Source: Methylophaga sp. (GTDB lineage Bacteria > Pseudomonadota > Gammaproteobacteria > Nitrosococcales > Methylophagaceae). From it: 51,856 nucleotides of DNA. Below, in pieces: positions 1-51,856 of this stretch. Numbering within the stretch: the stretch's first letter is position 1; each line of letters starts with the position of its first letter. Where the stretch lies: assembly GCA_002696735.1 (NCBI GenBank), contig NZSL01000001.1, forward strand, positions 1 through 51,856, given 5' to 3'. The notes under the pieces are model-generated. The model worked only from the letters and a program-made list of their open reading frames with translations. It had not been told where the DNA came from and did no database searches. Position numbers and translations under genes: made by a program.

Positions 1-762
1 CTCATGTGCAATATCAGCTGAAAAATGTGATAGCTGATTAAAGCTATCCTCAAGTCGACCTATCATGTGGTTGAATGAAGACACCAAGTCCTGTAATTCA
101 GATGGGACAAAAGATGGGGCAAGTCGCATATCTAGACGATCTGCTTGTATGTCACCCATTTTGTTCGAAAGTCTTCTTATTGGTGCATGCGCTTTGTGAA
201 CGCCATACCAAGCAGCCAACAGGGTAACGGCCCATGTAAGGACCATTATTAACCATAGAGTTAGACGAAATTTATGGAGAAATTGAAGGTGAAAGCCAAT
301 ATCGATGGCAGTAATAACCAAGTAGTTATGACCCCCTATCGTATTGTGCGTGAGGACACCCCGAAATGTCTTATCGTCCGCATGCCAGACTTGTAGGTCA
401 CCGGCACTAATTTCTGTAACTTGGCGAAGGCTGTCTTTCACTACTGAAAGGTTTGCGCCGGCACTTTCGAAAACCACCTTACCTTGTTGATTACGTACTT
501 GATAATAGACGCCATGATGTCCAGAGACAGCACCGAACAGTGCTTTACTAAGTTGTAAATTGTTGTCGTTATTATTTCGCAATACGTCTATGACAGCCTT
601 ATTAATAACGGCAACTTCTTCTGCATCCTGTTCGGCAAAATGGCGTTCGACCACATTCAGTACAAGGTTGCCAATTAAAAGTAAGCTTAATCCTACAGAT
701 GCGCCAACAAAACACATTACCCTTGCGGCGAGCGAAAGGGGTTTTTGATTATAAGGCTTCAT
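1..762 (-). CDS. CusS/CopS-like copper sensor histidine kinase, N-terminal part (cut by window edge)
   Basis: The frame starts at the ATG at 762 and is open to position 1, giving 254 residues. It begins [20 protein letters not shown] with a first membrane segment at about 12-32, a periplasmic sensor domain to about 165, a second membrane segment ([20 protein letters not shown]), then a HAMP-like linker. The last residues read FSADIAHE, which is the H-box, so the phospho-acceptor His is residue 253 and the catalytic domain lies outside the window. The ATG overlaps the end of the response-regulator gene by 14 bases, so the two are translationally coupled. By family (CusS/PcoS/CopS) it should sense periplasmic Cu(I)/Ag(I) and phosphorylate the regulator beside it. 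The metal is inferred from the cop/cus genes that follow. Confidence 0.88.
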
Positions 763-1441
763 CGACGGGCTCTACGTCAAGTTTGTAACCCATACCGCGA
801 ACCGTATGGATAAGTTTCGGTTCAAAATCGTCATCAACTTTGGCACGCAGGCGGCGTATCGCCACATCTATCACGTTGGTGTCAGAGTCAAAATTCATGT
901 CCCATACCTGAGAGGCAATCAAAGAGCGTGGTAGAACCTCACCTTGGCGACGTGCCAATAACTCTAAAAGACAAAACTCTTTGTGGCTAAGATTTATTTT
1001 TTTACCTGCTCGCGTAACGCGATGCTTAGGTAAATCTAAAGTCAGATCAGCTACTTTAAGAAGCTCAGAAAAAGTTGAGGGAATGCCTCGGCGCAATAAT
1101 GTTCTTATCCTTGCTAGAAGTTCGGCAAAGGCAAAGGGCTTAACTAAATAGTCATCGGCGCCTAATTCTAGGCCTTTAACGCGATCATCCACCGTGTCAC
1201 GAGCCGTAAGGAATAGTACCGGCGTTTGGCATTCTGCTTCACGTAACGACTGCAAGATGCGCCACCCGTCAACATCCGGCAACATAACATCCAGAACGAT
1301 CAAGTCAAACGCTTCTGTCATTGCCAAATGATGACCATCTAGGCCATTTCGAACAAGATTGACCTGAAACCCGGCTTCGCTTAGTCCTTTTTGTAAGTAG
1401 TCGCCTGTTTTGACCTCATCCTCCACTAACAATAATCGCAT
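749..1441 (-). CDS. OmpR-family response regulator, CusR/CopR-like
   Basis: A 230-residue two-domain regulator. The receiver domain (about 1-115) shows MRLLLVEDE with the acidic pair, the phospho-acceptor Asp in [13 protein letters not shown], and the TARD and KPF signatures. The OmpR winged-helix domain (about 125-220) has [19 protein letters not shown] and the terminal RGMGYKL. Length and motifs fit CusR/CopR/PcoR copper regulators. It is cotranscribed with the overlapping sensor kinase and divergent from copA1, so the 148-bp gap between them is the likely control region. Copper specificity is inferred from this context. Confidence 0.9.
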
Positions 1442-1499
1442 AGATGGATACCCCCTTGAACAACATTCTAATTAGTTTATTAGGTGAATAACGACTACA

Positions 1500-1548
1500 G
1501 GATTACACAAGGATTACGTTTTTGTAATGTTTTGGTCATCCGGATGAC
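1500..1548. promoter_or_regulatory. Candidate copper-box and palindrome in the copR/copA divergent region
   Basis: GGATTAC occurs twice as a direct repeat 11 bp apart (1500-1506 and 1511-1517). An inverted GTAAT follows at 1524-1528. Tandem half-sites at this spacing are typical of OmpR-family regulators. Just downstream, 1535-1548 is a perfect 14-bp palindrome, GTCATCCGGATGAC. The position between the divergent regulator and copA1 suggests binding by the CusR-like protein; this is an inference. Confidence 0.45.
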
Positions 1549-1589
1549 AGGGACGAAAAGTTAATCTTTCACAAAATTGTTGTATTGGA

Positions 1590-3416
1590 GTGTTGACATT
1601 GAAGTTACCTATAAATCCTATATCTACTTTTAATCCAACGCGCCGGCGATTCGTACATGGCATAGCCGCTGGTGGTGTGCTGGCAAGCTTCCCAGGCTTA
1701 TTGTACGCTATGGACAATTCGAAGCAGCTTGCCTACAGAGGTACTGCTCCAGTCTTAACTGGCCAAACTATTGAGTTGGTTGTCGACCAATCACCTGTTA
1801 ATTTCACTGGTGTCACGCGTATGGCAACAACAATTAATGGCTCCATTCCGGCGCCGACCCTGCGATTACGTGAGGGTGATGAGGTCACCATCCGGGTAAT
1901 AAACCGACTCAAAGTAGCTACCTCCATTCATTGGCATGGGATTATCCTGCCGTATCAAATGGATGGTGTGCCCGGTATTAGCTTCCAGGGCATAGAACCG
2001 GGTGAGACGTTCGTTTACCAATTCAAACTTCAACAAAGTGGCACCTATTGGTATCACTCGCATAGCGGTTTTCAGGAAATGACCGGTATGTATGGTGCAT
2101 TAATAATTGAACCGCGTGAGGGTCAATCTCTTGTTGAACAAAGCCATCTAGACGCGGACCGTGACTACGTGATGCAGCTGTCTGATTGGACGGACGAAGA
2201 TCCCATGGCAGTTTTTTCGAAACTGAAGGTTGAGAGCGATGTGTATAACTATAATCAGCCTACCGTGCCATCCTTTTTTAGTGATGTCTCAAAGCTGGGA
2301 TTGATGGGCGCATTTGAAAAACGACAAATGTGGAACCAAATGCGAATGAACCCGACCGATCTGGCCGATTTATCCTCTGCGACGTTAACTTATCTGATGA
2401 ATGGCACAACGCCGGCGGGCAACTGGACGGGACTGTTCCAACCCGGTGAGCGGGTCAGGCTGCGATTCATTAATGGCGCCAGTAATACATTTTATGATGT
2501 CCGTATTCCTGGTCTGAAAATGACGGTCGTTCAGACCGACGGTCAGAACGTACAACCGGTTAGTGTCGATGAGTTCCGCTTTGGTCCCGGCGAGACTTAC
2601 GATGTCATGGTTGCGCCACAAAATGACGCGCATACCATCTTTGCGCAGAGTATGGATCGCACCGGTTATGCTCGGGGGACGCTGGCCATACATGAAGGAC
2701 TAACTGATGATATTCCGGCGCTGGACCCGGTTAAGTGGCTTACGATGTCCGATATGATGGGTAAGATGAACCATGGCAGTGGTCATGGTTCTGAGCAGAG
2801 CACCATGAATCCCTCTGAGATGAATCACAGTGATATGGCGATGGATCATAGCCAGCATGGCATGAGTCAGAATCCATTGGCGACACCTTCACAAAAAGTG
2901 AACCACGCTCGCAGTGAATATGGCCCATCCGTAGATATGCGGGTTGATATGCCGAATACGAATCTGAATGATCCAGGTGTTGGCTTGAGAGACAATGGCC
3001 GGCGGGTACTCACTTTGTCAGATCTTCGTTCCGTGGACGGTGTTCTTAATGATACACGGGTGCCAATCCGCGAATTCGAACTGCACCTTACCGGTAATAT
3101 GGAGCGATACAGCTGGTCTTTTGATGGGCTGGAATTTGGTAAAAGTACACCGGTACACTTGCCTCACAATGAACGTATACGAATCATTCTGCAAAATGAC
3201 ACCATGATGACGCATCCCATGCATTTGCACGGCATGTGGAGTGATCTCGAAGATGACCAAGGCAATATGCTGGTACGCCGGCACACCATACCGGTGCAAC
3301 CTGCACAACGCATCAGTTTTCTGACAACACCTCATGATCTGGGGCGTTGGGCTTGGCATTGCCACTTATTATTTCATATGGATGCGGGCATGTTCCGCGA
3401 AGTGGTGGTGTCATGA
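1590..3416 (+). CDS. copA: CopA-type periplasmic multicopper oxidase (first copy)
   Basis: About 608 residues, full length for the PcoA/CopA family, which oxidises Cu(I) in the periplasm. A twin-arginine signal (TRRRFVHGIAAGG) shows Tat export in a folded state. Cupredoxin copper-site motifs are in place: HWHG and YWYHSHSG near 115-160, and near the C-terminus HPMHLHGMW and WHCHLLFHMDAGM, which supply the type 1 and trinuclear ligands. Residues about 385-430 form a Met/His-rich stretch (DMMGKMNHGSGHG, MDHSQHGMS), the usual copper-loading insert. The start is uncertain: the frame opens with GTG at 1590, but GGAG at 1587-1590 is better placed for the TTG at 1599. The 3' end overlaps copB by an ATGA junction. 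Confidence 0.93.
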   Translation: MLTLKLPINPISTFNPTRRRFVHGIAAGGVLASFPGLLYAMDNSKQLAYRGTAPVLTGQTIELVVDQSPVNFTGVTRMATTINGSIPAPTLRLREGDEVTIRVINRLKVATSIHWHGIILPYQMDGVPGISFQGIEPGETFVYQFKLQQSGTYWYHSHSGFQEMTGMYGALIIEPREGQSLVEQSHLDADRDYVMQLSDWTDEDPMAVFSKLKVESDVYNYNQPTVPSFFSDVSKLGLMGAFEKRQMWNQMRMNPTDLADLSSATLTYLMNGTTPAGNWTGLFQPGERVRLRFINGASNTFYDVRIPGLKMTVVQTDGQNVQPVSVDEFRFGPGETYDVMVAPQNDAHTIFAQSMDRTGYARGTLAIHEGLTDDIPALDPVKWLTMSDMMGKMNHGSGHGSEQSTMNPSEMNHSDMAMDHSQHGMSQNPLATPSQKVNHARSEYGPSVDMRVDMPNTNLNDPGVGLRDNGRRVLTLSDLRSVDGVLNDTRVPIREFELHLTGNMERYSWSFDGLEFGKSTPVHLPHNERIRIILQNDTMMTHPMHLHGMWSDLEDDQGNMLVRRHTIPVQPAQRISFLTTPHDLGRWAWHCHLLFHMDAGMFREVVVS

Positions 3417-4417
3417 AAAATCATTGCCGTTCATATGCGTTGAAGCAGATTATCTTTGCGTGTTCATTGTCTTTAGCCACTGGACCGGTCTGGGCGCAAT
3501 CCGATGATTCTCACCAAGACCATGATGCAACTAAGCAAACGACATCTGAGCATGCAAATCATGGAGCTGACACTGAAACGGGGATGCAGAATGAAACTGG
3601 CAATATGCAAGAAATGGATCATTCAAGCATGGCAATGGATGACATGGAAAGCATGGATCATTCTGGTATGCAAATGGGTAGTGACCAAGCGCCGCCAGAC
3701 GCACGGGATCCGCATGCTTATTCAGGTGGTTTTACCCTGACTGAAGGTCCGTACTCGTTGTCAGAAAAACGCCTTTTGAAATTAGCAGATGAACATTATT
3801 TCTGGGCAATTTTAGGTGACCGCTTAGAATATGATGCGAGCAGCGACACTGCAATATTTGACCTCCAGGGCTGGTATGGAACTACCTACAATCGATTTAC
3901 AGCCAAACTTGAAGGCGATGTGGTCGACGGTACGCTTGAGGAGAGTCAGTCAGATCTGCTGTGGAGTCATGCAATCAGCACCTTTTTTGACACGCAACTG
4001 GGCGTTCGGCTTGACCATTATGATGAAGGCAAAAACCGTGAATGGGTTGCCTTCGGTATTCAGGGGATTGCTCCCTACTGGTTTGAACTCGATTTGACTG
4101 CTTATTTGGGGGACAGTGGGCGTACGGCATTGTCGCTAGAAGCGGAATATGAATTTCTTCTTACGCAACGCTTGATTTTACAACCCCGGGCTGAACTCAC
4201 GGCCTATGGCAAGGATGATGACGTTAATGGCTTAGGAAGCGGTTTATCAGATGCCTCAATAGGCCTGAGACTCCGCTATGAATTCACGCGACAATTTGCT
4301 CCCTATGTGGGTGTCGAATGGAGCGAGCAGTTTGGGGATACCGCTGACTTCTCAAGAGCAAACGGAGAAGATACCAGTGACACACGCTACGTGGTTGGTC
4401 TCAGATTCTGGTTTTAA
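3413..4417 (+). CDS. copB: CopB/PcoB outer-membrane copper resistance protein (first copy)
   Basis: Starting at the ATG that overlaps the copA stop (ATGA at 3413), this is 334 residues. A signal peptide ends near VWAQS. A His/Met-rich N-terminal domain (HANHGADTE, MDHSSMAMDDMESMDHSGM) is followed by the conserved CopB beta-barrel domain from about residue 125 (LEYDASSDTAIFDLQGWYG) to the terminal RYVVGLRFWF with the C-terminal aromatic of outer-membrane proteins. PcoB/CopB binds copper at the outer membrane and works with the CopA oxidase. A longer upstream start at 3347 would overlap copA by 70 bases and is not needed. Confidence 0.92.
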   Translation: MKNHCRSYALKQIIFACSLSLATGPVWAQSDDSHQDHDATKQTTSEHANHGADTETGMQNETGNMQEMDHSSMAMDDMESMDHSGMQMGSDQAPPDARDPHAYSGGFTLTEGPYSLSEKRLLKLADEHYFWAILGDRLEYDASSDTAIFDLQGWYGTTYNRFTAKLEGDVVDGTLEESQSDLLWSHAISTFFDTQLGVRLDHYDEGKNREWVAFGIQGIAPYWFELDLTAYLGDSGRTALSLEAEYEFLLTQRLILQPRAELTAYGKDDDVNGLGSGLSDASIGLRLRYEFTRQFAPYVGVEWSEQFGDTADFSRANGEDTSDTRYVVGLRFWF

Positions 4418-4458
4418 TCAAATTATTCATAAATTTATCACGACCTAGGAGTCGACTC

Positions 4459-4737
4459 ATGAAACGTCAATTTTTGTCATATTTTGTTGCCTTGCCAGCA
4501 TTAATGTTGGCTCTATCTGCTCAAGCTCATAGCCCTGAAGAGCATATTAACAAGGGACAAGCACCTAACTGTGCAGCCATGAAAGATATGGATCATTCTA
4601 AAATAGATATGAATGATCCAGTCATGCAAGCCATGATGCAGAAATGCATGCCTCAAGATGAAGCAGCGTCTGAAGACGGTCATCCTAGCCATGATATGGA
4701 GGCAGATGCGTATAAACCTGCTGAGCATCAACATTAA
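4459..4737 (+). CDS. Small secreted Met/His-rich copper-binding protein
   Basis: 92 residues with a good Sec signal (MKRQFLSYFVALPALMLALSAQA) and a short mature part of about 69 residues rich in Met, His and acidic residues (MKDMDHSKIDMND, MQAMMQKCMPQDE) ending PAEHQH. A purine-rich Shine-Dalgarno (GGAG at 4448-4451) precedes the ATG. I do not recognise a named family. Composition and place between copB1 and the cytochrome gene suggest a periplasmic copper scavenger or shuttle. Two Cys residues could form a disulfide or bind metal. Confidence 0.75.
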   Translation: MKRQFLSYFVALPALMLALSAQAHSPEEHINKGQAPNCAAMKDMDHSKIDMNDPVMQAMMQKCMPQDEAASEDGHPSHDMEADAYKPAEHQH

Positions 4738-4769
4738 TTACAGCTGGCTGTTATAACGGAGTGATTAAT

Positions 4770-5333
4770 ATGTCATCTTTAAAGTTCTTGAAATGCTTTA
4801 TGTGTATTGCATTTGTATCAGGTATGGTGGTATTGGCTGGATTAGGATTCATTTATTCAGGCTATTACCCAATGGGGGCAGACATTAAGCACACAAAGCT
4901 TACATACTGGGCATTAGAAACCCTACGCGAACGCTCCATCAGTCGGGCTGCTCATAATATTGAGGTGCCAGCCGAACTTGATATACCAGCGCGATTACTT
5001 CGTGGTGGTTCAGATTATGCTGCTATGTGTGCAGGGTGTCATCTTGTGCCAGACAAAATGAATTCAGATTTCACTTTGGGACTGTATCCTGAACCACCTA
5101 ATTTGACGTTGAATCATTCAGGGCATGATGAGCCAAAAATAGTCCAAGCCAGAGAATATTTTTGGATTATTAAACACGGCATTAAGGGCTCTGGAATGCC
5201 AGCCTGGGGGCCGGGCCATACTGATGAACAGATATGGAACCTAGTCGCTTTCTTGCAGCGACTTCCTGAATTGTCCCCCGAGCAATACCAGATTCTTACG
5301 GCTCAGGGATCTTCAAGTTCCCGTAATCATTGA
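4770..5333 (+). CDS. Membrane-anchored mono-heme c-type cytochrome
   Basis: From the ATG at 4770 (ACGGAG upstream; the GTG at 4761 lies in the ribosome site) this is 187 residues. An N-terminal membrane segment (CIAFVSGMVVLAGLGFIYSG) is not followed by an obvious cleavage site. The heme site is CAGCH (Cys87, Cys90, His91) and GSGMPAWG supplies the likely axial Met, as in class I / CBB3-type cytochromes. It sits between the two copA-copB pairs. A plausible role, inferred only from context, is to accept electrons released when the CopA oxidases handle Cu(I), or to deliver them to the chain. Confidence 0.85.
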   Translation: MSSLKFLKCFMCIAFVSGMVVLAGLGFIYSGYYPMGADIKHTKLTYWALETLRERSISRAAHNIEVPAELDIPARLLRGGSDYAAMCAGCHLVPDKMNSDFTLGLYPEPPNLTLNHSGHDEPKIVQAREYFWIIKHGIKGSGMPAWGPGHTDEQIWNLVAFLQRLPELSPEQYQILTAQGSSSSRNH

Positions 5334-5395
5334 CGGTAGTGTGCAATACAGGCTTACGTTTGAGTTAAATCCAATTTTGTTAGGAGACGAATTCC

Positions 5396-7171
5396 ATGGC
5401 AAATTCAGTTGAAGAGAATCGTAGACGTTTTATTAAATCTGCCATTGGGACAGCTTCAGCCCTTGTTTTAGCCAAAATGGCGCCGGCATGGGCTTATCCA
5501 CTGGGTCGAAGCTATGGTGATGTTATTCATGCGCAGAATGTGGTCGATCTGCATATTCGCCGTGAAGATATGAATGTTGCTGGACGGATTGCTAGACCGA
5601 TAACTATCAACGGTAGTATGCCCGGACCACTTATTAGGCTGAAAGAAGGACAACGAGCCAAGTTACATGTTAGTAATGCGTTGGATGAGTCTACGTCTAT
5701 CCATTGGCATGGAATCATTCTGCCAGAAAATATGGATGGCGTGCCTGGCGTCAGTTTTCCTGGGATCAAGGCTGGAGAGTCATATCATTACGAATATGAT
5801 GTTCAGCAAAGTGGTACTTACTGGTATCACAGCCACTCGGGATTGCAGGAACAGTTAGGTCATTTTGGGCCACTTGTAATTGACCCAGCGGATGGTGATA
5901 TTGGCGCAGATCGGGAACATGTGATTATCCTGAGTGATTGGACCTTTGAAGATCCAGACGAGGTGTTCCGAAATCTCAAGGTAGCCGAGGGTTATTACAA
6001 CTACCAGCAGCGAACCTTGGGTGACACTTTCGACGATATTCGTCGACAAGGGCTTGCGAAAACATGGCAAGAGCGGTCCATGTGGAACGAAATGCGCATG
6101 AGCGCGCGCGATCTTCTGGATGTGACCGGCTCTACCTATACCTATCTGATGAATGGTCGCGATAATTCGACTAACTGGACGGCACTTTACAAGCCAGGAG
6201 AAAAAATTCGTTTAAGAATCATTAATGGCTCTGCCATGTCGTTCTTTGATTTTCGCATTCCGGGTCTCGAGATGACGGTGGTCTCTGCAGACGGCCAGCC
6301 TATCAAGCCTGTTACGGTAGATGAATTTCGAATTGGGGTGGCTGAGACATACGATGTCATTGTAACGCCGAAAAACGATCGTCCTTATACGCTTTTTGCG
6401 GAAAGCATGGATCGTAGTGGTTATGTGCGTGGTACGCTCGCGACAGAATTAGGGCAGGAAGCGCCTGTGCCTGAATTGCGACCGGTACCAGAGCGAGGGA
6501 TGGCGGCCATGGGGATGAGCCATGAAATGGGTGGGATGGACATGATAACCACCAATGAAGATCAACTTGGGATGGATGACCATCAAGAAATGTCCGGGGG
6601 CCATGGTGGGCATAAGGCTGCGACGCAACAGCGACCTTCGGCGCCAGATCTTGGCATTGAACATGCGCCAGGTGGTCATGGTCCCGGTGCTGCCATGATT
6701 GCTAGAAACCCAGTCAGCCGTCTAAATGAGCCGGGTATTGGCCTCGAGAATGTCGACCATCGAGTTCTGGTCTATGGCGACCTTATTGGGGCTCATCCCT
6801 GGCCCGATGATAGAGAGCCGGAGCGTGACATCGAGCTGCATCTTACCGGTAATATGGAAAAATATATGTGGTCTTTTGATGGTGTGAAATACACTGAGGT
6901 CAATGGACCAGTGGAGTTTCATCATGGTGAGCGTCTGCGTTTGATAATGGTAAACGACACGATGATGGATCATCCGATTCATCTGCATGGCATGTGGATG
7001 GAACTTGAAAATGGCCAATATCCCCGTCCTCGAAAGCACACTATAAGCCTCAAACCAAGTGAGGTCGTTTCATTGCAAATCAGTGCCGATGCACCCGGCA
7101 GTTGGGCTTTCCATTGTCACCTCCTTTATCACATGAAGGCGGGGATGTTTCGAGTTGTCAGGGTCAGCTAA
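5396..7171 (+). CDS. copA: CopA-type periplasmic multicopper oxidase (second copy)
   Basis: 591 residues with a Tat signal (NRRRFIKSAIGTASALVLAK) ending near PAWA, the same cupredoxin motifs as the first copy (HWHG, YWYHSHSG, HPIHLHGMW, FHCHLLYHMKAGM) and a different Met/His-rich insert at about 370-440 (GMAAMGMSHEMGGMDM, GGHGGHKAA). It clearly shares ancestry with the 1590-3416 gene, but the insert and termini differ, so this is an old duplication or separate acquisition. AGGAGACGA precedes the ATG at the right distance. The copB2 gene follows after 9 bases. Confidence 0.93.
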   Translation: MANSVEENRRRFIKSAIGTASALVLAKMAPAWAYPLGRSYGDVIHAQNVVDLHIRREDMNVAGRIARPITINGSMPGPLIRLKEGQRAKLHVSNALDESTSIHWHGIILPENMDGVPGVSFPGIKAGESYHYEYDVQQSGTYWYHSHSGLQEQLGHFGPLVIDPADGDIGADREHVIILSDWTFEDPDEVFRNLKVAEGYYNYQQRTLGDTFDDIRRQGLAKTWQERSMWNEMRMSARDLLDVTGSTYTYLMNGRDNSTNWTALYKPGEKIRLRIINGSAMSFFDFRIPGLEMTVVSADGQPIKPVTVDEFRIGVAETYDVIVTPKNDRPYTLFAESMDRSGYVRGTLATELGQEAPVPELRPVPERGMAAMGMSHEMGGMDMITTNEDQLGMDDHQEMSGGHGGHKAATQQRPSAPDLGIEHAPGGHGPGAAMIARNPVSRLNEPGIGLENVDHRVLVYGDLIGAHPWPDDREPERDIELHLTGNMEKYMWSFDGVKYTEVNGPVEFHHGERLRLIMVNDTMMDHPIHLHGMWMELENGQYPRPRKHTISLKPSEVVSLQISADAPGSWAFHCHLLYHMKAGMFRVVRVS

Positions 7172-7180
7172 GGAGATGAT

Positions 7181-7930
7181 ATGAACAAACTTACAATCAT
7201 GACAATGCTCGTTTTTACAGGAATGAGCACCACGGTCTCTGCCGATCACGCTGAGGATCACTGGCCCGAACCCATTAAGTCTTACCGAACCGGGCAGGTT
7301 TTATTTGATCGGCTGGAATTCACCCGTACAGACAATAATGAGAACCTAATCGTCTGGGATATGTTGGCTTGGTATGGAAGCGACAGAAATCGAGTCTATT
7401 TCAAAAGTGAAGGTAAAAACCAGCAAAACGACGGTGAGCCTACGGAGCTTGAGCGCACAGAGATGCTTGCCAGTCGGTTGATCGCGCCATTTTGGGAAAT
7501 ACAGGGCGGCGTCGGACTTCGTGGTTCAATGGCATCGGATGTAGATCGTGAACACTATTTAGTATTTAGCCTGTTTGGCATGGCTCCCTATCGATTTGAA
7601 ATGGATAATTCACTTACCATTAATGAGGATGGCGACATAGCAGCATCACTTGAAGCCGAATACGACATACGCCTCAGTCAAGTTTCGTACTTACAGCCAC
7701 GCGTGGAAGTTTCTGCTGGACTCACAGATGCCCAAGCGTTCGATCGCCCCAGTGGATTCAACGATGTTCGAATAGGATTGCGTTATCGCTATGAAATCTC
7801 TAGAGAGTTTGCGCCTTACATAGGTGTTTATTGGAGCCGGGCCTTAGGTCAAAAGGCTAACCAAATCGCTGATGACCGGGGTGATAAAATCGAAACAGGT
7901 TTTGTTGCCGGGGTTCGGATGTGGTTTTAA
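7181..7930 (+). CDS. copB: CopB/PcoB outer-membrane copper resistance protein (second copy, short form)
   Basis: 249 residues: a signal peptide ending near VSADH, then the CopB barrel domain (DRLEFTRTDNNENLIVWDML, YLQPRVEVSAG, RYRYEISREFAPYIGVYWSR) ending GVRMWF. It lacks the His/Met-rich N-terminal domain that the first CopB carries, so it is the barrel only. AAGGAGATGAT lies just before the ATG and the gene is coupled to copA2. The two CopB forms may therefore differ in copper loading; this is inference. Confidence 0.9.
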   Translation: MNKLTIMTMLVFTGMSTTVSADHAEDHWPEPIKSYRTGQVLFDRLEFTRTDNNENLIVWDMLAWYGSDRNRVYFKSEGKNQQNDGEPTELERTEMLASRLIAPFWEIQGGVGLRGSMASDVDREHYLVFSLFGMAPYRFEMDNSLTINEDGDIAASLEAEYDIRLSQVSYLQPRVEVSAGLTDAQAFDRPSGFNDVRIGLRYRYEISREFAPYIGVYWSRALGQKANQIADDRGDKIETGFVAGVRMWF

Positions 7931-7970
7931 TTAAAATCGCAAAATTAGCAAGACTGAAGAGGGAGAGTTA

Positions 7971-9320
7971 ATGGCTAACAAAGAGGACAGATCAACGCAT
8001 TATAAAGAGGGAAGCCTCACTTTAGCAGGAACAGTTATGCTCGGTACCGGGGTGATGATTGGTGCTGGTATCTTTGCGCTCACCGGGCAAATGGCGCAGA
8101 TGACAGGTGTTTTATTTCCTTTAGCGTTTCTAGCCGCCGCAGTAATCGTTAGTTTTAGTGCCTATTCGTACATAAAAATTTCTAACGCTTATCCCTCTGC
8201 AGGTGGCATTGGCATGTATTTGCATAAAGCTTATGGAGACAGATTGCCAACAGGATTTAATACTTTGCTGATGTATTTTTCAATGGTGATCGCCCAGAGC
8301 TTTCTCGCGCGCACATTTGGTTCTTATACCATGCAACTTTTTGGTGGGGACAAGACCGGCATGATGGTACCCATTCTCGGGGTGTCACTTATTCTGGCAG
8401 CCTTTATGATTAATCTATCAGGTAATCGATTGATCCAAGGCGTCGCCTCTTTTATTGGTGTTTTGAAAATCGTGGGCATCCTTGCTATCGGCGTGGTGGG
8501 GGTTTGGATCGCCGATAGCATTTCAGTCGATTTCACAAGCCCAGGAGAAGCAGGGACTTTCAGTAACTTTCTTGGCGCAACAGCACTCGGGATATTAGCG
8601 TTTAAGGGCTTTACCACCATTACCAACAGCGGTTCGGAGGTAAAAGATCCTAAACGAAACGTGGGTCGTGCCATCGTTATTTCCATCGCTGCTTGTGTGG
8701 TGATTTATAGCTTGGTCGGTTTTGCTGTGGCAAGCAATTTGTCGCTGGCTGAAATCATCAAAACTCAGGACTATTCTCTTGCTGCAGCAGCGCGCCCTGC
8801 ATTGGGTGAATATGGTGTGTGGTTTACGGTCGCTATTGCCATGATGGCGACTGCCGGAGGTATTCTAGCCAGCATTTTTGCAGTCTCAAGAATGCTGGCA
8901 ATGCTGACAGAAATGAAACTGGTGCCGCATCGTCATTTCGGCATGCCCGGTAGTATTCAAAAGCACACGTTGGTTTACACTGTGATTCTGGGACTGATCC
9001 TGACAGCATTTTTTGATTTGTCCCGGATTGCCGCGCTTGGTATCGTGTTTTACCTGATTATGGACATTGCCATTCATTGGGGCGTTCTTCGCTATCTGCG
9101 TGAAGACATAAAAGCTAATCGATGGGTGCCAGCGACAGCCATTCTGCTGGATTTACTGGCATTGGGTGGTTTTGTCTGGGTTAAGCTGAATACTGATCCG
9201 TTTGTGATTGGTGTGGCGGTTGTTACGATGATTGTTATCGCAGTTGCTGAGCAGATTTTCCTGAAAAGATCCGCTGCATCCGAGCAGCCCGGTAATCAGG
9301 AATCCCATCATCACCATTAA
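7971..9320 (+). CDS. APC-superfamily permease with C-terminal His tail
   Basis: 449 residues with about 12 membrane segments and the APC signature at the first helix (GTGVMIGAGIFALTGQMA). A broken-helix region GGIGMYLHKAYG and a second consensus GFTTITNSGSEVKDPKRNVG match amino-acid/polyamine permeases. The C-terminus ends NQESHHHH, a cytoplasmic His cluster unusual for the family. A strong ribosome site (GAGGGAGAG) precedes the ATG. It lies between copB2 and the copper ATPase on the same strand, so it is part of the copper block. Possible roles are uptake of a copper-chelating amino acid or of sulfur amino acids; the substrate cannot be told from sequence. Confidence 0.8.
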   Translation: MANKEDRSTHYKEGSLTLAGTVMLGTGVMIGAGIFALTGQMAQMTGVLFPLAFLAAAVIVSFSAYSYIKISNAYPSAGGIGMYLHKAYGDRLPTGFNTLLMYFSMVIAQSFLARTFGSYTMQLFGGDKTGMMVPILGVSLILAAFMINLSGNRLIQGVASFIGVLKIVGILAIGVVGVWIADSISVDFTSPGEAGTFSNFLGATALGILAFKGFTTITNSGSEVKDPKRNVGRAIVISIAACVVIYSLVGFAVASNLSLAEIIKTQDYSLAAAARPALGEYGVWFTVAIAMMATAGGILASIFAVSRMLAMLTEMKLVPHRHFGMPGSIQKHTLVYTVILGLILTAFFDLSRIAALGIVFYLIMDIAIHWGVLRYLREDIKANRWVPATAILLDLLALGGFVWVKLNTDPFVIGVAVVTMIVIAVAEQIFLKRSAASEQPGNQESHHHH

Positions 9321-9349
9321 TGACAATATTTGACGTGGAGGGCAGTACC

Positions 9350-9562
9350 ATGATGACTAATAATATGTGGGCAGGGCATTGGCTTTGGATGTTGATGTTC
9401 GCAATCGTTGTTGTGATCCCTGTCTGGCGAATTTGTCAGCGCACGGGTTATCCGGGTTGGTTGGGTGTTCAAATACTTATTCCAATCGCCAATCTTGTAT
9501 TACTCTATTTTATTGCGTTTTCGAGCTGGACTACAGACAAAATGAGAAACCAAGATGACTGA
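9350..9562 (+). CDS. Small two-helix membrane protein
   Basis: 70 residues from the ATG at 9350, chosen because GGAGG at 9337-9341 is 8 bases upstream; an alternative ATG at 9320 overlaps the permease stop and would add ten residues. The protein has two hydrophobic segments ([19 protein letters not shown] and [14 protein letters not shown]) joined by [12 protein letters not shown], a turn seen in small inner-membrane proteins of the DUF805/DUF5684 type. It overlaps the following ATPase gene by 8 bases, implying coupled translation and perhaps a helper role for the pump. Confidence 0.6.
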
Positions 9563-11894
9563 ACATCAACATGTCCATAGACATGGCAACCAAGTTCACG
9601 AAGAGCATAAGGTCAAAGATCCTGTCTGCGGCATGTCCGTGGAGCCTCAAACTGCACAGCACCAAAGTCAGCATGATGATCAAACCTGGTATTTTTGCTC
9701 TTCACGCTGTAAATCCAAGTTTGACGAAAACCCAGAAGAATACCTCGATGATAAGCAAAAGACGCAAGCCCCGGTAACGCCGGGCACTATGTACACTTGT
9801 CCGATGCACCCCGAAATCCGCCAGCCAAAGCCTGGCGATTGTCCCATTTGTGGTATGGGATTGGAACCTGAGCAAGTCAGTTTGAATGATGGACCTTCTG
9901 AAGAACTAAGGGATATGACCCGCCGATTCTGGATCGGTTTGATACTGGCATTGCCAGTGTTGATACTAGAAATGGGAGGGCATCTGACCGGGCTTGATCA
10001 TATCGTGCCGCCTCAAATGTCCAATTGGATTCAATTAGTTCTGGCAACACCAGTAGTCGTTTGGTGCGGTTGGCCTTTCTTCGTCAGGGGATGGAAATCT
10101 ATAGTGAGCCGAAACCTGAACATGTTTACGCTGATTTCCATCGGTACTGGCGTGGCGCTTATCTACAGTCTGGTGGCAACCCTGATGCCGCAGATTTTCC
10201 CTGATGCCTTCCGTCAGGCGGATGGTTCTGTTGCTGTATATTTCGAGGCAGCTGCAGTGATCGTGGTATTGGTATTGCTCGGGCAGGTACTGGAATTGAG
10301 AGCGCGGGAGAAGACTTCAGGCGCTATTAAGGCTTTACTTGATCTGGCACCCGCGACAGCCAGGAAGTTGGACGATAACGGTGGTGAGTCCGATGTATCG
10401 CTTGACGAGGTCAAGGTTGGTGATCGCCTTCGGGTACGTCCGGGGGACAAGGTACCATTGGATGGTGAGGTGCTTGAGGGTAACTCCAATGTCGATGAGT
10501 CGCTGGTGACGGGTGAGCCATTGGCGGTCAGTAAGACGTCTGGCGATCAAGTCATCGGTGGCAGTATTAATCAGCAAGGCAGCTTTATTATGCGAGCCGA
10601 CAAGGTTGGCCGGGATACTATGCTGTCTCAGATTGTACAAATGGTGGCTAACGCACAGCGGAGTCGCGCACCTATCCAGGGACTGGCAGACAAAGTGGCG
10701 GGTTGGTTTGTCCCGGTCGTCATCGTCATAGCCGTTATCGCCTTTATCGTTTGGTCATTTTTCGGTCCAGCGCCGCCGATGGCTTTTGGGCTGATTGCAG
10801 CGGTTAGCGTATTAATTATTGCCTGCCCGTGTGCGCTCGGCTTGGCAACGCCCATGTCGATCATGGTGGGTGTCGGTCGGGGTGCTCAAAGCGGTGTGTT
10901 GATCCGGGATGCCGAAGCCCTAGAGCGTATGGAAAAGATCGATACTGTTGTAGTAGATAAAACCGGCACACTGACTGAAGGCAAACCACAGGTCACCAAG
11001 CTAGTCACAGCTAATGGACTCAGCGAAGCAGACCTGATGCGTTATGCAGGAGGCCTCGAAAAAGGCAGTGAGCATCCGTTGGCCCATGCTATTTTGGAAA
11101 AAGCCAGGGTAATGAATCTTAAGCTGCCCGATGCCGAAGATTTTGATTCCCCTAACGGTAAAGGGGTCACCGGTTCGATTGATGGCCAGCGGGTTTTATT
11201 GGGTAATCGTATGCTTATGGAGGCAGAAGCAGTTGATACTGCAGACTTTGAAAATGAAGCTGATACGCTTCGCAGGGATGGGGCTACCGTGATTTTTGCA
11301 GCAGTGGCTGGCAAAGTCGCTGGCTTACTTGCTATTGCTGATCCGGTTAAAGAAACCACTCAAGCGGCTATTTTGGCGCTGCAAAAAGAGGGTATACGCG
11401 TTGTTATGCTGACCGGTGATAATCGTACCTCGGCTGAAGCAGTTGCCCGTAAGCTGAATATTGATGAAGTAGAAGCAGAAGTCCTGCCGGAAGATAAAGG
11501 CAAGATTATTCAGCGCCTGAAAGACGAAGGCCGGATTGTGGTGATGGCTGGCGACGGGGTAAATGATGCACCTGCCCTGGCAACGGCCGATGTTGGTATT
11601 GCCATGGGCACTGGCACCGATGTGGCTATTGAAAGTGCCGGTATTACGTTGCTACGCGGTGACTTGATGGGCATTGTCGAAGCCCGCCGGTTATCATTAG
11701 CGACTATGCGCAATATCAGACAAAATCTGTTTTTTGCTTTTATTTACAACACTGCCGGGGTGCCGATTGCCGCTGGGATTTTATATCCGTTTTTTGGCAT
11801 ACTGCTGTCACCAATCTTTGCAGCGGCTGCTATGTCACTTTCATCTGTAAGCGTCATCACGAATGCGCTGAGGTTGCGGCTTGTTAAATTATAA
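9555..11894 (+). CDS. P1B-type copper/silver-exporting ATPase (CopA/SilP type)
   Basis: 779 residues. The N-terminus has no classical HMA domain. It carries a YHS domain (about 20-65: [22 protein letters not shown]) and a heavy-metal-binding module (about 75-105: [20 protein letters not shown]), as in SilP and related pumps. The ATPase core is complete: TGE in [14 protein letters not shown], the metal site CPC at residues 424-426, the phosphorylated Asp468 in DKTGT, the SEHPLAHAI nucleotide-binding His, and [14 protein letters not shown] with these domains indicates Cu(I)/Ag(I) export from cytoplasm to periplasm. It overlaps the small membrane protein upstream. Confidence 0.95.
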
Positions 11895-11998
11895 AAAATA
11901 GCTCAGATTGGTTTTTATGACCAGTTATTGCTCGAAACTTAAATTAAAGTCTTTAGGTCAAACTTGCTTTCAAAATATATAAAAGTATCATTGCAACA

Positions 11999-12340
11999 AT
12001 GCGCATAGTAAGTCTTTTACTGCTTTGTTTTTCGTTGGTTTTCGCCAATGTTAGCTATGCGCAGAGCCATGAGATGAATTGCCCTATGGAGCAAGGCGAC
12101 AGCATGAGTAATATGGATCATGCCGATATGCCAGACTGCTGTAATGATGCCGCGACGGCCGCTAAAACAGGCGAATCCTGTAAAGCAGATCAAGATTGCA
12201 GCATCTCTAATGTAGTTCTCTTTTTCTCTGTTCCATCATGGAACTTCGTTTCCACTGATAGGCTTTTGGCACGAGCGAGTATACCGTTTGTGCCTACCTT
12301 GGCGCCTACTGATCTCTGGCGCCCGCCAACCTTAAGCTGA
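11999..12340 (+). CDS. Small secreted Met/Cys-rich protein upstream of cusC
   Basis: 113 residues with a Sec signal (MRIVSLLLLCFSLVFANVSYAQS) and a mature part containing MNCPMEQGDSMSNMDHADM and a Cys cluster (DCCND, ESCKADQDC), then a hydrophobic C-terminal stretch ending APTDLWRPPTLS. Similar short proteins often open cus/czc efflux operons, analogous in place to CzcI or DUF2946-type proteins, but I cannot assign a family firmly. Met and Cys content suggests Cu(I) binding. A 105-bp gap with an AT-rich stretch (TATATAAAAG at 11977-11986) separates it from the ATPase and may hold the promoter. Confidence 0.6.
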   Translation: MRIVSLLLLCFSLVFANVSYAQSHEMNCPMEQGDSMSNMDHADMPDCCNDAATAAKTGESCKADQDCSISNVVLFFSVPSWNFVSTDRLLARASIPFVPTLAPTDLWRPPTLS

Positions 12341-12358
12341 TCCCATTATTCCCGTAGT

Positions 12359-12417
12359 GTTTCAAGCTGCAACTTAATTCCATGCTTGAAACATTTGCGT
12401 TGCATTTGCTGCAACGC
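12359..12417 (+). promoter_or_regulatory. Two hairpins between the small secreted gene and cusC
   Basis: GTTTCAAGC (12359-12367) pairs with GCTTGAAAC (12384-12392), 9 bp. GCGTTGCA (12397-12404) pairs with TGCAACGC (12410-12417), 8 bp with a TTTGC loop. Neither has a T run, so they are not classical terminators. They may adjust expression or message stability of cusCBA relative to the small gene before it. Confidence 0.5.
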
Positions 12418-12441
12418 CATTGAATTCATCGGATCCAGCTT

Positions 12442-13794
12442 ATGTCAAACCTATTTATCAGAGCCATTGTGCTCAAAAGTTATTCGCCACCAATCTGGCG
12501 AATTCACTGGCTAGGCTTTATTGCATTATTGACTGCCAGTTTTGCAACTGCAGTCATGGCGCAACCACAAGTTTCATCTGAGCCACTAAGCCTTGAGAAT
12601 GCATTGCAACTTGCTGAGCAACGCTCTCACGCCTTGTTGGCGCAAGATGCTTCATCGCAAGCCTCCCAAGAGCTGGCCATTGAAGCCGGACAACTTCCTG
12701 ATCCAATGCTGGAGTTATCTGTTAATAACCTGCCAGTCAATGGTCCCATGGCTTATAGCCTTACGGAAGATTTCATGACCTCTCGCAATATTGGTATTTC
12801 TCAGACATATACCCGTGAAGCCAAGCGTGATGCCCGTGCCAAAGTATTTGAACGTAAAGCAGATAAGGCGCAGATAACGAAAGCACTGACACTTACTGAA
12901 ATACGCCAAAATACTGCAGTAGCTTGGTTTGATGTTTATTACCAGCAGCAAATGGTGTTGTTATTAACACGCGAGCAGCAAGAGGCAAGCTTACAAGTTC
13001 AGGCTGCCGAAGCTGCCTATCGTGGGAGCACTGGACCACAATCCGATATTTTTCTGGCCAAAACGACTGTGGCTGAAATCCAAGATCGTATTTATCAAGC
13101 TCAAGCGCGCCTTGATAATGCCAAAACGACGCTGGCGCGTTGGGTCGGGAATACTGATCACACATCTTTGGGTATAGCGCCGAACATTTCGGAGTCTTCG
13201 CTCGACACTCAGCATTTATATCATCAGGTAAATGAACATCCAGATATTGCTGTAATGAGGGCTGAGGAAGCGGTTGCAATGGCTGAAGCCAAGGCCGCAC
13301 GTCAAGAGAAACAGTCTGATTGGACTTGGTCAGTAATGTATGGCGAACGAAGTTCAGGTTTTTCGGACATGATTTCGATTGGTGTCAGCGTGCCGCTGCA
13401 ATGGAATCAGGAGAGCCGCCAGGATCGGGTAGTAGCTGCCAAATTGGCCCAAGCGGACCAGGTGCGAGCAGAACGCGAAGAAATGACCCGGGAGCATATT
13501 GCTGAGACAGCCCGTTGGCTCGATACCTGGAAAAGTAATTTAGTCCGACTCAGTGACTATGAAGCCGCTTTGATTCCCCTTGCTAACCAGCGCACTAATG
13601 CAGTAGTGGCCGAATATCGTGGCGGTAAAGGCAAGTTAGTGACAGTGCTTGATGCCCGAAAAATGGAAATTGCTACGCGTGTAGAAAAACTGAGGATTGA
13701 AATGGAAACCGCAGCGCTTTGGGCCACATTGGAATATCTGATATTGCCCGATAGTGCAGTCATTCCTTCATCCCGCGCCATGGAGTTCAAATAA
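12442..13794 (+). CDS. cusC: CusC-like TolC-family outer-membrane efflux channel
   Basis: 450 residues, the usual size for TolC-family factors. A signal peptide ends near VMAQP after a rather long N-terminus. Two OEP repeats show the expected features: EPLSLENALQLAEQRSHALL near the start, LPDPMLELSVNNLP, and long amphipathic helices rich in Ala/Gln/Glu (QLEVQAAEAAYRGSTGPQ-like stretches). The start has only a weak ribosome site. The stop shares one base with the cusB ATG, so the three genes form a tight operon that should assemble the CusCBA copper/silver efflux complex. Confidence 0.9.
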   Translation: MSNLFIRAIVLKSYSPPIWRIHWLGFIALLTASFATAVMAQPQVSSEPLSLENALQLAEQRSHALLAQDASSQASQELAIEAGQLPDPMLELSVNNLPVNGPMAYSLTEDFMTSRNIGISQTYTREAKRDARAKVFERKADKAQITKALTLTEIRQNTAVAWFDVYYQQQMVLLLTREQQEASLQVQAAEAAYRGSTGPQSDIFLAKTTVAEIQDRIYQAQARLDNAKTTLARWVGNTDHTSLGIAPNISESSLDTQHLYHQVNEHPDIAVMRAEEAVAMAEAKAARQEKQSDWTWSVMYGERSSGFSDMISIGVSVPLQWNQESRQDRVVAAKLAQADQVRAEREEMTREHIAETARWLDTWKSNLVRLSDYEAALIPLANQRTNAVVAEYRGGKGKLVTVLDARKMEIATRVEKLRIEMETAALWATLEYLILPDSAVIPSSRAMEFK

Positions 13795-15689
13795 TGAATC
13801 GTAAATACATCTTTTTATTTTTAGTCATGGCTTTGATGGTGCTTGTCGCTGGTTATGCTGCTTATCAATGGGGAATGCAGCAAGGGATGGACATGTCTTC
13901 ATTGAGCTCAGAGAGCATGGCGGGTAATGCCAAGACCACCGAAGATCCTTCAAGTTGGGGGATTGCCGAAGGCGAAAAAGCGACCAGCCGTCATATCGAC
14001 GCTGGGATTAAAGCCGGTGATATTGATCCGGTCACGGGCCAAAAGATTCTTTTTTACCAAGATCCGATGGTCCCCGGCAATAAATTCGAGACACCCGGTA
14101 AATCACCTTACATGGATATGATGCTGGTGCCAGTTTACAAGGGAAGCTCGGATGCTGAGAGTGAGACGGATGAATCTGGCGTCACCATTAACTCACGCCT
14201 ACAACAAAATATTGGTATGCGCACGGCGTTAGTAACCAGACAAGACATTACGACGCAGGTGACGGCGGTTGGTGCTATTGCCTGGAATGAGCGCGAGGAA
14301 GTGAATGTTCAGGCCCGGGCACTGGGTTATGTGGAAAAGCTTTACGTAAAGGCCACGCTGGATCGAGTTAATAAAGACCAACCGCTTTTGGCTATCTACG
14401 TGCCTGACTGGGTGGCCGTACAAGAAGAATTTCTGGCTCTCAAAAACATGCAAGGTGAGGGATTAGATGAGCTGATAGCAGCCTCAATTGCCCGCATGCG
14501 TCAGGTGGGGATGAGTGAAGCGCAAATCCGTCAGGTAAAAAACACCGGCAGACTTCAAACGCAGCTGATTATTACCGCCCCCATTGATGGCGTCGTCACA
14601 GAAATAGTTGCCCGCGAAGGCATGACTATATCTACCGGCACCACATTAATGCGTATTAATGGATTAGATCCCGTCTGGGCGAATGCTGAGGTACCGGAGA
14701 GTCAGGTCGCTTTACTCAGTCCTGGTGATCCCATCATCGCCAGCAGCCCTGGTTTTCCTGGCAAACAATTTAAAGGTCAGATACAAACATTATTACCGGA
14801 AGTGGACCCGACAACACGCACTCTGAAGGCGCGGGTGGTTTTGGACAATCCACAAGGTGAATTGGCGCCGGGTATGTTCGTCAATATGCAGTTGGCAGGC
14901 AAACAAATTACCGATGCACTGATGGTGCCAACCGAAGCGCTTATCCGAACGGGCAAACGCACCTTAATCATGCTGGCGCTCGATAACGGCAGTTTTCGCC
15001 CGGTTGAAGTCATAACCGGTCGCGTAACTGATGATAAAACCCAAATCCAGCAAGGTCTGCAGGAAGGTGAACGGGTTGTGGTATCAGGTCAGTTTTTGGT
15101 GGATTCAGAAGCCAGCCTGAGAGGTATTGAAGCGCGGCTAATGGATGGTCAGGAAACAAAAACTGATCACGATTCAATGTCTGGGATGACAATGGAGGTT
15201 CATCAGACTGAGGCAAAAATCGAAGCGATAAACGGACAGATATTGACTTTGACCCATCCAAATATTCCCAGCCTGGAGTGGCCGGGTATGACCATGGACT
15301 TTGAACTTTCGTCATCACTCAATCCAGATGAGCTGGCGGTGGGTGAGCAAATTGAAATTGCCTTTCGTTTAGAAAAAGGCGCGGCACCATTGATTGTGGA
15401 GTTTCAACCGCTCTCAAAAGCTCCTGAAATGGCAATGGAGAGTCATGAGACGCAGGCAAAAATCGAAGCTATAGACAGGCAGATTTTGACGCTGACCCAT
15501 CCAGATATTCCCAGCTTAAATTGGCCGGGCATGACCATGGACTTTGAACTGTCATCCTCGCTGGATACCGACGAGCTAACAGTGGGCGAGCAAATAGCAA
15601 TTGAGTTTCGCTTAGAAAAAGGCTCGGCACCTAAAATTATCGACCTGCAGCCTTTGTCAGCCGAGACTGAAATGGAAGGTGCAAAATGA
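13794..15689 (+). CDS. cusB: CusB-like membrane-fusion protein with two fused CusF domains
   Basis: 631 residues, much longer than E. coli CusB (about 400). Order: N-terminal membrane anchor (about 5-25); heavy-metal-binding module ([20 protein letters not shown], then [12 protein letters not shown]) near 80-115; the adaptor lipoyl, barrel and helical hairpin parts to about 455; then two CusF-like domains of about 80 residues in tandem. Each repeat has the CusF core, [14 protein letters not shown] preceded by [14 protein letters not shown] or [14 protein letters not shown], which supplies the His, Met and Trp of the Cu(I)/Ag(I) site. Overlaps with cusC and cusA show one operon. The fusion would keep two copper chaperone domains next to the pump. 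Confidence 0.93.
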
Positions 15690-18600
15690 TTGCCAAACTT
15701 ATACGTTGGTCAATCGACAATCGTTTTTTGGTGTTATTGGCTACGCTGATGATGCTTGCCTGGAGCTTGGTATCTTTATCACGTACGCCGCTGGATGCGC
15801 TGCCTGATTTGTCAGATGTTCAGGTGATAATTAAAACGACCTGGCCGGGACAAGCACCGCAATTGGTCGAGGATCAAGTCACCTACCCATTAACCACCAC
15901 CATGTTATCGGTACCCGGCGCTGAAGTAGTACGCGGTCTGTCGTTCTTTGGCGATAGTTATGTCTATGTCTTGTTCGAGGAGGGTACCGATCTGTATTGG
16001 GCCCGCAGTCGAGTGCTGGAATACCTTAATCAGGCGCAGTCAAGGCTGCCGGATACGGCAAGTTCCTCAATCGGTCCGGATGCCACCGGTGTGGGTTGGA
16101 TCTATCAGTATGCTTTGGTAGATAAATCCGGTACTCAGGATATTTCGCAGCTGCGCGCATTGCAGGATTGGTTTCTTAAATTCGAACTGAAAACCGTCGC
16201 CAATGTAGCAGAGGTCGCAACTGTCGGCGGCATGGTCAAGCAGTACCAGGTGGTTGTTGATCCCGACAAATTAGCCACTTATCGCATACCGCTTTCCCGT
16301 GTTATTGAGGCTATCAATAATGGTAATCAAGAGACCGGCGGTGCGGTGCTGGAAATGGGTGAAGCGGAATATATGGTTCGCGCCTCGGGCTACTTGCAAA
16401 GCTTGGAAGATTTTCAATCCATTCCCTTACTAACCACTGATGCTGGTATATCAGTGACTTTAGGCGATGTCGCGTATATTCAAATCGGCCCTGAAATCCG
16501 GCGGGCTATCAGCGAGCTCGACGGTGTCGGTGAAGCTGTGGGGGGCATCATCGTGATGCGTTCTGGCAAAAATGCCCTGACCACCATTGCTGCTGTGAAA
16601 GACAAGCTGAAAACGCTGCAAAAGAGTTTGCCCGAGGGCGTTGAGATTGTGACGGTTTATGATCGCTCTGGGCTAATAGAACGCGCTGTCGATAATCTCA
16701 GTGAAAAGCTTATTGAAGAATTCATTGTGGTGGCATTAGTGTGCCTTATTTTCTTGTTCCATCTTCGTTCAGCCTTGGTGGCTATTGTTTCACTGCCACT
16801 GGGGATCTTGATGGCTTTTATTGTGATGCACTGGCAGGGGATCAACGCTAATATCATGTCACTGGGCGGTATTGCCATCGCTGTCGGTGCCATGGTCGAT
16901 GCAGCGGTGGTGATGATTGAAAATGCCCATAAACATTTAGAACGCTGGTATGAAAAACATCCCGGATCAAAGCTAGAAGGCGACAGTCGCTGGAAGGTGA
17001 TAGGTGATTCTGCCGTCGAGGTGGGCCCCGCGCTGTTTTTCTCGTTGTTGATTATTACGCTGTCTTTTATCCCAATTTTCACCTTGGAAGCTCAGGAAGG
17101 CCGACTATTTTCTCCATTAGCATTTACCAAGACTTATGCAATGGCCGCAGCAGCTGGCCTTGCTGTAACACTTATCCCGGTACTAATGGGCTACCTTATC
17201 CGGGGCAAAATTCCGGCTGAACAGGCTAATCCACTAAACCGGTTTTTAATTGCTTTGTATCGACCTTTATTGGCAGGCGTACTCAAGTTTCCAAAGATGA
17301 CCTTAGTGGTCGCTAGCGTATTGTTACTGACCAGTTTATGGCCTTTACAACATATCGGCAGTGAGTTTATGCCGCCTCTGGATGAAGGTGATTTGCTATA
17401 TATGCCTAGCGCTTTGCCGAGCCTCTCCGCCGGAAAAGTAGCAGAATTGCTACAGCAAACTAACCGGATGATTAAAAGCGTACCGGAGGTTGAAACCGTT
17501 TACGGCAAAGCCGGACGAGCCGATACGGCAACCGATCCGGCGCCACTGGTGATGTTTGAAACCACGATCCAGTTCAAACCTCGTGAAGAGTGGCGGCCGG
17601 GTATGACTAAAGAAAAATTGATCGCCGAATTAGATCGGACCGTGAAGGTGCCCGGCTTAACCAATATCTGGGTACCACCGATTCGTAACCGGCTTGATAT
17701 GCTGGCTACCGGTATCAAGAGCCCTGTGGGCGTAAAAGTTTTGGGGGAAGACTTAAACGTTATTGATGGCATTGCCGGCGACATTGAAAAAGTCCTCAAA
17801 GATGTACCTGGGGTCACCAGTGTTTTTGCTGAGCGTCTCACCGGTGGTCGTTACGTCGATGTTGATATTAAACGTGATGCCGCGGCGCGTTATGGCCTTA
17901 ATATTAATGATGTGCAGTTGATTATCAGTTCGGCTGTGGGCGGCATGAATATTGGCGAAACGGTGGAGGGATTGCAGCGCTTTCCCATTAATGTTCGCTA
18001 CCCCCGGGAGATCCGGGATTCACTGGCCTCTTTACGGACCTTGCCTATCGTGACTATTCGCGGCCAGCAATTGATACTGTCAGATGTTGCGAACATTAGC
18101 ATCAGTGACGGTCCACCCATGGTGCGCAGTGAAAACTCGCGGTTAGCGGGGTTTGTGTATGTTGATATTCGGGATCGGGATTTGGGTTCGGCGGTAACCG
18201 ATATGCAGCAAATCGTCTCGGAGCAAGTGGATTTGCCGACCGGCTATTCAATCACCTGGTCCGGACAATTCGAGTATCTTGAGCGTGCGACTGCCAAGCT
18301 CAAGCTGGTGGTGCCTTTCACGTTGCTTATCATCTTTGTTTTGTTCTATCTCACGTTTAAGAATTTTGGCGAAGCATTGCTGCTAATGGTGACTTTGCCC
18401 TTTTCTTTAGTGGGTGGCATCTGGCTGCTCTATCTGTTGGGACACAACTTGTCGGTGGCGAGTGTGGTCGGCTTTATCGCTTTAGCCGGGGTAGCAGCCG
18501 AGTTTGGCGTCATCATGCTGCTCTATCTTAAGCAAGCCTGGCAAAACCGGTTGGATGAACAAAAAGAAACAGAGGCTGATCTGCTGGATGCCATAGGTGA

Positions 18601-18856
18601 AGGCGCTGTGCTCAGGGTTAGACCCAAGGCCATGACGGCGACCGTTATCCTTGCTGGCCTGCTGCCCATTATGTTTGGTAGCGGCACTGGTAGTGAAGTT
18701 ATGCAGCGCATTGCTGCGCCAATGGTAGGCGGCATGGTGACAGCACCACTGTTGTCAATGCTGGTGATACCGGTGATCTATTTACTGATTCATAAAAAGC
18801 GTGCACAGAAGCAGACGAAAAACGAACCAATTCAATCACAAGCAAATAACGAGTGA
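15686..18856 (+). CDS. cusA: CusA-like RND Cu(I)/Ag(I) efflux pump
   Basis: 1056 residues, full length for heavy-metal RND transporters. The three methionines of the E. coli CusA metal site fall at exactly the same numbers here: Met573 (LLYMPS), Met623 (APLVMFET) and Met672 (RLDMLATG). The proton-relay Asp405 lies in [15 protein letters not shown] in the fourth membrane helix. Other family signatures are the N-terminal [17 protein letters not shown] helix and repeated GIAIAVG and [16 protein letters not shown] motifs. This strongly supports monovalent Cu/Ag rather than divalent metal. It overlaps cusB by ATGA and is followed by a terminator-like hairpin. Confidence 0.96.
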
Positions 18857-18868
18857 TGAATTACGCCG

Positions 18869-18905
18869 GGTCATTTAACGTGCATTGACCTAGGTTTTTT
18901 TATTT
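18869..18905 (+). terminator. Probable terminator after cusA
   Basis: GGTCA (18869-18873) pairs with TGACC (18886-18890) around a 12-base loop, followed shortly by a run of seven T. The stem is short, so termination may be partial, with cusF read by leak-through or from its own promoter. Confidence 0.5.
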
Positions 18906-18926
18906 AACGCACTGGAGAAAATTAAA

Positions 18927-19277
18927 ATGAAAAAATTATTAGTAAGTTCTTTGACAATCATTCTGTCCTTTTCGGCAACGTCGATATTAGCGGAGCAGAA
19001 AATGGATCATGACGATATGGAAAACATGGCTCCAAAAGCGGAGACATCGGATCAACAGATCACCCATTCCGCCATTGGCACTGTCACTAAAGTCGATATC
19101 AGCTCAAAAAAAGTCACTTTGGTTCATGAACCGATTGAAAGCCTCAGCTGGCCGGCCATGACCATGGGATTCTCAGTTAAAGATGAGACATTACTTAACA
19201 AGCTTAAGGTGGGCGAAACTGTTGATTTCGAGTTTAAGAAAGCAGAACAAGGCTATGTCATTACTGAAGTCAAGTAA
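18927..19277 (+). CDS. cusF: CusF-like periplasmic copper/silver chaperone
   Basis: 116 residues: a Sec signal (MKKLLVSSLTIILSFSATSILA), a short Met/His linker (MDHDDMENM) and a single CusF fold with HEPIESLSWPAMTMGFSV, which holds the His, Met and Trp ligands of the Cu(I) site. GGAG lies upstream of the ATG. It is the free form of the same domain that occurs twice at the C-terminus of CusB here, so this cluster encodes three CusF domains for one pump. By family it passes Cu(I)/Ag(I) to the CusCBA complex. Confidence 0.92.
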   Translation: MKKLLVSSLTIILSFSATSILAEQKMDHDDMENMAPKAETSDQQITHSAIGTVTKVDISSKKVTLVHEPIESLSWPAMTMGFSVKDETLLNKLKVGETVDFEFKKAEQGYVITEVK

Positions 19278-19282
19278 TTGAA

Positions 19283-19316
19283 AATGCAGGGCTGATTCAA
19301 AAATCATCCCTGCATT
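19283..19316. terminator. Strong hairpin after cusF, likely terminator
   Basis: AATGCAGGG (19283-19291) pairs perfectly with CCCTGCATT (19308-19316), with an inner TGATT/AATCA stem (19293-19297 and 19302-19306). There is no long T run, only TAATTAATG after it. It separates cusF from the next small gene. Confidence 0.6.
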
Positions 19317-19427
19317 AATTAATGCACACAGCACGGAATGAGCGATTAAAGATAATTGTCCAATAAAAGACAATTGAATGAAAAATCTAGGCAAACCAGG
19401 TCTTGAACCTATTAACTGGAGGTAACC

Positions 19428-19727
19428 ATGAAAACACAGTTTAAATCTTGGGCAGGAGTGTTATCAGCTACTTTATTGACGATGTCTTACAGTATTGTCA
19501 ATGCTGACACTTCAGGCAACTCATCGACAAATCCTGACAGATCAATTACTCAACCTTTTGAGGCAAAACATAAGCATCCGTATGGTCCGATCGAGAAAGG
19601 TCCCCGCCGCTACATGGAACACAAAACTGAAAGGGAGCAACAATCAAAACCTGAAGCCAAAACTAATACTATTAGGCGTGGTCCACCAGGTAAAACATTT
19701 TATAGAGGGCGTCGAGCAAGTGAATAA
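19428..19727 (+). CDS. Small secreted basic protein of unknown function
   Basis: 99 residues with a Sec signal (SWAGVLSATLLTMSYSIVNA) and a mature part of about 72 residues that is very basic and Pro/Arg-rich (KHKHPYGPIEKGPRRYMEH, RRGPPGKTFYRGRRASE). GGAGG is 6 bases before the ATG, so translation looks efficient. I do not recognise a family. It sits downstream of cusF on the same strand, so a role in the copper response is possible but unproven. Confidence 0.6.
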   Translation: MKTQFKSWAGVLSATLLTMSYSIVNADTSGNSSTNPDRSITQPFEAKHKHPYGPIEKGPRRYMEHKTEREQQSKPEAKTNTIRRGPPGKTFYRGRRASE

Positions 19728-19862
19728 GTGCCGTGGTCTTAGATGGGAAAGTACTAATATTTGAATCCTTAAATTAATATATTCATTACTGCTTGGTATT
19801 CATACACATACTGCTTGGCCCAGCCCCACAAATACTTTTTTAATAGTGTAGGGTGATTAACC

Positions 19863-20096
19863 ATGAAAAAACAAAGACCTTTTTATTTATTGATATTACT
19901 GACATTTCTTTCAAAAACAGCATTGGCTTTTGAGCAAACTTATCCTGGGATGATGGAGAAATACGGAATGATGAATGGTGGCTATATGTTTATTTGTATG
20001 GCATTTCTGGTCCTAGTGTTCATTGCCTTGATTCTGGCGATTCTGTCGCTGTTAAAGTTCCTGTTTTTCCACAAGTCTAAAAGAAGAGATTTATGA
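19863..20096 (+). CDS. Small membrane protein of unknown function
   Basis: 77 residues: a signal-like N-terminus (FYLLILLTFLSKTALAF), a Met/Tyr/Gly-rich spacer (PGMMEKYGMMNGGYM) and one clear membrane helix (FICMAFLVLVFIALILAILS) with a basic C-terminus (HKSKRRDL). The stop overlaps the ATG of the DUF411 gene (20093), so the two are coupled. Met-rich spacers like this occur in copper-island proteins. No function is assigned. Confidence 0.6.
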   Translation: MKKQRPFYLLILLTFLSKTALAFEQTYPGMMEKYGMMNGGYMFICMAFLVLVFIALILAILSLLKFLFFHKSKRRDL

Positions 20097-20560
20097 TAAA
20101 GATACACAAATATAGCAAATGGCGATATTTGCTTGTTATTATGGGTTTGCTCTTCTTGACATTCGCTGGATTACACTCAACAAGAGCTACAGAAGCCGTT
20201 GAAACTACTTTGTATAAAAATCCGGGTTGCCTGTGTTGCGATGATTACGCGGCTTATCTACGCCAACATGACTTTAATGTGACTGTTGTGGAAAGTCCTG
20301 ATTTAGAGCAATTTAAGCGCGCGCAGGGGATACCTGAAAATTTGCAAGGTTGTCATACCCTGCTGGTCAATGGATATGCCGTTGAGGGCCATGTGCCAAT
20401 AACCATAATCGAAAAGCTTTTACATGAACAGCCTGAGACCCGGGGTGTATCCCTACCTGGAATGCCGGCGGGATCTCCCGGAATGACAGGACAGAAGCAG
20501 AAACCATTTGAGATTTATACATTCCTGAATGGTGAAGCTTCTATCTACGCCACTTTATAA
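20093..20560 (+). CDS. DUF411-family metal-binding protein (CopG-like)
   Basis: 155 residues: an N-terminal membrane or signal segment (LLVIMGLLFLTFAGLHSTRA), then a DUF411 domain starting TTLYKNPGCLCCDDYAAYLR with the CxCC cluster, and the conserved second half (IPENLQGCHTLLVNGYAVEG, HVPITIIEKLL). Such proteins, including CopG of copper islands, are periplasmic thioredoxin-like proteins that bind copper through clustered Cys. Translation is coupled to the small membrane protein before it. Confidence 0.88.
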   Translation: MIKIHKYSKWRYLLVIMGLLFLTFAGLHSTRATEAVETTLYKNPGCLCCDDYAAYLRQHDFNVTVVESPDLEQFKRAQGIPENLQGCHTLLVNGYAVEGHVPITIIEKLLHEQPETRGVSLPGMPAGSPGMTGQKQKPFEIYTFLNGEASIYATL

Positions 20561-20583
20561 TTTAACTCAAGGAAACTAGCATT

Positions 20584-21219
20584 ATGAACATACAACTAGG
20601 CGATATTGCCCCAGACTTTAAGGCGAATACCACAGAAGGAACTATTAACTTTCATGACTGGATTGGCGACGGATGGGCTATCTTGTTCTCACACCCAGCT
20701 GATTTCACACCAGTTTGCACCACAGAACTAGGTGAGACTGCCAAGCTGAAGGAAGCTTTTGACAAGCGGCACTGTAAAATAATCGCTATCTCCGTTGATT
20801 CGGTAGAAGATCATAAAGCCTGGGTCGGCGATATTGAGGAGACCCAGAGTTGCGTGGTCAACTTCCCGATTATTGGAGATGAAGATAAGCAAATCTCTCG
20901 GCTTTACGATATGTTACACCCCGGAGAAGATGATAGTTCGGCAGTGCGTTCAGTATTTCTGATTGATCCGAGCAAAAAAGTTAGGATGATGCTGACTTAT
21001 CCGAAAAGTGCAGGCAGAAACTTTAATGAAATTTTACGGGTGCTCGACTCGATCCAGTTAACCGATGGCTATAAGGTTGCTACCCCAGCAAACTGGTCCA
21101 ATGGTGATGATGTCATCATAGTTCCTTCTTTATCCGACGAGGAGGCTAAAGAACACTTTCCTGAAGGTTGGAAGACGCTTAAGTCATATCTTCGTATAGT
21201 CAAGCAGCCTAATCGTTGA
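20584..21219 (+). CDS. 1-Cys peroxiredoxin (Prx6 type)
   Basis: 211 residues, typical for the Prx6 group. The peroxidatic Cys45 is in HPADFTPVCTTELG. The downstream region has VRSVFLIDPSKKVRMMLTYP and the long C-terminal part (PANWSNGDDVIIVPSLSDEE) seen in 1-Cys enzymes. It reduces H2O2 and organic peroxides in the cytoplasm. It lies 23 bases after the DUF411 gene, with AAGGAAAC before the ATG. In a copper island it would counter peroxide stress from copper redox cycling; the gene may be cotranscribed with the block upstream. Confidence 0.92.
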   Translation: MNIQLGDIAPDFKANTTEGTINFHDWIGDGWAILFSHPADFTPVCTTELGETAKLKEAFDKRHCKIIAISVDSVEDHKAWVGDIEETQSCVVNFPIIGDEDKQISRLYDMLHPGEDDSSAVRSVFLIDPSKKVRMMLTYPKSAGRNFNEILRVLDSIQLTDGYKVATPANWSNGDDVIIVPSLSDEEAKEHFPEGWKTLKSYLRIVKQPNR

Positions 21220-21342
21220 GGTAGGGCGCATGCCATTTTAAGTAATGAAAGGATGAAGAATATTCAGTTGTTCGTAATATTAAGTAGTTCTTTTGCTAAG
21301 ATTACCTTCGAATAGTTTTAATCTACAAAGTAGATTAGCATC

Positions 21343-21376
21343 AAAAAGACATACGCCTCATAATGAGGCGTATGTC
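21343..21376 (-). terminator. Strong terminator for the Csp gene (also between convergent genes)
   Basis: A perfect 13-bp stem: GACATACGCCTCA (21348-21360), loop TAA, then its complement at 21364-21376. On the minus strand it is followed at once by five T (AAAAA at 21343-21347 on the plus strand), so it is a classical intrinsic terminator for the leftward gene. It may also stop rightward transcripts from the peroxiredoxin side. Confidence 0.88.
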
Positions 21377-21383
21377 AGATTGC

Positions 21384-21713
21384 CTATGCAGCCATTTTTC
21401 TACATTCTTCAGCGCATTTTCTGCACTGGTTAGCACAGTCTTTACAGTGCTGATGCTCATACTGATCACAAGTTTCAGCACATTTCTCACAAATTTCGGC
21501 ACATAAATTACAAATTTGAGCTGCACAGTCACTGCCACGAGCCATTGCAGCCGCTGCAAAACGACACATATCCGCACAGTCTAAATCCATAAGTACGCAA
21601 TCTGCCATTTTGGAAACATTACTTTCTTCTAAACAAGCCACTGCACAATGATCGCATTGCGCTGCGCAGCGATAACAAGCTTCGATACAAGATTGATATT
21701 TTTCATGAGACAT
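21384..21713 (-). CDS. Cytosolic copper-storage protein (four-helix bundle, Csp3-like)
   Basis: 109 residues with 20 cysteines, spaced as CxxxC, CxxC and CxxxxxxC along predicted helices (CIEACYRCAAQCDHCAVAC, CNLCAEICEKCAETC, CKDCANQCRKCAEEC). This is the DUF326 / copper-storage-protein pattern, in which Cys lining a four-helix bundle bind many Cu(I) ions. No signal peptide is present, so it is the cytosolic (Csp3) type. AGAGAGGTCACT precedes the ATG. It converges on the peroxiredoxin gene and closes the copper island. Confidence 0.92.
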   Translation of the reverse strand: MSHEKYQSCIEACYRCAAQCDHCAVACLEESNVSKMADCVLMDLDCADMCRFAAAAMARGSDCAAQICNLCAEICEKCAETCDQYEHQHCKDCANQCRKCAEECRKMAA

Positions 21714-22288
21714 AGTGACCTCTCTTTAATTGATGAATAATGCTTAATTGCATGTTAAGGGCATTTAGCAAGCAATATACCAATATAAATTAGCCAATGA
21801 GTCGCTGCATTTCCCTTTTACCAAGCTGTCACAATCAGATTATTTATAATGTGGGTGTAAAATATTCATGATGGCATTAATTATGTTTGTAATCATTACA
21901 AAGAGAAGTAGAAACGAGATATTTCGTAGAGTGCCTTAATCTGTTTGTATAGTTCATTTGAATTCTTGTTTCACAATCCGCCTTAAAATAGTCTTTATCG
22001 AAAACTAATAGATAATTAGGACCTACGCTTGAACCCGAGTATGGCCGTGCTTCTCAATAAATTGCAGAACATCATCTAAACACAAAGAAGAAAGTCAATA
22101 TCTTCCTATATTGGTAGCAACTATTTATTGTTTAAGGTCAGTATTCATCGTCTTAAACCTGTGTGAGTGAAAACGCCTTCCACTCTAGTAACCGGCATTG
22201 ACCAATATCCGGTTATTCATAGACTAAGCCAGCGAACTCATTTTAAATGCCACCCTGAACATAATTTATTTAATGAAAGGTGAGCGTC
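21714..22288. other. Long intergenic region without a clear gene
   Basis: About 575 bases, AT-rich, with stops in all frames. The left end should hold the promoter of the leftward Csp gene. A short minus-strand open piece near 22028-22084 (CLDDVLQFIEKHGHTRVQA) may be a gene remnant. An inverted repeat at 22189-22215 is listed separately. Confidence 0.5.
22188..22215 (-). repeat. Dispersed inverted repeat, copy 1
   Basis: TAACCGG (22189-22195) pairs with CCGGTTA (22209-22215). Read on the minus strand it runs ATAACCGGATATTGG, then a few variable bases, then GCCGGTTA, nearly the same as the plus-strand element at 43749-43777. Confidence 0.6.
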
Positions 22289-22975
22289 ATGGCTGAAGAG
22301 ATGGACAAAGTTGACCCCAAAAGAGAAAGTCGGCAGCAAGCTGAAATGGAAAAGGTTAAACAGTTCTTGACCGAAGAAGAGGTCAAAAGCGAGTTTTACA
22401 TGGAGATAACCGTAACGCTACAGTCAGCACAGGCAAAACGAATATTTCGCCGGACTTTCGAACATATACAAACGCAGATGACAGCAGCAACGTTGCTGAC
22501 ACGTAAATTTGGATTGCGTGAGCTGTCAGATGAAAATGTGGGGAAGATAACTGAAAGTATTAAGCAGCTGTCTACTGAAATGAATAGGGATATGGAACAA
22601 GCAGATCACATTCTGGACAACATCGGAATCAAAAATTCTGCCGTCACGGATGATAGCGTTGATTTGCTGATCAAAATCACTTGCCCAGAAGGTATGGCAT
22701 TTATGAATCTGATCCGTCAGCTGGATAATCTGACAATGAAACTTAAAACGCTTTGGATGGCCGGGGAAGTTCCGCTTGCTCATTCAGAAGATAGGTCTCA
22801 TGCATGGCAAGTTCGTATCTTTAAAATTGCTGATGCAATCAGAGCACTTGGGCAACAAGCTTACATAGCATCTGATAAGAAAAAAGACAGTGATTTAAAT
22901 AAGGCTCAGGCCAAACGACAATCGTATAAAAAACGTAAGCACAATGCATCCAAGCAAGCAGCGACTACAGGCTGA
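22289..22975 (+). CDS. Plasmid/ICE accessory protein, possibly DUF1845 (AcaB-like)
   Basis: 228 residues from the ATG at 22289, chosen because AAAGG at 22276-22280 is a good ribosome site and overlaps the alternative GTG at 22280. It is soluble and helical, with a core reading VTLQSAQAKRIFRRTFEHIQ, then MAFMNLIRQLDNLTMKLKTL and WQVRIFKIADAIRALGQQAY, and a Lys-rich tail. The layout resembles DUF1845 proteins found on conjugative plasmids and integrative elements; I am not certain of the family. It does not belong to the metal genes on either side. Confidence 0.6.
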   Translation: MAEEMDKVDPKRESRQQAEMEKVKQFLTEEEVKSEFYMEITVTLQSAQAKRIFRRTFEHIQTQMTAATLLTRKFGLRELSDENVGKITESIKQLSTEMNRDMEQADHILDNIGIKNSAVTDDSVDLLIKITCPEGMAFMNLIRQLDNLTMKLKTLWMAGEVPLAHSEDRSHAWQVRIFKIADAIRALGQQAYIASDKKKDSDLNKAQAKRQSYKKRKHNASKQAATTG

Positions 22976-23185
22976 AATAAATGATAGTCATGAAAGACAT
23001 CTCGCTGATTCTTATCCTCGACAAATTAAGTCTATCAGCGTTTGAAGCTGCCTATTCTTTTGGTAGTACCGATAAGGAGACATGACTTAAATGGAAGTCA
23101 AATGAAAAATTAGTTTCTAACACCGTAACTATACGAATTAAGCAATGATGAGTTACTGGTCGTTATAGGAATTTGAGAGCAATGC

Positions 23186-23944
23186 CTATTTTCGGTCTTT
23201 GGATATCAGACGTGAGATCATTCCTACCAGATAACCAATCAGATTCAGACATAAAGCTACAGCAGCAATAACAAAAGCTTACCAACCATAGCCAATAATA
23301 GTTTCTGCATTTGGGCTTAACACAGTGAGCAATATCAGAAGGTAAAGAAATGAGCCAATTCCTGCATAAGCCGAATCATGACGTAAAAAAAAATGCTGAA
23401 AACTTTGTTCGCAAACTCACTTCCAAAATGGTGGGAACTAGAACAACCAACACTAATTCGAAAATAATGGTGTCAGGTGGTACTTCCAGTTGAATGCCCG
23501 TCAGCCATAAAAAAAGCAGAGGAACAATGAAAGGGGGAAAAAACGGTATTTACCGCATTAAAAACGGCTGCCAGGGCAACATTGCCTCGCGCCATCAACA
23601 CTAACAACGGAGATGATACATCTGTGGGTAAGGTGCCAAGCAAAGTTTGACCCATAGCCAACGGACCACTGCCAAAAAAATAATCGGCCGGTCAGCAGCC
23701 CGGCAAGCCACATTGGGCCGTTGACTAGAATCAGCGCTAAAAATTGCCTTGAAGTTTTACGAAGCACTAACCGAACGGCATGGGCATCAAAAGTCAGGCT
23801 GATAATAAACATCAATGCAGCAAGTAATAGCCCAATTAGTGGTTGGAGATATTTACCCGCCTCAGGTAATACCAATCCAAGCCCAGCCACAATAATGACA
23901 AACCAAACGAGATTTGATTCTACGTAATAAATTAATCTACTCAT
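23186..23944 (-). pseudogene. Frameshifted BASS/SBF-family transporter remnant
   Basis: Reading leftward from the ATG at 23944, MSRLIYYVESNLVWFVIIVA and PLIGLLLAALMFIISLTFDA match the bile-acid:sodium symporter / Acr3-like fold. The frame breaks near 23680. The protein then continues in another frame (MGQTLLGTLPTDVSSPLLVL, 23473-23661), breaks again near 23530 (LTGIQLEVPPDTIIFELVLV) and again near 23390. An in-frame TAG follows GYGW before the last helix (ALCLNLIGYLVGMISRL) ends at 23186. Several independent breaks mean it is not functional unless the sequence has errors. Family assignment is from helix pattern and conserved SNLVWF and PTDVSSP motifs. Confidence 0.75.
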
Positions 23945-24135
23945 GGTTTTAAATTTCCAAACTTCATGTGTGGATGAGAATAAATTACCCAAACATAGAA
24001 CTAATTTAAATCGTGCAAAAAAAGATCAATAATAAGTAAATACTCAATATCATGATCAATATAAAAACATTAATAACATAGAAATCCTTATCTTTAATGC
24101 GGCCAATCAATAACTGCATAATAGGATGAGAAATG

Positions 24136-26163
24136 CTAATTTTTGTTTGATGGATGCCCAACAGGCATATCGTAACGTTGCTGACGGTATAGCCAAGAAG
24201 GTAGTAATACATGTGCTAATGCTTCGTTAGCATCCTCTCTATTTGCCGGACCTTTGAGCTCTAGTTGACGCTTTTTGAGAACATACTGCCCAGCCAGAGC
24301 TTTCTTTTGAGGGCGTAAAATGGTCACCTTCTCACCTTGCAACAGGGCAAAATAATCGGCAAATTGCATCATTGCCCTGCCGGGTGACTGCTGCTCGGCT
24401 GGTCGGCTCAAATCTCTGCCTATCATTGGTGTCTCAGCGCTGATGCCCATCAGTGATAGTAAAGTAGGCGCCATATCAATCTGGCTCGCCACCGTCTTGA
24501 TACGTTTTGGTTTTATATCAGCCCCTAAAATGAGTCCTGGGATTTGAAAACGTTCTATCGGCACAAGTGCATTTCCATAAACATTCAAATCATGATCGGC
24601 AATCACCAAAAAGAGTGTATTGTCCCAATAGTCGGTTTTCATAGCTGTGTTAAAGAATTGCCCCAAAGCATAATCTGCATATTTAACAGCATTCAAATCA
24701 GTTTGTTTCTCGGCCGAATGCAGATCGATCTTTCCATCAGGGAATTCGTATGGCGAATGGTTGCTGGAGGTGAAAACTAAACTAAAGTACGGTTGATTAC
24801 TCAGGTTCGCTTGAACGATCCGTTTATGCGCCATATTGAATAGATCTTCATCTGAAACCCCCCAACTGCCTACGAAGAGTGGATCAACGTAATCATTTTG
24901 GTCAATGATAGATTGAAAGCCATTGCCAATAAAGAAGTTAGCCATGTTATCGAAGTGAGATTGCCCGCCATAAATAAATTCAGTTTTGTAGCCACGTTGA
25001 CCCAATAAATCTGCAATAGTGAAAAAATTCTGTTGTGATAAAGAAAGTTTTACTACGCTTCTTGCGGGCGAGGGCAAAAAACCCGTTATCGTGGCTTCAA
25101 TTCCTCTTACTGAACGCGTACCGGTTGCATAAAGTTGTTCAAACCACCAACCCTCATTTTTCAGTTTTTCCAGTTCTGGTGTTACGGAATACTCCCCACC
25201 CAAAGACTTGACGAAAGTGGCACCCAAGCTTTCTTCAAGAATGATAACCAGGTTAAGTGGTATATCTCTTTCAACTGTCGCAGGACGCTTATTGATAGTT
25301 GGAAAGGGTGCATTTGGATCATTATCAAGCCAAGGATAATTCTCGCTCATTTCCTGCATAATTTGTTCATCAGTGAGCGTACCATAGACTTCTCCGGCTT
25401 CTGCTTCATGCTTCATGTTGTAAATAGCAAAATACACTGACCAGGTTGAGTTAATGACTAGGCTATTGACCATAGCATCCGAAGTGATTGCAAACATTGC
25501 CGGATTGGCTGGACGATGCGATAAAGTAGACCGGATCATGACTACTAGGATGAGAACCATAAGAGGCCAAGTCAGCCAAACACGCCAAACCGGCCAGTCC
25601 AAATGATATTGTTTTAACCAATGCTGTAACAGCCGATTCGTGAACAAGCCGGCTAATATAGTGAAAACAACCCCGAGAATAAGTGGCAGACGAAAACCTT
25701 CCCACAAGGTTGAGAAAACTTCTTTTGGATATTGTAAGTATTCGACAAAGAGTCTGTTCGGACGCAAGTCATACTGAACAATAAATGTCGGTGTGGCAGA
25801 CTCCATAAAAATGATCAAAACAATGATCATTAAACTCCAGAACCACACCAACTTTTGCCATAATTGCCAGGTTAATTTATTGACCAGTAGCGGCATCAAC
25901 AACATCAGTGGCGCAATAAGCATACCCATAATAATGAGATCAGCTCTGAGCCCCTGAATGAATAGTGATGGCAGATCAATTGCTGCCGATACCCGATCCC
26001 ACTGCCATACAACAAGCCCTAATCTTGATAGCGAGAGAATAAGAAGCCCAATAAGCAGAACCTGAAATAAAATGCGGTAAGGTCCGAGCAGTGAGGGTGA
26101 TTTTGTGAATATATCTTTTTCGTTTGAATTCAAAAAAATCTGTGCCATAGCAATAATGTCCAT
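24136..26163 (-). CDS. LTA-synthase-family sulfatase-fold lipid phosphotransferase
   Basis: 675 residues. Five membrane helices fill residues 1-225, then a large periplasmic sulfatase-fold domain. Catalytic features of the LtaS/OpgB/EptA superfamily are visible: an acidic metal ligand in VIILEESLGATFVKSLGG, the likely nucleophile Thr in YATGTRSVRGIEA, and the metal ligands in VIADHDLNVYG. In Gram-negative bacteria such enzymes move phosphoglycerol or phosphoethanolamine from phospholipids to glycans or lipids. The reaction would release diacylglycerol, which fits the adjacent dgkA, with which it overlaps by 34 bases. Confidence 0.88.
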   Translation of the reverse strand: MDIIAMAQIFLNSNEKDIFTKSPSLLGPYRILFQVLLIGLLILSLSRLGLVVWQWDRVSAAIDLPSLFIQGLRADLIIMGMLIAPLMLLMPLLVNKLTWQLWQKLVWFWSLMIIVLIIFMESATPTFIVQYDLRPNRLFVEYLQYPKEVFSTLWEGFRLPLILGVVFTILAGLFTNRLLQHWLKQYHLDWPVWRVWLTWPLMVLILVVMIRSTLSHRPANPAMFAITSDAMVNSLVINSTWSVYFAIYNMKHEAEAGEVYGTLTDEQIMQEMSENYPWLDNDPNAPFPTINKRPATVERDIPLNLVIILEESLGATFVKSLGGEYSVTPELEKLKNEGWWFEQLYATGTRSVRGIEATITGFLPSPARSVVKLSLSQQNFFTIADLLGQRGYKTEFIYGGQSHFDNMANFFIGNGFQSIIDQNDYVDPLFVGSWGVSDEDLFNMAHKRIVQANLSNQPYFSLVFTSSNHSPYEFPDGKIDLHSAEKQTDLNAVKYADYALGQFFNTAMKTDYWDNTLFLVIADHDLNVYGNALVPIERFQIPGLILGADIKPKRIKTVASQIDMAPTLLSLMGISAETPMIGRDLSRPAEQQSPGRAMMQFADYFALLQGEKVTILRPQKKALAGQYVLKKRQLELKGPANREDANEALAHVLLPSWLYRQQRYDMPVGHPSNKN

Positions 26164-26516
26164 GCTGCGATTGAAATAATAAGGGTAAGTAAGACAGCCA
26201 GTGATCCATAATCTTTGGCCCGACCGGTTAATAAGTGATGCTCCAAACTGACTCTATCCAGCGTCGATTCAATTGCTGAGTTGATCAACTCGACGACCAT
26301 TACAGCGATCATGCTGGCAATTAATATAAACCGCTCAATAGCGGTAAAGTCTATCCAGAACACAACTGGCAATAATAAGACAAAGGCAATAAATTCCTGA
26401 CGAAAAGCAACTTCGTGACGCAGTGCAGAATGCAACCCTTTGTATGAATAAAAAGTGGCCCAAAGCATACGTTTGAAACCAGTGAACTTTTTAGGTTGGA
26501 TATTAATAATTGTCAT
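26130..26516 (-). CDS. dgkA: Diacylglycerol kinase
   Basis: 128 residues with three membrane helices and the DgkA signature (KGLHSALRHEVAFRQE at the amphipathic surface helix, VVELINSAIESTLDRVS at the active site, GRAKDYGSLAVLL). It phosphorylates diacylglycerol to phosphatidate at the inner membrane. Its gene is coupled to the LTA-synthase-family gene downstream, consistent with recycling the diacylglycerol which that enzyme should release. The pair lies at the end of a leftward metal-efflux block. Confidence 0.93.
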   Translation of the reverse strand: MTIINIQPKKFTGFKRMLWATFYSYKGLHSALRHEVAFRQEFIAFVLLLPVVFWIDFTAIERFILIASMIAVMVVELINSAIESTLDRVSLEHHLLTGRAKDYGSLAVLLTLIISIAAWTLLLWHRFF

Positions 26517-26551
26517 TTTTTTATTTGCGTAAAATGTTATTGAGATGCTGT

Positions 26552-27442
26552 TTAATGGTCACTAAAATCTCTGCAATGCTCCTGATTCAGCTCAAGCTCT
26601 ATCGTGGTGTGATCTAGCTCATATTGAGATAAAGACTCGGCAATCGTTTGTTTCATAGCCAGGTAATTTTCAGAAGAGACATTATCGTTATTAAGTGTCA
26701 GGTGTGCAGTGAGGACATGGTGTTCACCATCAAGTGACCAAAGATGTAAATGATGTACCTCATTGACACCCTCAATGCTGACAAGAGTTTTTTTGATCTC
26801 ATCATGCAGCGCTTTATCGGGCACTGCCTGAAAAAACAATTTACCGGTCACCCACAAATTACGAACAACATTAAACAAGATGAATAGCGTAAAACCAATG
26901 GATAAAAGCGGATCTAAAATCGGCCAGTCGGCAAACTGCAGAATGATGGAAATGATCAACACAGCCAGCCAACCTAATACATCTTCTAATAAATGCCAGT
27001 TGAGTATTTTTTCATTAAGAGACGTCCCTTTACTCAGCCGATAAGCCGCAAACCCATTAACAGTAACCCCCAATACGGCCAATGCCAGCATACCTTCGGT
27101 AACCGGCATTACTGGATCGGCCAAACGTGGTATTGCTTCACTCAACACCCATATTGAGCCAGCGATTAACACCAAGCCGTTTATCAGAGCACCAAAAAGA
27201 GACAAGCGCCGATAACCATAGGTGAACACAGAATTAGCAGATTTATTGCCTGCGCGGTTCAAAAACCAGGCACTGCCGATAGACAGACTGTCACCAAGAT
27301 CGTGAACAGCATCAGCCATAATTGCTGTGCTGTTGGTCAGCCAGCCACCGATGAATTCAATGATGGTAAAACTAACATTTAGAAAAAAAGCCGTTGCAAT
27401 CCTTTTATCAGAAGCACCATCCTCTTGATGATGTGTATGCAT
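26552..27442 (-). CDS. czcD: CDF-family divalent cation exporter (CzcD-like)
   Basis: 296 residues with six membrane helices and a C-terminal cytosolic domain. The zinc-type CDF motifs are present: HxxxD in MADAVHDLGDSLSIG (helix 2) and HxxxD in WHLLEDVLGWLAVL (helix 5). Flanking His-rich ends (MHTHHQEDG and LNQEHCRDFSDH) can bind metal. By family it exports Zn/Co/Cd to the periplasm by proton antiport. It lies 73 bases downstream of czcA on the same strand and could feed the CzcCBA complex. Confidence 0.92.
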   Translation of the reverse strand: MHTHHQEDGASDKRIATAFFLNVSFTIIEFIGGWLTNSTAIMADAVHDLGDSLSIGSAWFLNRAGNKSANSVFTYGYRRLSLFGALINGLVLIAGSIWVLSEAIPRLADPVMPVTEGMLALAVLGVTVNGFAAYRLSKGTSLNEKILNWHLLEDVLGWLAVLIISIILQFADWPILDPLLSIGFTLFILFNVVRNLWVTGKLFFQAVPDKALHDEIKKTLVSIEGVNEVHHLHLWSLDGEHHVLTAHLTLNNDNVSSENYLAMKQTIAESLSQYELDHTTIELELNQEHCRDFSDH

Positions 27443-27515
27443 AGAGATATACCTTTATGTTTTTGTTTATTGATAAACTCAGGAAAGGTTGGCGGCCAAT
27501 ACAGGCCGCCATGTT

Positions 27516-30500
27516 TTATCTTGATTTTCCACGGCCGTGCACTATCCGGTAAAGTGCCGGCAACACCACCAGTGTTAGCAAGGTTGACGAAATAATTCCG
27601 CCAATGACGACCGTTGCCAGTGGCCTTTGCACCTCAGCCCCGGTACCGGTATTGAGTGCCATCGGCACAAAACCGAGACTTGCTACCAGAGCCGTCATCA
27701 ATACTGGCCGTAACCGAGTCATTGCACCATCAACGATTGCTTTGTGCAGATCGCCGTGCCGGTGCCAGTAATCCCTGATGAATGACAACATGACGAGACC
27801 GTTTAACACCGCAACACCCGAGAGTGCAATAAAACCAACCCCTGCGGAAATAGATAGCGGCATATCTCGCAGCCAGAGCGCCAGCACCCCACCAGTTAAT
27901 GCCAATGGCACACCAGTGAAGATAATCGCTGCATCACGAAATGAACCAAACAAGGTAATCAGCAGGCCCATAATGATAACCAACGTAACCGGTACCACAA
28001 TCGACAGTCGTTGACTGGCTGATTGCAGTTGTTCATAGGTTCCACCGTATTCGATCCAATAACCGGGTGGTAATTGCACTTGCTCAGCAATACGCTGTTG
28101 AGCTTCTTCTACAAAAGAGCCCAGATCCCGGCCTCTGACATTGCTGGTGACCACGACACGCCGTTTGGCGTTTTCTCTGGAAATCTGACTCGGCGCCTCC
28201 GTTAATTCGATGGTTGCGACTTCAGACAAAGGTACGTAATCACCACCAGGTAAACTCACGGGTAGATTTGACAAGGCGGGTATGTCTTGTCTAATTTCTT
28301 CAGGCAACCGCACCACCAGATCAAAGCGCCGATCGCCATCATAGATCAGGCCAACTTCGCCACCGCCAACGGCGGTTGATAACATGTTTTGCAAATCATC
28401 AACATTAAGACCATAACGTGACATGGCCATACGTTTGGGTTCAATGGTCAGCATAGGCATATCATCGACCTGTTCCAGCCGGGCATCAGCAGCGCCGGGG
28501 ATCTCCTGAATCACAGCCAGAACCGCCTCTGCATTTTGCTTAATCAAGTCCAAATCATCGCCGAAAACTTTAATACCCAAATCCGCACGAACGCCTGAAA
28601 TTAACTCGTTAAAGCGCATCTCAATCGGTTGGGTAAACTCATAGTTGTTACCTGGTAATTGGGTAACCGCCGCTTCAATTTCTGCAAGTAGTTCGCTTTT
28701 AGGTAATTCCGGATCCGGCCATTCACTCCTAGGCTTAAGTATAAGAAATGTATCGGCCACATTAGGCGGCATCGGATCAGTCGCGACTTCTGGTGTACCG
28801 ATTTTGGCAATCACCTTATCTACCTGTGGGAAAGTTTTGAGCCGCTGTTCAAGCTGTTCCTGCATTTTGATAGATTGCTCAAGGCTGGTACCGATCGTTC
28901 GCAGTGCATGTAAGGCAATATCACCTTCGTTCAGTTGCGGAATAAATTCCGAGCCCATTTTGCTGGCCATGTTGACAGACAAAGCAACCAACACAACAGC
29001 CAAAAGCATCAGCAGCCAACGCAATTTGAGGCTGAGCAGCAACACTGGCCGGTAAAGCCATTTGGCACCACTGATGATAAAACTTTCTTTTTCAGTGATT
29101 CGCCCCCCCATAAACATAGCGATGGCAGCCGGCACGATAGTCAGCGTAAAGACCATGGCAGATAGTAATGCAATAACTACTGTGGCAGCCATTGGCTCAA
29201 ACATCTTGCCTTCAACCCCTGTCAATGAGAATAATGGGATATAGACAATCGTGATAATCATGACGCCAAATAAGCTTGGGCGTATCACTTCATTGGTGGC
29301 CTCATAAACGACATTTAAGCGTTCTTTAACAGGCAACACTCCACCGTTTTGTTTTTGTGCCATAGATAATCTTCGGATAGAGTTCTCAACAATAATTACC
29401 GCACCATCGACAATCAGGCCAAAATCAAGTGCCCCCATACTCATCAAATTGGCAGAAATACCTGCCTGTACCATTCCAGTAATCGTTGCCATCATTGATA
29501 GTGGTATAACTGCAGCCGTGATTAAGGCCGCGCGGATATTGCCTAACAACAGAAACAACACAACGATAACCAGCAAAGCACCTTCAAGCAGATTTTTTTC
29601 AACCGTGGCAACGGCTTTATCGACCAAGGTGGTGCGATCGTATACCGCTTCCAGTATGACGCCCTCCGGTAATGACGATTGAATCTCCGCCATTTCACGA
29701 GTCACAGTCGCAGCAACTTCACGTGAGTTTTCTCCAAACAACATCATAACTGTGCCGACAACCGTCTCTTTACCATCACGGGTACCCGCACCACTGCGCA
29801 GCGGCTTACCAATCACAACGTCGGCCACATCTTTGACGAGCACCGGCCGATCATCGATATTTTTCACTACCACCTGACCAATATCATCAATAGATTTAAG
29901 CTGTCCTGGCGATCGAACCAAAATCTGCTGACCATAACGTTCAATATAACCGGCGCCCCGATTATCATTGTTTTGCATCAGCGCCTGTTTCAGATCACTG
30001 AGGGACACGCCAAAATTCAGCAATTTCGCCGGATCCGGCTGAACATGAAATTGCTTTTGATAACCACCGTTAACATTGACTTCTGTGACCCCTTTTACCC
30101 GCTCCAGCCGGGGTTGAATGACCCAGTCCTGAAGCACTCGTAAATCGGTAGGATCATATGAACTGCCATCAGGTTGCCTGGCATCAGGTTCTGCGGTAAT
30201 TGTGTACATGACAATTTCACCCAGCCCGGTCGCGATAGGTCCCATCTCCGGTTCAATACCCTGTGGCAGTGAGCCTTTTATCACTGCCAAACGGTTATTA
30301 ATAAGATTACGCGCAAAATACAGATCGGTGCCTTCTTCAAATATCACGGTGACTTGTGATAATCCATAGCGAGAGATGGATCGGGTGTAATCAAGATCCG
30401 GCAGTCCGGCGATCGCTCTCTCGATGGGATAAGTGATTCGTTGTTCAGATTCCAGCGGCGAATACCCGGGTGCTCTGGTATTGATCTGCACCTGTACGTT

Positions 30501-30629
30501 GGTGATATCAGGCACCGCATCAATCGGCAGCTTCTGAAAGCTCCAGATCCCAAGGCCAATGATAAGAAATATCATTGACAACATCAGGCCACGTCTCTCG
30601 ATTGAGAGACTTAAAATATTATTAATCAT
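27516..30629 (-). CDS. czcA: CzcA-like heavy-metal RND efflux pump
   Basis: 1037 residues, full length. The fourth helix has GALDFGLIVDGAVIIVENSI, with the Asp/Asp/Glu set of divalent-metal (CzcA-type) pumps, in contrast to the CusA copy in this window, which has a single Asp. The positions that are Met in CusA read differently here (EGDIALHALRTIG), so a Cu(I) three-Met site is not evident. Inferred substrates are Co/Zn/Cd. The gene follows czcB after a 14-base gap in a leftward operon. Confidence 0.94.
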   Translation of the reverse strand: MINNILSLSIERRGLMLSMIFLIIGLGIWSFQKLPIDAVPDITNVQVQINTRAPGYSPLESEQRITYPIERAIAGLPDLDYTRSISRYGLSQVTVIFEEGTDLYFARNLINNRLAVIKGSLPQGIEPEMGPIATGLGEIVMYTITAEPDARQPDGSSYDPTDLRVLQDWVIQPRLERVKGVTEVNVNGGYQKQFHVQPDPAKLLNFGVSLSDLKQALMQNNDNRGAGYIERYGQQILVRSPGQLKSIDDIGQVVVKNIDDRPVLVKDVADVVIGKPLRSGAGTRDGKETVVGTVMMLFGENSREVAATVTREMAEIQSSLPEGVILEAVYDRTTLVDKAVATVEKNLLEGALLVIVVLFLLLGNIRAALITAAVIPLSMMATITGMVQAGISANLMSMGALDFGLIVDGAVIIVENSIRRLSMAQKQNGGVLPVKERLNVVYEATNEVIRPSLFGVMIITIVYIPLFSLTGVEGKMFEPMAATVVIALLSAMVFTLTIVPAAIAMFMGGRITEKESFIISGAKWLYRPVLLLSLKLRWLLMLLAVVLVALSVNMASKMGSEFIPQLNEGDIALHALRTIGTSLEQSIKMQEQLEQRLKTFPQVDKVIAKIGTPEVATDPMPPNVADTFLILKPRSEWPDPELPKSELLAEIEAAVTQLPGNNYEFTQPIEMRFNELISGVRADLGIKVFGDDLDLIKQNAEAVLAVIQEIPGAADARLEQVDDMPMLTIEPKRMAMSRYGLNVDDLQNMLSTAVGGGEVGLIYDGDRRFDLVVRLPEEIRQDIPALSNLPVSLPGGDYVPLSEVATIELTEAPSQISRENAKRRVVVTSNVRGRDLGSFVEEAQQRIAEQVQLPPGYWIEYGGTYEQLQSASQRLSIVVPVTLVIIMGLLITLFGSFRDAAIIFTGVPLALTGGVLALWLRDMPLSISAGVGFIALSGVAVLNGLVMLSFIRDYWHRHGDLHKAIVDGAMTRLRPVLMTALVASLGFVPMALNTGTGAEVQRPLATVVIGGIISSTLLTLVVLPALYRIVHGRGKSR

Positions 30630-30643
30630 GTCTGTTTCCTAAA

Positions 30644-31765
30644 TCAGTGAGCGTGAGCTGCGCCGGCTTTTTCCAGATCAGCTTTAATCAGATAGCTATT
30701 TTCAGCGACGATGTCATCGCCCTGCCGGAGTCCGGATATAACCTCACTGAATTGACCATCATTAAGACCCAGTTGTAATGGCCTGACTTGATATTGATTA
30801 CCTACTTTGACAAAAGCGACTGATGCGCCTTCAAACTGTTGTATGGCACTGTTAGGAATTCTTAGTTTGACTTCTGTTTGCTCGGTAATGGCTTCAGCCT
30901 CAACGAGCAAACCCGGAAACCAGACTTGCTGCTGATTATCAAGTGCAACGCGGGCAATCCGATAAGGGGCATCATCTTTGCTTGGCAGCAGTTGCTTTAT
31001 CGTCGATTCATAAAATGTGTTGTTATGTAACAGACGCACTTTCTGACCGGGTTTTATATTCATGGCCTGTCCTGGAAAGACTTTGAGTTCAGCCCAAAGT
31101 GATTGGGTATTCGTGATCGTAAACAAACTTTGATCTGCCGCGACTTCGCCGGTATTGGCATCTTTTGCTGTAATGACACCTGAGATGGGCGCGGTTAAGT
31201 TATAACTCTGTAAGCTGTTGTTTGACTCAACACTGGCTAATAGCTGACCTTTTTTGACAGAATCACCAAAATTCACATAAACGCGGGTGATTTGACCCGG
31301 AAAACGTGCTCTGACTTGACTTATCTCATCAGGTGATAAAACCACTCTACCGTAGAGTTTGGAGGTGACCGATATTTGTCCGGCTGTAACTTCTGCAGTT
31401 ACCACACCGTGTTTTTGAGCCATACCGTCATCCATTTCTACATGCTCACTACCTTCATCCTCAGCGTCGTGAGCATGCCCTTCTTCTTCGGGTTTTGATT
31501 CAGCGCTATGATCATGTTCATCCTCTTTTGGCATCGATTCATCATGGTTATCTTTATCATGTGTTATCTCATGATCATGCTGCTGATTTGATTCTGCTAG
31601 CTGGGCTTGTGCTTGTTGATCTGATTGAGGAGCCTCATGCGCATGACCATCTTCAGCAATGGCAGGTGACATGATGAGCAATATTAGCGCTGCTACTGAT
31701 AGTAGGCTGCGCATGGGTAAAAAAACGAAATGTGATTTATTAAACATAGTTTTGTCCTGATTCAT
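30644..31765 (-). CDS. czcB: CzcB-like membrane-fusion protein with His-rich N-terminus
   Basis: 373 residues. A signal peptide (LLSVAALILLIMSPAIA) is followed by a strongly His/Asp/Glu-rich segment at about 38-105 (EDGHAHEAPQSDQQAQ, HDHEITHDKDNHDESM, HDHSAESKPEEEGHAHD), then the adaptor lipoyl and barrel parts (SKLYGRVVLSPDEI, LTAPISGVITAKDANTGEVA). It ends GAAHAH. His-rich N-termini fit periplasmic Zn/Co/Cd binding. The start may be the second ATG (seven codons in). Six bases separate it from czcC. Confidence 0.92.
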   Translation of the reverse strand: MNQDKTMFNKSHFVFLPMRSLLSVAALILLIMSPAIAEDGHAHEAPQSDQQAQAQLAESNQQHDHEITHDKDNHDESMPKEDEHDHSAESKPEEEGHAHDAEDEGSEHVEMDDGMAQKHGVVTAEVTAGQISVTSKLYGRVVLSPDEISQVRARFPGQITRVYVNFGDSVKKGQLLASVESNNSLQSYNLTAPISGVITAKDANTGEVAADQSLFTITNTQSLWAELKVFPGQAMNIKPGQKVRLLHNNTFYESTIKQLLPSKDDAPYRIARVALDNQQQVWFPGLLVEAEAITEQTEVKLRIPNSAIQQFEGASVAFVKVGNQYQVRPLQLGLNDGQFSEVISGLRQGDDIVAENSYLIKADLEKAGAAHAH

Positions 31766-31770
31766 ATTGC

Positions 31771-33069
31771 TTACTCTGCAGCTGTTAGCGGTTCGGCGGT
31801 GAGTTGTTCGATTTCTGTCTGATATAGCAATGCAGCCGTTGCAGCCTCAATGACACTACGTCTGGCACCTAGCAGGTCTTGTCTGACGGTAAGAAATTCC
31901 AGATAACTGTAGAGTCCCCGTTGATAACCGGTTTGCGTTTGCTCCAGACTTTTAGTGAGTTTGGGGATAATCTGTTGTTGCAACTTGGAAATACTTGCAA
32001 TTGCTTGTTCACGCCCGGAATAGGCCCGATAAAGCTGAGCATGAAGTTGCAACAGCATATCTTGACGGCGATAGCTGACTTCATTACGCGCGGCCAATGC
32101 TGATTCAATATCCCCTTGCGCTCGCTGGCGGCTGAACAAAGGCACTGACACACCAGCAACTAACGCCGAATCATTCAGTCCTTCATCTCGCCTGATCCCA
32201 ACTGACCAGGTCAGATCTGCAACTTGCTGAGTTCTGGCAAGACGTACTTGTGCATCACGAACCCGCGTTTCTGCAGCGAAACGTTCCAGTTGCGGATTTT
32301 GCTGGGCCTGATTAAATAAGGCTTCAAATGACATGGCCTCGCTAAAGGCAAACAATGAGCCTGTGGCGGTCTCAAAATTAGGTTGATAACTCCCCCACAA
32401 ATTAGCGAGTACCACTTTGTTGGCTTCCAGCTGACGTTTTTCGGCAGCCAATATCAGTTCAGCCTGATTAACAGAAGCTTCGGCGCGGCCCAAATCTGCT
32501 TCAGCCGCGACGGCAGCACCTACACGTTTATTAACTTCTGTTAATGTTGTTTGTGCCAGTTCCAGCCCCGTCTCGGCTAGCTTTACACGCTCTTGGCTAT
32601 TGAGCACTTCAATAAATTGTCGTGTTACCTGACCTAGCAAGTCCAGCGCTTTTATTTTGCGATCAACACGGACAACATCGCTTTGTTGTTCCACTAGTTC
32701 AACACGGGACAGTCTTTTATCCCCCAGTTCAACGACAGAGGAGAGAGTGACCGTGGTTTCAAGTGACTTGATACCGCTTAGTTCCCTGGTGCCAGCGAAA
32801 TTTTCAATCTCAGCACCAACAACATATGCCGGTTTGAGATTGGCCGTTTTTTTCTGGGCTTCAAGTTGTTGCTGACGAATTGGAAAAACCTGTAATGCCG
32901 GATGTTGCGCCAGTGTTTGTTGCATGGCCTCGTTTAAACTCAACGTTTTCGTTTGTTGAACGTTCTCGGCTAATACCGGCGAGACAGAAAAGGCAACCAG
33001 CATCGAACAAAGCAATGCACGGATAGCAGGCGCACGCACATTTGTAGTGCGATCAAAGTGTATTTTCAT
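31771..33069 (-). CDS. czcC: CzcC-like TolC-family outer-membrane channel
   Basis: 432 residues: a signal peptide ending near SPVLAEN, then two OEP repeats (LSLNEAMQQTLAQHPALQVF at the start, SLEQTQTGYQRGLYSYLEFL near the end). It is closest in layout to CzcC/CnrC. It is the first structural gene of the leftward czcCBA set and should form the outer-membrane exit of the pump. Confidence 0.9.
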   Translation of the reverse strand: MKIHFDRTTNVRAPAIRALLCSMLVAFSVSPVLAENVQQTKTLSLNEAMQQTLAQHPALQVFPIRQQQLEAQKKTANLKPAYVVGAEIENFAGTRELSGIKSLETTVTLSSVVELGDKRLSRVELVEQQSDVVRVDRKIKALDLLGQVTRQFIEVLNSQERVKLAETGLELAQTTLTEVNKRVGAAVAAEADLGRAEASVNQAELILAAEKRQLEANKVVLANLWGSYQPNFETATGSLFAFSEAMSFEALFNQAQQNPQLERFAAETRVRDAQVRLARTQQVADLTWSVGIRRDEGLNDSALVAGVSVPLFSRQRAQGDIESALAARNEVSYRRQDMLLQLHAQLYRAYSGREQAIASISKLQQQIIPKLTKSLEQTQTGYQRGLYSYLEFLTVRQDLLGARRSVIEAATAALLYQTEIEQLTAEPLTAAE

Positions 33070-33133
33070 GAAATTAGATCCTGTTTAACTGCAAACAACG
33101 GACTTACGTTAAGTCCGCAAAAACATCAGCAGT

Positions 33134-33478
33134 TCAAGATCTCGGAGGGCGGTACATACTGACTGTAAAGTCAGGTTTTGGCGATCTAGGGTGGAGGTTG
33201 AAATAATTGTCTGGAATAGCAGCAACATTAATTCCATCAATATTAAAGATGGCGATAAAATGTGAACACTGACAATGCAGACAAAAATCACAATCGCCGG
33301 TACTTTGTGCATCATGCGAAGACGCACTGTTCGCTTGTTGAATTGCATTGGAATCATCAAGAACAAGCTGATGTTCTTGTGGTGTCTTGGAGTCAGATGT
33401 ATGAATGTCAGCCGCAACTATACCTGATTGCATCACAATCATAAAGATGAGCATGTTGATAATTAATTTTACTGACAT
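33134..33478 (-). CDS. Small secreted protein upstream of czcC (CzcI-like position)
   Basis: 114 residues with a signal peptide (LIINMLIFMIVMQSGIVAAD), a polar middle (HTSDSKTPQEHQLVLDDSNA) and a compact Cys/His cluster, CDFCLHCQCSHF, near residues 82-93. It stands 64 bases before czcC on the same strand, the place CzcI occupies in czc operons, and the Cys/His cluster fits a periplasmic metal sensor or binding protein. I assign this by position and composition only. Confidence 0.6.
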   Translation of the reverse strand: MSVKLIINMLIFMIVMQSGIVAADIHTSDSKTPQEHQLVLDDSNAIQQANSASSHDAQSTGDCDFCLHCQCSHFIAIFNIDGINVAAIPDNYFNLHPRSPKPDFTVSMYRPPRS

Positions 33479-33808
33479 TCGTTAATTTTATTAATGGATT
33501 CTGATGTCTTAGTTAACAACATAATAACTTAGTTCCCAAAAGATTAGCAAAATTAAAAGTTCTCTGCTGGGTCTGTGAGAGTCTGCCACTGTTTTTATGT
33601 AACAAACACATTTTATGTAACAAACACAAAGTTTGTGATGATTTTGAATAGTGTATGAGATCTTATGCTCGGGGTCTCCGGATCTATAAACAAAACTAAG
33701 ACACTATATAATTCGCTAATACTAAGGCGAGAGAAATGTATTGGCTGAAAGATCTTGAGCTATAGAAATTCAGAAAGTGTTGTGTATTCATATTTTCAAC
33801 TAAAGCAG
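33479..33808. other. Intergenic region upstream of the czc block
   Basis: About 330 AT-rich bases between the czcI-like gene and the broken endA. It should contain the promoter of the leftward czc block. It holds an 18-bp tandem repeat (listed separately) and an imperfect dyad at 33509-33532. No gene is seen. Confidence 0.5.
33593..33635. repeat. 18-bp tandem repeat followed by a small palindrome
   Basis: TTTTATGTAACAAACACA occurs twice head to tail (33593-33610 and 33611-33628). The end of the second copy runs into CACAAAGTTTGTG, a 6-bp dyad around a single G. Confidence 0.85.
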
Positions 33809-34126
33809 CTAATTATGAATAGATAGCATGTTGCTAAGTCCACTTAATATGTGCTCGAACTCATTGCGTTCATCACGAAGCTTCTGTTTTCTGACTTGGT
33901 ACCCACACTTTGGCGTCGCACCCCCTGGACGACCTCGCCAGTCCAAGTCACAGCCACAATAGAGTGTTCCTAATGATCCATTACGATTCTGGTCATGATA
34001 AACATGCTCACGAAGCTCAGCTTTTGCTTGTTCAAATGATTCTGGAGCTGCCAGTGTCTAGATACAGATGAGCAATCCAGCGAATAGCGATAATATGATT
34101 TTATTCATTAATCTTTTCATCTTCAT
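33809..34126 (-). pseudogene. endA: Truncated endonuclease I (EndA) remnant with an amber stop in the signal peptide
   Basis: Reading leftward from the ATG at 34126, MKMKRLMNKIILSLFAGLL is a signal peptide, interrupted by TAG (34058-34060). The frame then continues TLAAPESFEQAKAELREHVY, TLYCGCDLDWRGRPGG, CGYQVRKQKLRDERNEFEHI. YCGCD, the CGYxVRK block and the ExEH-like start of the catalytic region are hallmarks of EndA/Vvn periplasmic nucleases. The catalytic core that should follow is missing: the frame ends SMLSIHN-like at 33809. So it has both a nonsense codon and a C-terminal truncation and should be inactive. Confidence 0.82.
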
Positions 34127-34134
34127 TTTATTGT

Positions 34135-34842
34135 TCATACAATCACTGTCACTAAACGACTGACACGCGGGTTACGAACTTTGACGATATCGTCTGCCGG
34201 CGAATTATCTCGAATTAACGCCCAGGTTTCTGTGGTCCGGTTTGGCTTTCCATTCCGAAGAGTCTGCTGGGGCTTTATTTTCTTCCAGTTGGATGAGGTG
34301 AGTAATTTAGAAAACCGACGCCAGGCACGGTCAATCGAGCTGATGACCATTCGCTCACAAAAGCGTTCGACATCAAGTCGCGTGAGGTGAATATCACCAA
34401 TATGCGTTTTGATTTATAGGTCCAAGCAATCATTTGGAGTGATGTCGTCAACTTTCCCACTAAATTCTTCAACCTACTCAGTCCGACGGGCCACCTTGAT
34501 AGCAGCTTCAGCAAAACGTTTTTGAAGAAATCGGCCATTGAGATACGTATCAGTATTGGTAGTCTGTAACTTCTGAGTTTTACGAATAGCACCAGAAGAG
34601 ACATTCAGCTGCAGCTCTTTACCGGTTCGACTCATTCCTACATTCGTTTTGTGCAACAAGATATATTTGATGGCCAGTAATTCCGCCAGCTTATAAGGTT
34701 CTGACTGAGAGGATGGTATCGACACATCTATTGCCCGGACAGTCGTGATTCTTTCCCCATGCTGCACACGGAAAAATACGCGATATTGATTCTGGGATAT
34801 AGGCTCACGATGAACTGCTGTTTCTAAGATGGTAAGTGACAT
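34135..34842 (-). pseudogene. Gene of unknown function with two in-frame stop codons
   Basis: From the ATG at 34842, preceded by AGGAG, the frame reads MSLTILETAVHREPISQNQY, then KLAELLAIKYILLHKTNVG, to a TAG at 34474. The same frame stays protein-like (VEEFSGKVDDITPNDCLDL), meets a TAA at 34414, and goes on for about 90 codons (RLDVERFCERMVISSIDRAW, NGKPNRTTETWALIRDNS) to 34135. The total would be about 235 residues. The family is not recognised; it looks like a plasmid accessory gene. If the first part is still made, it is a 122-residue protein. Confidence 0.6.
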
Positions 34843-34994
34843 TGTGTATTCTCCTGGTTGAATGATTTGTGTCAAAACTACAAAACCATCAAACCACGGA
34901 ACTAGAACCACGCAAGCAGTCTGAGAGCCCATTTCTAGGAGGGCTTGCGCGGATTACTTTCTATGTCATTCTTGTACTAAAACAGGAGAGATGT

Positions 34995-35267
34995 ATGTTT
35001 GAATTTATCAACCACATGACGATTCCACCATTGGATGCCATGGGTTATTACTTATTTGCTGGCGTGCTTCTATTTCACAATATGAAGAGAATCAGATGGT
35101 ACGCAATGAGCCTTTTATGGGTTAGTTTTGGCACCTTTGACCGGGGATTCTTAATTGAGACAACTATGCTTGGATTTGCATTCATGCTGACGGAAGGCTT
35201 TTTTGATACTTATTTCCAACATGAGAAGGCGAAAGCGCAATCCAGGGCGATGAAAAGCAAAAAGTGA
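34995..35267 (+). CDS. Small membrane protein of unknown function
   Basis: 90 residues from the ATG at 34995, chosen for AGGAGAG at 34983-34989; the overlapping ATG at 34991 opens only a three-codon frame. Hydrophobic stretches (AMGYYLFAGVLLF, WYAMSLLWVSFGTF, TMLGFAFMLTEGFF) suggest two or three membrane segments, with a basic tail (KAKAQSRAMKSKK). It is divergent from the broken gene at 34135-34842. No family recognised. Confidence 0.6.
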   Translation: MFEFINHMTIPPLDAMGYYLFAGVLLFHNMKRIRWYAMSLLWVSFGTFDRGFLIETTMLGFAFMLTEGFFDTYFQHEKAKAQSRAMKSKK

Positions 35268-35541
35268 AACTGTCGGGTGTTACTCAAAGTAAGAACTACA
35301 TCACAGTCATGTCATTCACTAATGACAGCTACTGCAGAGAATGCGTATTATGGAATCACTGGTAAATGCCGGCAATGTTCAATAAGGATACGAGCATTAC
35401 AGTTTGCTGTAATGCGAAATACTCTCTCACTGAGATGGTATTCCAAAGCATCTGACCATGTGTTTCGGAATGCCAGATTTCCTGATAACACATCATTGTT
35501 ATCTTGAAGGGTATTCGGTCTCATCAAAACCGAACACAGAT
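35268..35541. other. Structured intergenic stretch
   Basis: No convincing gene. It contains a perfect 9-bp hairpin, GCATTACAG (35394-35402) with CTGTAATGC (35407-35415), followed by the first copy of the GGTATTCC element. The frame open at 35277-35507 runs through these structures and has no ribosome site, so I do not call it. Confidence 0.55.
35423..35474 (+). ncRNA. GGTATTCC structured element, copy 1
   Basis: TCTC (35423-35426) pairs with GAGA (35432-35435) around a TCACT loop. Immediately after, GGTATTCC (35437-35444) pairs with GGAATGCC (35467-35474) with one wobble. Inside the 22-base loop, CAT/ATG can pair and AAAGC near the 5' side faces TTTC at the 3' side. Two more copies lie at 36692 and 37400. 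Confidence 0.6.
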
Positions 35542-35633
35542 GCTTAACCTTAGAACGTTAAGCGATTTAACCCCAGGGGTGATATTCACCCATCTGGGGT
35601 TGAGATCATCCCTAATATTATGGAGTTTTCATT
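35542..35633 (+). promoter_or_regulatory. Two-tier-hairpin 5' leader, copy A
   Basis: Hairpin 1: GCTTAAC (35542-35548) with GTTAAGC (35557-35563). Hairpin 2: outer AACCCCAG (35569-35576) with CTGGGGTT (35594-35601), inner GGGTGA (35577-35582) with TCACCC (35586-35591). Segment 3: TCC (35609-35611) can pair with the GGA of the ribosome site TGGAG (35621-35625). The ATG at 35634 follows 32 bases after hairpin 2. The architecture matches the leaders at 36317, 36817, 37804 and 38567. Confidence 0.65.
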
Positions 35634-36022
35634 ATGGGATGTATTAAAATAGATATTTTTCCCCGAGTTAGATTTTGAATCGGAAATGTTTAGTAAAAGT
35701 TTGCTTGGCTATATCTAACGGTGAACTTAAACAAAATATCGAGATTGATGTTAAAGACATTATCACCTATGAATGGGCACCGATAATGAAAGTTGACACT
35801 GAAACAAAGAAAAACGTCGCGGACATGGCACCAAATGGGATTCGATTATTGCTTTTAACAGGTGAAACGCTGGTGGCTTTTGACCATTGTTATGAAACCT
35901 TCGGTAAATCGGTTGAAATGGCAAGGCGTCCACATGCGAACGTTGTTACTGCACAGCATTTATCGTTAGAAGAAGCAGGTCATCTTTCCTATACGCCGGA
36001 ATGTATCAGAAGTATTCGTTAG
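35634..36022 (+). pseudogene. Small gene of unknown function, apparently frameshifted after codon 14
   Basis: The well-placed ATG at 35634 (GGAG 8 bases upstream) gives MGCIKIDIFPRVRF and a TGA at 35676. A frame shifted by -1 opens exactly there, with TTG at 35675, and runs 115 codons: KVCLAISNGELKQNIEIDVK, ITYEWAPIMKVDTETKK, LLLLTGETLVAFDHCYETFG. Either a one-base change broke the gene, or TTG (overlapping the TGA) restarts translation, or there is a programmed shift at AGATTTTGA. No family recognised. If intact it would be about 129 residues. Confidence 0.55.
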
Positions 36023-36071
36023 AAATTGTGAATTTAACCTGATGCAGAATGTTGATTTATGAACTTTCTGT

Positions 36072-36242
36072 TTATTGAGTAGATTGATTAACCGGCTTTA
36101 AAAAAGCACGGTATTTAATTTTCTTAATGATGCTTTCTGCTAAAGCTTCATCTTTGGTCAGCACAATCGCCCGGATGAGATCATCAGAAAGTAATTGTTT
36201 ATTAGTTGAATGCACTAATTGAAGTCTGTTGGGTTTATTCAT
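36072..36242 (-). CDS. Possible small leftward gene of unknown function
   Basis: 56 residues from the ATG at 36242: MNKPNRLQLVHSTNKQLLSD, then LIRAIVLTKDEALAESIIKK and a basic tail. Composition is protein-like (helical, Leu/Ile heptads), but the ribosome site is weak and I see no known family. An upstream start would give 65 residues. It is one of two small leftward frames in this otherwise rightward set. Confidence 0.4.
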   Translation of the reverse strand: MNKPNRLQLVHSTNKQLLSDDLIRAIVLTKDEALAESIIKKIKYRAFLKPVNQSTQ

Positions 36243-36316
36243 GTAAATGAGTATATCACTGGGCAACAATCACGAAAGGGGCTAAAAACGGCTTTTCCTG
36301 CTTTTTTGCCTACATT

Positions 36317-36405
36317 AGCAAGACATCATTGGCTTTCCAAACCCAAACGGGGATCGACTTCCCGCTTGGGGTGTCGCTCCCTCTTAAACTAAGAGGCATT
36401 TTGAC
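36317..36405 (+). promoter_or_regulatory. Two-tier-hairpin 5' leader, copy B
   Basis: Hairpin 1 is weak here: AGCAA (36317-36321) with TTGGCT (36329-36334), one bulge. Hairpin 2: outer CCCAA (36342-36346) with TTGGG (36366-36370), inner CGGGGA (36348-36353) with TTCCCG (36359-36364). Hairpin 3: CCTCTTA (36380-36386) pairs with TAAGAGG (36390-36396), so the ribosome site AAGAGG is fully inside a 7-bp stem. ATG at 36406. Confidence 0.7.
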
Positions 36406-36684
36406 ATGGAAACCTATCAAGTTATCGCTTTAAGCACATCGCATATTGAAGAGGATGATACCAGTGCATTATGCATTGCAGCCTTTCAAACCAATATCGT
36501 GATGGAGCGTGAATCCAGCTTCTTTATTAAGCTGTATATGAACGATTTGGCAGGAAACCTCTCAGGAGATTACAGTCCTTCACTTTGCAAAGTAATTGAG
36601 TTCGCATTTAACAATAACTTTGAGATGATTGAGCTGGATTCAGATGCCGAGGCCATCCCAGAGTTGGACCAGCACGACTGGTAA
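36406..36684 (+). CDS. Small acidic protein of unknown function
   Basis: 92 residues, acidic and soluble: METYQVIALSTSHIEEDDTS, FFIKLYMNDLAGNLSGDY, then a Glu/Asp-rich end (MIELDSDAEAIPELDQHDW). The start is fixed by the ribosome site AAGAGG at 36391-36396, which lies inside a leader hairpin, so translation may be conditional. No family recognised. A GGTATTCC element starts 8 bases after the stop. Confidence 0.65.
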   Translation: METYQVIALSTSHIEEDDTSALCIAAFQTNIVMERESSFFIKLYMNDLAGNLSGDYSPSLCKVIEFAFNNNFEMIELDSDAEAIPELDQHDW

Positions 36685-36691
36685 AGCATTA

Positions 36692-36746
36692 CCTCTGTCA
36701 ACAGGGGTATTCCAAAGCGTATTCACATAGTACATTTCGGAATAGA
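36692..36746 (+). ncRNA. GGTATTCC structured element, copy 2
   Basis: CCTCTG (36692-36697) pairs with CAGGGG (36702-36707) around a TCAA loop. GGTATTCC at 36706-36713 pairs through TATTCC with GGAATA (36739-36744). The 25-base loop starts AAAGC and ends TTTC as in the other copies, with GTA/TAC able to pair inside. The two stems share the bases 36706-36707, so they may be alternative folds here. Confidence 0.55.
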
Positions 36747-36816
36747 TATCCAGTAGATAGCCAAAAACTATCTATTCGATAAGTCAGCCGGACTTATTTA
36801 AAACCGGCCTCAATGT

Positions 36817-36901
36817 CCAAGCAGCGCGCTGTTTGGAATCCAAAACCTATATGGGAGTAACTCCCTTATGGGCGGCTGCTCCCTTTAAAAAGGAGAGTAA
36901 C
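36817..36901 (+). promoter_or_regulatory. Two-tier-hairpin 5' leader, copy C
   Basis: Hairpin 1: CCAAGCAG (36817-36824) with CTGTTTGG (36829-36836), loop CGCG. Hairpin 2: outer CCTATA (36846-36851) with TATGGG (36867-36872), inner GGGAG (36853-36857) with CTCCC (36861-36865). Hairpin 3: CTCCCTT (36879-36885) faces the ribosome site AAGGAG (36890-36895). ATG at 36902. Confidence 0.7.
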
Positions 36902-37324
36902 ATGCAAAATACACCAGAGTTTGGAGCACCAAGAGCGTCAGATAATATGACAACCATGGAGCTACGAAATGCCAGAACGCCGTTCACACTTGAAGTAACA
37001 CTGGATAAACTTCGGTATTACCTTAAAGCAACACTACATCATGACGCTGTAGAGTTACTTGAAAAGGCAGTTGATAAGGCCAAGGTAGACAAAGATTATT
37101 TTAATCGACTTGAAAGTGCACTGCTTCGAGGTTCAACCGTTGAAGGCCGAGAGTTATTCTCAGACTTTGGCGATTACTGGGCAAGAACGAGTTCGGTAAT
37201 TCCATATTACCTACATCATGATGCCGTAAACAGCATTGATACCGCTTTATTTCAAATCCGAATTGGTGATATGAAAGAAGCAATTGATGACTTTAATTTT
37301 CTACATAATTGTTCTCTGGATTAA
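36902..37324 (+). CDS. Small soluble protein of unknown function
   Basis: 140 residues from the ATG at 36902. An upstream in-frame ATG at 36833 would put the structured leader inside the coding region, and AGGAG at 36891-36895 fits 36902, so I take the shorter form. It reads MQNTPEFGAPRASDNMTTME, then helical stretches (LDKLRYYLKATLHHDAVELL, SVIPYYLHHDAVNSIDTALF). The two HHDAV segments, about 70 residues apart, suggest an internal duplication. No family recognised. Confidence 0.65.
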   Translation: MQNTPEFGAPRASDNMTTMELRNARTPFTLEVTLDKLRYYLKATLHHDAVELLEKAVDKAKVDKDYFNRLESALLRGSTVEGRELFSDFGDYWARTSSVIPYYLHHDAVNSIDTALFQIRIGDMKEAIDDFNFLHNCSLD

Positions 37325-37399
37325 TAGTTTTGACATGTAAGCTGAGTTACCCGGATATAACGGGATAAGAGAGGTTGATGATACATCAGCCTTTGAATA

Positions 37400-37454
37400 C
37401 TCTCTCAAAGAGAGGGTATTCCCAAGCACTCAATAGAGTGTTTCGGAATACTCT
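37400..37454 (+). ncRNA. GGTATTCC structured element, copy 3
   Basis: CTCTC (37400-37404) pairs with GAGAG (37410-37414) around a TCAAA loop. GGTATTCC (37415-37422) pairs with GGAATACT (37445-37452). Inside, CACTC pairs with GAGTG around AATA. This is the best-folded of the three copies, and the inner stem differs in sequence from copies 1 and 2 but pairs in the same place. Confidence 0.65.
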
Positions 37455-37662
37455 ATTCTCGGTAGCGTTATCGTTATCCTAGTGCTTGGATATAAATAAA
37501 ACTTGGCACCTATGATACGACGACTTTGACGATATTTATCCTCTCGATACTATTGGCAAACTATACAACTAGCCCCAGTGCCTTTTACCTATTCCAGTAG
37601 GCTATCAAACACATAGTTGAATCATTATTCGGGTAGAGTGTGAACTGCATCAATGTATATCG

Positions 37663-37691
37663 TTGACAGCGATCTTACCCATCGATAAAGT
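37663..37691 (+). promoter_or_regulatory. Sigma70-type promoter for the 37896 gene
   Basis: TTGACA (37663-37668), a 17-bp spacer, then TAAAGT (37686-37691). The transcript would start near 37698 and carry a leader of about 200 bases including copy D of the hairpin leader. Confidence 0.55.
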
Positions 37692-37803
37692 TATCTTAAT
37701 TGTTTTTTATACCTGTCTTTTATTAGCCAGGTATGAAGTGCTCGTCCAACAAACCAAGTGGACGCTCAACTATTCATTTGTACGCAGATGATTTCACTGA
37801 ATT

Positions 37804-37895
37804 GATTATCTGTAAGCAGATAATTCACCCATAGGGGAATACTTTTTCCCTTTTGGGCATAGTGTTCTCCTTTTTTTTATCTGAGGAGTAACACC
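37804..37895 (+). promoter_or_regulatory. Two-tier-hairpin 5' leader, copy D
   Basis: Hairpin 1: ATTATCTG (37805-37812) with CAGATAAT (37817-37824), loop TAAG. Hairpin 2: outer CCCA (37828-37831) with TGGG (37854-37857), inner GGGAA (37835-37839) with TTCCC (37846-37850). Hairpin 3: CTCC (37867-37870) faces the GGAG of the ribosome site GAGGAG (37883-37888). ATG at 37896. Confidence 0.68.
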
Positions 37896-38093
37896 ATGAC
37901 TAAAATCAATGTTCTTGAAGTAAGCTTTGAGGATTCGTCTGAGCAACAGCTGGAAGATACCATGCATGATCTGATTTCATTATCAGATACCATGACTACA
38001 CCTGCTGGCAAAAAGACAATTGAAGCTGCAATTGAGGCAATTGCTGAAGAACAACGCCGTCGCGTTTCTAAACCAGTTCTTGTCGCTATTTAG
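37896..38093 (+). CDS. Small acidic protein of unknown function
   Basis: 65 residues: MTKINVLEVSFEDSSEQQLE, then DLISLSDTMTTPAGKKTIEA and a helical end (AIEAIAEEQRRRVSKPVLVA). GAGGAG at 37883-37888 sets the start. Soluble and probably mostly helical. No family recognised. Its end overlaps the tail of the leftward small gene at 38086-38277. Confidence 0.62.
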   Translation: MTKINVLEVSFEDSSEQQLEDTMHDLISLSDTMTTPAGKKTIEAAIEAIAEEQRRRVSKPVLVAI

Positions 38094-38277
38094 GCTTCTG
38101 CTGATTATCTGCAGCAAGAGTTAACGCCCCTTTGGGCGTTAACGATTCTGCAATCTGAAAGGCAGTTTCTCTGTCTTTATCCACCAACAACGCTTTTAAG
38201 ATTTCATTGGCTTTTTGTACTTCTAAAGCCTCGCGTCCGCCGTGGATGACATTCAGAGTTTTCTTTTTTTCTGCCAT
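38086..38277 (-). CDS. Small leftward protein of unknown function
   Basis: 63 residues: MAEKKKTLNVIHGGREALEV, QKANEILKALLVDKDRETAF, then QIAESLTPKGALTLAADNQQ. It reads as a real small helical protein, with GGA shortly upstream. Its 3' part contains a perfect 10-bp hairpin (38120-38143) and its end overlaps the 37896 gene tail to tail by 8 bases. No family recognised. Confidence 0.5.
   Translation of the reverse strand: MAEKKKTLNVIHGGREALEVQKANEILKALLVDKDRETAFQIAESLTPKGALTLAADNQQKPK
38120..38143. terminator. Perfect 10-bp hairpin between convergent small genes
   Basis: GTTAACGCCC (38120-38129), loop CTTT, GGGCGTTAAC (38134-38143). There is no T run on either side, so it may act as a weak or Rho-type end point, or as a message-stabilising hairpin for the 37896 gene. 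Confidence 0.5.
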
Positions 38278-38304
38278 TTAGTTTTCCATTTTCAGGGGGA
38301 GCTT

Positions 38305-38556
38305 ATGCAAACAATTCTCAATTTAACAAAACAAATGACCTGGTGCGAATTTTCTGGGTCAATCTTTGGACTGCTTGGCGCTTTTTTGGTTGCCATGCAG
38401 GTTCCTGGATCAGAGTTTGGATTTGTATTCTTTTTAATCTCAAATCTTTTCTTTATCCAGTTTTCGTTAAGTAATCGTTATTACGCACTGCTGCTGATGC
38501 AAGTGGGTTTTACGGCTACCAGCTTGATGGGGATTTATAACGGGTTTTTCGTTTAA
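38305..38556 (+). CDS. Small PnuC-like membrane protein
   Basis: 83 residues from the ATG at 38305 (GGGGGAG upstream). Three hydrophobic segments: FSGSIFGLLGAFLVAMQ, GFVFFLISNLFFIQFS, and YALLLMQVGFTATSLMGIY. The pattern resembles short proteins related to half of a PnuC/SWEET-like transporter that turn up on plasmids. Substrate unknown. It lacks the hairpin leader of its neighbours. Confidence 0.6.
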   Translation: MQTILNLTKQMTWCEFSGSIFGLLGAFLVAMQVPGSEFGFVFFLISNLFFIQFSLSNRYYALLLMQVGFTATSLMGIYNGFFV

Positions 38557-38566
38557 TCCTTCAATG

Positions 38567-38657
38567 TCTCAACAGTCAACTGTTGAGAATTATTTAACCC
38601 GGAGGGTAACAATCCCTTACGGGGGTTTGACCTTTCGATTAGTAAATGGAGATCATC
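38567..38657 (+). promoter_or_regulatory. Two-tier-hairpin 5' leader, copy E
   Basis: Hairpin 1: TCTCAACAG (38567-38575), loop TCAA, CTGTTGAGA (38580-38588). Hairpin 2: outer AACCC (38596-38600) with GGGTT (38623-38627), inner AGGG (38603-38606) with CCCT (38614-38617). Hairpin 3: CCTTT (38631-38635) can pair with AAATGG (38644-38649) across the ribosome site TGGAG. ATG at 38658. Confidence 0.65.
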
Positions 38658-38942
38658 ATGACTCAATCTAAATTTATTACTGAGAGAGGCCAAACCGTAA
38701 CCATTGAAGAGAAATTGGCCAGTATCCCTTATGGCTGGTCTGGTCATATAGATGTGTCCGGTGTGGAGGAGCGAGAAGGGCACATATATGCTTCTGAATC
38801 TCCTTCATTCTATGGTACCTACTGGGTTCTCGAAGATGGCACTGAAATGTGGCTTGAGAATTTTCTCGATGCAACTGTGGCCAATAGTTTTGCTGAACAA
38901 GTGAAGCAGGCAGCACTCATCAAAATCCAACAAAGACATTAA
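38658..38942 (+). CDS. Small soluble protein of unknown function
   Basis: 94 residues from the ATG at 38658; the in-frame ATG at 38646 lies within the ribosome-site region (TGGAG at 38647-38651) so the later start is preferred. It reads MTQSKFITERGQTVTIEEKL, then GHIDVSGVEEREGHIYASES and YWVLEDGTEMWLENFLDATV: beta-rich with Trp and Gly. No family recognised. A strong terminator follows. Confidence 0.65.
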   Translation: MTQSKFITERGQTVTIEEKLASIPYGWSGHIDVSGVEEREGHIYASESPSFYGTYWVLEDGTEMWLENFLDATVANSFAEQVKQAALIKIQQRH

Positions 38943-38962
38943 GTAAGTGAAGCTCAATAACT

Positions 38963-38992
38963 AAGCCCTCTGTTCTATAGAGGGCTTTTTTT
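38963..38992 (+). terminator. Intrinsic terminator closing the small-gene block
   Basis: AAGCCCTC (38963-38970) pairs with GAGGGCTT (38980-38987), followed by a run of seven T (38986-38992). Confidence 0.9.
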
Positions 38993-39013
38993 GACTTTTA
39001 ATGCAGCACAGAA

Positions 39014-40987
39014 TTATAAGAAGTGCATGAACTCCTCAAATGACTGGGGCAAGATTAGCGTATGTCTACTTCGAGTAATACCTAAATAAAGTCTTGATGC
39101 TAATGACGAACGAGCGGCCTTGTTCTCTTTGTTTTGAATAGACATAGATCTTTTCACATCATACAACTGTTGGATAATTGCAGGTGCCAACATGACGCTA
39201 TCAAATTCATGATTTCGTGCATTTTGAAATAATCCAATCACATATTGAGCTGACTGAGACTGTAACGATTTCGTCGTCTCCCAATGTTCGGTTTTATAGC
39301 CTTTTTCAAATAACTTGTTGAGGTGAACCACTGAACGATGTCTTGAATTCTGACTCATAACAGAATACCAATCCGGGTAGTTACTTAACCCTATCACCCG
39401 CACAGGCTTTTTCTCGCGATAGAGTCGAATACACGCACGTGCAAACTGATCTAACTGTGATTCACTGCCAAGTACCCTATATGGTAGATTGAGGGCCGAA
39501 ATCCTTTCCACCCACTCGAATAACTCCCATAAATCATCCACCCATATAGCTGTAGGCTTTGCAGGAACATCAGGACGATCATAATATTGAATTTCACTTG
39601 AACGGTCACGGTTGGCAATGAATTCATCCTTTACTGGCAAGGAATGTAGTTCGAGAGAAAAGTTAACAATATCGCCAAGCTTTCCTGGTGTCCTGATAGA
39701 TGTAGTCATTTGCCTCTCAATTGCGGGAGATGTTCGTTTTGCACTATACGAATTGACTGCTTGAAAATGGTCACCAAGCCCGACATAGCCTTGGCTGCTT
39801 CGCTCGATAATCTCTAACATTGCTTCACTTAAATCATGACTCTCATCAACTATCAGTTGTGAAAAATATGTAGGTATTTTGAATCTATGCAGTGAGGCAT
39901 ATTTGATAACATGATAATCCCGAATAGGCAGTTTCACTGGAAAGTTAGGGGGAGGGTTAGTTACAAACTCCCAGAGCAAAGCAGAGTGAGAAATTAAATA
40001 GGACTTATCTTCCGAACCAAGGCCAACAACCCACTTTGGTATAAAATCTTCTGTAATTTCAGTATTCCGGGACCAGCAAAACCTAGCTACCATTTGAAAT
40101 ATAATACTGCTAACTCGATTGGGATTATAAGTTGAGACCGATCTTAGATTAAATTCTGCTGCGATAGCATTAATGGGATTTGCCTCATTATCCAATGATG
40201 TCCGAATCAACTGAACATTATTTTGAGAAAAATCTTTGGACATTAAGAGTGACGCAAATTGGCCAAAGGTCATTATCTTAACCGAAGGATGAACTACGGC
40301 TCTAAGCGCTTGAAGCTGAACTGTAGAATTGGTTAATACTAAAATCCTCTTAGCATTATATTTATTTCTACTGACCAGAATTTCTGAGATAGCCGAGAGC
40401 ATATGTGTTTTTCCGGTCCCAGCATATCCATGAACATCAATATGCTCATCAGAAAGGCTGCGCTCAATCTGTCTGAATATTCTATGTTGATTACTGAACA
40501 TTTCCCGTTGCTGTCCAGTTGGTAATGCAATAATTACCTTTTCTTGTATATCCGGATGTTTGTAGTTGGCCTTAAATTCATAATCCCAACTTCCATCAGC
40601 TTTGAGATATTTTGCATTTCTCACATCTATCTCTGGAAGTAGATATATATCGTTGGCCTTAGCAAAATCACGGCCTTTCCGAATTGCTGCTGTTGAAAAA
40701 CGATCCTTTATCTCATCAACGAACTTATTCTTAGGCTGGCTTTCCTGTTGGTGGCCCAAATTGATAATTTCGTGAAGTATCTTTTCAAGGCTGAGATTAT
40801 TAAGTTTATTCAGTGAGGGTAATTGATTGATAAGATACAAAGAAGCCAACTCTTGAACAGTTAGGCTCTGAAATGTATTGCTTTTGGTTACTGATAAATC
40901 AAGCTCATCGCCATCATAAGTAATCGACTCAGTTAAAACCAACTCTAAGGTTTCATTGCTTATAGGTAAAAATAACCTATTTATCAT
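39014..40987 (-). CDS. UvrD-like superfamily 1 helicase / ATP-binding protein
   Basis: 657 residues. Walker A is GYAGTGKT at 187-194 and Walker B is LIVDESHDL, followed by GLGDHFQAVNSY and, near the C-terminus, SRLYLGITRSRHTLILPQ, the last helicase motif of UvrD/PcrA-like enzymes. The N-terminal 150 residues are not recognised and may be a plasmid-specific binding domain. It is encoded 51 bases downstream of the rep gene on the same strand, so it is probably made with Rep and may unwind or remodel DNA during plasmid replication; that role is inferred. Confidence 0.82.
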   Translation of the reverse strand: MINRLFLPISNETLELVLTESITYDGDELDLSVTKSNTFQSLTVQELASLYLINQLPSLNKLNNLSLEKILHEIINLGHQQESQPKNKFVDEIKDRFSTAAIRKGRDFAKANDIYLLPEIDVRNAKYLKADGSWDYEFKANYKHPDIQEKVIIALPTGQQREMFSNQHRIFRQIERSLSDEHIDVHGYAGTGKTHMLSAISEILVSRNKYNAKRILVLTNSTVQLQALRAVVHPSVKIMTFGQFASLLMSKDFSQNNVQLIRTSLDNEANPINAIAAEFNLRSVSTYNPNRVSSIIFQMVARFCWSRNTEITEDFIPKWVVGLGSEDKSYLISHSALLWEFVTNPPPNFPVKLPIRDYHVIKYASLHRFKIPTYFSQLIVDESHDLSEAMLEIIERSSQGYVGLGDHFQAVNSYSAKRTSPAIERQMTTSIRTPGKLGDIVNFSLELHSLPVKDEFIANRDRSSEIQYYDRPDVPAKPTAIWVDDLWELFEWVERISALNLPYRVLGSESQLDQFARACIRLYREKKPVRVIGLSNYPDWYSVMSQNSRHRSVVHLNKLFEKGYKTEHWETTKSLQSQSAQYVIGLFQNARNHEFDSVMLAPAIIQQLYDVKRSMSIQNKENKAARSSLASRLYLGITRSRHTLILPQSFEEFMHFL

Positions 40988-41038
40988 GAATACTCATTTG
41001 TCATATAAACTGGGTATCTTGATAAGGAAAATACATTT

Positions 41039-42367
41039 CTACGAATCATCTTCGTTAAATTGATCAACAAGATATTGATAACGATTTGCTATCAACTCCT
41101 GGTCTGTAAATCTGAGTCTAATCTCGTCATAAAGACCTTTCTTCTCCAAACGTGAAATTTCTCGCTGTATAAATTCGTCAGCCAGGGCAACCTTAATAGA
41201 ATTTGCATTACCTGACGTTTCTAATAGATGTTGGTGAGAAAATGGCTCAGTGTAAATTCTATTAAGGATCTGTTTACTAATACTGTTCACAGCATGCTTA
41301 AAATCAAACTTCAATCCAACTTTTCGCTGCATAGAAATTATGTCAGAAATTATCCATGACATTAACTCTTCTAAATTGGTAATCGTTACGTTTTTTGAAC
41401 AATTTTTTAGTGTCGTTTGAAGATACCTTCGTTGAAGGCGATTAGGTATGCGTGTCTTTGCATCAATGACTTCATTAAGACTAAGGACTTCAGCATATCG
41501 GTTTCTCTGCTTGGAAAAATTCGTTATTTTGAAAACAACCTCATCCTTACCGCGAGGCTTCTCATATGTCACTGCAATATCATATTTCTTATGCTTGTTT
41601 ATCTGTTCAACTGCCGGTTTGAGAACCTGGCTATTAAAGTATTTCCATTGTGGGTATGTATTGCTTTCAAAGAAGCCCATTTGACGTCGTAATGACTCGA
41701 ATGAAATGGTAAATTTTGGCTTGAAAGCATAAGACTTAAAGATAGCATAGAGCCGCTGTGCATTCCCTGTAGTTAGTGCCTCTAATAGTTTTAAATCTAG
41801 CTGAGCATAGCTCTGTATTGGAACCATTTCTTCGTAGATTTCACTTTGTACTTTAACGATAATGTGGTCTTTATCATCAGTTGGATTGTAGGTGATTCGA
41901 GGAAACATTGAGATAAAATCAAACCCCATTTGCCCCTGCTTATTTGGGCCAATATAGTTCCTCACTCGCATATCCATAAGACCTTCAGCTGCATCTCTGA
42001 GCTGTTTACTTCGATTGCTAGGATCAAATAGCTTGCTGTCAATCTTGTTCACTGGAACACGTATGATGATACTTTCCATTGAAAACGACTCTACATATTG
42101 ATCATCTCTATCGAGGTAAAACTGTTTTACAGTTTCATATATTTCAATAAATAGAAGCCACTGTATTTTTGTAAACGAGTTTGAATATTCCGCCAATGAG
42201 AAAGAACGGTTAATTACTCGAAACTCACGCTCTTCTTCTACTGTTAATCCATTGATAACTAACTCACCCTCAAGGGCGTCTGCCTTTTCTGAATTAGTGG
42301 ATTGCTCCCCAGAATACTCCTGATCAAGTTGATCTCCGAGCAAGTCATTATCCTCTTTATTACTCAT
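41039..42367 (-). CDS. rep: Rep_3-family plasmid replication initiator (RepB/RepA type)
   Basis: 442 residues, longer than most Rep_3 initiators (about 250-350), with an acidic N-terminal extension of about 70 residues. The two winged-helix domains are seen in FSLAEYSNSFTKIQWLLFIE, then YAQLDLKLLEALTTGNAQRL, YAIFKSYAFKPKFTISFESL, and FNSQVLKPAVEQINKHKKYD, the typical Rep_3 second-domain block. A third region follows with another helical domain. It should bind the iterons that begin 15 bases upstream of its ATG. Sites between the ATG and 42600, including an inverted one, suggest autorepression. Confidence 0.9.
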   Translation of the reverse strand: MSNKEDNDLLGDQLDQEYSGEQSTNSEKADALEGELVINGLTVEEEREFRVINRSFSLAEYSNSFTKIQWLLFIEIYETVKQFYLDRDDQYVESFSMESIIIRVPVNKIDSKLFDPSNRSKQLRDAAEGLMDMRVRNYIGPNKQGQMGFDFISMFPRITYNPTDDKDHIIVKVQSEIYEEMVPIQSYAQLDLKLLEALTTGNAQRLYAIFKSYAFKPKFTISFESLRRQMGFFESNTYPQWKYFNSQVLKPAVEQINKHKKYDIAVTYEKPRGKDEVVFKITNFSKQRNRYAEVLSLNEVIDAKTRIPNRLQRRYLQTTLKNCSKNVTITNLEELMSWIISDIISMQRKVGLKFDFKHAVNSISKQILNRIYTEPFSHQHLLETSGNANSIKVALADEFIQREISRLEKKGLYDEIRLRFTDQELIANRYQYLVDQFNEDDS

Positions 42368-42573
42368 TACAAACTCAATCCCGTAAAAGCTACGACCTTA
42401 TATATATATTAGTGGAGCGTACATTAAAAACGTAAGAACTACGACCTTTCTGTATTATGTCATTGATTGATATATCAATATACTCTTATAGAATACCCTT
42501 TCAAAATTACCGCCGTGAAACATAGCATTGAACAAAATAAAGATAGAAATCAATCAATATTCACCGTAAATGC

Positions 42574-42599
42574 TACGACCTAGAGGTAGCTAGGTCGTA
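42574..42599. promoter_or_regulatory. Inverted iteron pair, likely Rep operator
   Basis: TACGACCTAG (42574-42583) and CTAGGTCGTA (42590-42599) form a perfect 10-bp dyad with a 6-base spacer. It is the only inverted iteron seen and lies about 200 bases upstream of the rep start. In Rep_3 plasmids such inverted half-sites bind Rep dimers that repress rep. Confidence 0.7.
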
Positions 42600-42805
42600 A
42601 ATAATAGGTAGATTCCACTTCCAGAATTAAAGACATAAGAGAATCTCAAGCAACGTAAAAGTGACGACCTAACAGCTCGCAAACAAATTAGAAAACCAGT
42701 CAACTCTTAACTCGTTAAACCTACGACCTTAAATATAAATACAATCTCTGTTTAAGGGATCTAAAGTAGTTTGTAAATCCTACGACCTAAAGCATCCCTC
42801 CAGCT

Positions 42806-43500
42806 CACTGTTTAAAGGGGCTTACAAATACTCGTAAAACTTACGACCTTCACGTAATACTCGTAAATCCTACGACCTAAAGCATTCCCACAACTTACTG
42901 TTTATAGGGGCTTACAGATACTCGTAAAACTTATGACCTTCACGTAATACTCGTAATTCCTACGACCTAAAGTACCTCCACAATTCACTGTTTGCAGGGG
43001 CTTACAGATACTCGTAAAAGTTACGACCTTCACGCAGTACTCGTAAAACCTACGACCTAAAGTACCTCCACAATTCACTGTTTGCAGGGGAATACAGATA
43101 CTCGTAAAAGTTACGACCTTCACGCAGTACTCGTAAAACCTACGACCTAAAGTACCTCCACAATTCACTGTTTGCAGGGAATACAGATACTCGTAAAAGT
43201 TACGACCTTCACGCAGTACTCGTAAAACCTACAACCTAAAGTACCTCCACAATTCACTGTTTATAGGGGATCAGAAATACTCGTAAAAGTTACGACCTTC
43301 ACGCAGTACTCGTAAAATCTACGACCTAAAGCATCCCCTCAGCTCACTGTTTGCAGGGGAATACAGATACTCGTAAAAGTTACGACCTAAAGCACCTCCA
43401 CAATTCACTGTTTATAGGGGATTATAGTTACTCGTAAAACCTACGACCTAAAGTACCTCCACAATTCACTGTTTATAGGGGATCACAGATACTCGTAAAA
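42806..43500 (+). repeat. Higher-order tandem units of 90 bp within the iteron array
   Basis: The spacer motif (C/T)ACTGTTT recurs at 42806, 42896, 42986, 43076, 43166, 43255, 43345, 43406 and 43467. Spacing is 90 bp (once 89) for the first six units, each with two iterons 29 bp apart, then 61 bp twice, each with one iteron. The 29-bp difference equals the loss of one iteron module. Confidence 0.9.
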
Positions 43501-43648
43501 GTTACGACCTAATCTTACAAGGCCCTGTTATATGTGAGTTAACAGCTGATCGTTAAAACACGACCTTCAGTATTAAACCACAAAAAAAGCTACGACCTAA
43601 GCATTTTGAGAACCTATAAACATTTTGAAAAACCCACACGTAATAGTT

Positions 43649-44258
43649 ACGACCTTCACAGATCAGTAGCCCCTTTCTACGGAAGATCTATTCATATAAT
43701 TGGCAGACATCGTGGAACTCTACAGAAGCATTTAGAGGAATTGAAGCGATAACCGGATATTGGCTAAAGCCGGTTATAGTGAAATGATTTATTTATTTCT
43801 TACGGAATATATGAGACTGTTATCTTCAGTACATGTATGTCATAGATATTTAACAGTTTTTAGTCGGGTGTAAAAAGATATCCACAAGCGAGGAGGGTGC
43901 ACTCGTAAAACCTACGACTCACACAAATAAACAACTCGTAAATCCTACGACCTTATTCAACTTATACACGTAAAAGGTACGACCTATGTGGATATGCTAC
44001 GTAAAAGCTACGACCTTATGCTCAGTAAGTTATTGATGTAAATGAAAATATGGGCTCAGTAAATATCCTTAATAGATCTTGTTGTATTGTTATCTTAAAA
44101 GAATATTATGAATGTCCTTGTTTTCCATAACTCACATTCAACATCAATAACTTTAGATAAAAAAAGCTAAACCTTATCAACCCCTGGTTATCCATGGATG
44201 TACTCTATCTACATCACCTATATCGTTCAAGATTAAGGGAAACGATAAAATACTATTC
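43649..44258. other. Probable origin core: last iterons, DnaA-box-like sites, AT-rich DNA
   Basis: The last four iterons (43903-44016) are flanked by DnaA-box-like sequences, ATATCCACA near 43879-43887 and its inverted form TGTGGATAT near 43987-43995. AT-rich stretches at 43785-43870 and 44025-44170 could be the unwinding element. This is inferred from layout; the exact origin is not proven. Confidence 0.5.
43749..43777 (+). repeat. Dispersed inverted repeat, copy 2
   Basis: ATAACCGG (43749-43756) pairs with CCGGTTAT (43770-43777). The sequence ATAACCGGATATTGG and the closing GCCGGTTA are the same as in the minus-strand element at 22188-22215. Confidence 0.65.
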
Positions 44259-44516
44259 TCATGGTAAATCTGGCCACTTTGTACCGCGATGCATAATTTC
44301 CAAGATAGACTTCTCTGGATCATCTGAATTAAAAAAACCCCAATAATTCTTAGTATGTGGAGTTTTTAGCCGATTATGAATATTACCGACATCGAGACAT
44401 TGTATGAATGCGTGGATTCTACCGTCAGGTCCCATTGCCTTGATAAGTAAACACCGGTCGTCCTCGCTATCGAAAATCATATTTTCATGATCATTGATCA
44501 AATACATATTTTCCAC
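44259..44516 (-). CDS. Small protein of unknown function
   Basis: 85 residues, acidic and soluble: MENMYLINDHENMIFDSEDD, CLLIKAMGPDGRIHAFIQCL, then NYWGFFNSDDPEKSILEIMH. The start follows AAGGTGGA. It lies 5 bases after the stop of the DUF559 gene on the same strand, so they are probably cotranscribed. No family recognised. Confidence 0.6.
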   Translation of the reverse strand: MENMYLINDHENMIFDSEDDRCLLIKAMGPDGRIHAFIQCLDVGNIHNRLKTPHTKNYWGFFNSDDPEKSILEIMHRGTKWPDLP

Positions 44517-44521
44517 CTTGA

Positions 44522-44941
44522 TTAAGTCGCTTTATTATCTAAGCACTGCTGAATTATACCCAGTGATTCCGTAAGTCTTGCATCTTTTGCTGTAAAGCGT
44601 AATATCCGCCAGCCATTCAAAGTGAGCAAGTTTTGACGTTCACGATCCCGTTGGAATTTATCCTTATGTGAATGAGCCGTGTGGCCATCCAGTTCGATTG
44701 CGAGTTTATGAGTAGGAAAGGCGATATCTATCTGAAATTTCCTACCAGGTATCGCACCCTCTAATTCCCAGACACATTCTGGCCAGTACACCTGGCAGCA
44801 CTCAAAAAGTACTCTTTGAGGCGATTTTGTCTTTGATCGCTTTTTACCAATGCCGGCAGGTAGCTTCTTAGTTTGTTTTGTACCGCTTTTATTTAGCAGC
44901 CCTAAACGTAAAGCATCTTTCTCGGTTAGTCTGATAGTCAT
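44522..44941 (-). CDS. DUF559 / Vsr-like endonuclease-fold protein
   Basis: 139 residues. After a basic N-terminus (KKLPAGIGKKRSKTKSPQ) comes a PD-(D/E)XK-type core: FQIDIAFPTHKLAIELDGHT supplies the Asp and Glu, followed by KFQRDRERQNLLTLNGWRIL and RFTAKDA, the DUF559 arrangement related to very-short-patch-repair nucleases. It may nick or repair DNA; such genes are common on mobile elements. The target is unknown. Confidence 0.8.
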   Translation of the reverse strand: MTIRLTEKDALRLGLLNKSGTKQTKKLPAGIGKKRSKTKSPQRVLFECCQVYWPECVWELEGAIPGRKFQIDIAFPTHKLAIELDGHTAHSHKDKFQRDRERQNLLTLNGWRILRFTAKDARLTESLGIIQQCLDNKAT

Positions 44942-45003
44942 CTATTGTCACTGTTCAATAAATACTTTCAGAGTCTCATCGATCACTATTCACGCAAGGT
45001 TGA

Positions 45004-45297
45004 TTATGAGAGAGACTTTAACCTGTTCAGACCTTCATCAATTAACTTAATCAAAGCTGAGAATGGCCTAGATTGATAACCAGTCGGAGCCTTATCGTAA
45101 ACTTGCTCTGTCCAGTCAGTATTATTTAGTCTCATAACCATTCTTCTCACGGTAGCGTGATTACTCTCAAGAATAGTAGCCAATTGCCCTATGTAATGTG
45201 GTTTCGATTGCAAAAGGCCCAAGATAATGAGTTGATGAAGAATCAACCCCATATTTCTTGCCTTTATCAGCGATTTGACATTGCTTTTCAAGTTCAA
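45004..45297 (-). CDS. Small winged-helix transcription regulator
   Basis: 97 residues, almost entirely a winged helix: GLILHQLIILGLLQSKPHYI, GQLATILESNHATVRRMVMR as the recognition region, then a basic wing and terminal helix. It resembles MarR-like or plasmid wHTH regulators, without a clear subfamily. It lies between two leftward genes and may regulate them. Confidence 0.65.
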   Translation of the reverse strand: MNLKSNVKSLIKARNMGLILHQLIILGLLQSKPHYIGQLATILESNHATVRRMVMRLNNTDWTEQVYDKAPTGYQSRPFSALIKLIDEGLNRLKSLS

Positions 45298-45329
45298 GTT
45301 TTAAAGTCTCCCACCTTGATTATCGTGTA

Positions 45330-46217
45330 TTACTGAACGCCCTGTTTGAGCATGGCGGCATGGCATTTCAGGTTGGTTAAAACACCTTCTACACCAATCT
45401 CAGGTCGATTCTTCATTAGTTGTGCGAGAAATAAGGCGCGAATTTCATAAACATCACTGGCTGAGATAGGCACGGCGATTTGATGATGGTCTTTGGCAGA
45501 CATATTTACAAAGTAGTTTTTATTCTGATTTTCAATCAGTAGACGTTTGGTATTGTCTGCTCCGTAGTTGGAAAGTTCTACTTTCGGCAACAAACCAAAC
45601 ATCACCGCGGCAACACTGGGTAAATCACTTCGAGTGATCTGAATGCGTAACTTTTGATTCCAATTGTACTGTCGAGTGGCCACTGACATGGCACCATCAA
45701 CGGCAATCGTTGCGTCCCCGCCACGGGTTTCATCATAGGCAAAATAGAGTGCTGATTGTTTGCCATAGACGTGATGACCGACAAAATTGCGTTTTTCAGA
45801 GTCCGGTTGTTGTCCACCAGCAGGTTGTTGGTGTTCTGCTTCTGGTGCATTGGGATGTGCTACTGTTCTGGCCGGTGCTGACTGATTAACAGTGGATTGC
45901 TGGACGGGTTTTGATTGAGCTACTGACCGTTGCTGTCTTGGTGGTGGTGAATCCATATTGTTATGAGCAGGAGGTGCATCGAGCATCGGTTGTCCCTTGG
46001 GTGATTGTTCGACAAAAACCATTTCAGGCTGATCTTTGTAATGAGCCAGAATACTAATCACATCATCACGTGCCTGAGTGTTCTTTTGGCAAAACTCTAA
46101 TGCTTTAGCAAACATAGCTACCTTACTGACAGCAGCCAAGCCTTTATGAGACAGGCGAAGTTTAATACCAGCAGTGGCCAGCGTTTGGTTAGTAAAAGCA
46201 AGAGTGAGCGTCGTCAT
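45330..46217 (-). CDS. Two-domain protein with Pro/Gln linker, unknown function
   Basis: 295 residues: an N-terminal helical domain (about 1-85, LTLAFTNQTLATAGIKLRLS), a low-complexity Pro/Gln/Ala linker (about 86-145, PPRQQRSVAQSKPVQQSTVN), and a C-terminal domain (about 150-290) with VGHHVYGKQSALYFAYDETR, then QYNWNQKLRIQITRSDLPSV and RLLIENQNKNYFVNMSAKDH. The domain-linker-domain layout recalls DNA-binding accessory proteins of plasmids, but I do not recognise the family. Upstream lies a 366-bp region shared with the divergent Tus-like gene. Confidence 0.7.
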   Translation of the reverse strand: MTTLTLAFTNQTLATAGIKLRLSHKGLAAVSKVAMFAKALEFCQKNTQARDDVISILAHYKDQPEMVFVEQSPKGQPMLDAPPAHNNMDSPPPRQQRSVAQSKPVQQSTVNQSAPARTVAHPNAPEAEHQQPAGGQQPDSEKRNFVGHHVYGKQSALYFAYDETRGGDATIAVDGAMSVATRQYNWNQKLRIQITRSDLPSVAAVMFGLLPKVELSNYGADNTKRLLIENQNKNYFVNMSAKDHHQIAVPISASDVYEIRALFLAQLMKNRPEIGVEGVLTNLKCHAAMLKQGVQ

Positions 46218-46583
46218 AAAACCTCCGTTAAAATGTATTTATGACTGTCATATTATAACACAATCACGGTAACGCAATCCCATAGCCAAACCCAAGACCA
46301 GCGCCATGAAAGCTCACTTTTTGCTAGCTGCGAAAATCTTTCTATTTTGTTTTTCTTTCTTGTCCTTTTTACTGCTTAATTCAATCTATTTACCGCTACG
46401 CGGGGTTCATCACCACAGATCAAATATGCCTTTTAATCGGCTTAACAGTTTTTAAAGAATCGTAATACGATCACATCGGCAGAACATAAGAAAAGGAGTG
46501 ATGTTTCAGGTGAGGTGTTAACGCTTGTTTAATTTTGGTTGTGTTATATTATGCCTATTAATATTCAATATTCAGGGCAGTTT
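46218..46583. other. Divergent intergenic region before the Tus-like gene
   Basis: About 366 bases, AT-rich, with no gene. It should hold the promoters of the leftward linker protein and the rightward Tus-like gene. I see no clear dyad or Ter consensus in it. Confidence 0.5.
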
Positions 46584-47450
46584 ATGAGTATGGCGCCAGA
46601 GCTAAAGAAGCTCGTTGAACGTTTTGAAGACGTGTATTTGCCATTACGAGACCAACAGCATGCGGTGGCAGAGTTTGTTCGTGGGGATTCTGAATATCCG
46701 TACTGGGCACATCTGAAAGCTGACCGGGAAACGGTAGCTGCTCACATCGAATTGTTGGAATACCAAGAGGACGATATGGATGCTGGCGGCACAACGTCGA
46801 TGCCTGCGGTCTTGGGTGTACCGTATGGCATGCTGGCGGAAGTACGTGCGATTAACGATATGCGGGACAATCTCGCATCGTTTTTGCGTGAGACCGACAA
46901 GGGGGTAACTCCCGAGGGTCAGCGATTGAGCAAGTATCTACTGGAGAAAGTTGGACTACGCCGGTTTAATCGTAAAGTGGCGGGGCGAACCATTCGTGTA
47001 CTTGATGGACGACCAGAATCTATCAGTTTTACCTGGTCACAATCAACTACTACGCATAAATTGTCACGTGATGAGGCTGTTGCGGTCGCTGTGCGTAAGA
47101 TTGTGAAGACGCGAGATAAAAAGCAGCTCAAATTGCTGCAATCTGAGCAATCTTTGCTAATGGAACTGCCAGAAGGTGAAATTCTGGCCAGAGTTTACGA
47201 GCCTTCCCCTCAGCCAAAAATGAATATCATCATTGATGGAAAAAGAATGCCGGTTACAACGGCCCATTTACCCCTGTTTTATCCTGCAAAACCTGGTGAA
47301 CGTTTGCCGGTGATCATACCGCTGCCCAAAAAATGGGAGCAAAGACTGCGTGTACGGCGCAGTGATGCTACATTGGATGATGTACCGCTTTGCCCAATAC
47401 TTAATATCCATCGTTATTTACCTGAAGAAAAACTAAAGAAGAAGAAATGA
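46584..47450 (+). CDS. tus: Tus-family replication-terminator-binding protein
   Basis: 288 residues from the ATG at 46584 (AGGG at 46574-46577; longer starts at 46539 and 46551 lack a site). The middle and C-terminal regions line up with E. coli Tus: RTIRVLDGRPESISFTWSQS followed by THKLSRDEAV matches the Tus RTLTVLHDPATLRFGW to HRDEVL stretch, then ILARVYEPSPQPKMNI and a late VIIPLPKKWEQRL. Length is close to Tus (309). Tus binds Ter sites and blocks replication forks from one side. A plasmid copy implies a fork trap on this replicon, or a control on its replication; Ter sites here are not established. Confidence 0.82.
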   Translation: MSMAPELKKLVERFEDVYLPLRDQQHAVAEFVRGDSEYPYWAHLKADRETVAAHIELLEYQEDDMDAGGTTSMPAVLGVPYGMLAEVRAINDMRDNLASFLRETDKGVTPEGQRLSKYLLEKVGLRRFNRKVAGRTIRVLDGRPESISFTWSQSTTTHKLSRDEAVAVAVRKIVKTRDKKQLKLLQSEQSLLMELPEGEILARVYEPSPQPKMNIIIDGKRMPVTTAHLPLFYPAKPGERLPVIIPLPKKWEQRLRVRRSDATLDDVPLCPILNIHRYLPEEKLKKKK

Positions 47451-47760
47451 ATTTTGCACAAAAAACACTATTACCGTCGGCTGTTATAGACAGTGCTGTA
47501 ACTGTGGCAGCAATTTTTAAGTCTGTGACAGGTATGGACACATTAGAGGTTGCAATGTTTAAAGACATTAGCCATACAACTATACTGAACTTTGCAAATC
47601 AGGTACTGAACCAGAAAATTGTGATGCTTTGATTAAGTTTGGTATTGATCCATTAGTATTCCTGTAAAACAAAGGCTATGAAGATGCTATAAACACAAAA
47701 GAAAACTCTAAAAAACCTGTAAGAAATAAAGAGTTTCAAAATTTACTTACAAATACGCTA
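47447..47760 (+). pseudogene. Decaying small gene coupled to the Tus-like gene
   Basis: An ATG at 47447 overlaps the tus stop (ATGA). It gives MNFAQKTLLPSAVIDSAVTV and stops at 47632 after 61 codons. A second frame then carries protein-like sequence, TEPENCDALIKFGIDPLVFL, up to a TAA at 47665, and the same frame goes on NKGYEDAINTKENSKKPVRN. So one frameshift near 47600 and one stop have broken a gene of about 100 residues or more. The family is not recognised. Confidence 0.5.
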
Positions 47761-47838
47761 CAGATTATGGAATCACTTTGTCAGATAGTTATACTCTCGT
47801 TGGCCAGAGCCATAACGCTACTAACAGGGAGGTTAAAC

Positions 47839-48253
47839 ATGCTCGAACAAAACATCGTTAAACTAGCAAAAAGCACGCCTAGAGGCACTTAAGATCCTTG
47901 CAGAAGACTACATCGAGTTTATGGACGTATACGTGCTTTACAGCGAAATTAAAGGGCTGGTAGAACTGCGATTCATGAACCCCAACCACCTTTCCGATGA
48001 CGCAATAAATGAAATGATTTTTGTCGACAACCTGGCATCGTTAATTATGAGATCTGTTAATCTGGAAGCCATTAAAGTCAGAACTGAACAAGGTGCCCGA
48101 TTAGATGAATACATGGCCATGAATGAACGAGAGCTTGCAGACTTGATATTCAAGCACGGGGGCAAATTTAACAAGCCGGATGCAATTTCCATGGCCATGC
48201 ATCGTGGAATTCTGGATGACGTTAAAAACGAGCTTGCCTGCTATAAAGTATAG
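47839..48253 (+). pseudogene. Small gene of unknown function broken by one frameshift
   Basis: The start is well marked: GGGAGG (47828-47833) and ATG at 47839, giving MLEQNIVKLAKST before a stop at 47888. In another frame from about 47878 the sequence continues LEALKILAEDYIEFMDVYVL and runs to 48253 (NPNHLSDDAINEMIFVDNLA, MAMHRGILDDVKNELACYKV). Restoring one base near 47878 gives about 137 residues. The ATG at 47921 opens a 110-residue frame that could still be translated. No family recognised. Confidence 0.6.
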
Positions 48254-48353
48254 AACAGGCTGAGACTCCAAGATCCAAACATTAATTAATAGTAAATGTA
48301 TGTAATAGGTATATTTACCACTTACATGTAGTACTACATAGTGATACCATAAC

Positions 48354-48608
48354 ATGAAGAAAAAGCATTTAATAACGTTGAACCAAATATTTTCCAGACC
48401 GGTTAGTGGGAATATTAAATGGTCCGATATAGAAAAGCTCTTTGTTGAGCTAGGTGCTGAAATTAGTGAACGTGAAGGATCACGTGTTGAGGTGTTTCTC
48501 TTCGGACAGGTGCGTGTTTTCCACCGGCCACACCCAAGGCCAGACACTGATAAGGGTGCTGTTTCGAGTATTCGAGAATGGTTAAAAAGCCAGGGGGTCA
48601 AACCATGA
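48354..48608 (+). CDS. hicA: HicA-type mRNA-interferase toxin
   Basis: 84 residues. It has the double-stranded RNA-binding-like fold of HicA: IKWSDIEKLFVELGAEISER, then GSRVEVFLFGQVRVFHRPHP, with the catalytic His in FHRPHP and the final VSSIREWLKSQGV. HicA cleaves mRNA and is neutralised by HicB. The stop overlaps the hicB ATG. Likely role here: plasmid maintenance. Confidence 0.9.
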   Translation: MKKKHLITLNQIFSRPVSGNIKWSDIEKLFVELGAEISEREGSRVEVFLFGQVRVFHRPHPRPDTDKGAVSSIREWLKSQGVKP

Positions 48609-48946
48609 GCAAATATAATGTAATGAACGTCGGTGGCTATAAGGCCGTGGTCAAATACGATCCGGAAATTGAAATGTTTCGTGGAGAGTTTGTTGGCCTT
48701 AATGGCGGTGCTGACTTCTATGCCGACGACACGGGTGGATTGAAGCTCGAAGCTATGAAATCACTCCAAATCTTTCTTGATTCTTGCAGAAAACGTGGTA
48801 TCAAGCCCACAAAACAGTTTTCGGGTCGATTTAACGTTCGTATTTCTCCATCGTTGCATGAGCGTCTGGCCATCACCGCAGAATCAAAAGGGATTAGTAT
48901 AAACAGGCTAGTTGAAGACGTTTTAGATGAAAGGGTAAGAGCCTAA
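48605..48946 (+). CDS. hicB: HicB-family antitoxin
   Basis: 113 residues from the ATG at 48605 that overlaps the hicA stop (ATGA). The N-terminal degenerate RNase-H-like part reads [20 protein letters not shown] and the C-terminus carries a ribbon-helix-helix DNA-binding part ([34 protein letters not shown]), as in HicB antitoxins that also repress the operon. An alternative GTG/ATG at 48578 would extend it into hicA and is less likely. Confidence 0.9.
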
Positions 48947-48949
48947 ATG

Positions 48950-49455
48950 CGAGGAAGTAGCGCTAACGAGATCAGGGCCGTTAACGACAATGGATGAGCG
49001 CGGGTCGATCTTATAATCGATGGTGACTAGCGGACGTTCCTCGTGCCCAAGAATATCCTTAAGCTCATCTTGGGCTGCCTCTTCAGAAGCTGATTGATTT
49101 CGCCAACTGTAGTAGTACGCTCAACTTCAAATACGCAGTCAGTCAAAGAAGCATTTGCCATTGGCACATGTAAAGCATGACCATTGATACGTCCTTTCAA
49201 ATCCGGAAAAAATTTCTGTGATAGCTGTGGCCGACCCCGTTGTCGTCGGGATCAAACTTAAGCTGCTGGCGCGAGCTCGGCGCAGATCTTTGTGTGGCTG
49301 ATCAAGAATACTTTGACTGTTGATTAAGCACTGAATAGTTGTGATAGAGCTGTGATGAATACCGATCTTTTCATGGATTACTTTCACTATCGGCGCCAAA
49401 CTGTTAGCAGAGCAAGACGCAACAGTAACGATCTGCAGTAAAGGTAATGGCTCAG
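48950..49455 (-). pseudogene. Glyceraldehyde-3-phosphate dehydrogenase remnant
   Basis: On the minus strand the frame reads [20 protein letters not shown], with the Cys of the GAPDH active-site motif (normally SCTTN), then [20 protein letters not shown] and [15 protein letters not shown], all clear GAPDH catalytic-domain landmarks. The frame then shifts (ends at 49139), and a later frame carries [20 protein letters not shown] and DPRSSIV. The N-terminal NAD domain and the end are missing. GAPDH genes are often linked to arsenate-resistance operons (arsJ), which may be the source; this remnant cannot be functional. Confidence 0.82.
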
Positions 49456-49773
49456 CTTGTTGGTTGATTAGAAGATTATAATAGCTTCCATTCGCACAAC
49501 GGATTGAAAATGATATCCTCGCTAGACTAGTCGGCTCTCACATGGAAAATTAGTACTCTTCGCTTTAGTAAGGGTAACTTCAGAGGCTATTTTCTTTACC
49601 ACAAGTACGAGCAATTGATAATATCTAATGTAAACGTATTGTGGCTAACATTGGATTCTATTCAACGATACTCTAAAAATACAGTTGATAAGTTCAAACT
49701 TCAATACGTTGATTCAATGTCAAGTAGTTTTAACTAAATCAGCTCATTAATTAATGGTTAAGGGAGAACATAT
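49456..49773. other. Intergenic region, possibly decayed gene sequence
   Basis: About 318 bases with no supported gene. The left edge may be more of the GAPDH remnant. An AT-rich region before 49774 should contain the promoter of the CDF gene; GGGAG lies just before its ATG. Confidence 0.45.
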
Positions 49774-50400
49774 ATGACAGATGTCAATCTTGATCTCAGC
49801 TCAGCTGATAAGCGTCGAACGCTTTGGGTTGTTCTCATTCTCAATGTTGCTATTGCAGTGGGATTTTTAGTGACAGGATATGTTGGTAATTCTAACGCTT
49901 TAATTGCCAATGGTCTGGACAACACTTCCGATGCTATTGTTTATGGATTAAGTCTACTTGCATTGAGCCGCTCACGCGCATGGAAACGCGGGGCAGCACG
50001 TTTTTCCGGTTTCCTGTTGCTAGTTTTTTCTGCCGGGGTCGTGCTGGATGCCATTCGTCGTTACTTTGAAGGGTCTGAACCAACCGGGGCAATGATGATG
50101 TCAATGGCTGCCGTTGCAGCGGTCGTGAATCTCTTATCACTTTATTTGCTTAAAAAAATGCAAAGTAAGGATGTGAATCTTCGTGCAGCTACTACCTTCA
50201 GCATTAATGATTTCGTCGCAAATGGCGGGGTAATTCTGGCGGGCATTGTCGTTATATGGACAGATTCCAATTTACCCGATTTACTTGTCGGGGTCGCAGT
50301 AGCAGGAATTGCACTGTATGGCGCTATCAATATATTACGCGATGCCCATATGGACATTCATGAGGAACAAGGAACCAAGCATCGTGGGAAAAATAATTAA
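49774..50400 (+). CDS. CDF-superfamily cation transporter, short, DxxxD type
   Basis: 208 residues with about five or six membrane helices and no C-terminal cytosolic domain (CDF proteins are usually about 300). Helix 2 has DNTSD (DxxxD) in place of the HxxxD of zinc exporters, and helix 5 reads NDFVANGGVILAG. The partial gene at the right edge has the same DxxxD (DNFAD), so the two are related. DxxxD at helix 2 is known from Mn/Fe-type CDFs; here the neighbouring CadR-like regulator suggests Cd/Zn/Pb instead. Substrate unresolved. Confidence 0.8.
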   Translation: MTDVNLDLSSADKRRTLWVVLILNVAIAVGFLVTGYVGNSNALIANGLDNTSDAIVYGLSLLALSRSRAWKRGAARFSGFLLLVFSAGVVLDAIRRYFEGSEPTGAMMMSMAAVAAVVNLLSLYLLKKMQSKDVNLRAATTFSINDFVANGGVILAGIVVIWTDSNLPDLLVGVAVAGIALYGAINILRDAHMDIHEEQGTKHRGKNN

Positions 50401-50788
50401 AAGATCTGTATTGGCTGTTTATGTATGAAATTAATTTGATGCGCTATTTTATTCGTATGCTTGTGTTAAATGTTTTTTAACACAATAGTTATATCCAAAT
50501 TTAAGGATATGGTAAGAGATGTATTATAAAATGTTTTAAGGCAGCATCATAAATTAGTCAGTAAAAAGATTTATAAATGATTGTTCTGGTAATCGACTTT
50601 ATCCCTGCAATTTTCTTCTCTATGCCCGATTTTTATAAGATGTTAGAGAGCTAGATTAAATGATTTTAAAGCTTCCGCTACGGTATTTTTAATTTTAGGG
50701 TAAGCGGATTAAATTGTTTATCTTAACTTTGCATGGGAGGAGTGAGGCAATCCTACATCTCATCGGATTATTTGTTTGGTGTTCCAAC
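50401..50788. other. Intergenic region with no gene seen
   Basis: About 388 AT-rich bases between the CDF gene and the CadR-like gene. No frame with a ribosome site, no strong hairpin and no repeat were recognised. Confidence 0.5.
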
Positions 50789-51196
50789 TTACTGGTGATG
50801 CAAGCTTCCTTCGCTAATTCCAGCAAGAACCCCACACGCCTCAACTTCACGGTCATTGTTACAACTCGCTCTCAGTGAAACGAGTTGTTTTTCAAGCGCT
50901 TGGAGAGCAGTTATCTGCAACCGCATATGAGAGATGTGATCATCAAGCAAGGCGTTGATCGCGTTACACGGCTGATGAGGATCGTCCTGAAAGCTTTGTA
51001 GTTCGTGAATCTCTGCCAGTGACAGGCCTAGGATTCTGCAGTGACGGATGAAAGCCAGCCGCTCACCATGCTTCTCGGTATAGATACGGTAACCGTTTTC
51101 CTGTCGATCCGGCGGTGGCAACAAGCCCTGCTTTTCATAGAAGCGGATCGTCTGTGTTTCGACCCCTACCAACTGCGCCAACTGACCAATACGCAT
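50789..51196 (-). CDS. cadR: MerR-family metal regulator, CadR/PbrR-like
   Basis: 135 residues. The N-terminal winged helix reads MRIGQLAQLVGVETQTIRFY, followed by a dimerisation helix and a metal-binding end. Cys77 (DDPHQPCNAI), Cys112 and Cys121 match the three-Cys pattern of CadR/PbrR (Cys77, Cys112, Cys119), so Cd(II)/Pb(II) is the likely inducer. It is divergent from the HMA-CDF gene and a MerR-type promoter lies between them. Confidence 0.9.
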   Translation of the reverse strand: MRIGQLAQLVGVETQTIRFYEKQGLLPPPDRQENGYRIYTEKHGERLAFIRHCRILGLSLAEIHELQSFQDDPHQPCNAINALLDDHISHMRLQITALQALEKQLVSLRASCNNDREVEACGVLAGISEGSLHHQ

Positions 51197-51229
51197 TAAC
51201 CTCCTCCCTAAAAGACTTTAATTACTCTA

Positions 51230-51260
51230 TTGACCTTGTAGTGACTTTATGGTTTTTAAT
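51230..51260 (+). promoter_or_regulatory. MerR-type promoter and operator for the HMA-CDF gene
   Basis: -35 TTGACC (51230-51235) and -10 TTTAAT (51255-51260) are separated by 19 bp, the long spacer typical of MerR-activated promoters. An imperfect dyad, ACCTTGTAGT to ACTTTATGGT (51233-51253, 7 of 10 arm positions paired), lies in the spacer and is the likely CadR operator. Confidence 0.75.
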
Positions 51261-51292
51261 GTTACCACAACATTGGTCAAGTGAGTCGAATC

Positions 51293-51856
51293 ATGAGCAA
51301 ATCCTATGGTGGCGCCCGTGGCGATGATATAACGTACGCAGCGGATACCGATATGCAGTCCTCCTCCGAAGCATCGGAGATAAGCGTAAGTGTTTATATC
51401 GTACCGAAGATGGACTGTCCATCAGAAGAGCGAATGATTCGCCTAGCCCTGAACGGCTTTGAGGAGATTCGAGCGCTGTCCTTCGACTTGTCGAACCGCC
51501 GGCTGAAGGTCGTGCATGACGGTGAGGTCGAGCCCGTCACCTCGAAACTGAAGAGCTTGGGGTTAGGCGCCTCGCTTCAGGAAACCGTCGCTGCAATTCC
51601 GGAGACCATCAAGGCCGCCGAGTTCTCGACAGCTTCTGCTAAGCAAGAATCCGGTGCTTTGCGCTGGTTGCTCGGCATCAATGCACTTCTGTTCGTGGTG
51701 GAAATGACTGCCGGTCTAATCGCCCAGTCCACCGGTCTGATTGGCGAGTCCCTCGATAATTTTGCCGATGCGGCGGTGTACGGGCTTGCCCTTTATGCGG
51801 TTGGACATAGCGTGAAAATGCAGGTACGTGCCGCGCATCTTGCTGGTGTACTGCAA
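51293..51856 (+). CDS. HMA-domain CDF transporter, partial at window edge
   Basis: 188 residues are visible before the window ends. An N-terminal tail of about 30 residues is followed by an HMA-like ferredoxin fold with MDCPSEE, where CxxE replaces the usual CxxC, and then the first CDF helices (LLGINALLFVVEMTAGLIAQ, SLDNFADAAVYGLALYAVG) with DxxxD in helix 2. The start at 51293 follows GTGAG. It is divergent from CadR, whose promoter controls it. By context it exports Cd/Zn/Pb. An HMA domain fused to a CDF is a known but uncommon layout. Confidence 0.87.
   Translation, partial: MSKSYGGARGDDITYAADTDMQSSSEASEISVSVYIVPKMDCPSEERMIRLALNGFEEIRALSFDLSNRRLKVVHDGEVEPVTSKLKSLGLGASLQETVAAIPETIKAAEFSTASAKQESGALRWLLGINALLFVVEMTAGLIAQSTGLIGESLDNFADAAVYGLALYAVGHSVKMQVRAAHLAGVLQ

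What the first reader, a model, noticed from the sequence alone, without database searches (positions are those of the whole stretch)
35542..38660. Five structured 5' leaders with a common fold in front of five unrelated small genes
Leaders A-E (35542, 36317, 36817, 37804, 38567) share an order that sequence alone hides: hairpin 1, a two-tier hairpin 2 (outer CCCA-like with TGGG-like, inner GGG-like with CCC-like), then pairing across the Shine-Dalgarno, and the ATG 29-38 bases after hairpin 2. Stems differ in sequence but keep pairing, e.g. outer AACCCCAG/CTGGGGTT, CCCAA/TTGGG and CCTATA/TATGGG. In leader B the whole ribosome site AAGAGG is in a 7-bp stem. The compensated changes are what a conserved RNA would show. 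The downstream proteins are dissimilar, so this looks like a shared control layer, perhaps answering to one plasmid-coded factor or to a physical signal. I do not recognise it as a known riboswitch or leader class.
Basis: partly seen in the sequence, partly recalled or inferred. Interest (0 to 1): 0.82.

Follow-up and report, generated by a model that had tools for sequence, protein, structure and literature searches.

The report
Shared RNA switch on mobile-element genes
Small plasmid genes here begin with the same kind of folded RNA, able to hide or free the place where ribosomes start, and the same folded RNA turns up in front of many different genes on conjugative plasmids and mobile elements of other bacteria.

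Summary
The five leaders in this Methylophaga plasmid contig belong to an RNA family that no Rfam model matched in four scans. A covariance model finds it in 33 of 369 gammaproteobacterial genomes (own genome counted), often several per element. It precedes 79 protein clusters (by blastp), among them SSB, RecT/Bet, YqaJ, RadC, ArdA and ArdC.

The strand that hides the Shine-Dalgarno site (segment a) is complementary both to that site (b) and to the 5' inner strand plus loop of hairpin 2 (c). Both pairings are far stronger within a leader than between swapped leaders, and this held in later genomes after removing look-alikes (c:a Z -10.2, 0 of 5000 permutations). The leader is therefore built for two mutually exclusive folds: Shine-Dalgarno blocked, or c:a formed, possibly as a pseudoknot.

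One member has a published function: a review states that SXT bet sits behind a strong translational attenuator, also present in IncA/C plasmids; both bet leaders show this structure. The family, its use across whole elements and the competing pairing were not found in print in my searches. What flips the switch is unknown. Leader E fits poorly.

The parts
35542..35563 (+). Leader A, hairpin 1
   Evidence: RNAfold
35569..35601 (+). Leader A, hairpin 2 (outer AACCCCA/TGGGGTT; segment c 35576-35588)
   Evidence: R1 match 35531-35640, E 7.9e-9 (A was one of the model's seeds)
35602..35636 (+). Leader A, segment a (35602-35612), SD region b and start codon; the frame behind it is interrupted in this genome
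   Evidence: c:a -14.5 kcal/mol, no swapped leader as good
36342..36370 (+). Leader B, hairpin 2 (segment c 36349-36358); hairpin 1 is only a 4-bp stem at 36329-36340
   Evidence: R1 E 9.8e-8 (seed)
36371..36408 (+). Leader B, segment a (36371-36386), SD AAGAGG in a 7-bp stem, start codon of the DUF5983 gene
   Evidence: c:a -12.4; Pfam PF19419 E 2.7e-13
36406..36684 (+). Gene B, DUF5983 protein, 92 aa
36817..36836 (+). Leader C, hairpin 1
36846..36872 (+). Leader C, hairpin 2 (segment c 36853-36860)
   Evidence: R1 E 1.1e-13 (seed)
36875..36904 (+). Leader C, segment a (36875-36885), SD and start codon
   Evidence: c:a -12.2
36902..37324 (+). Gene C, 140 aa, no Pfam family above its cut-off; matches in 4 of 24 Methylophaga genomes, its own included
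37804..37825 (+). Leader D, hairpin 1
37828..37857 (+). Leader D, hairpin 2 (segment c 37834-37842)
   Evidence: R1 E 3.8e-16 (seed)
37862..37898 (+). Leader D, segment a (37862-37871), SD AGGAG and start codon
   Evidence: c:a -14.0
37896..38093 (+). Gene D, 65 aa, no Pfam family
38567..38588 (+). Leader E, hairpin 1
38596..38627 (+). Leader E, hairpin 2 (segment c 38604-38612)
   Evidence: R1 E 4.6e-13 (seed)
38626..38660 (+). Leader E, weak segment a (about 38626-38635), SD and start codon; c:a only -3.8, so E does not show the switch pairing
35418..35534 (+). Upstream element U before leader A: GGTATTCC..GGAATGCC hairpin, GATAACA..TGTTATC hairpin, TTCGG..CCGAA hairpin
36706..36808 (+). Upstream element U before leader C
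37396..37450 (+). Upstream element U, copy after gene C and before leader D

Best explanation
The leaders are members of a widespread family of cis-acting translational attenuators carried by conjugative plasmids and integrative elements. Anatomy, 5' to 3': a short outer stem (CCCA..TGGG), an inner hairpin c:d (GGGnn..loop..nnCCC), segment a (x-CUCC/UCCC), a spacer that is often U-rich, and segment b (the Shine-Dalgarno plus an x' sequence), then a start codon a median 35 nt after hairpin 2. Many Methylophaga copies also have hairpin 1 upstream. Resting state (predicted): c pairs with d and a pairs with b, so the ribosome site is covered and translation is low. Alternative state (inferred from conserved complementarity): c, which resembles b, captures a through its loop and inner strand. 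This frees b. The outer stem can stay formed, giving an H-type pseudoknot. Some signal favours opening c:d or forming c:a. I think an element-encoded RNA-binding protein or a transfer-related signal is most likely, so that early or DNA-handling genes are made only when wanted. Shown here: recurrence, position at start codons, both complementarities. Inferred: the direction (c:a = on), the pseudoknot, the signal.
For: Swap test on 112 leaders: c:a duplex own mean -12.2 vs swapped -8.2 kcal/mol (27 representatives, Z -9.7) and -12.1 vs -7.9 (70 representatives, Z -17.1); a:b Z -9.7 and -14.1; 0 of 5000 permutations in each. Later genomes, found with R2, which has no c:a term: c:a Z -9.7 (26 reps) and -16.7 (57 reps); a:b Z -9.9 and -15.9. 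After also dropping the SXT-type loci L122 and L125, L137, and rows at least 75% identical to the first set (31 of 67 rows left, 26 reps): c:a Z -10.2, a:b Z -9.7, 0 of 5000. Loop part alone: c without its first 4 nt against a, Z -5.0 to -9.5. SD masking: in 147 of the 163 parsed leaders with an SD-like tetramer, at least 3 of its 4 nt are paired in the predicted fold (170 of 198 hits parsed). Clustering: 78 R2 hits (E<=0.2) in 20 loci, no locus with hits on both strands. Start codons: in an IncC plasmid 12 of 13 pattern-found leaders end exactly at an annotated start. Precedent: SXT bet is held down by a strong translational attenuator (PMC4542580, passage); the SXT-type bet leader has c:a -11.7 and a:b -12.3, the IncC one -17.7 and -9.9. 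RNA rather than DNA: G-U outnumbers A-C 78 to 23 in H2 pairs (related sequences, so not independent counts).
Against: Forcing c:a costs a median 6.3 kcal/mol in a nested model, and the SD stays at least 3/4 paired in 65 of 163 such folds. The on state is therefore not shown and may need help. Leader E and some others (for example L085+4757 at -8.0, L127:13838 at -3.2) have weak c:a. Controls are not all flat: reversed c gives Z -2.9 (14 of 5000) in the 70-representative set, and -0.5 to -1.7 in later sets; c:b gives Z between 0.8 and -1.5. Representatives still share ancestry, so the permutation counts are not exact probabilities. Hairpin 1 shows no G-U excess (27 vs 23 and 35 vs 35), so it may not act as RNA. 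No trigger or factor was identified. There is no expression or probing data, and the original SXT attenuator paper could not be read.
Confidence: 0.66

Rival explanations
1. Static pseudoknot: the loop of hairpin 2 pairs with the 5' part of segment a while the 3' part of a still covers the Shine-Dalgarno. There is no switch, only a strong, constitutive brake or a protein-binding shape.
For: The loop part of c alone is complementary to a (Z -5.0 to -9.5). The nested fold with c:a forced leaves the SD mostly paired in 65 of 163.
Against: Complementarity usually runs on through the GGG strand of c that also pairs with d (median 9 bp), and the x part of a is needed by both b and c, so the full pairings exclude each other.
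Confidence: 0.18
2. Translational coupling: ribosomes finishing the upstream gene open the leader, so the structure only keeps neighbours in an operon in proportion.
For: In 55 of 170 leaders, many of them ICE and IncC copies, the upstream stop is within 25 nt of hairpin 2.
Against: The other 115 of 170 have the stop further away or no upstream frame within reach. In the five Methylophaga sources printed, 16 of 31 leaders have it 137-189 nt away, with extra hairpins between.
Confidence: 0.1
3. Transcription attenuation: c:a followed by a U-run is an intrinsic terminator and c:d the antiterminator.
For: 84 of 170 leaders have at least 5 T in the 8 nt after c:a.
Against: 86 of 170 do not; by eye these include window leaders A and B and several IncC and SXT copies (sequences). 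a:b would have no role.
Confidence: 0.06
4. Single-stranded DNA promoter of the Frpo type, or another DNA-level hairpin, used when the element enters as one strand.
For: Downstream genes (SSB, ArdA, ArdC, RadC, methylase) resemble leading-region genes, where Frpo promoters lie (PMC11541004, passages).
Against: H2 keeps G-U far more often than A-C (78 vs 23), and distance and pairing are tied to the SD and start codon. Promoter-like matches in the region are at shuffle level (11 vs 9.2 +/- 2.6).
Confidence: 0.05

Closest known systems
[quoted passage not shown] 2013, known to me only through the review PMC4542580)
   Same: Leader of bet on SXT/R391 and IncA/C elements. The SXT-type copy on NZ_OL790812.1 shows H2, c:a (-11.7) and a:b (-12.3), the IncC copy c:a (-17.7) and a:b (-9.9). 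R1 matches both weakly (E 0.18 and 0.14); R2, whose seeds include such copies, matches a further SXT-type copy at E 5.7e-5.
   Different: The passage I read describes it for one gene. Here it is one of 8 R1 matches in the L095 stretch, and in the IncC stretch it stands beside 13 pattern-found leaders; the competing c:a pairing is not mentioned in that passage.
Activator pseudoknot of repZ in IncI-alpha plasmid ColIb-P9 (Asano and Mizobuchi 1998, cited in PMC8383071, passage read)
   Same: Translation depends on a pseudoknot formed upstream of the ribosome site, and blocking it blocks translation (which strands pair is recalled).
   Different: One replication gene controlled by an antisense RNA, with a leader peptide (the latter recalled). 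No sequence relation was tested, and here many genes carry the element.
STAXI motif, RF01728 (PMC2864571, passage read)
   Same: RNA near ssb, antirestriction and integrase genes; built of pseudoknots.
   Different: STAXI is two or usually three tandem pseudoknots; here there is usually one unit per start codon and Rfam's STAXI model does not match.
Frpo single-strand promoters of leading regions (PMC11541004, passages)
   Same: Hairpins before similar genes on incoming plasmids.
   Different: Frpo acts as folded DNA with -35 and -10 boxes; here the conserved parts are an SD-masking RNA fold and the start-codon spacing.

Membership tests
SXT bet-type translational attenuator | lies directly before bet on SXT/R391 and IncC elements | tested here: met
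   Family members found before bet in L065, L095 and L094; the window leaders are related to them by model and architecture, not by gene
SXT bet-type translational attenuator | SD masked by a leader hairpin | tested here: met
   Predicted fold: at least 3 of 4 SD nt paired in 147 of 163 parsed leaders with an SD-like tetramer, including the 5 window leaders
SXT bet-type translational attenuator | lowers translation in a measured assay | not testable with these tools
   Stated for SXT in PMC4542580; no assay for the window leaders
STAXI RNA (RF01728) | match to the Rfam covariance model | tested here: not met
   0 gathering hits in the window; no STAXI at E<=10 in 33000-40500, at E<=5 in 5 related loci, or at E<=2 in L094, L095, L088
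STAXI RNA (RF01728) | two or three tandem copies of one pseudoknot | tested here: not met
   Matches lie singly before start codons; one tandem-looking case in L086
Any Rfam 15 riboswitch or leader family | score at or above the gathering threshold | tested here: not met
IncI-alpha repZ-type activator pseudoknot | upstream hairpin strand complementary to the SD-masking strand (recalled detail) | tested here: met
   c:a swap tests
IncI-alpha repZ-type activator pseudoknot | leader peptide (recalled) and antisense RNA | not tested
   No systematic search for small leader frames or antisense promoters was made
Frpo ssDNA promoter | -35/-10 boxes formed in a DNA hairpin | tested here: inconclusive
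   Promoter-like matches at shuffle level; G-U excess in H2 favours RNA
Intrinsic-terminator attenuator | U-run directly after the alternative stem | tested here: not met
   Present in 84 of 170 only

The most novel reading that the evidence does not exclude
A single RNA switch class forms an element-wide post-transcriptional regulon across conjugative plasmids and integrative elements, IncC and SXT/R391 included. Each leader carries a Shine-Dalgarno mimic (c) that competes with the real site (b) for the same masking strand, and one common signal, perhaps tied to transfer or establishment, flips all leaders at once to release anti-defence, single-strand-binding and recombination proteins.
Probability: 0.35. 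Interest if true: 0.93.

Novelty: new variant of a known kind. Interest (0 to 1): 0.8.

Why it matters
IncC plasmids and SXT/R391 elements are major carriers of drug resistance, and the papers I saw passages of describe their control mostly at transcription (SetCD, AcaCD; PMC4542580, PMC4344509). A translation-level layer shared by about a dozen genes per element could explain why highly transcribed genes such as bet and exo are poorly expressed, and would link anti-restriction, SSB and recombination genes into one regulon. It gives a testable structure and a covariance model that finds further members and unknown early genes of mobile elements. It also adds a broad RNA family to the catalogue.

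Tried and rejected
Rfam at gathering and at permissive thresholds: no match overlapping a leader; only chance matches elsewhere, or unrelated introns, IS and integron elements.

I took it as misplaced segments in the sequence alignment, and used a stated H1+H2 structure, models R1 and R2, and a swap test instead.

Terminator reading of c:a: rejected as general, U-run in 84 of 170. FinO/ProQ as the on-element factor: none on the IncC or M. pinxianii plasmid records; 4 of 12 genomes or records searched had a match, each far from or on another contig than the leaders. A shared factor from clustering the open frames of 30 element groups: no family common to most, but only 3-50 kb stretches per locus were held. 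Translational coupling as a general rule: stop within 25 nt in only 55 of 170.

Papers: ten searches (one search was for the IncI comparison). Passages only were read of ten papers (in PMC4489591 the terms were absent, so no passage was shown); of these only PMC4542580 mentions this attenuator. Absence in print is limited to these searches in an open-access library.

Rows dropped: one search dropped 17 of 124 pattern hits (minor strand, over-long tail, or locus L092) and added 7 typed L002 leaders (114 kept); one search used 112 rows with 5 typed L002 leaders; one search left out 11 of 78 hits that the parser could not split; one search parsed 170 of 198; one search kept 31 of 67 rows. First clustering attempts were too coarse (16 clusters) or collapsed and crashed. 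At looser E-values R1 also gave matches on the minor strand, mostly reverse complements of leaders. One protein cluster representative of 79 (with X letters) was left out of the Pfam scan.


Full report
SETTING. The window is the whole of contig 16 of an unnamed 3.3-Mb genome. Its nearest named relatives are Methylophaga plasmids: the first 25 kb is 76% covered at 90% identity by M. pinxianii plasmid NZ_CP095734.1, and the region 33-42.5 kb is 39% covered by it at 88%. The gene at 41039-42367 is a distant RepM-like initiator (2.8e-11, below the curated cut-off). The finding lies in a run of small genes between a metal-efflux cluster and this replication gene.

OBSERVATION. The five leaders are as described. 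H2 is a two-tier hairpin in all five. H1 is strong in A, C, D and E and only 4 bp in B. A third structure covers the Shine-Dalgarno. A pattern for H2 plus SD and ATG matched only at these five places in the window (8 overlapping matches over both strands) and 8 times in 988 kb of shuffled sequence.

RELATIVES IN THE GENUS. M. pinxianii plasmid L002 carries the same leaders and more: ten R1 matches at E<=0.03. Model R1, built from 23 leaders with H1+H2 only, found matches in 7 of 24 Methylophaga genomes: 10 in the window's own genome (5 on other contigs), 12, 13, 10 and 3 in four others, and weaker ones on large, probably chromosomal contigs of two (4 and 1). On 44 distinct rows the H1+H2 structure pairs in 86.7% of cells, with 119 cells changed on both sides (39.3 expected after shuffling, 0 of 500) and 54.7-57.9% pairing when slid by one (the alignment is fitted to the model). 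On 77 later rows the figures are 83.7%, 210 against 82.5, and 58.7-64.4%. H1 carries most of the changes on both sides. The H2 core keeps CCC 5' outside and GGG 5' inside almost without exception. By contrast, RNAalifold on a plain MAFFT alignment found only 6 pairs.

SXT/R391 AND INCC. The weak chromosomal matches turned out to be clusters on one strand in SXT/R391-like elements: L063 (8 matches, all -) and L065 (6, all +) at E<=1, before bet and genes that by recalled SXT gene order are exo, cobS and cobT, and others. The Bet protein of L065 is 99.6% identical to that encoded in a Proteus mirabilis record, whose region L095 shows the same leaders. In an IncC plasmid, 13 pattern-found leaders lie in 24.8 kb, and 12 of the 13 end exactly at an annotated start codon, including ssb, the lambda-exonuclease gene, DUF3150, VWA and methyltransferase genes; bet's own leader was missed by the pattern, is matched by R1 (E 0.14) and has c:a -17.7 and a:b -9.9. 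One more plus-strand pattern match, at L094 4160 inside traN, I judge false. [quoted passage not shown] The primary paper was not available.

SPREAD. R1 matched 11 of 274 gammaproteobacterial genomes at E<=0.01. R2, rebuilt from 120 matches, matched 33 of 369 in the class and 16 of 398 in the phylum, two of the latter outside the class; the window's own genome is counted in each. The large searches use strict filters and score few candidates per genome, so these are lower bounds; E-values are rough and per genome, so some single weak hits may be chance. In 20 regions fetched around such hits, R2 gave 78 matches at E<=0.2 and no region had matches on both strands. After 196 of 198 leaders a start codon opens a frame (the start codon is part of the model); 182 of 191 closed frames are at least 40 aa. 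The 190 frames of at least 30 aa fall into 79 protein clusters by blastp at 1e-4, so remote kinship between clusters is not excluded. Of 78 representatives scanned, Pfam names RadC, ArdA, SSB, ArdC N-terminal, an Antirestrict family, RecT, YqaJ, DNA methylase, CobT/VWA, a CbtA-type toxin and several DUFs, one or two members each (25 of 34 families shown).

THE SECOND PAIRING. Reading leaders side by side, I saw that the 5' inner strand and loop of H2 (c, for example GGGGAAUAC in D) is complementary to the strand that masks the SD (a, GUGUUCUCC), and so resembles the SD arm (b, GGAGUAACAC). I tested this by comparing each leader's own c:a duplex energy with that of swapped leaders after reducing to dissimilar representatives. 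Own -12.2 against swapped -8.2 (27 representatives, Z -9.7), and -12.1 against -7.9 (70 representatives, Z -17.1); none of 5000 permutations reached the observed mean. a:b behaves the same (Z -9.7, -14.1). The variable part of c alone still deviates (Z -5.7, -9.5). c:b does not (Z 0.8). Reversed c is near zero in the smaller set (Z -0.8) but off in the larger (Z -2.9, 14 of 5000). In genomes fetched afterwards with R2, which has no term for c:a, the result repeats: Z -9.7 (26 representatives) and -16.7 (57), with 53 of 57 own c:a energies at or below -9 kcal/mol (67 of 78 hits parsed). That set still held SXT-type copies like those in the first. With these loci, L137 and every row at least 75% identical to the first set removed, 31 rows and 26 representatives remain: c:a own -12.6 against -7.6, Z -10.2; a:b Z -9.7; c without its first 4 nt Z -6.2; reversed c Z -1.3; c:b Z -0.4. 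In the window, A-D fit (c:a -14.5, -12.4, -12.2, -14.0, none of the 15 other cluster representatives as good when swapped in) and E does not (-3.8).

HOW IT PROBABLY WORKS. Because a cannot pair fully with b and with c at once, the leader has two exclusive folds. The predicted ground state masks the SD (at least 3 of 4 nt paired in 147 of 163). Forcing c:a costs a median 6.3 kcal/mol in a nested model and leaves the SD at most 2 of 4 nt paired in 98 of 163; in 65 it stays masked. Keeping the outer stem together with c:a would form an H-type pseudoknot, which nested folding cannot score. My reading is a default-off translational attenuator with a latent on-fold. The on-fold's direction and trigger are inferences. 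G-U pairs outnumber A-C 78 to 23 in H2, which points to RNA, sense strand; H1 shows no such bias (27 vs 23, 35 vs 35), so H1 may be a DNA site or an accessory element.

COMPARISON. The nearest described member is the SXT bet attenuator. The nearest mechanism is the activator pseudoknot of repZ in ColIb-P9, where translation depends on a pseudoknot upstream of the ribosome site (PMC8383071, passage). STAXI is similar in gene company but differs in build, and its model does not match. Frpo promoters share gene company but act as DNA. I found no description of the family in ten searches of an open-access library or in term searches within PMC4344509, PMC4207636, PMC4489591 and PMC11493245. Subscription papers were not covered.

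VERDICT. Real, widespread and functional-looking. One member was known; the family, its element-wide use and the competing pairing appear new within what I could search. What throws the switch remains open.

Noticed in passing
window 35418-35534, 36706-36808, 37396-37450; L002 14768-17618 (-): A second structured element (U) lies upstream of leaders A, C and D: a GGTATTCC/GGAATACC hairpin with a competing CTCTC/GAGAG arm, a GATAACA/TGTTATC hairpin and a CCGG..CAAAACCGG hairpin. On 7 copies 10 of 32 predicted pairs have changes on both sides. Meaning unknown.
   Followed up: partly
window 35634-36022: The frame behind leader A meets stops soon after its start and is open again from 35675 in another frame, while the L002 copy, read by eye, goes on: gene A looks broken in this genome.
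   Followed up: no
window 35542-38588 (hairpin 1): Hairpin 1 often has a G(UACG)C or G(UAAG)C tip in Methylophaga and covaries strongly, yet shows no G-U excess; it could be a DNA-binding dyad.
   Followed up: no
L002 10800-11700: Many copies of a TATAGGTTTTCAGGACA-like repeat (by eye), probably iterons of the plasmid origin.
   Followed up: no
window 33593-33628: Perfect tandem duplication of the 18-mer TTTTATGTAACAAACACA; L002 shows a single copy near 20360 (by eye).
   Followed up: no
L002 18025-18131 (-): A leader-like structure before a frame of only about 25 codons (by eye), possibly a remnant or a very small gene.
   Followed up: no
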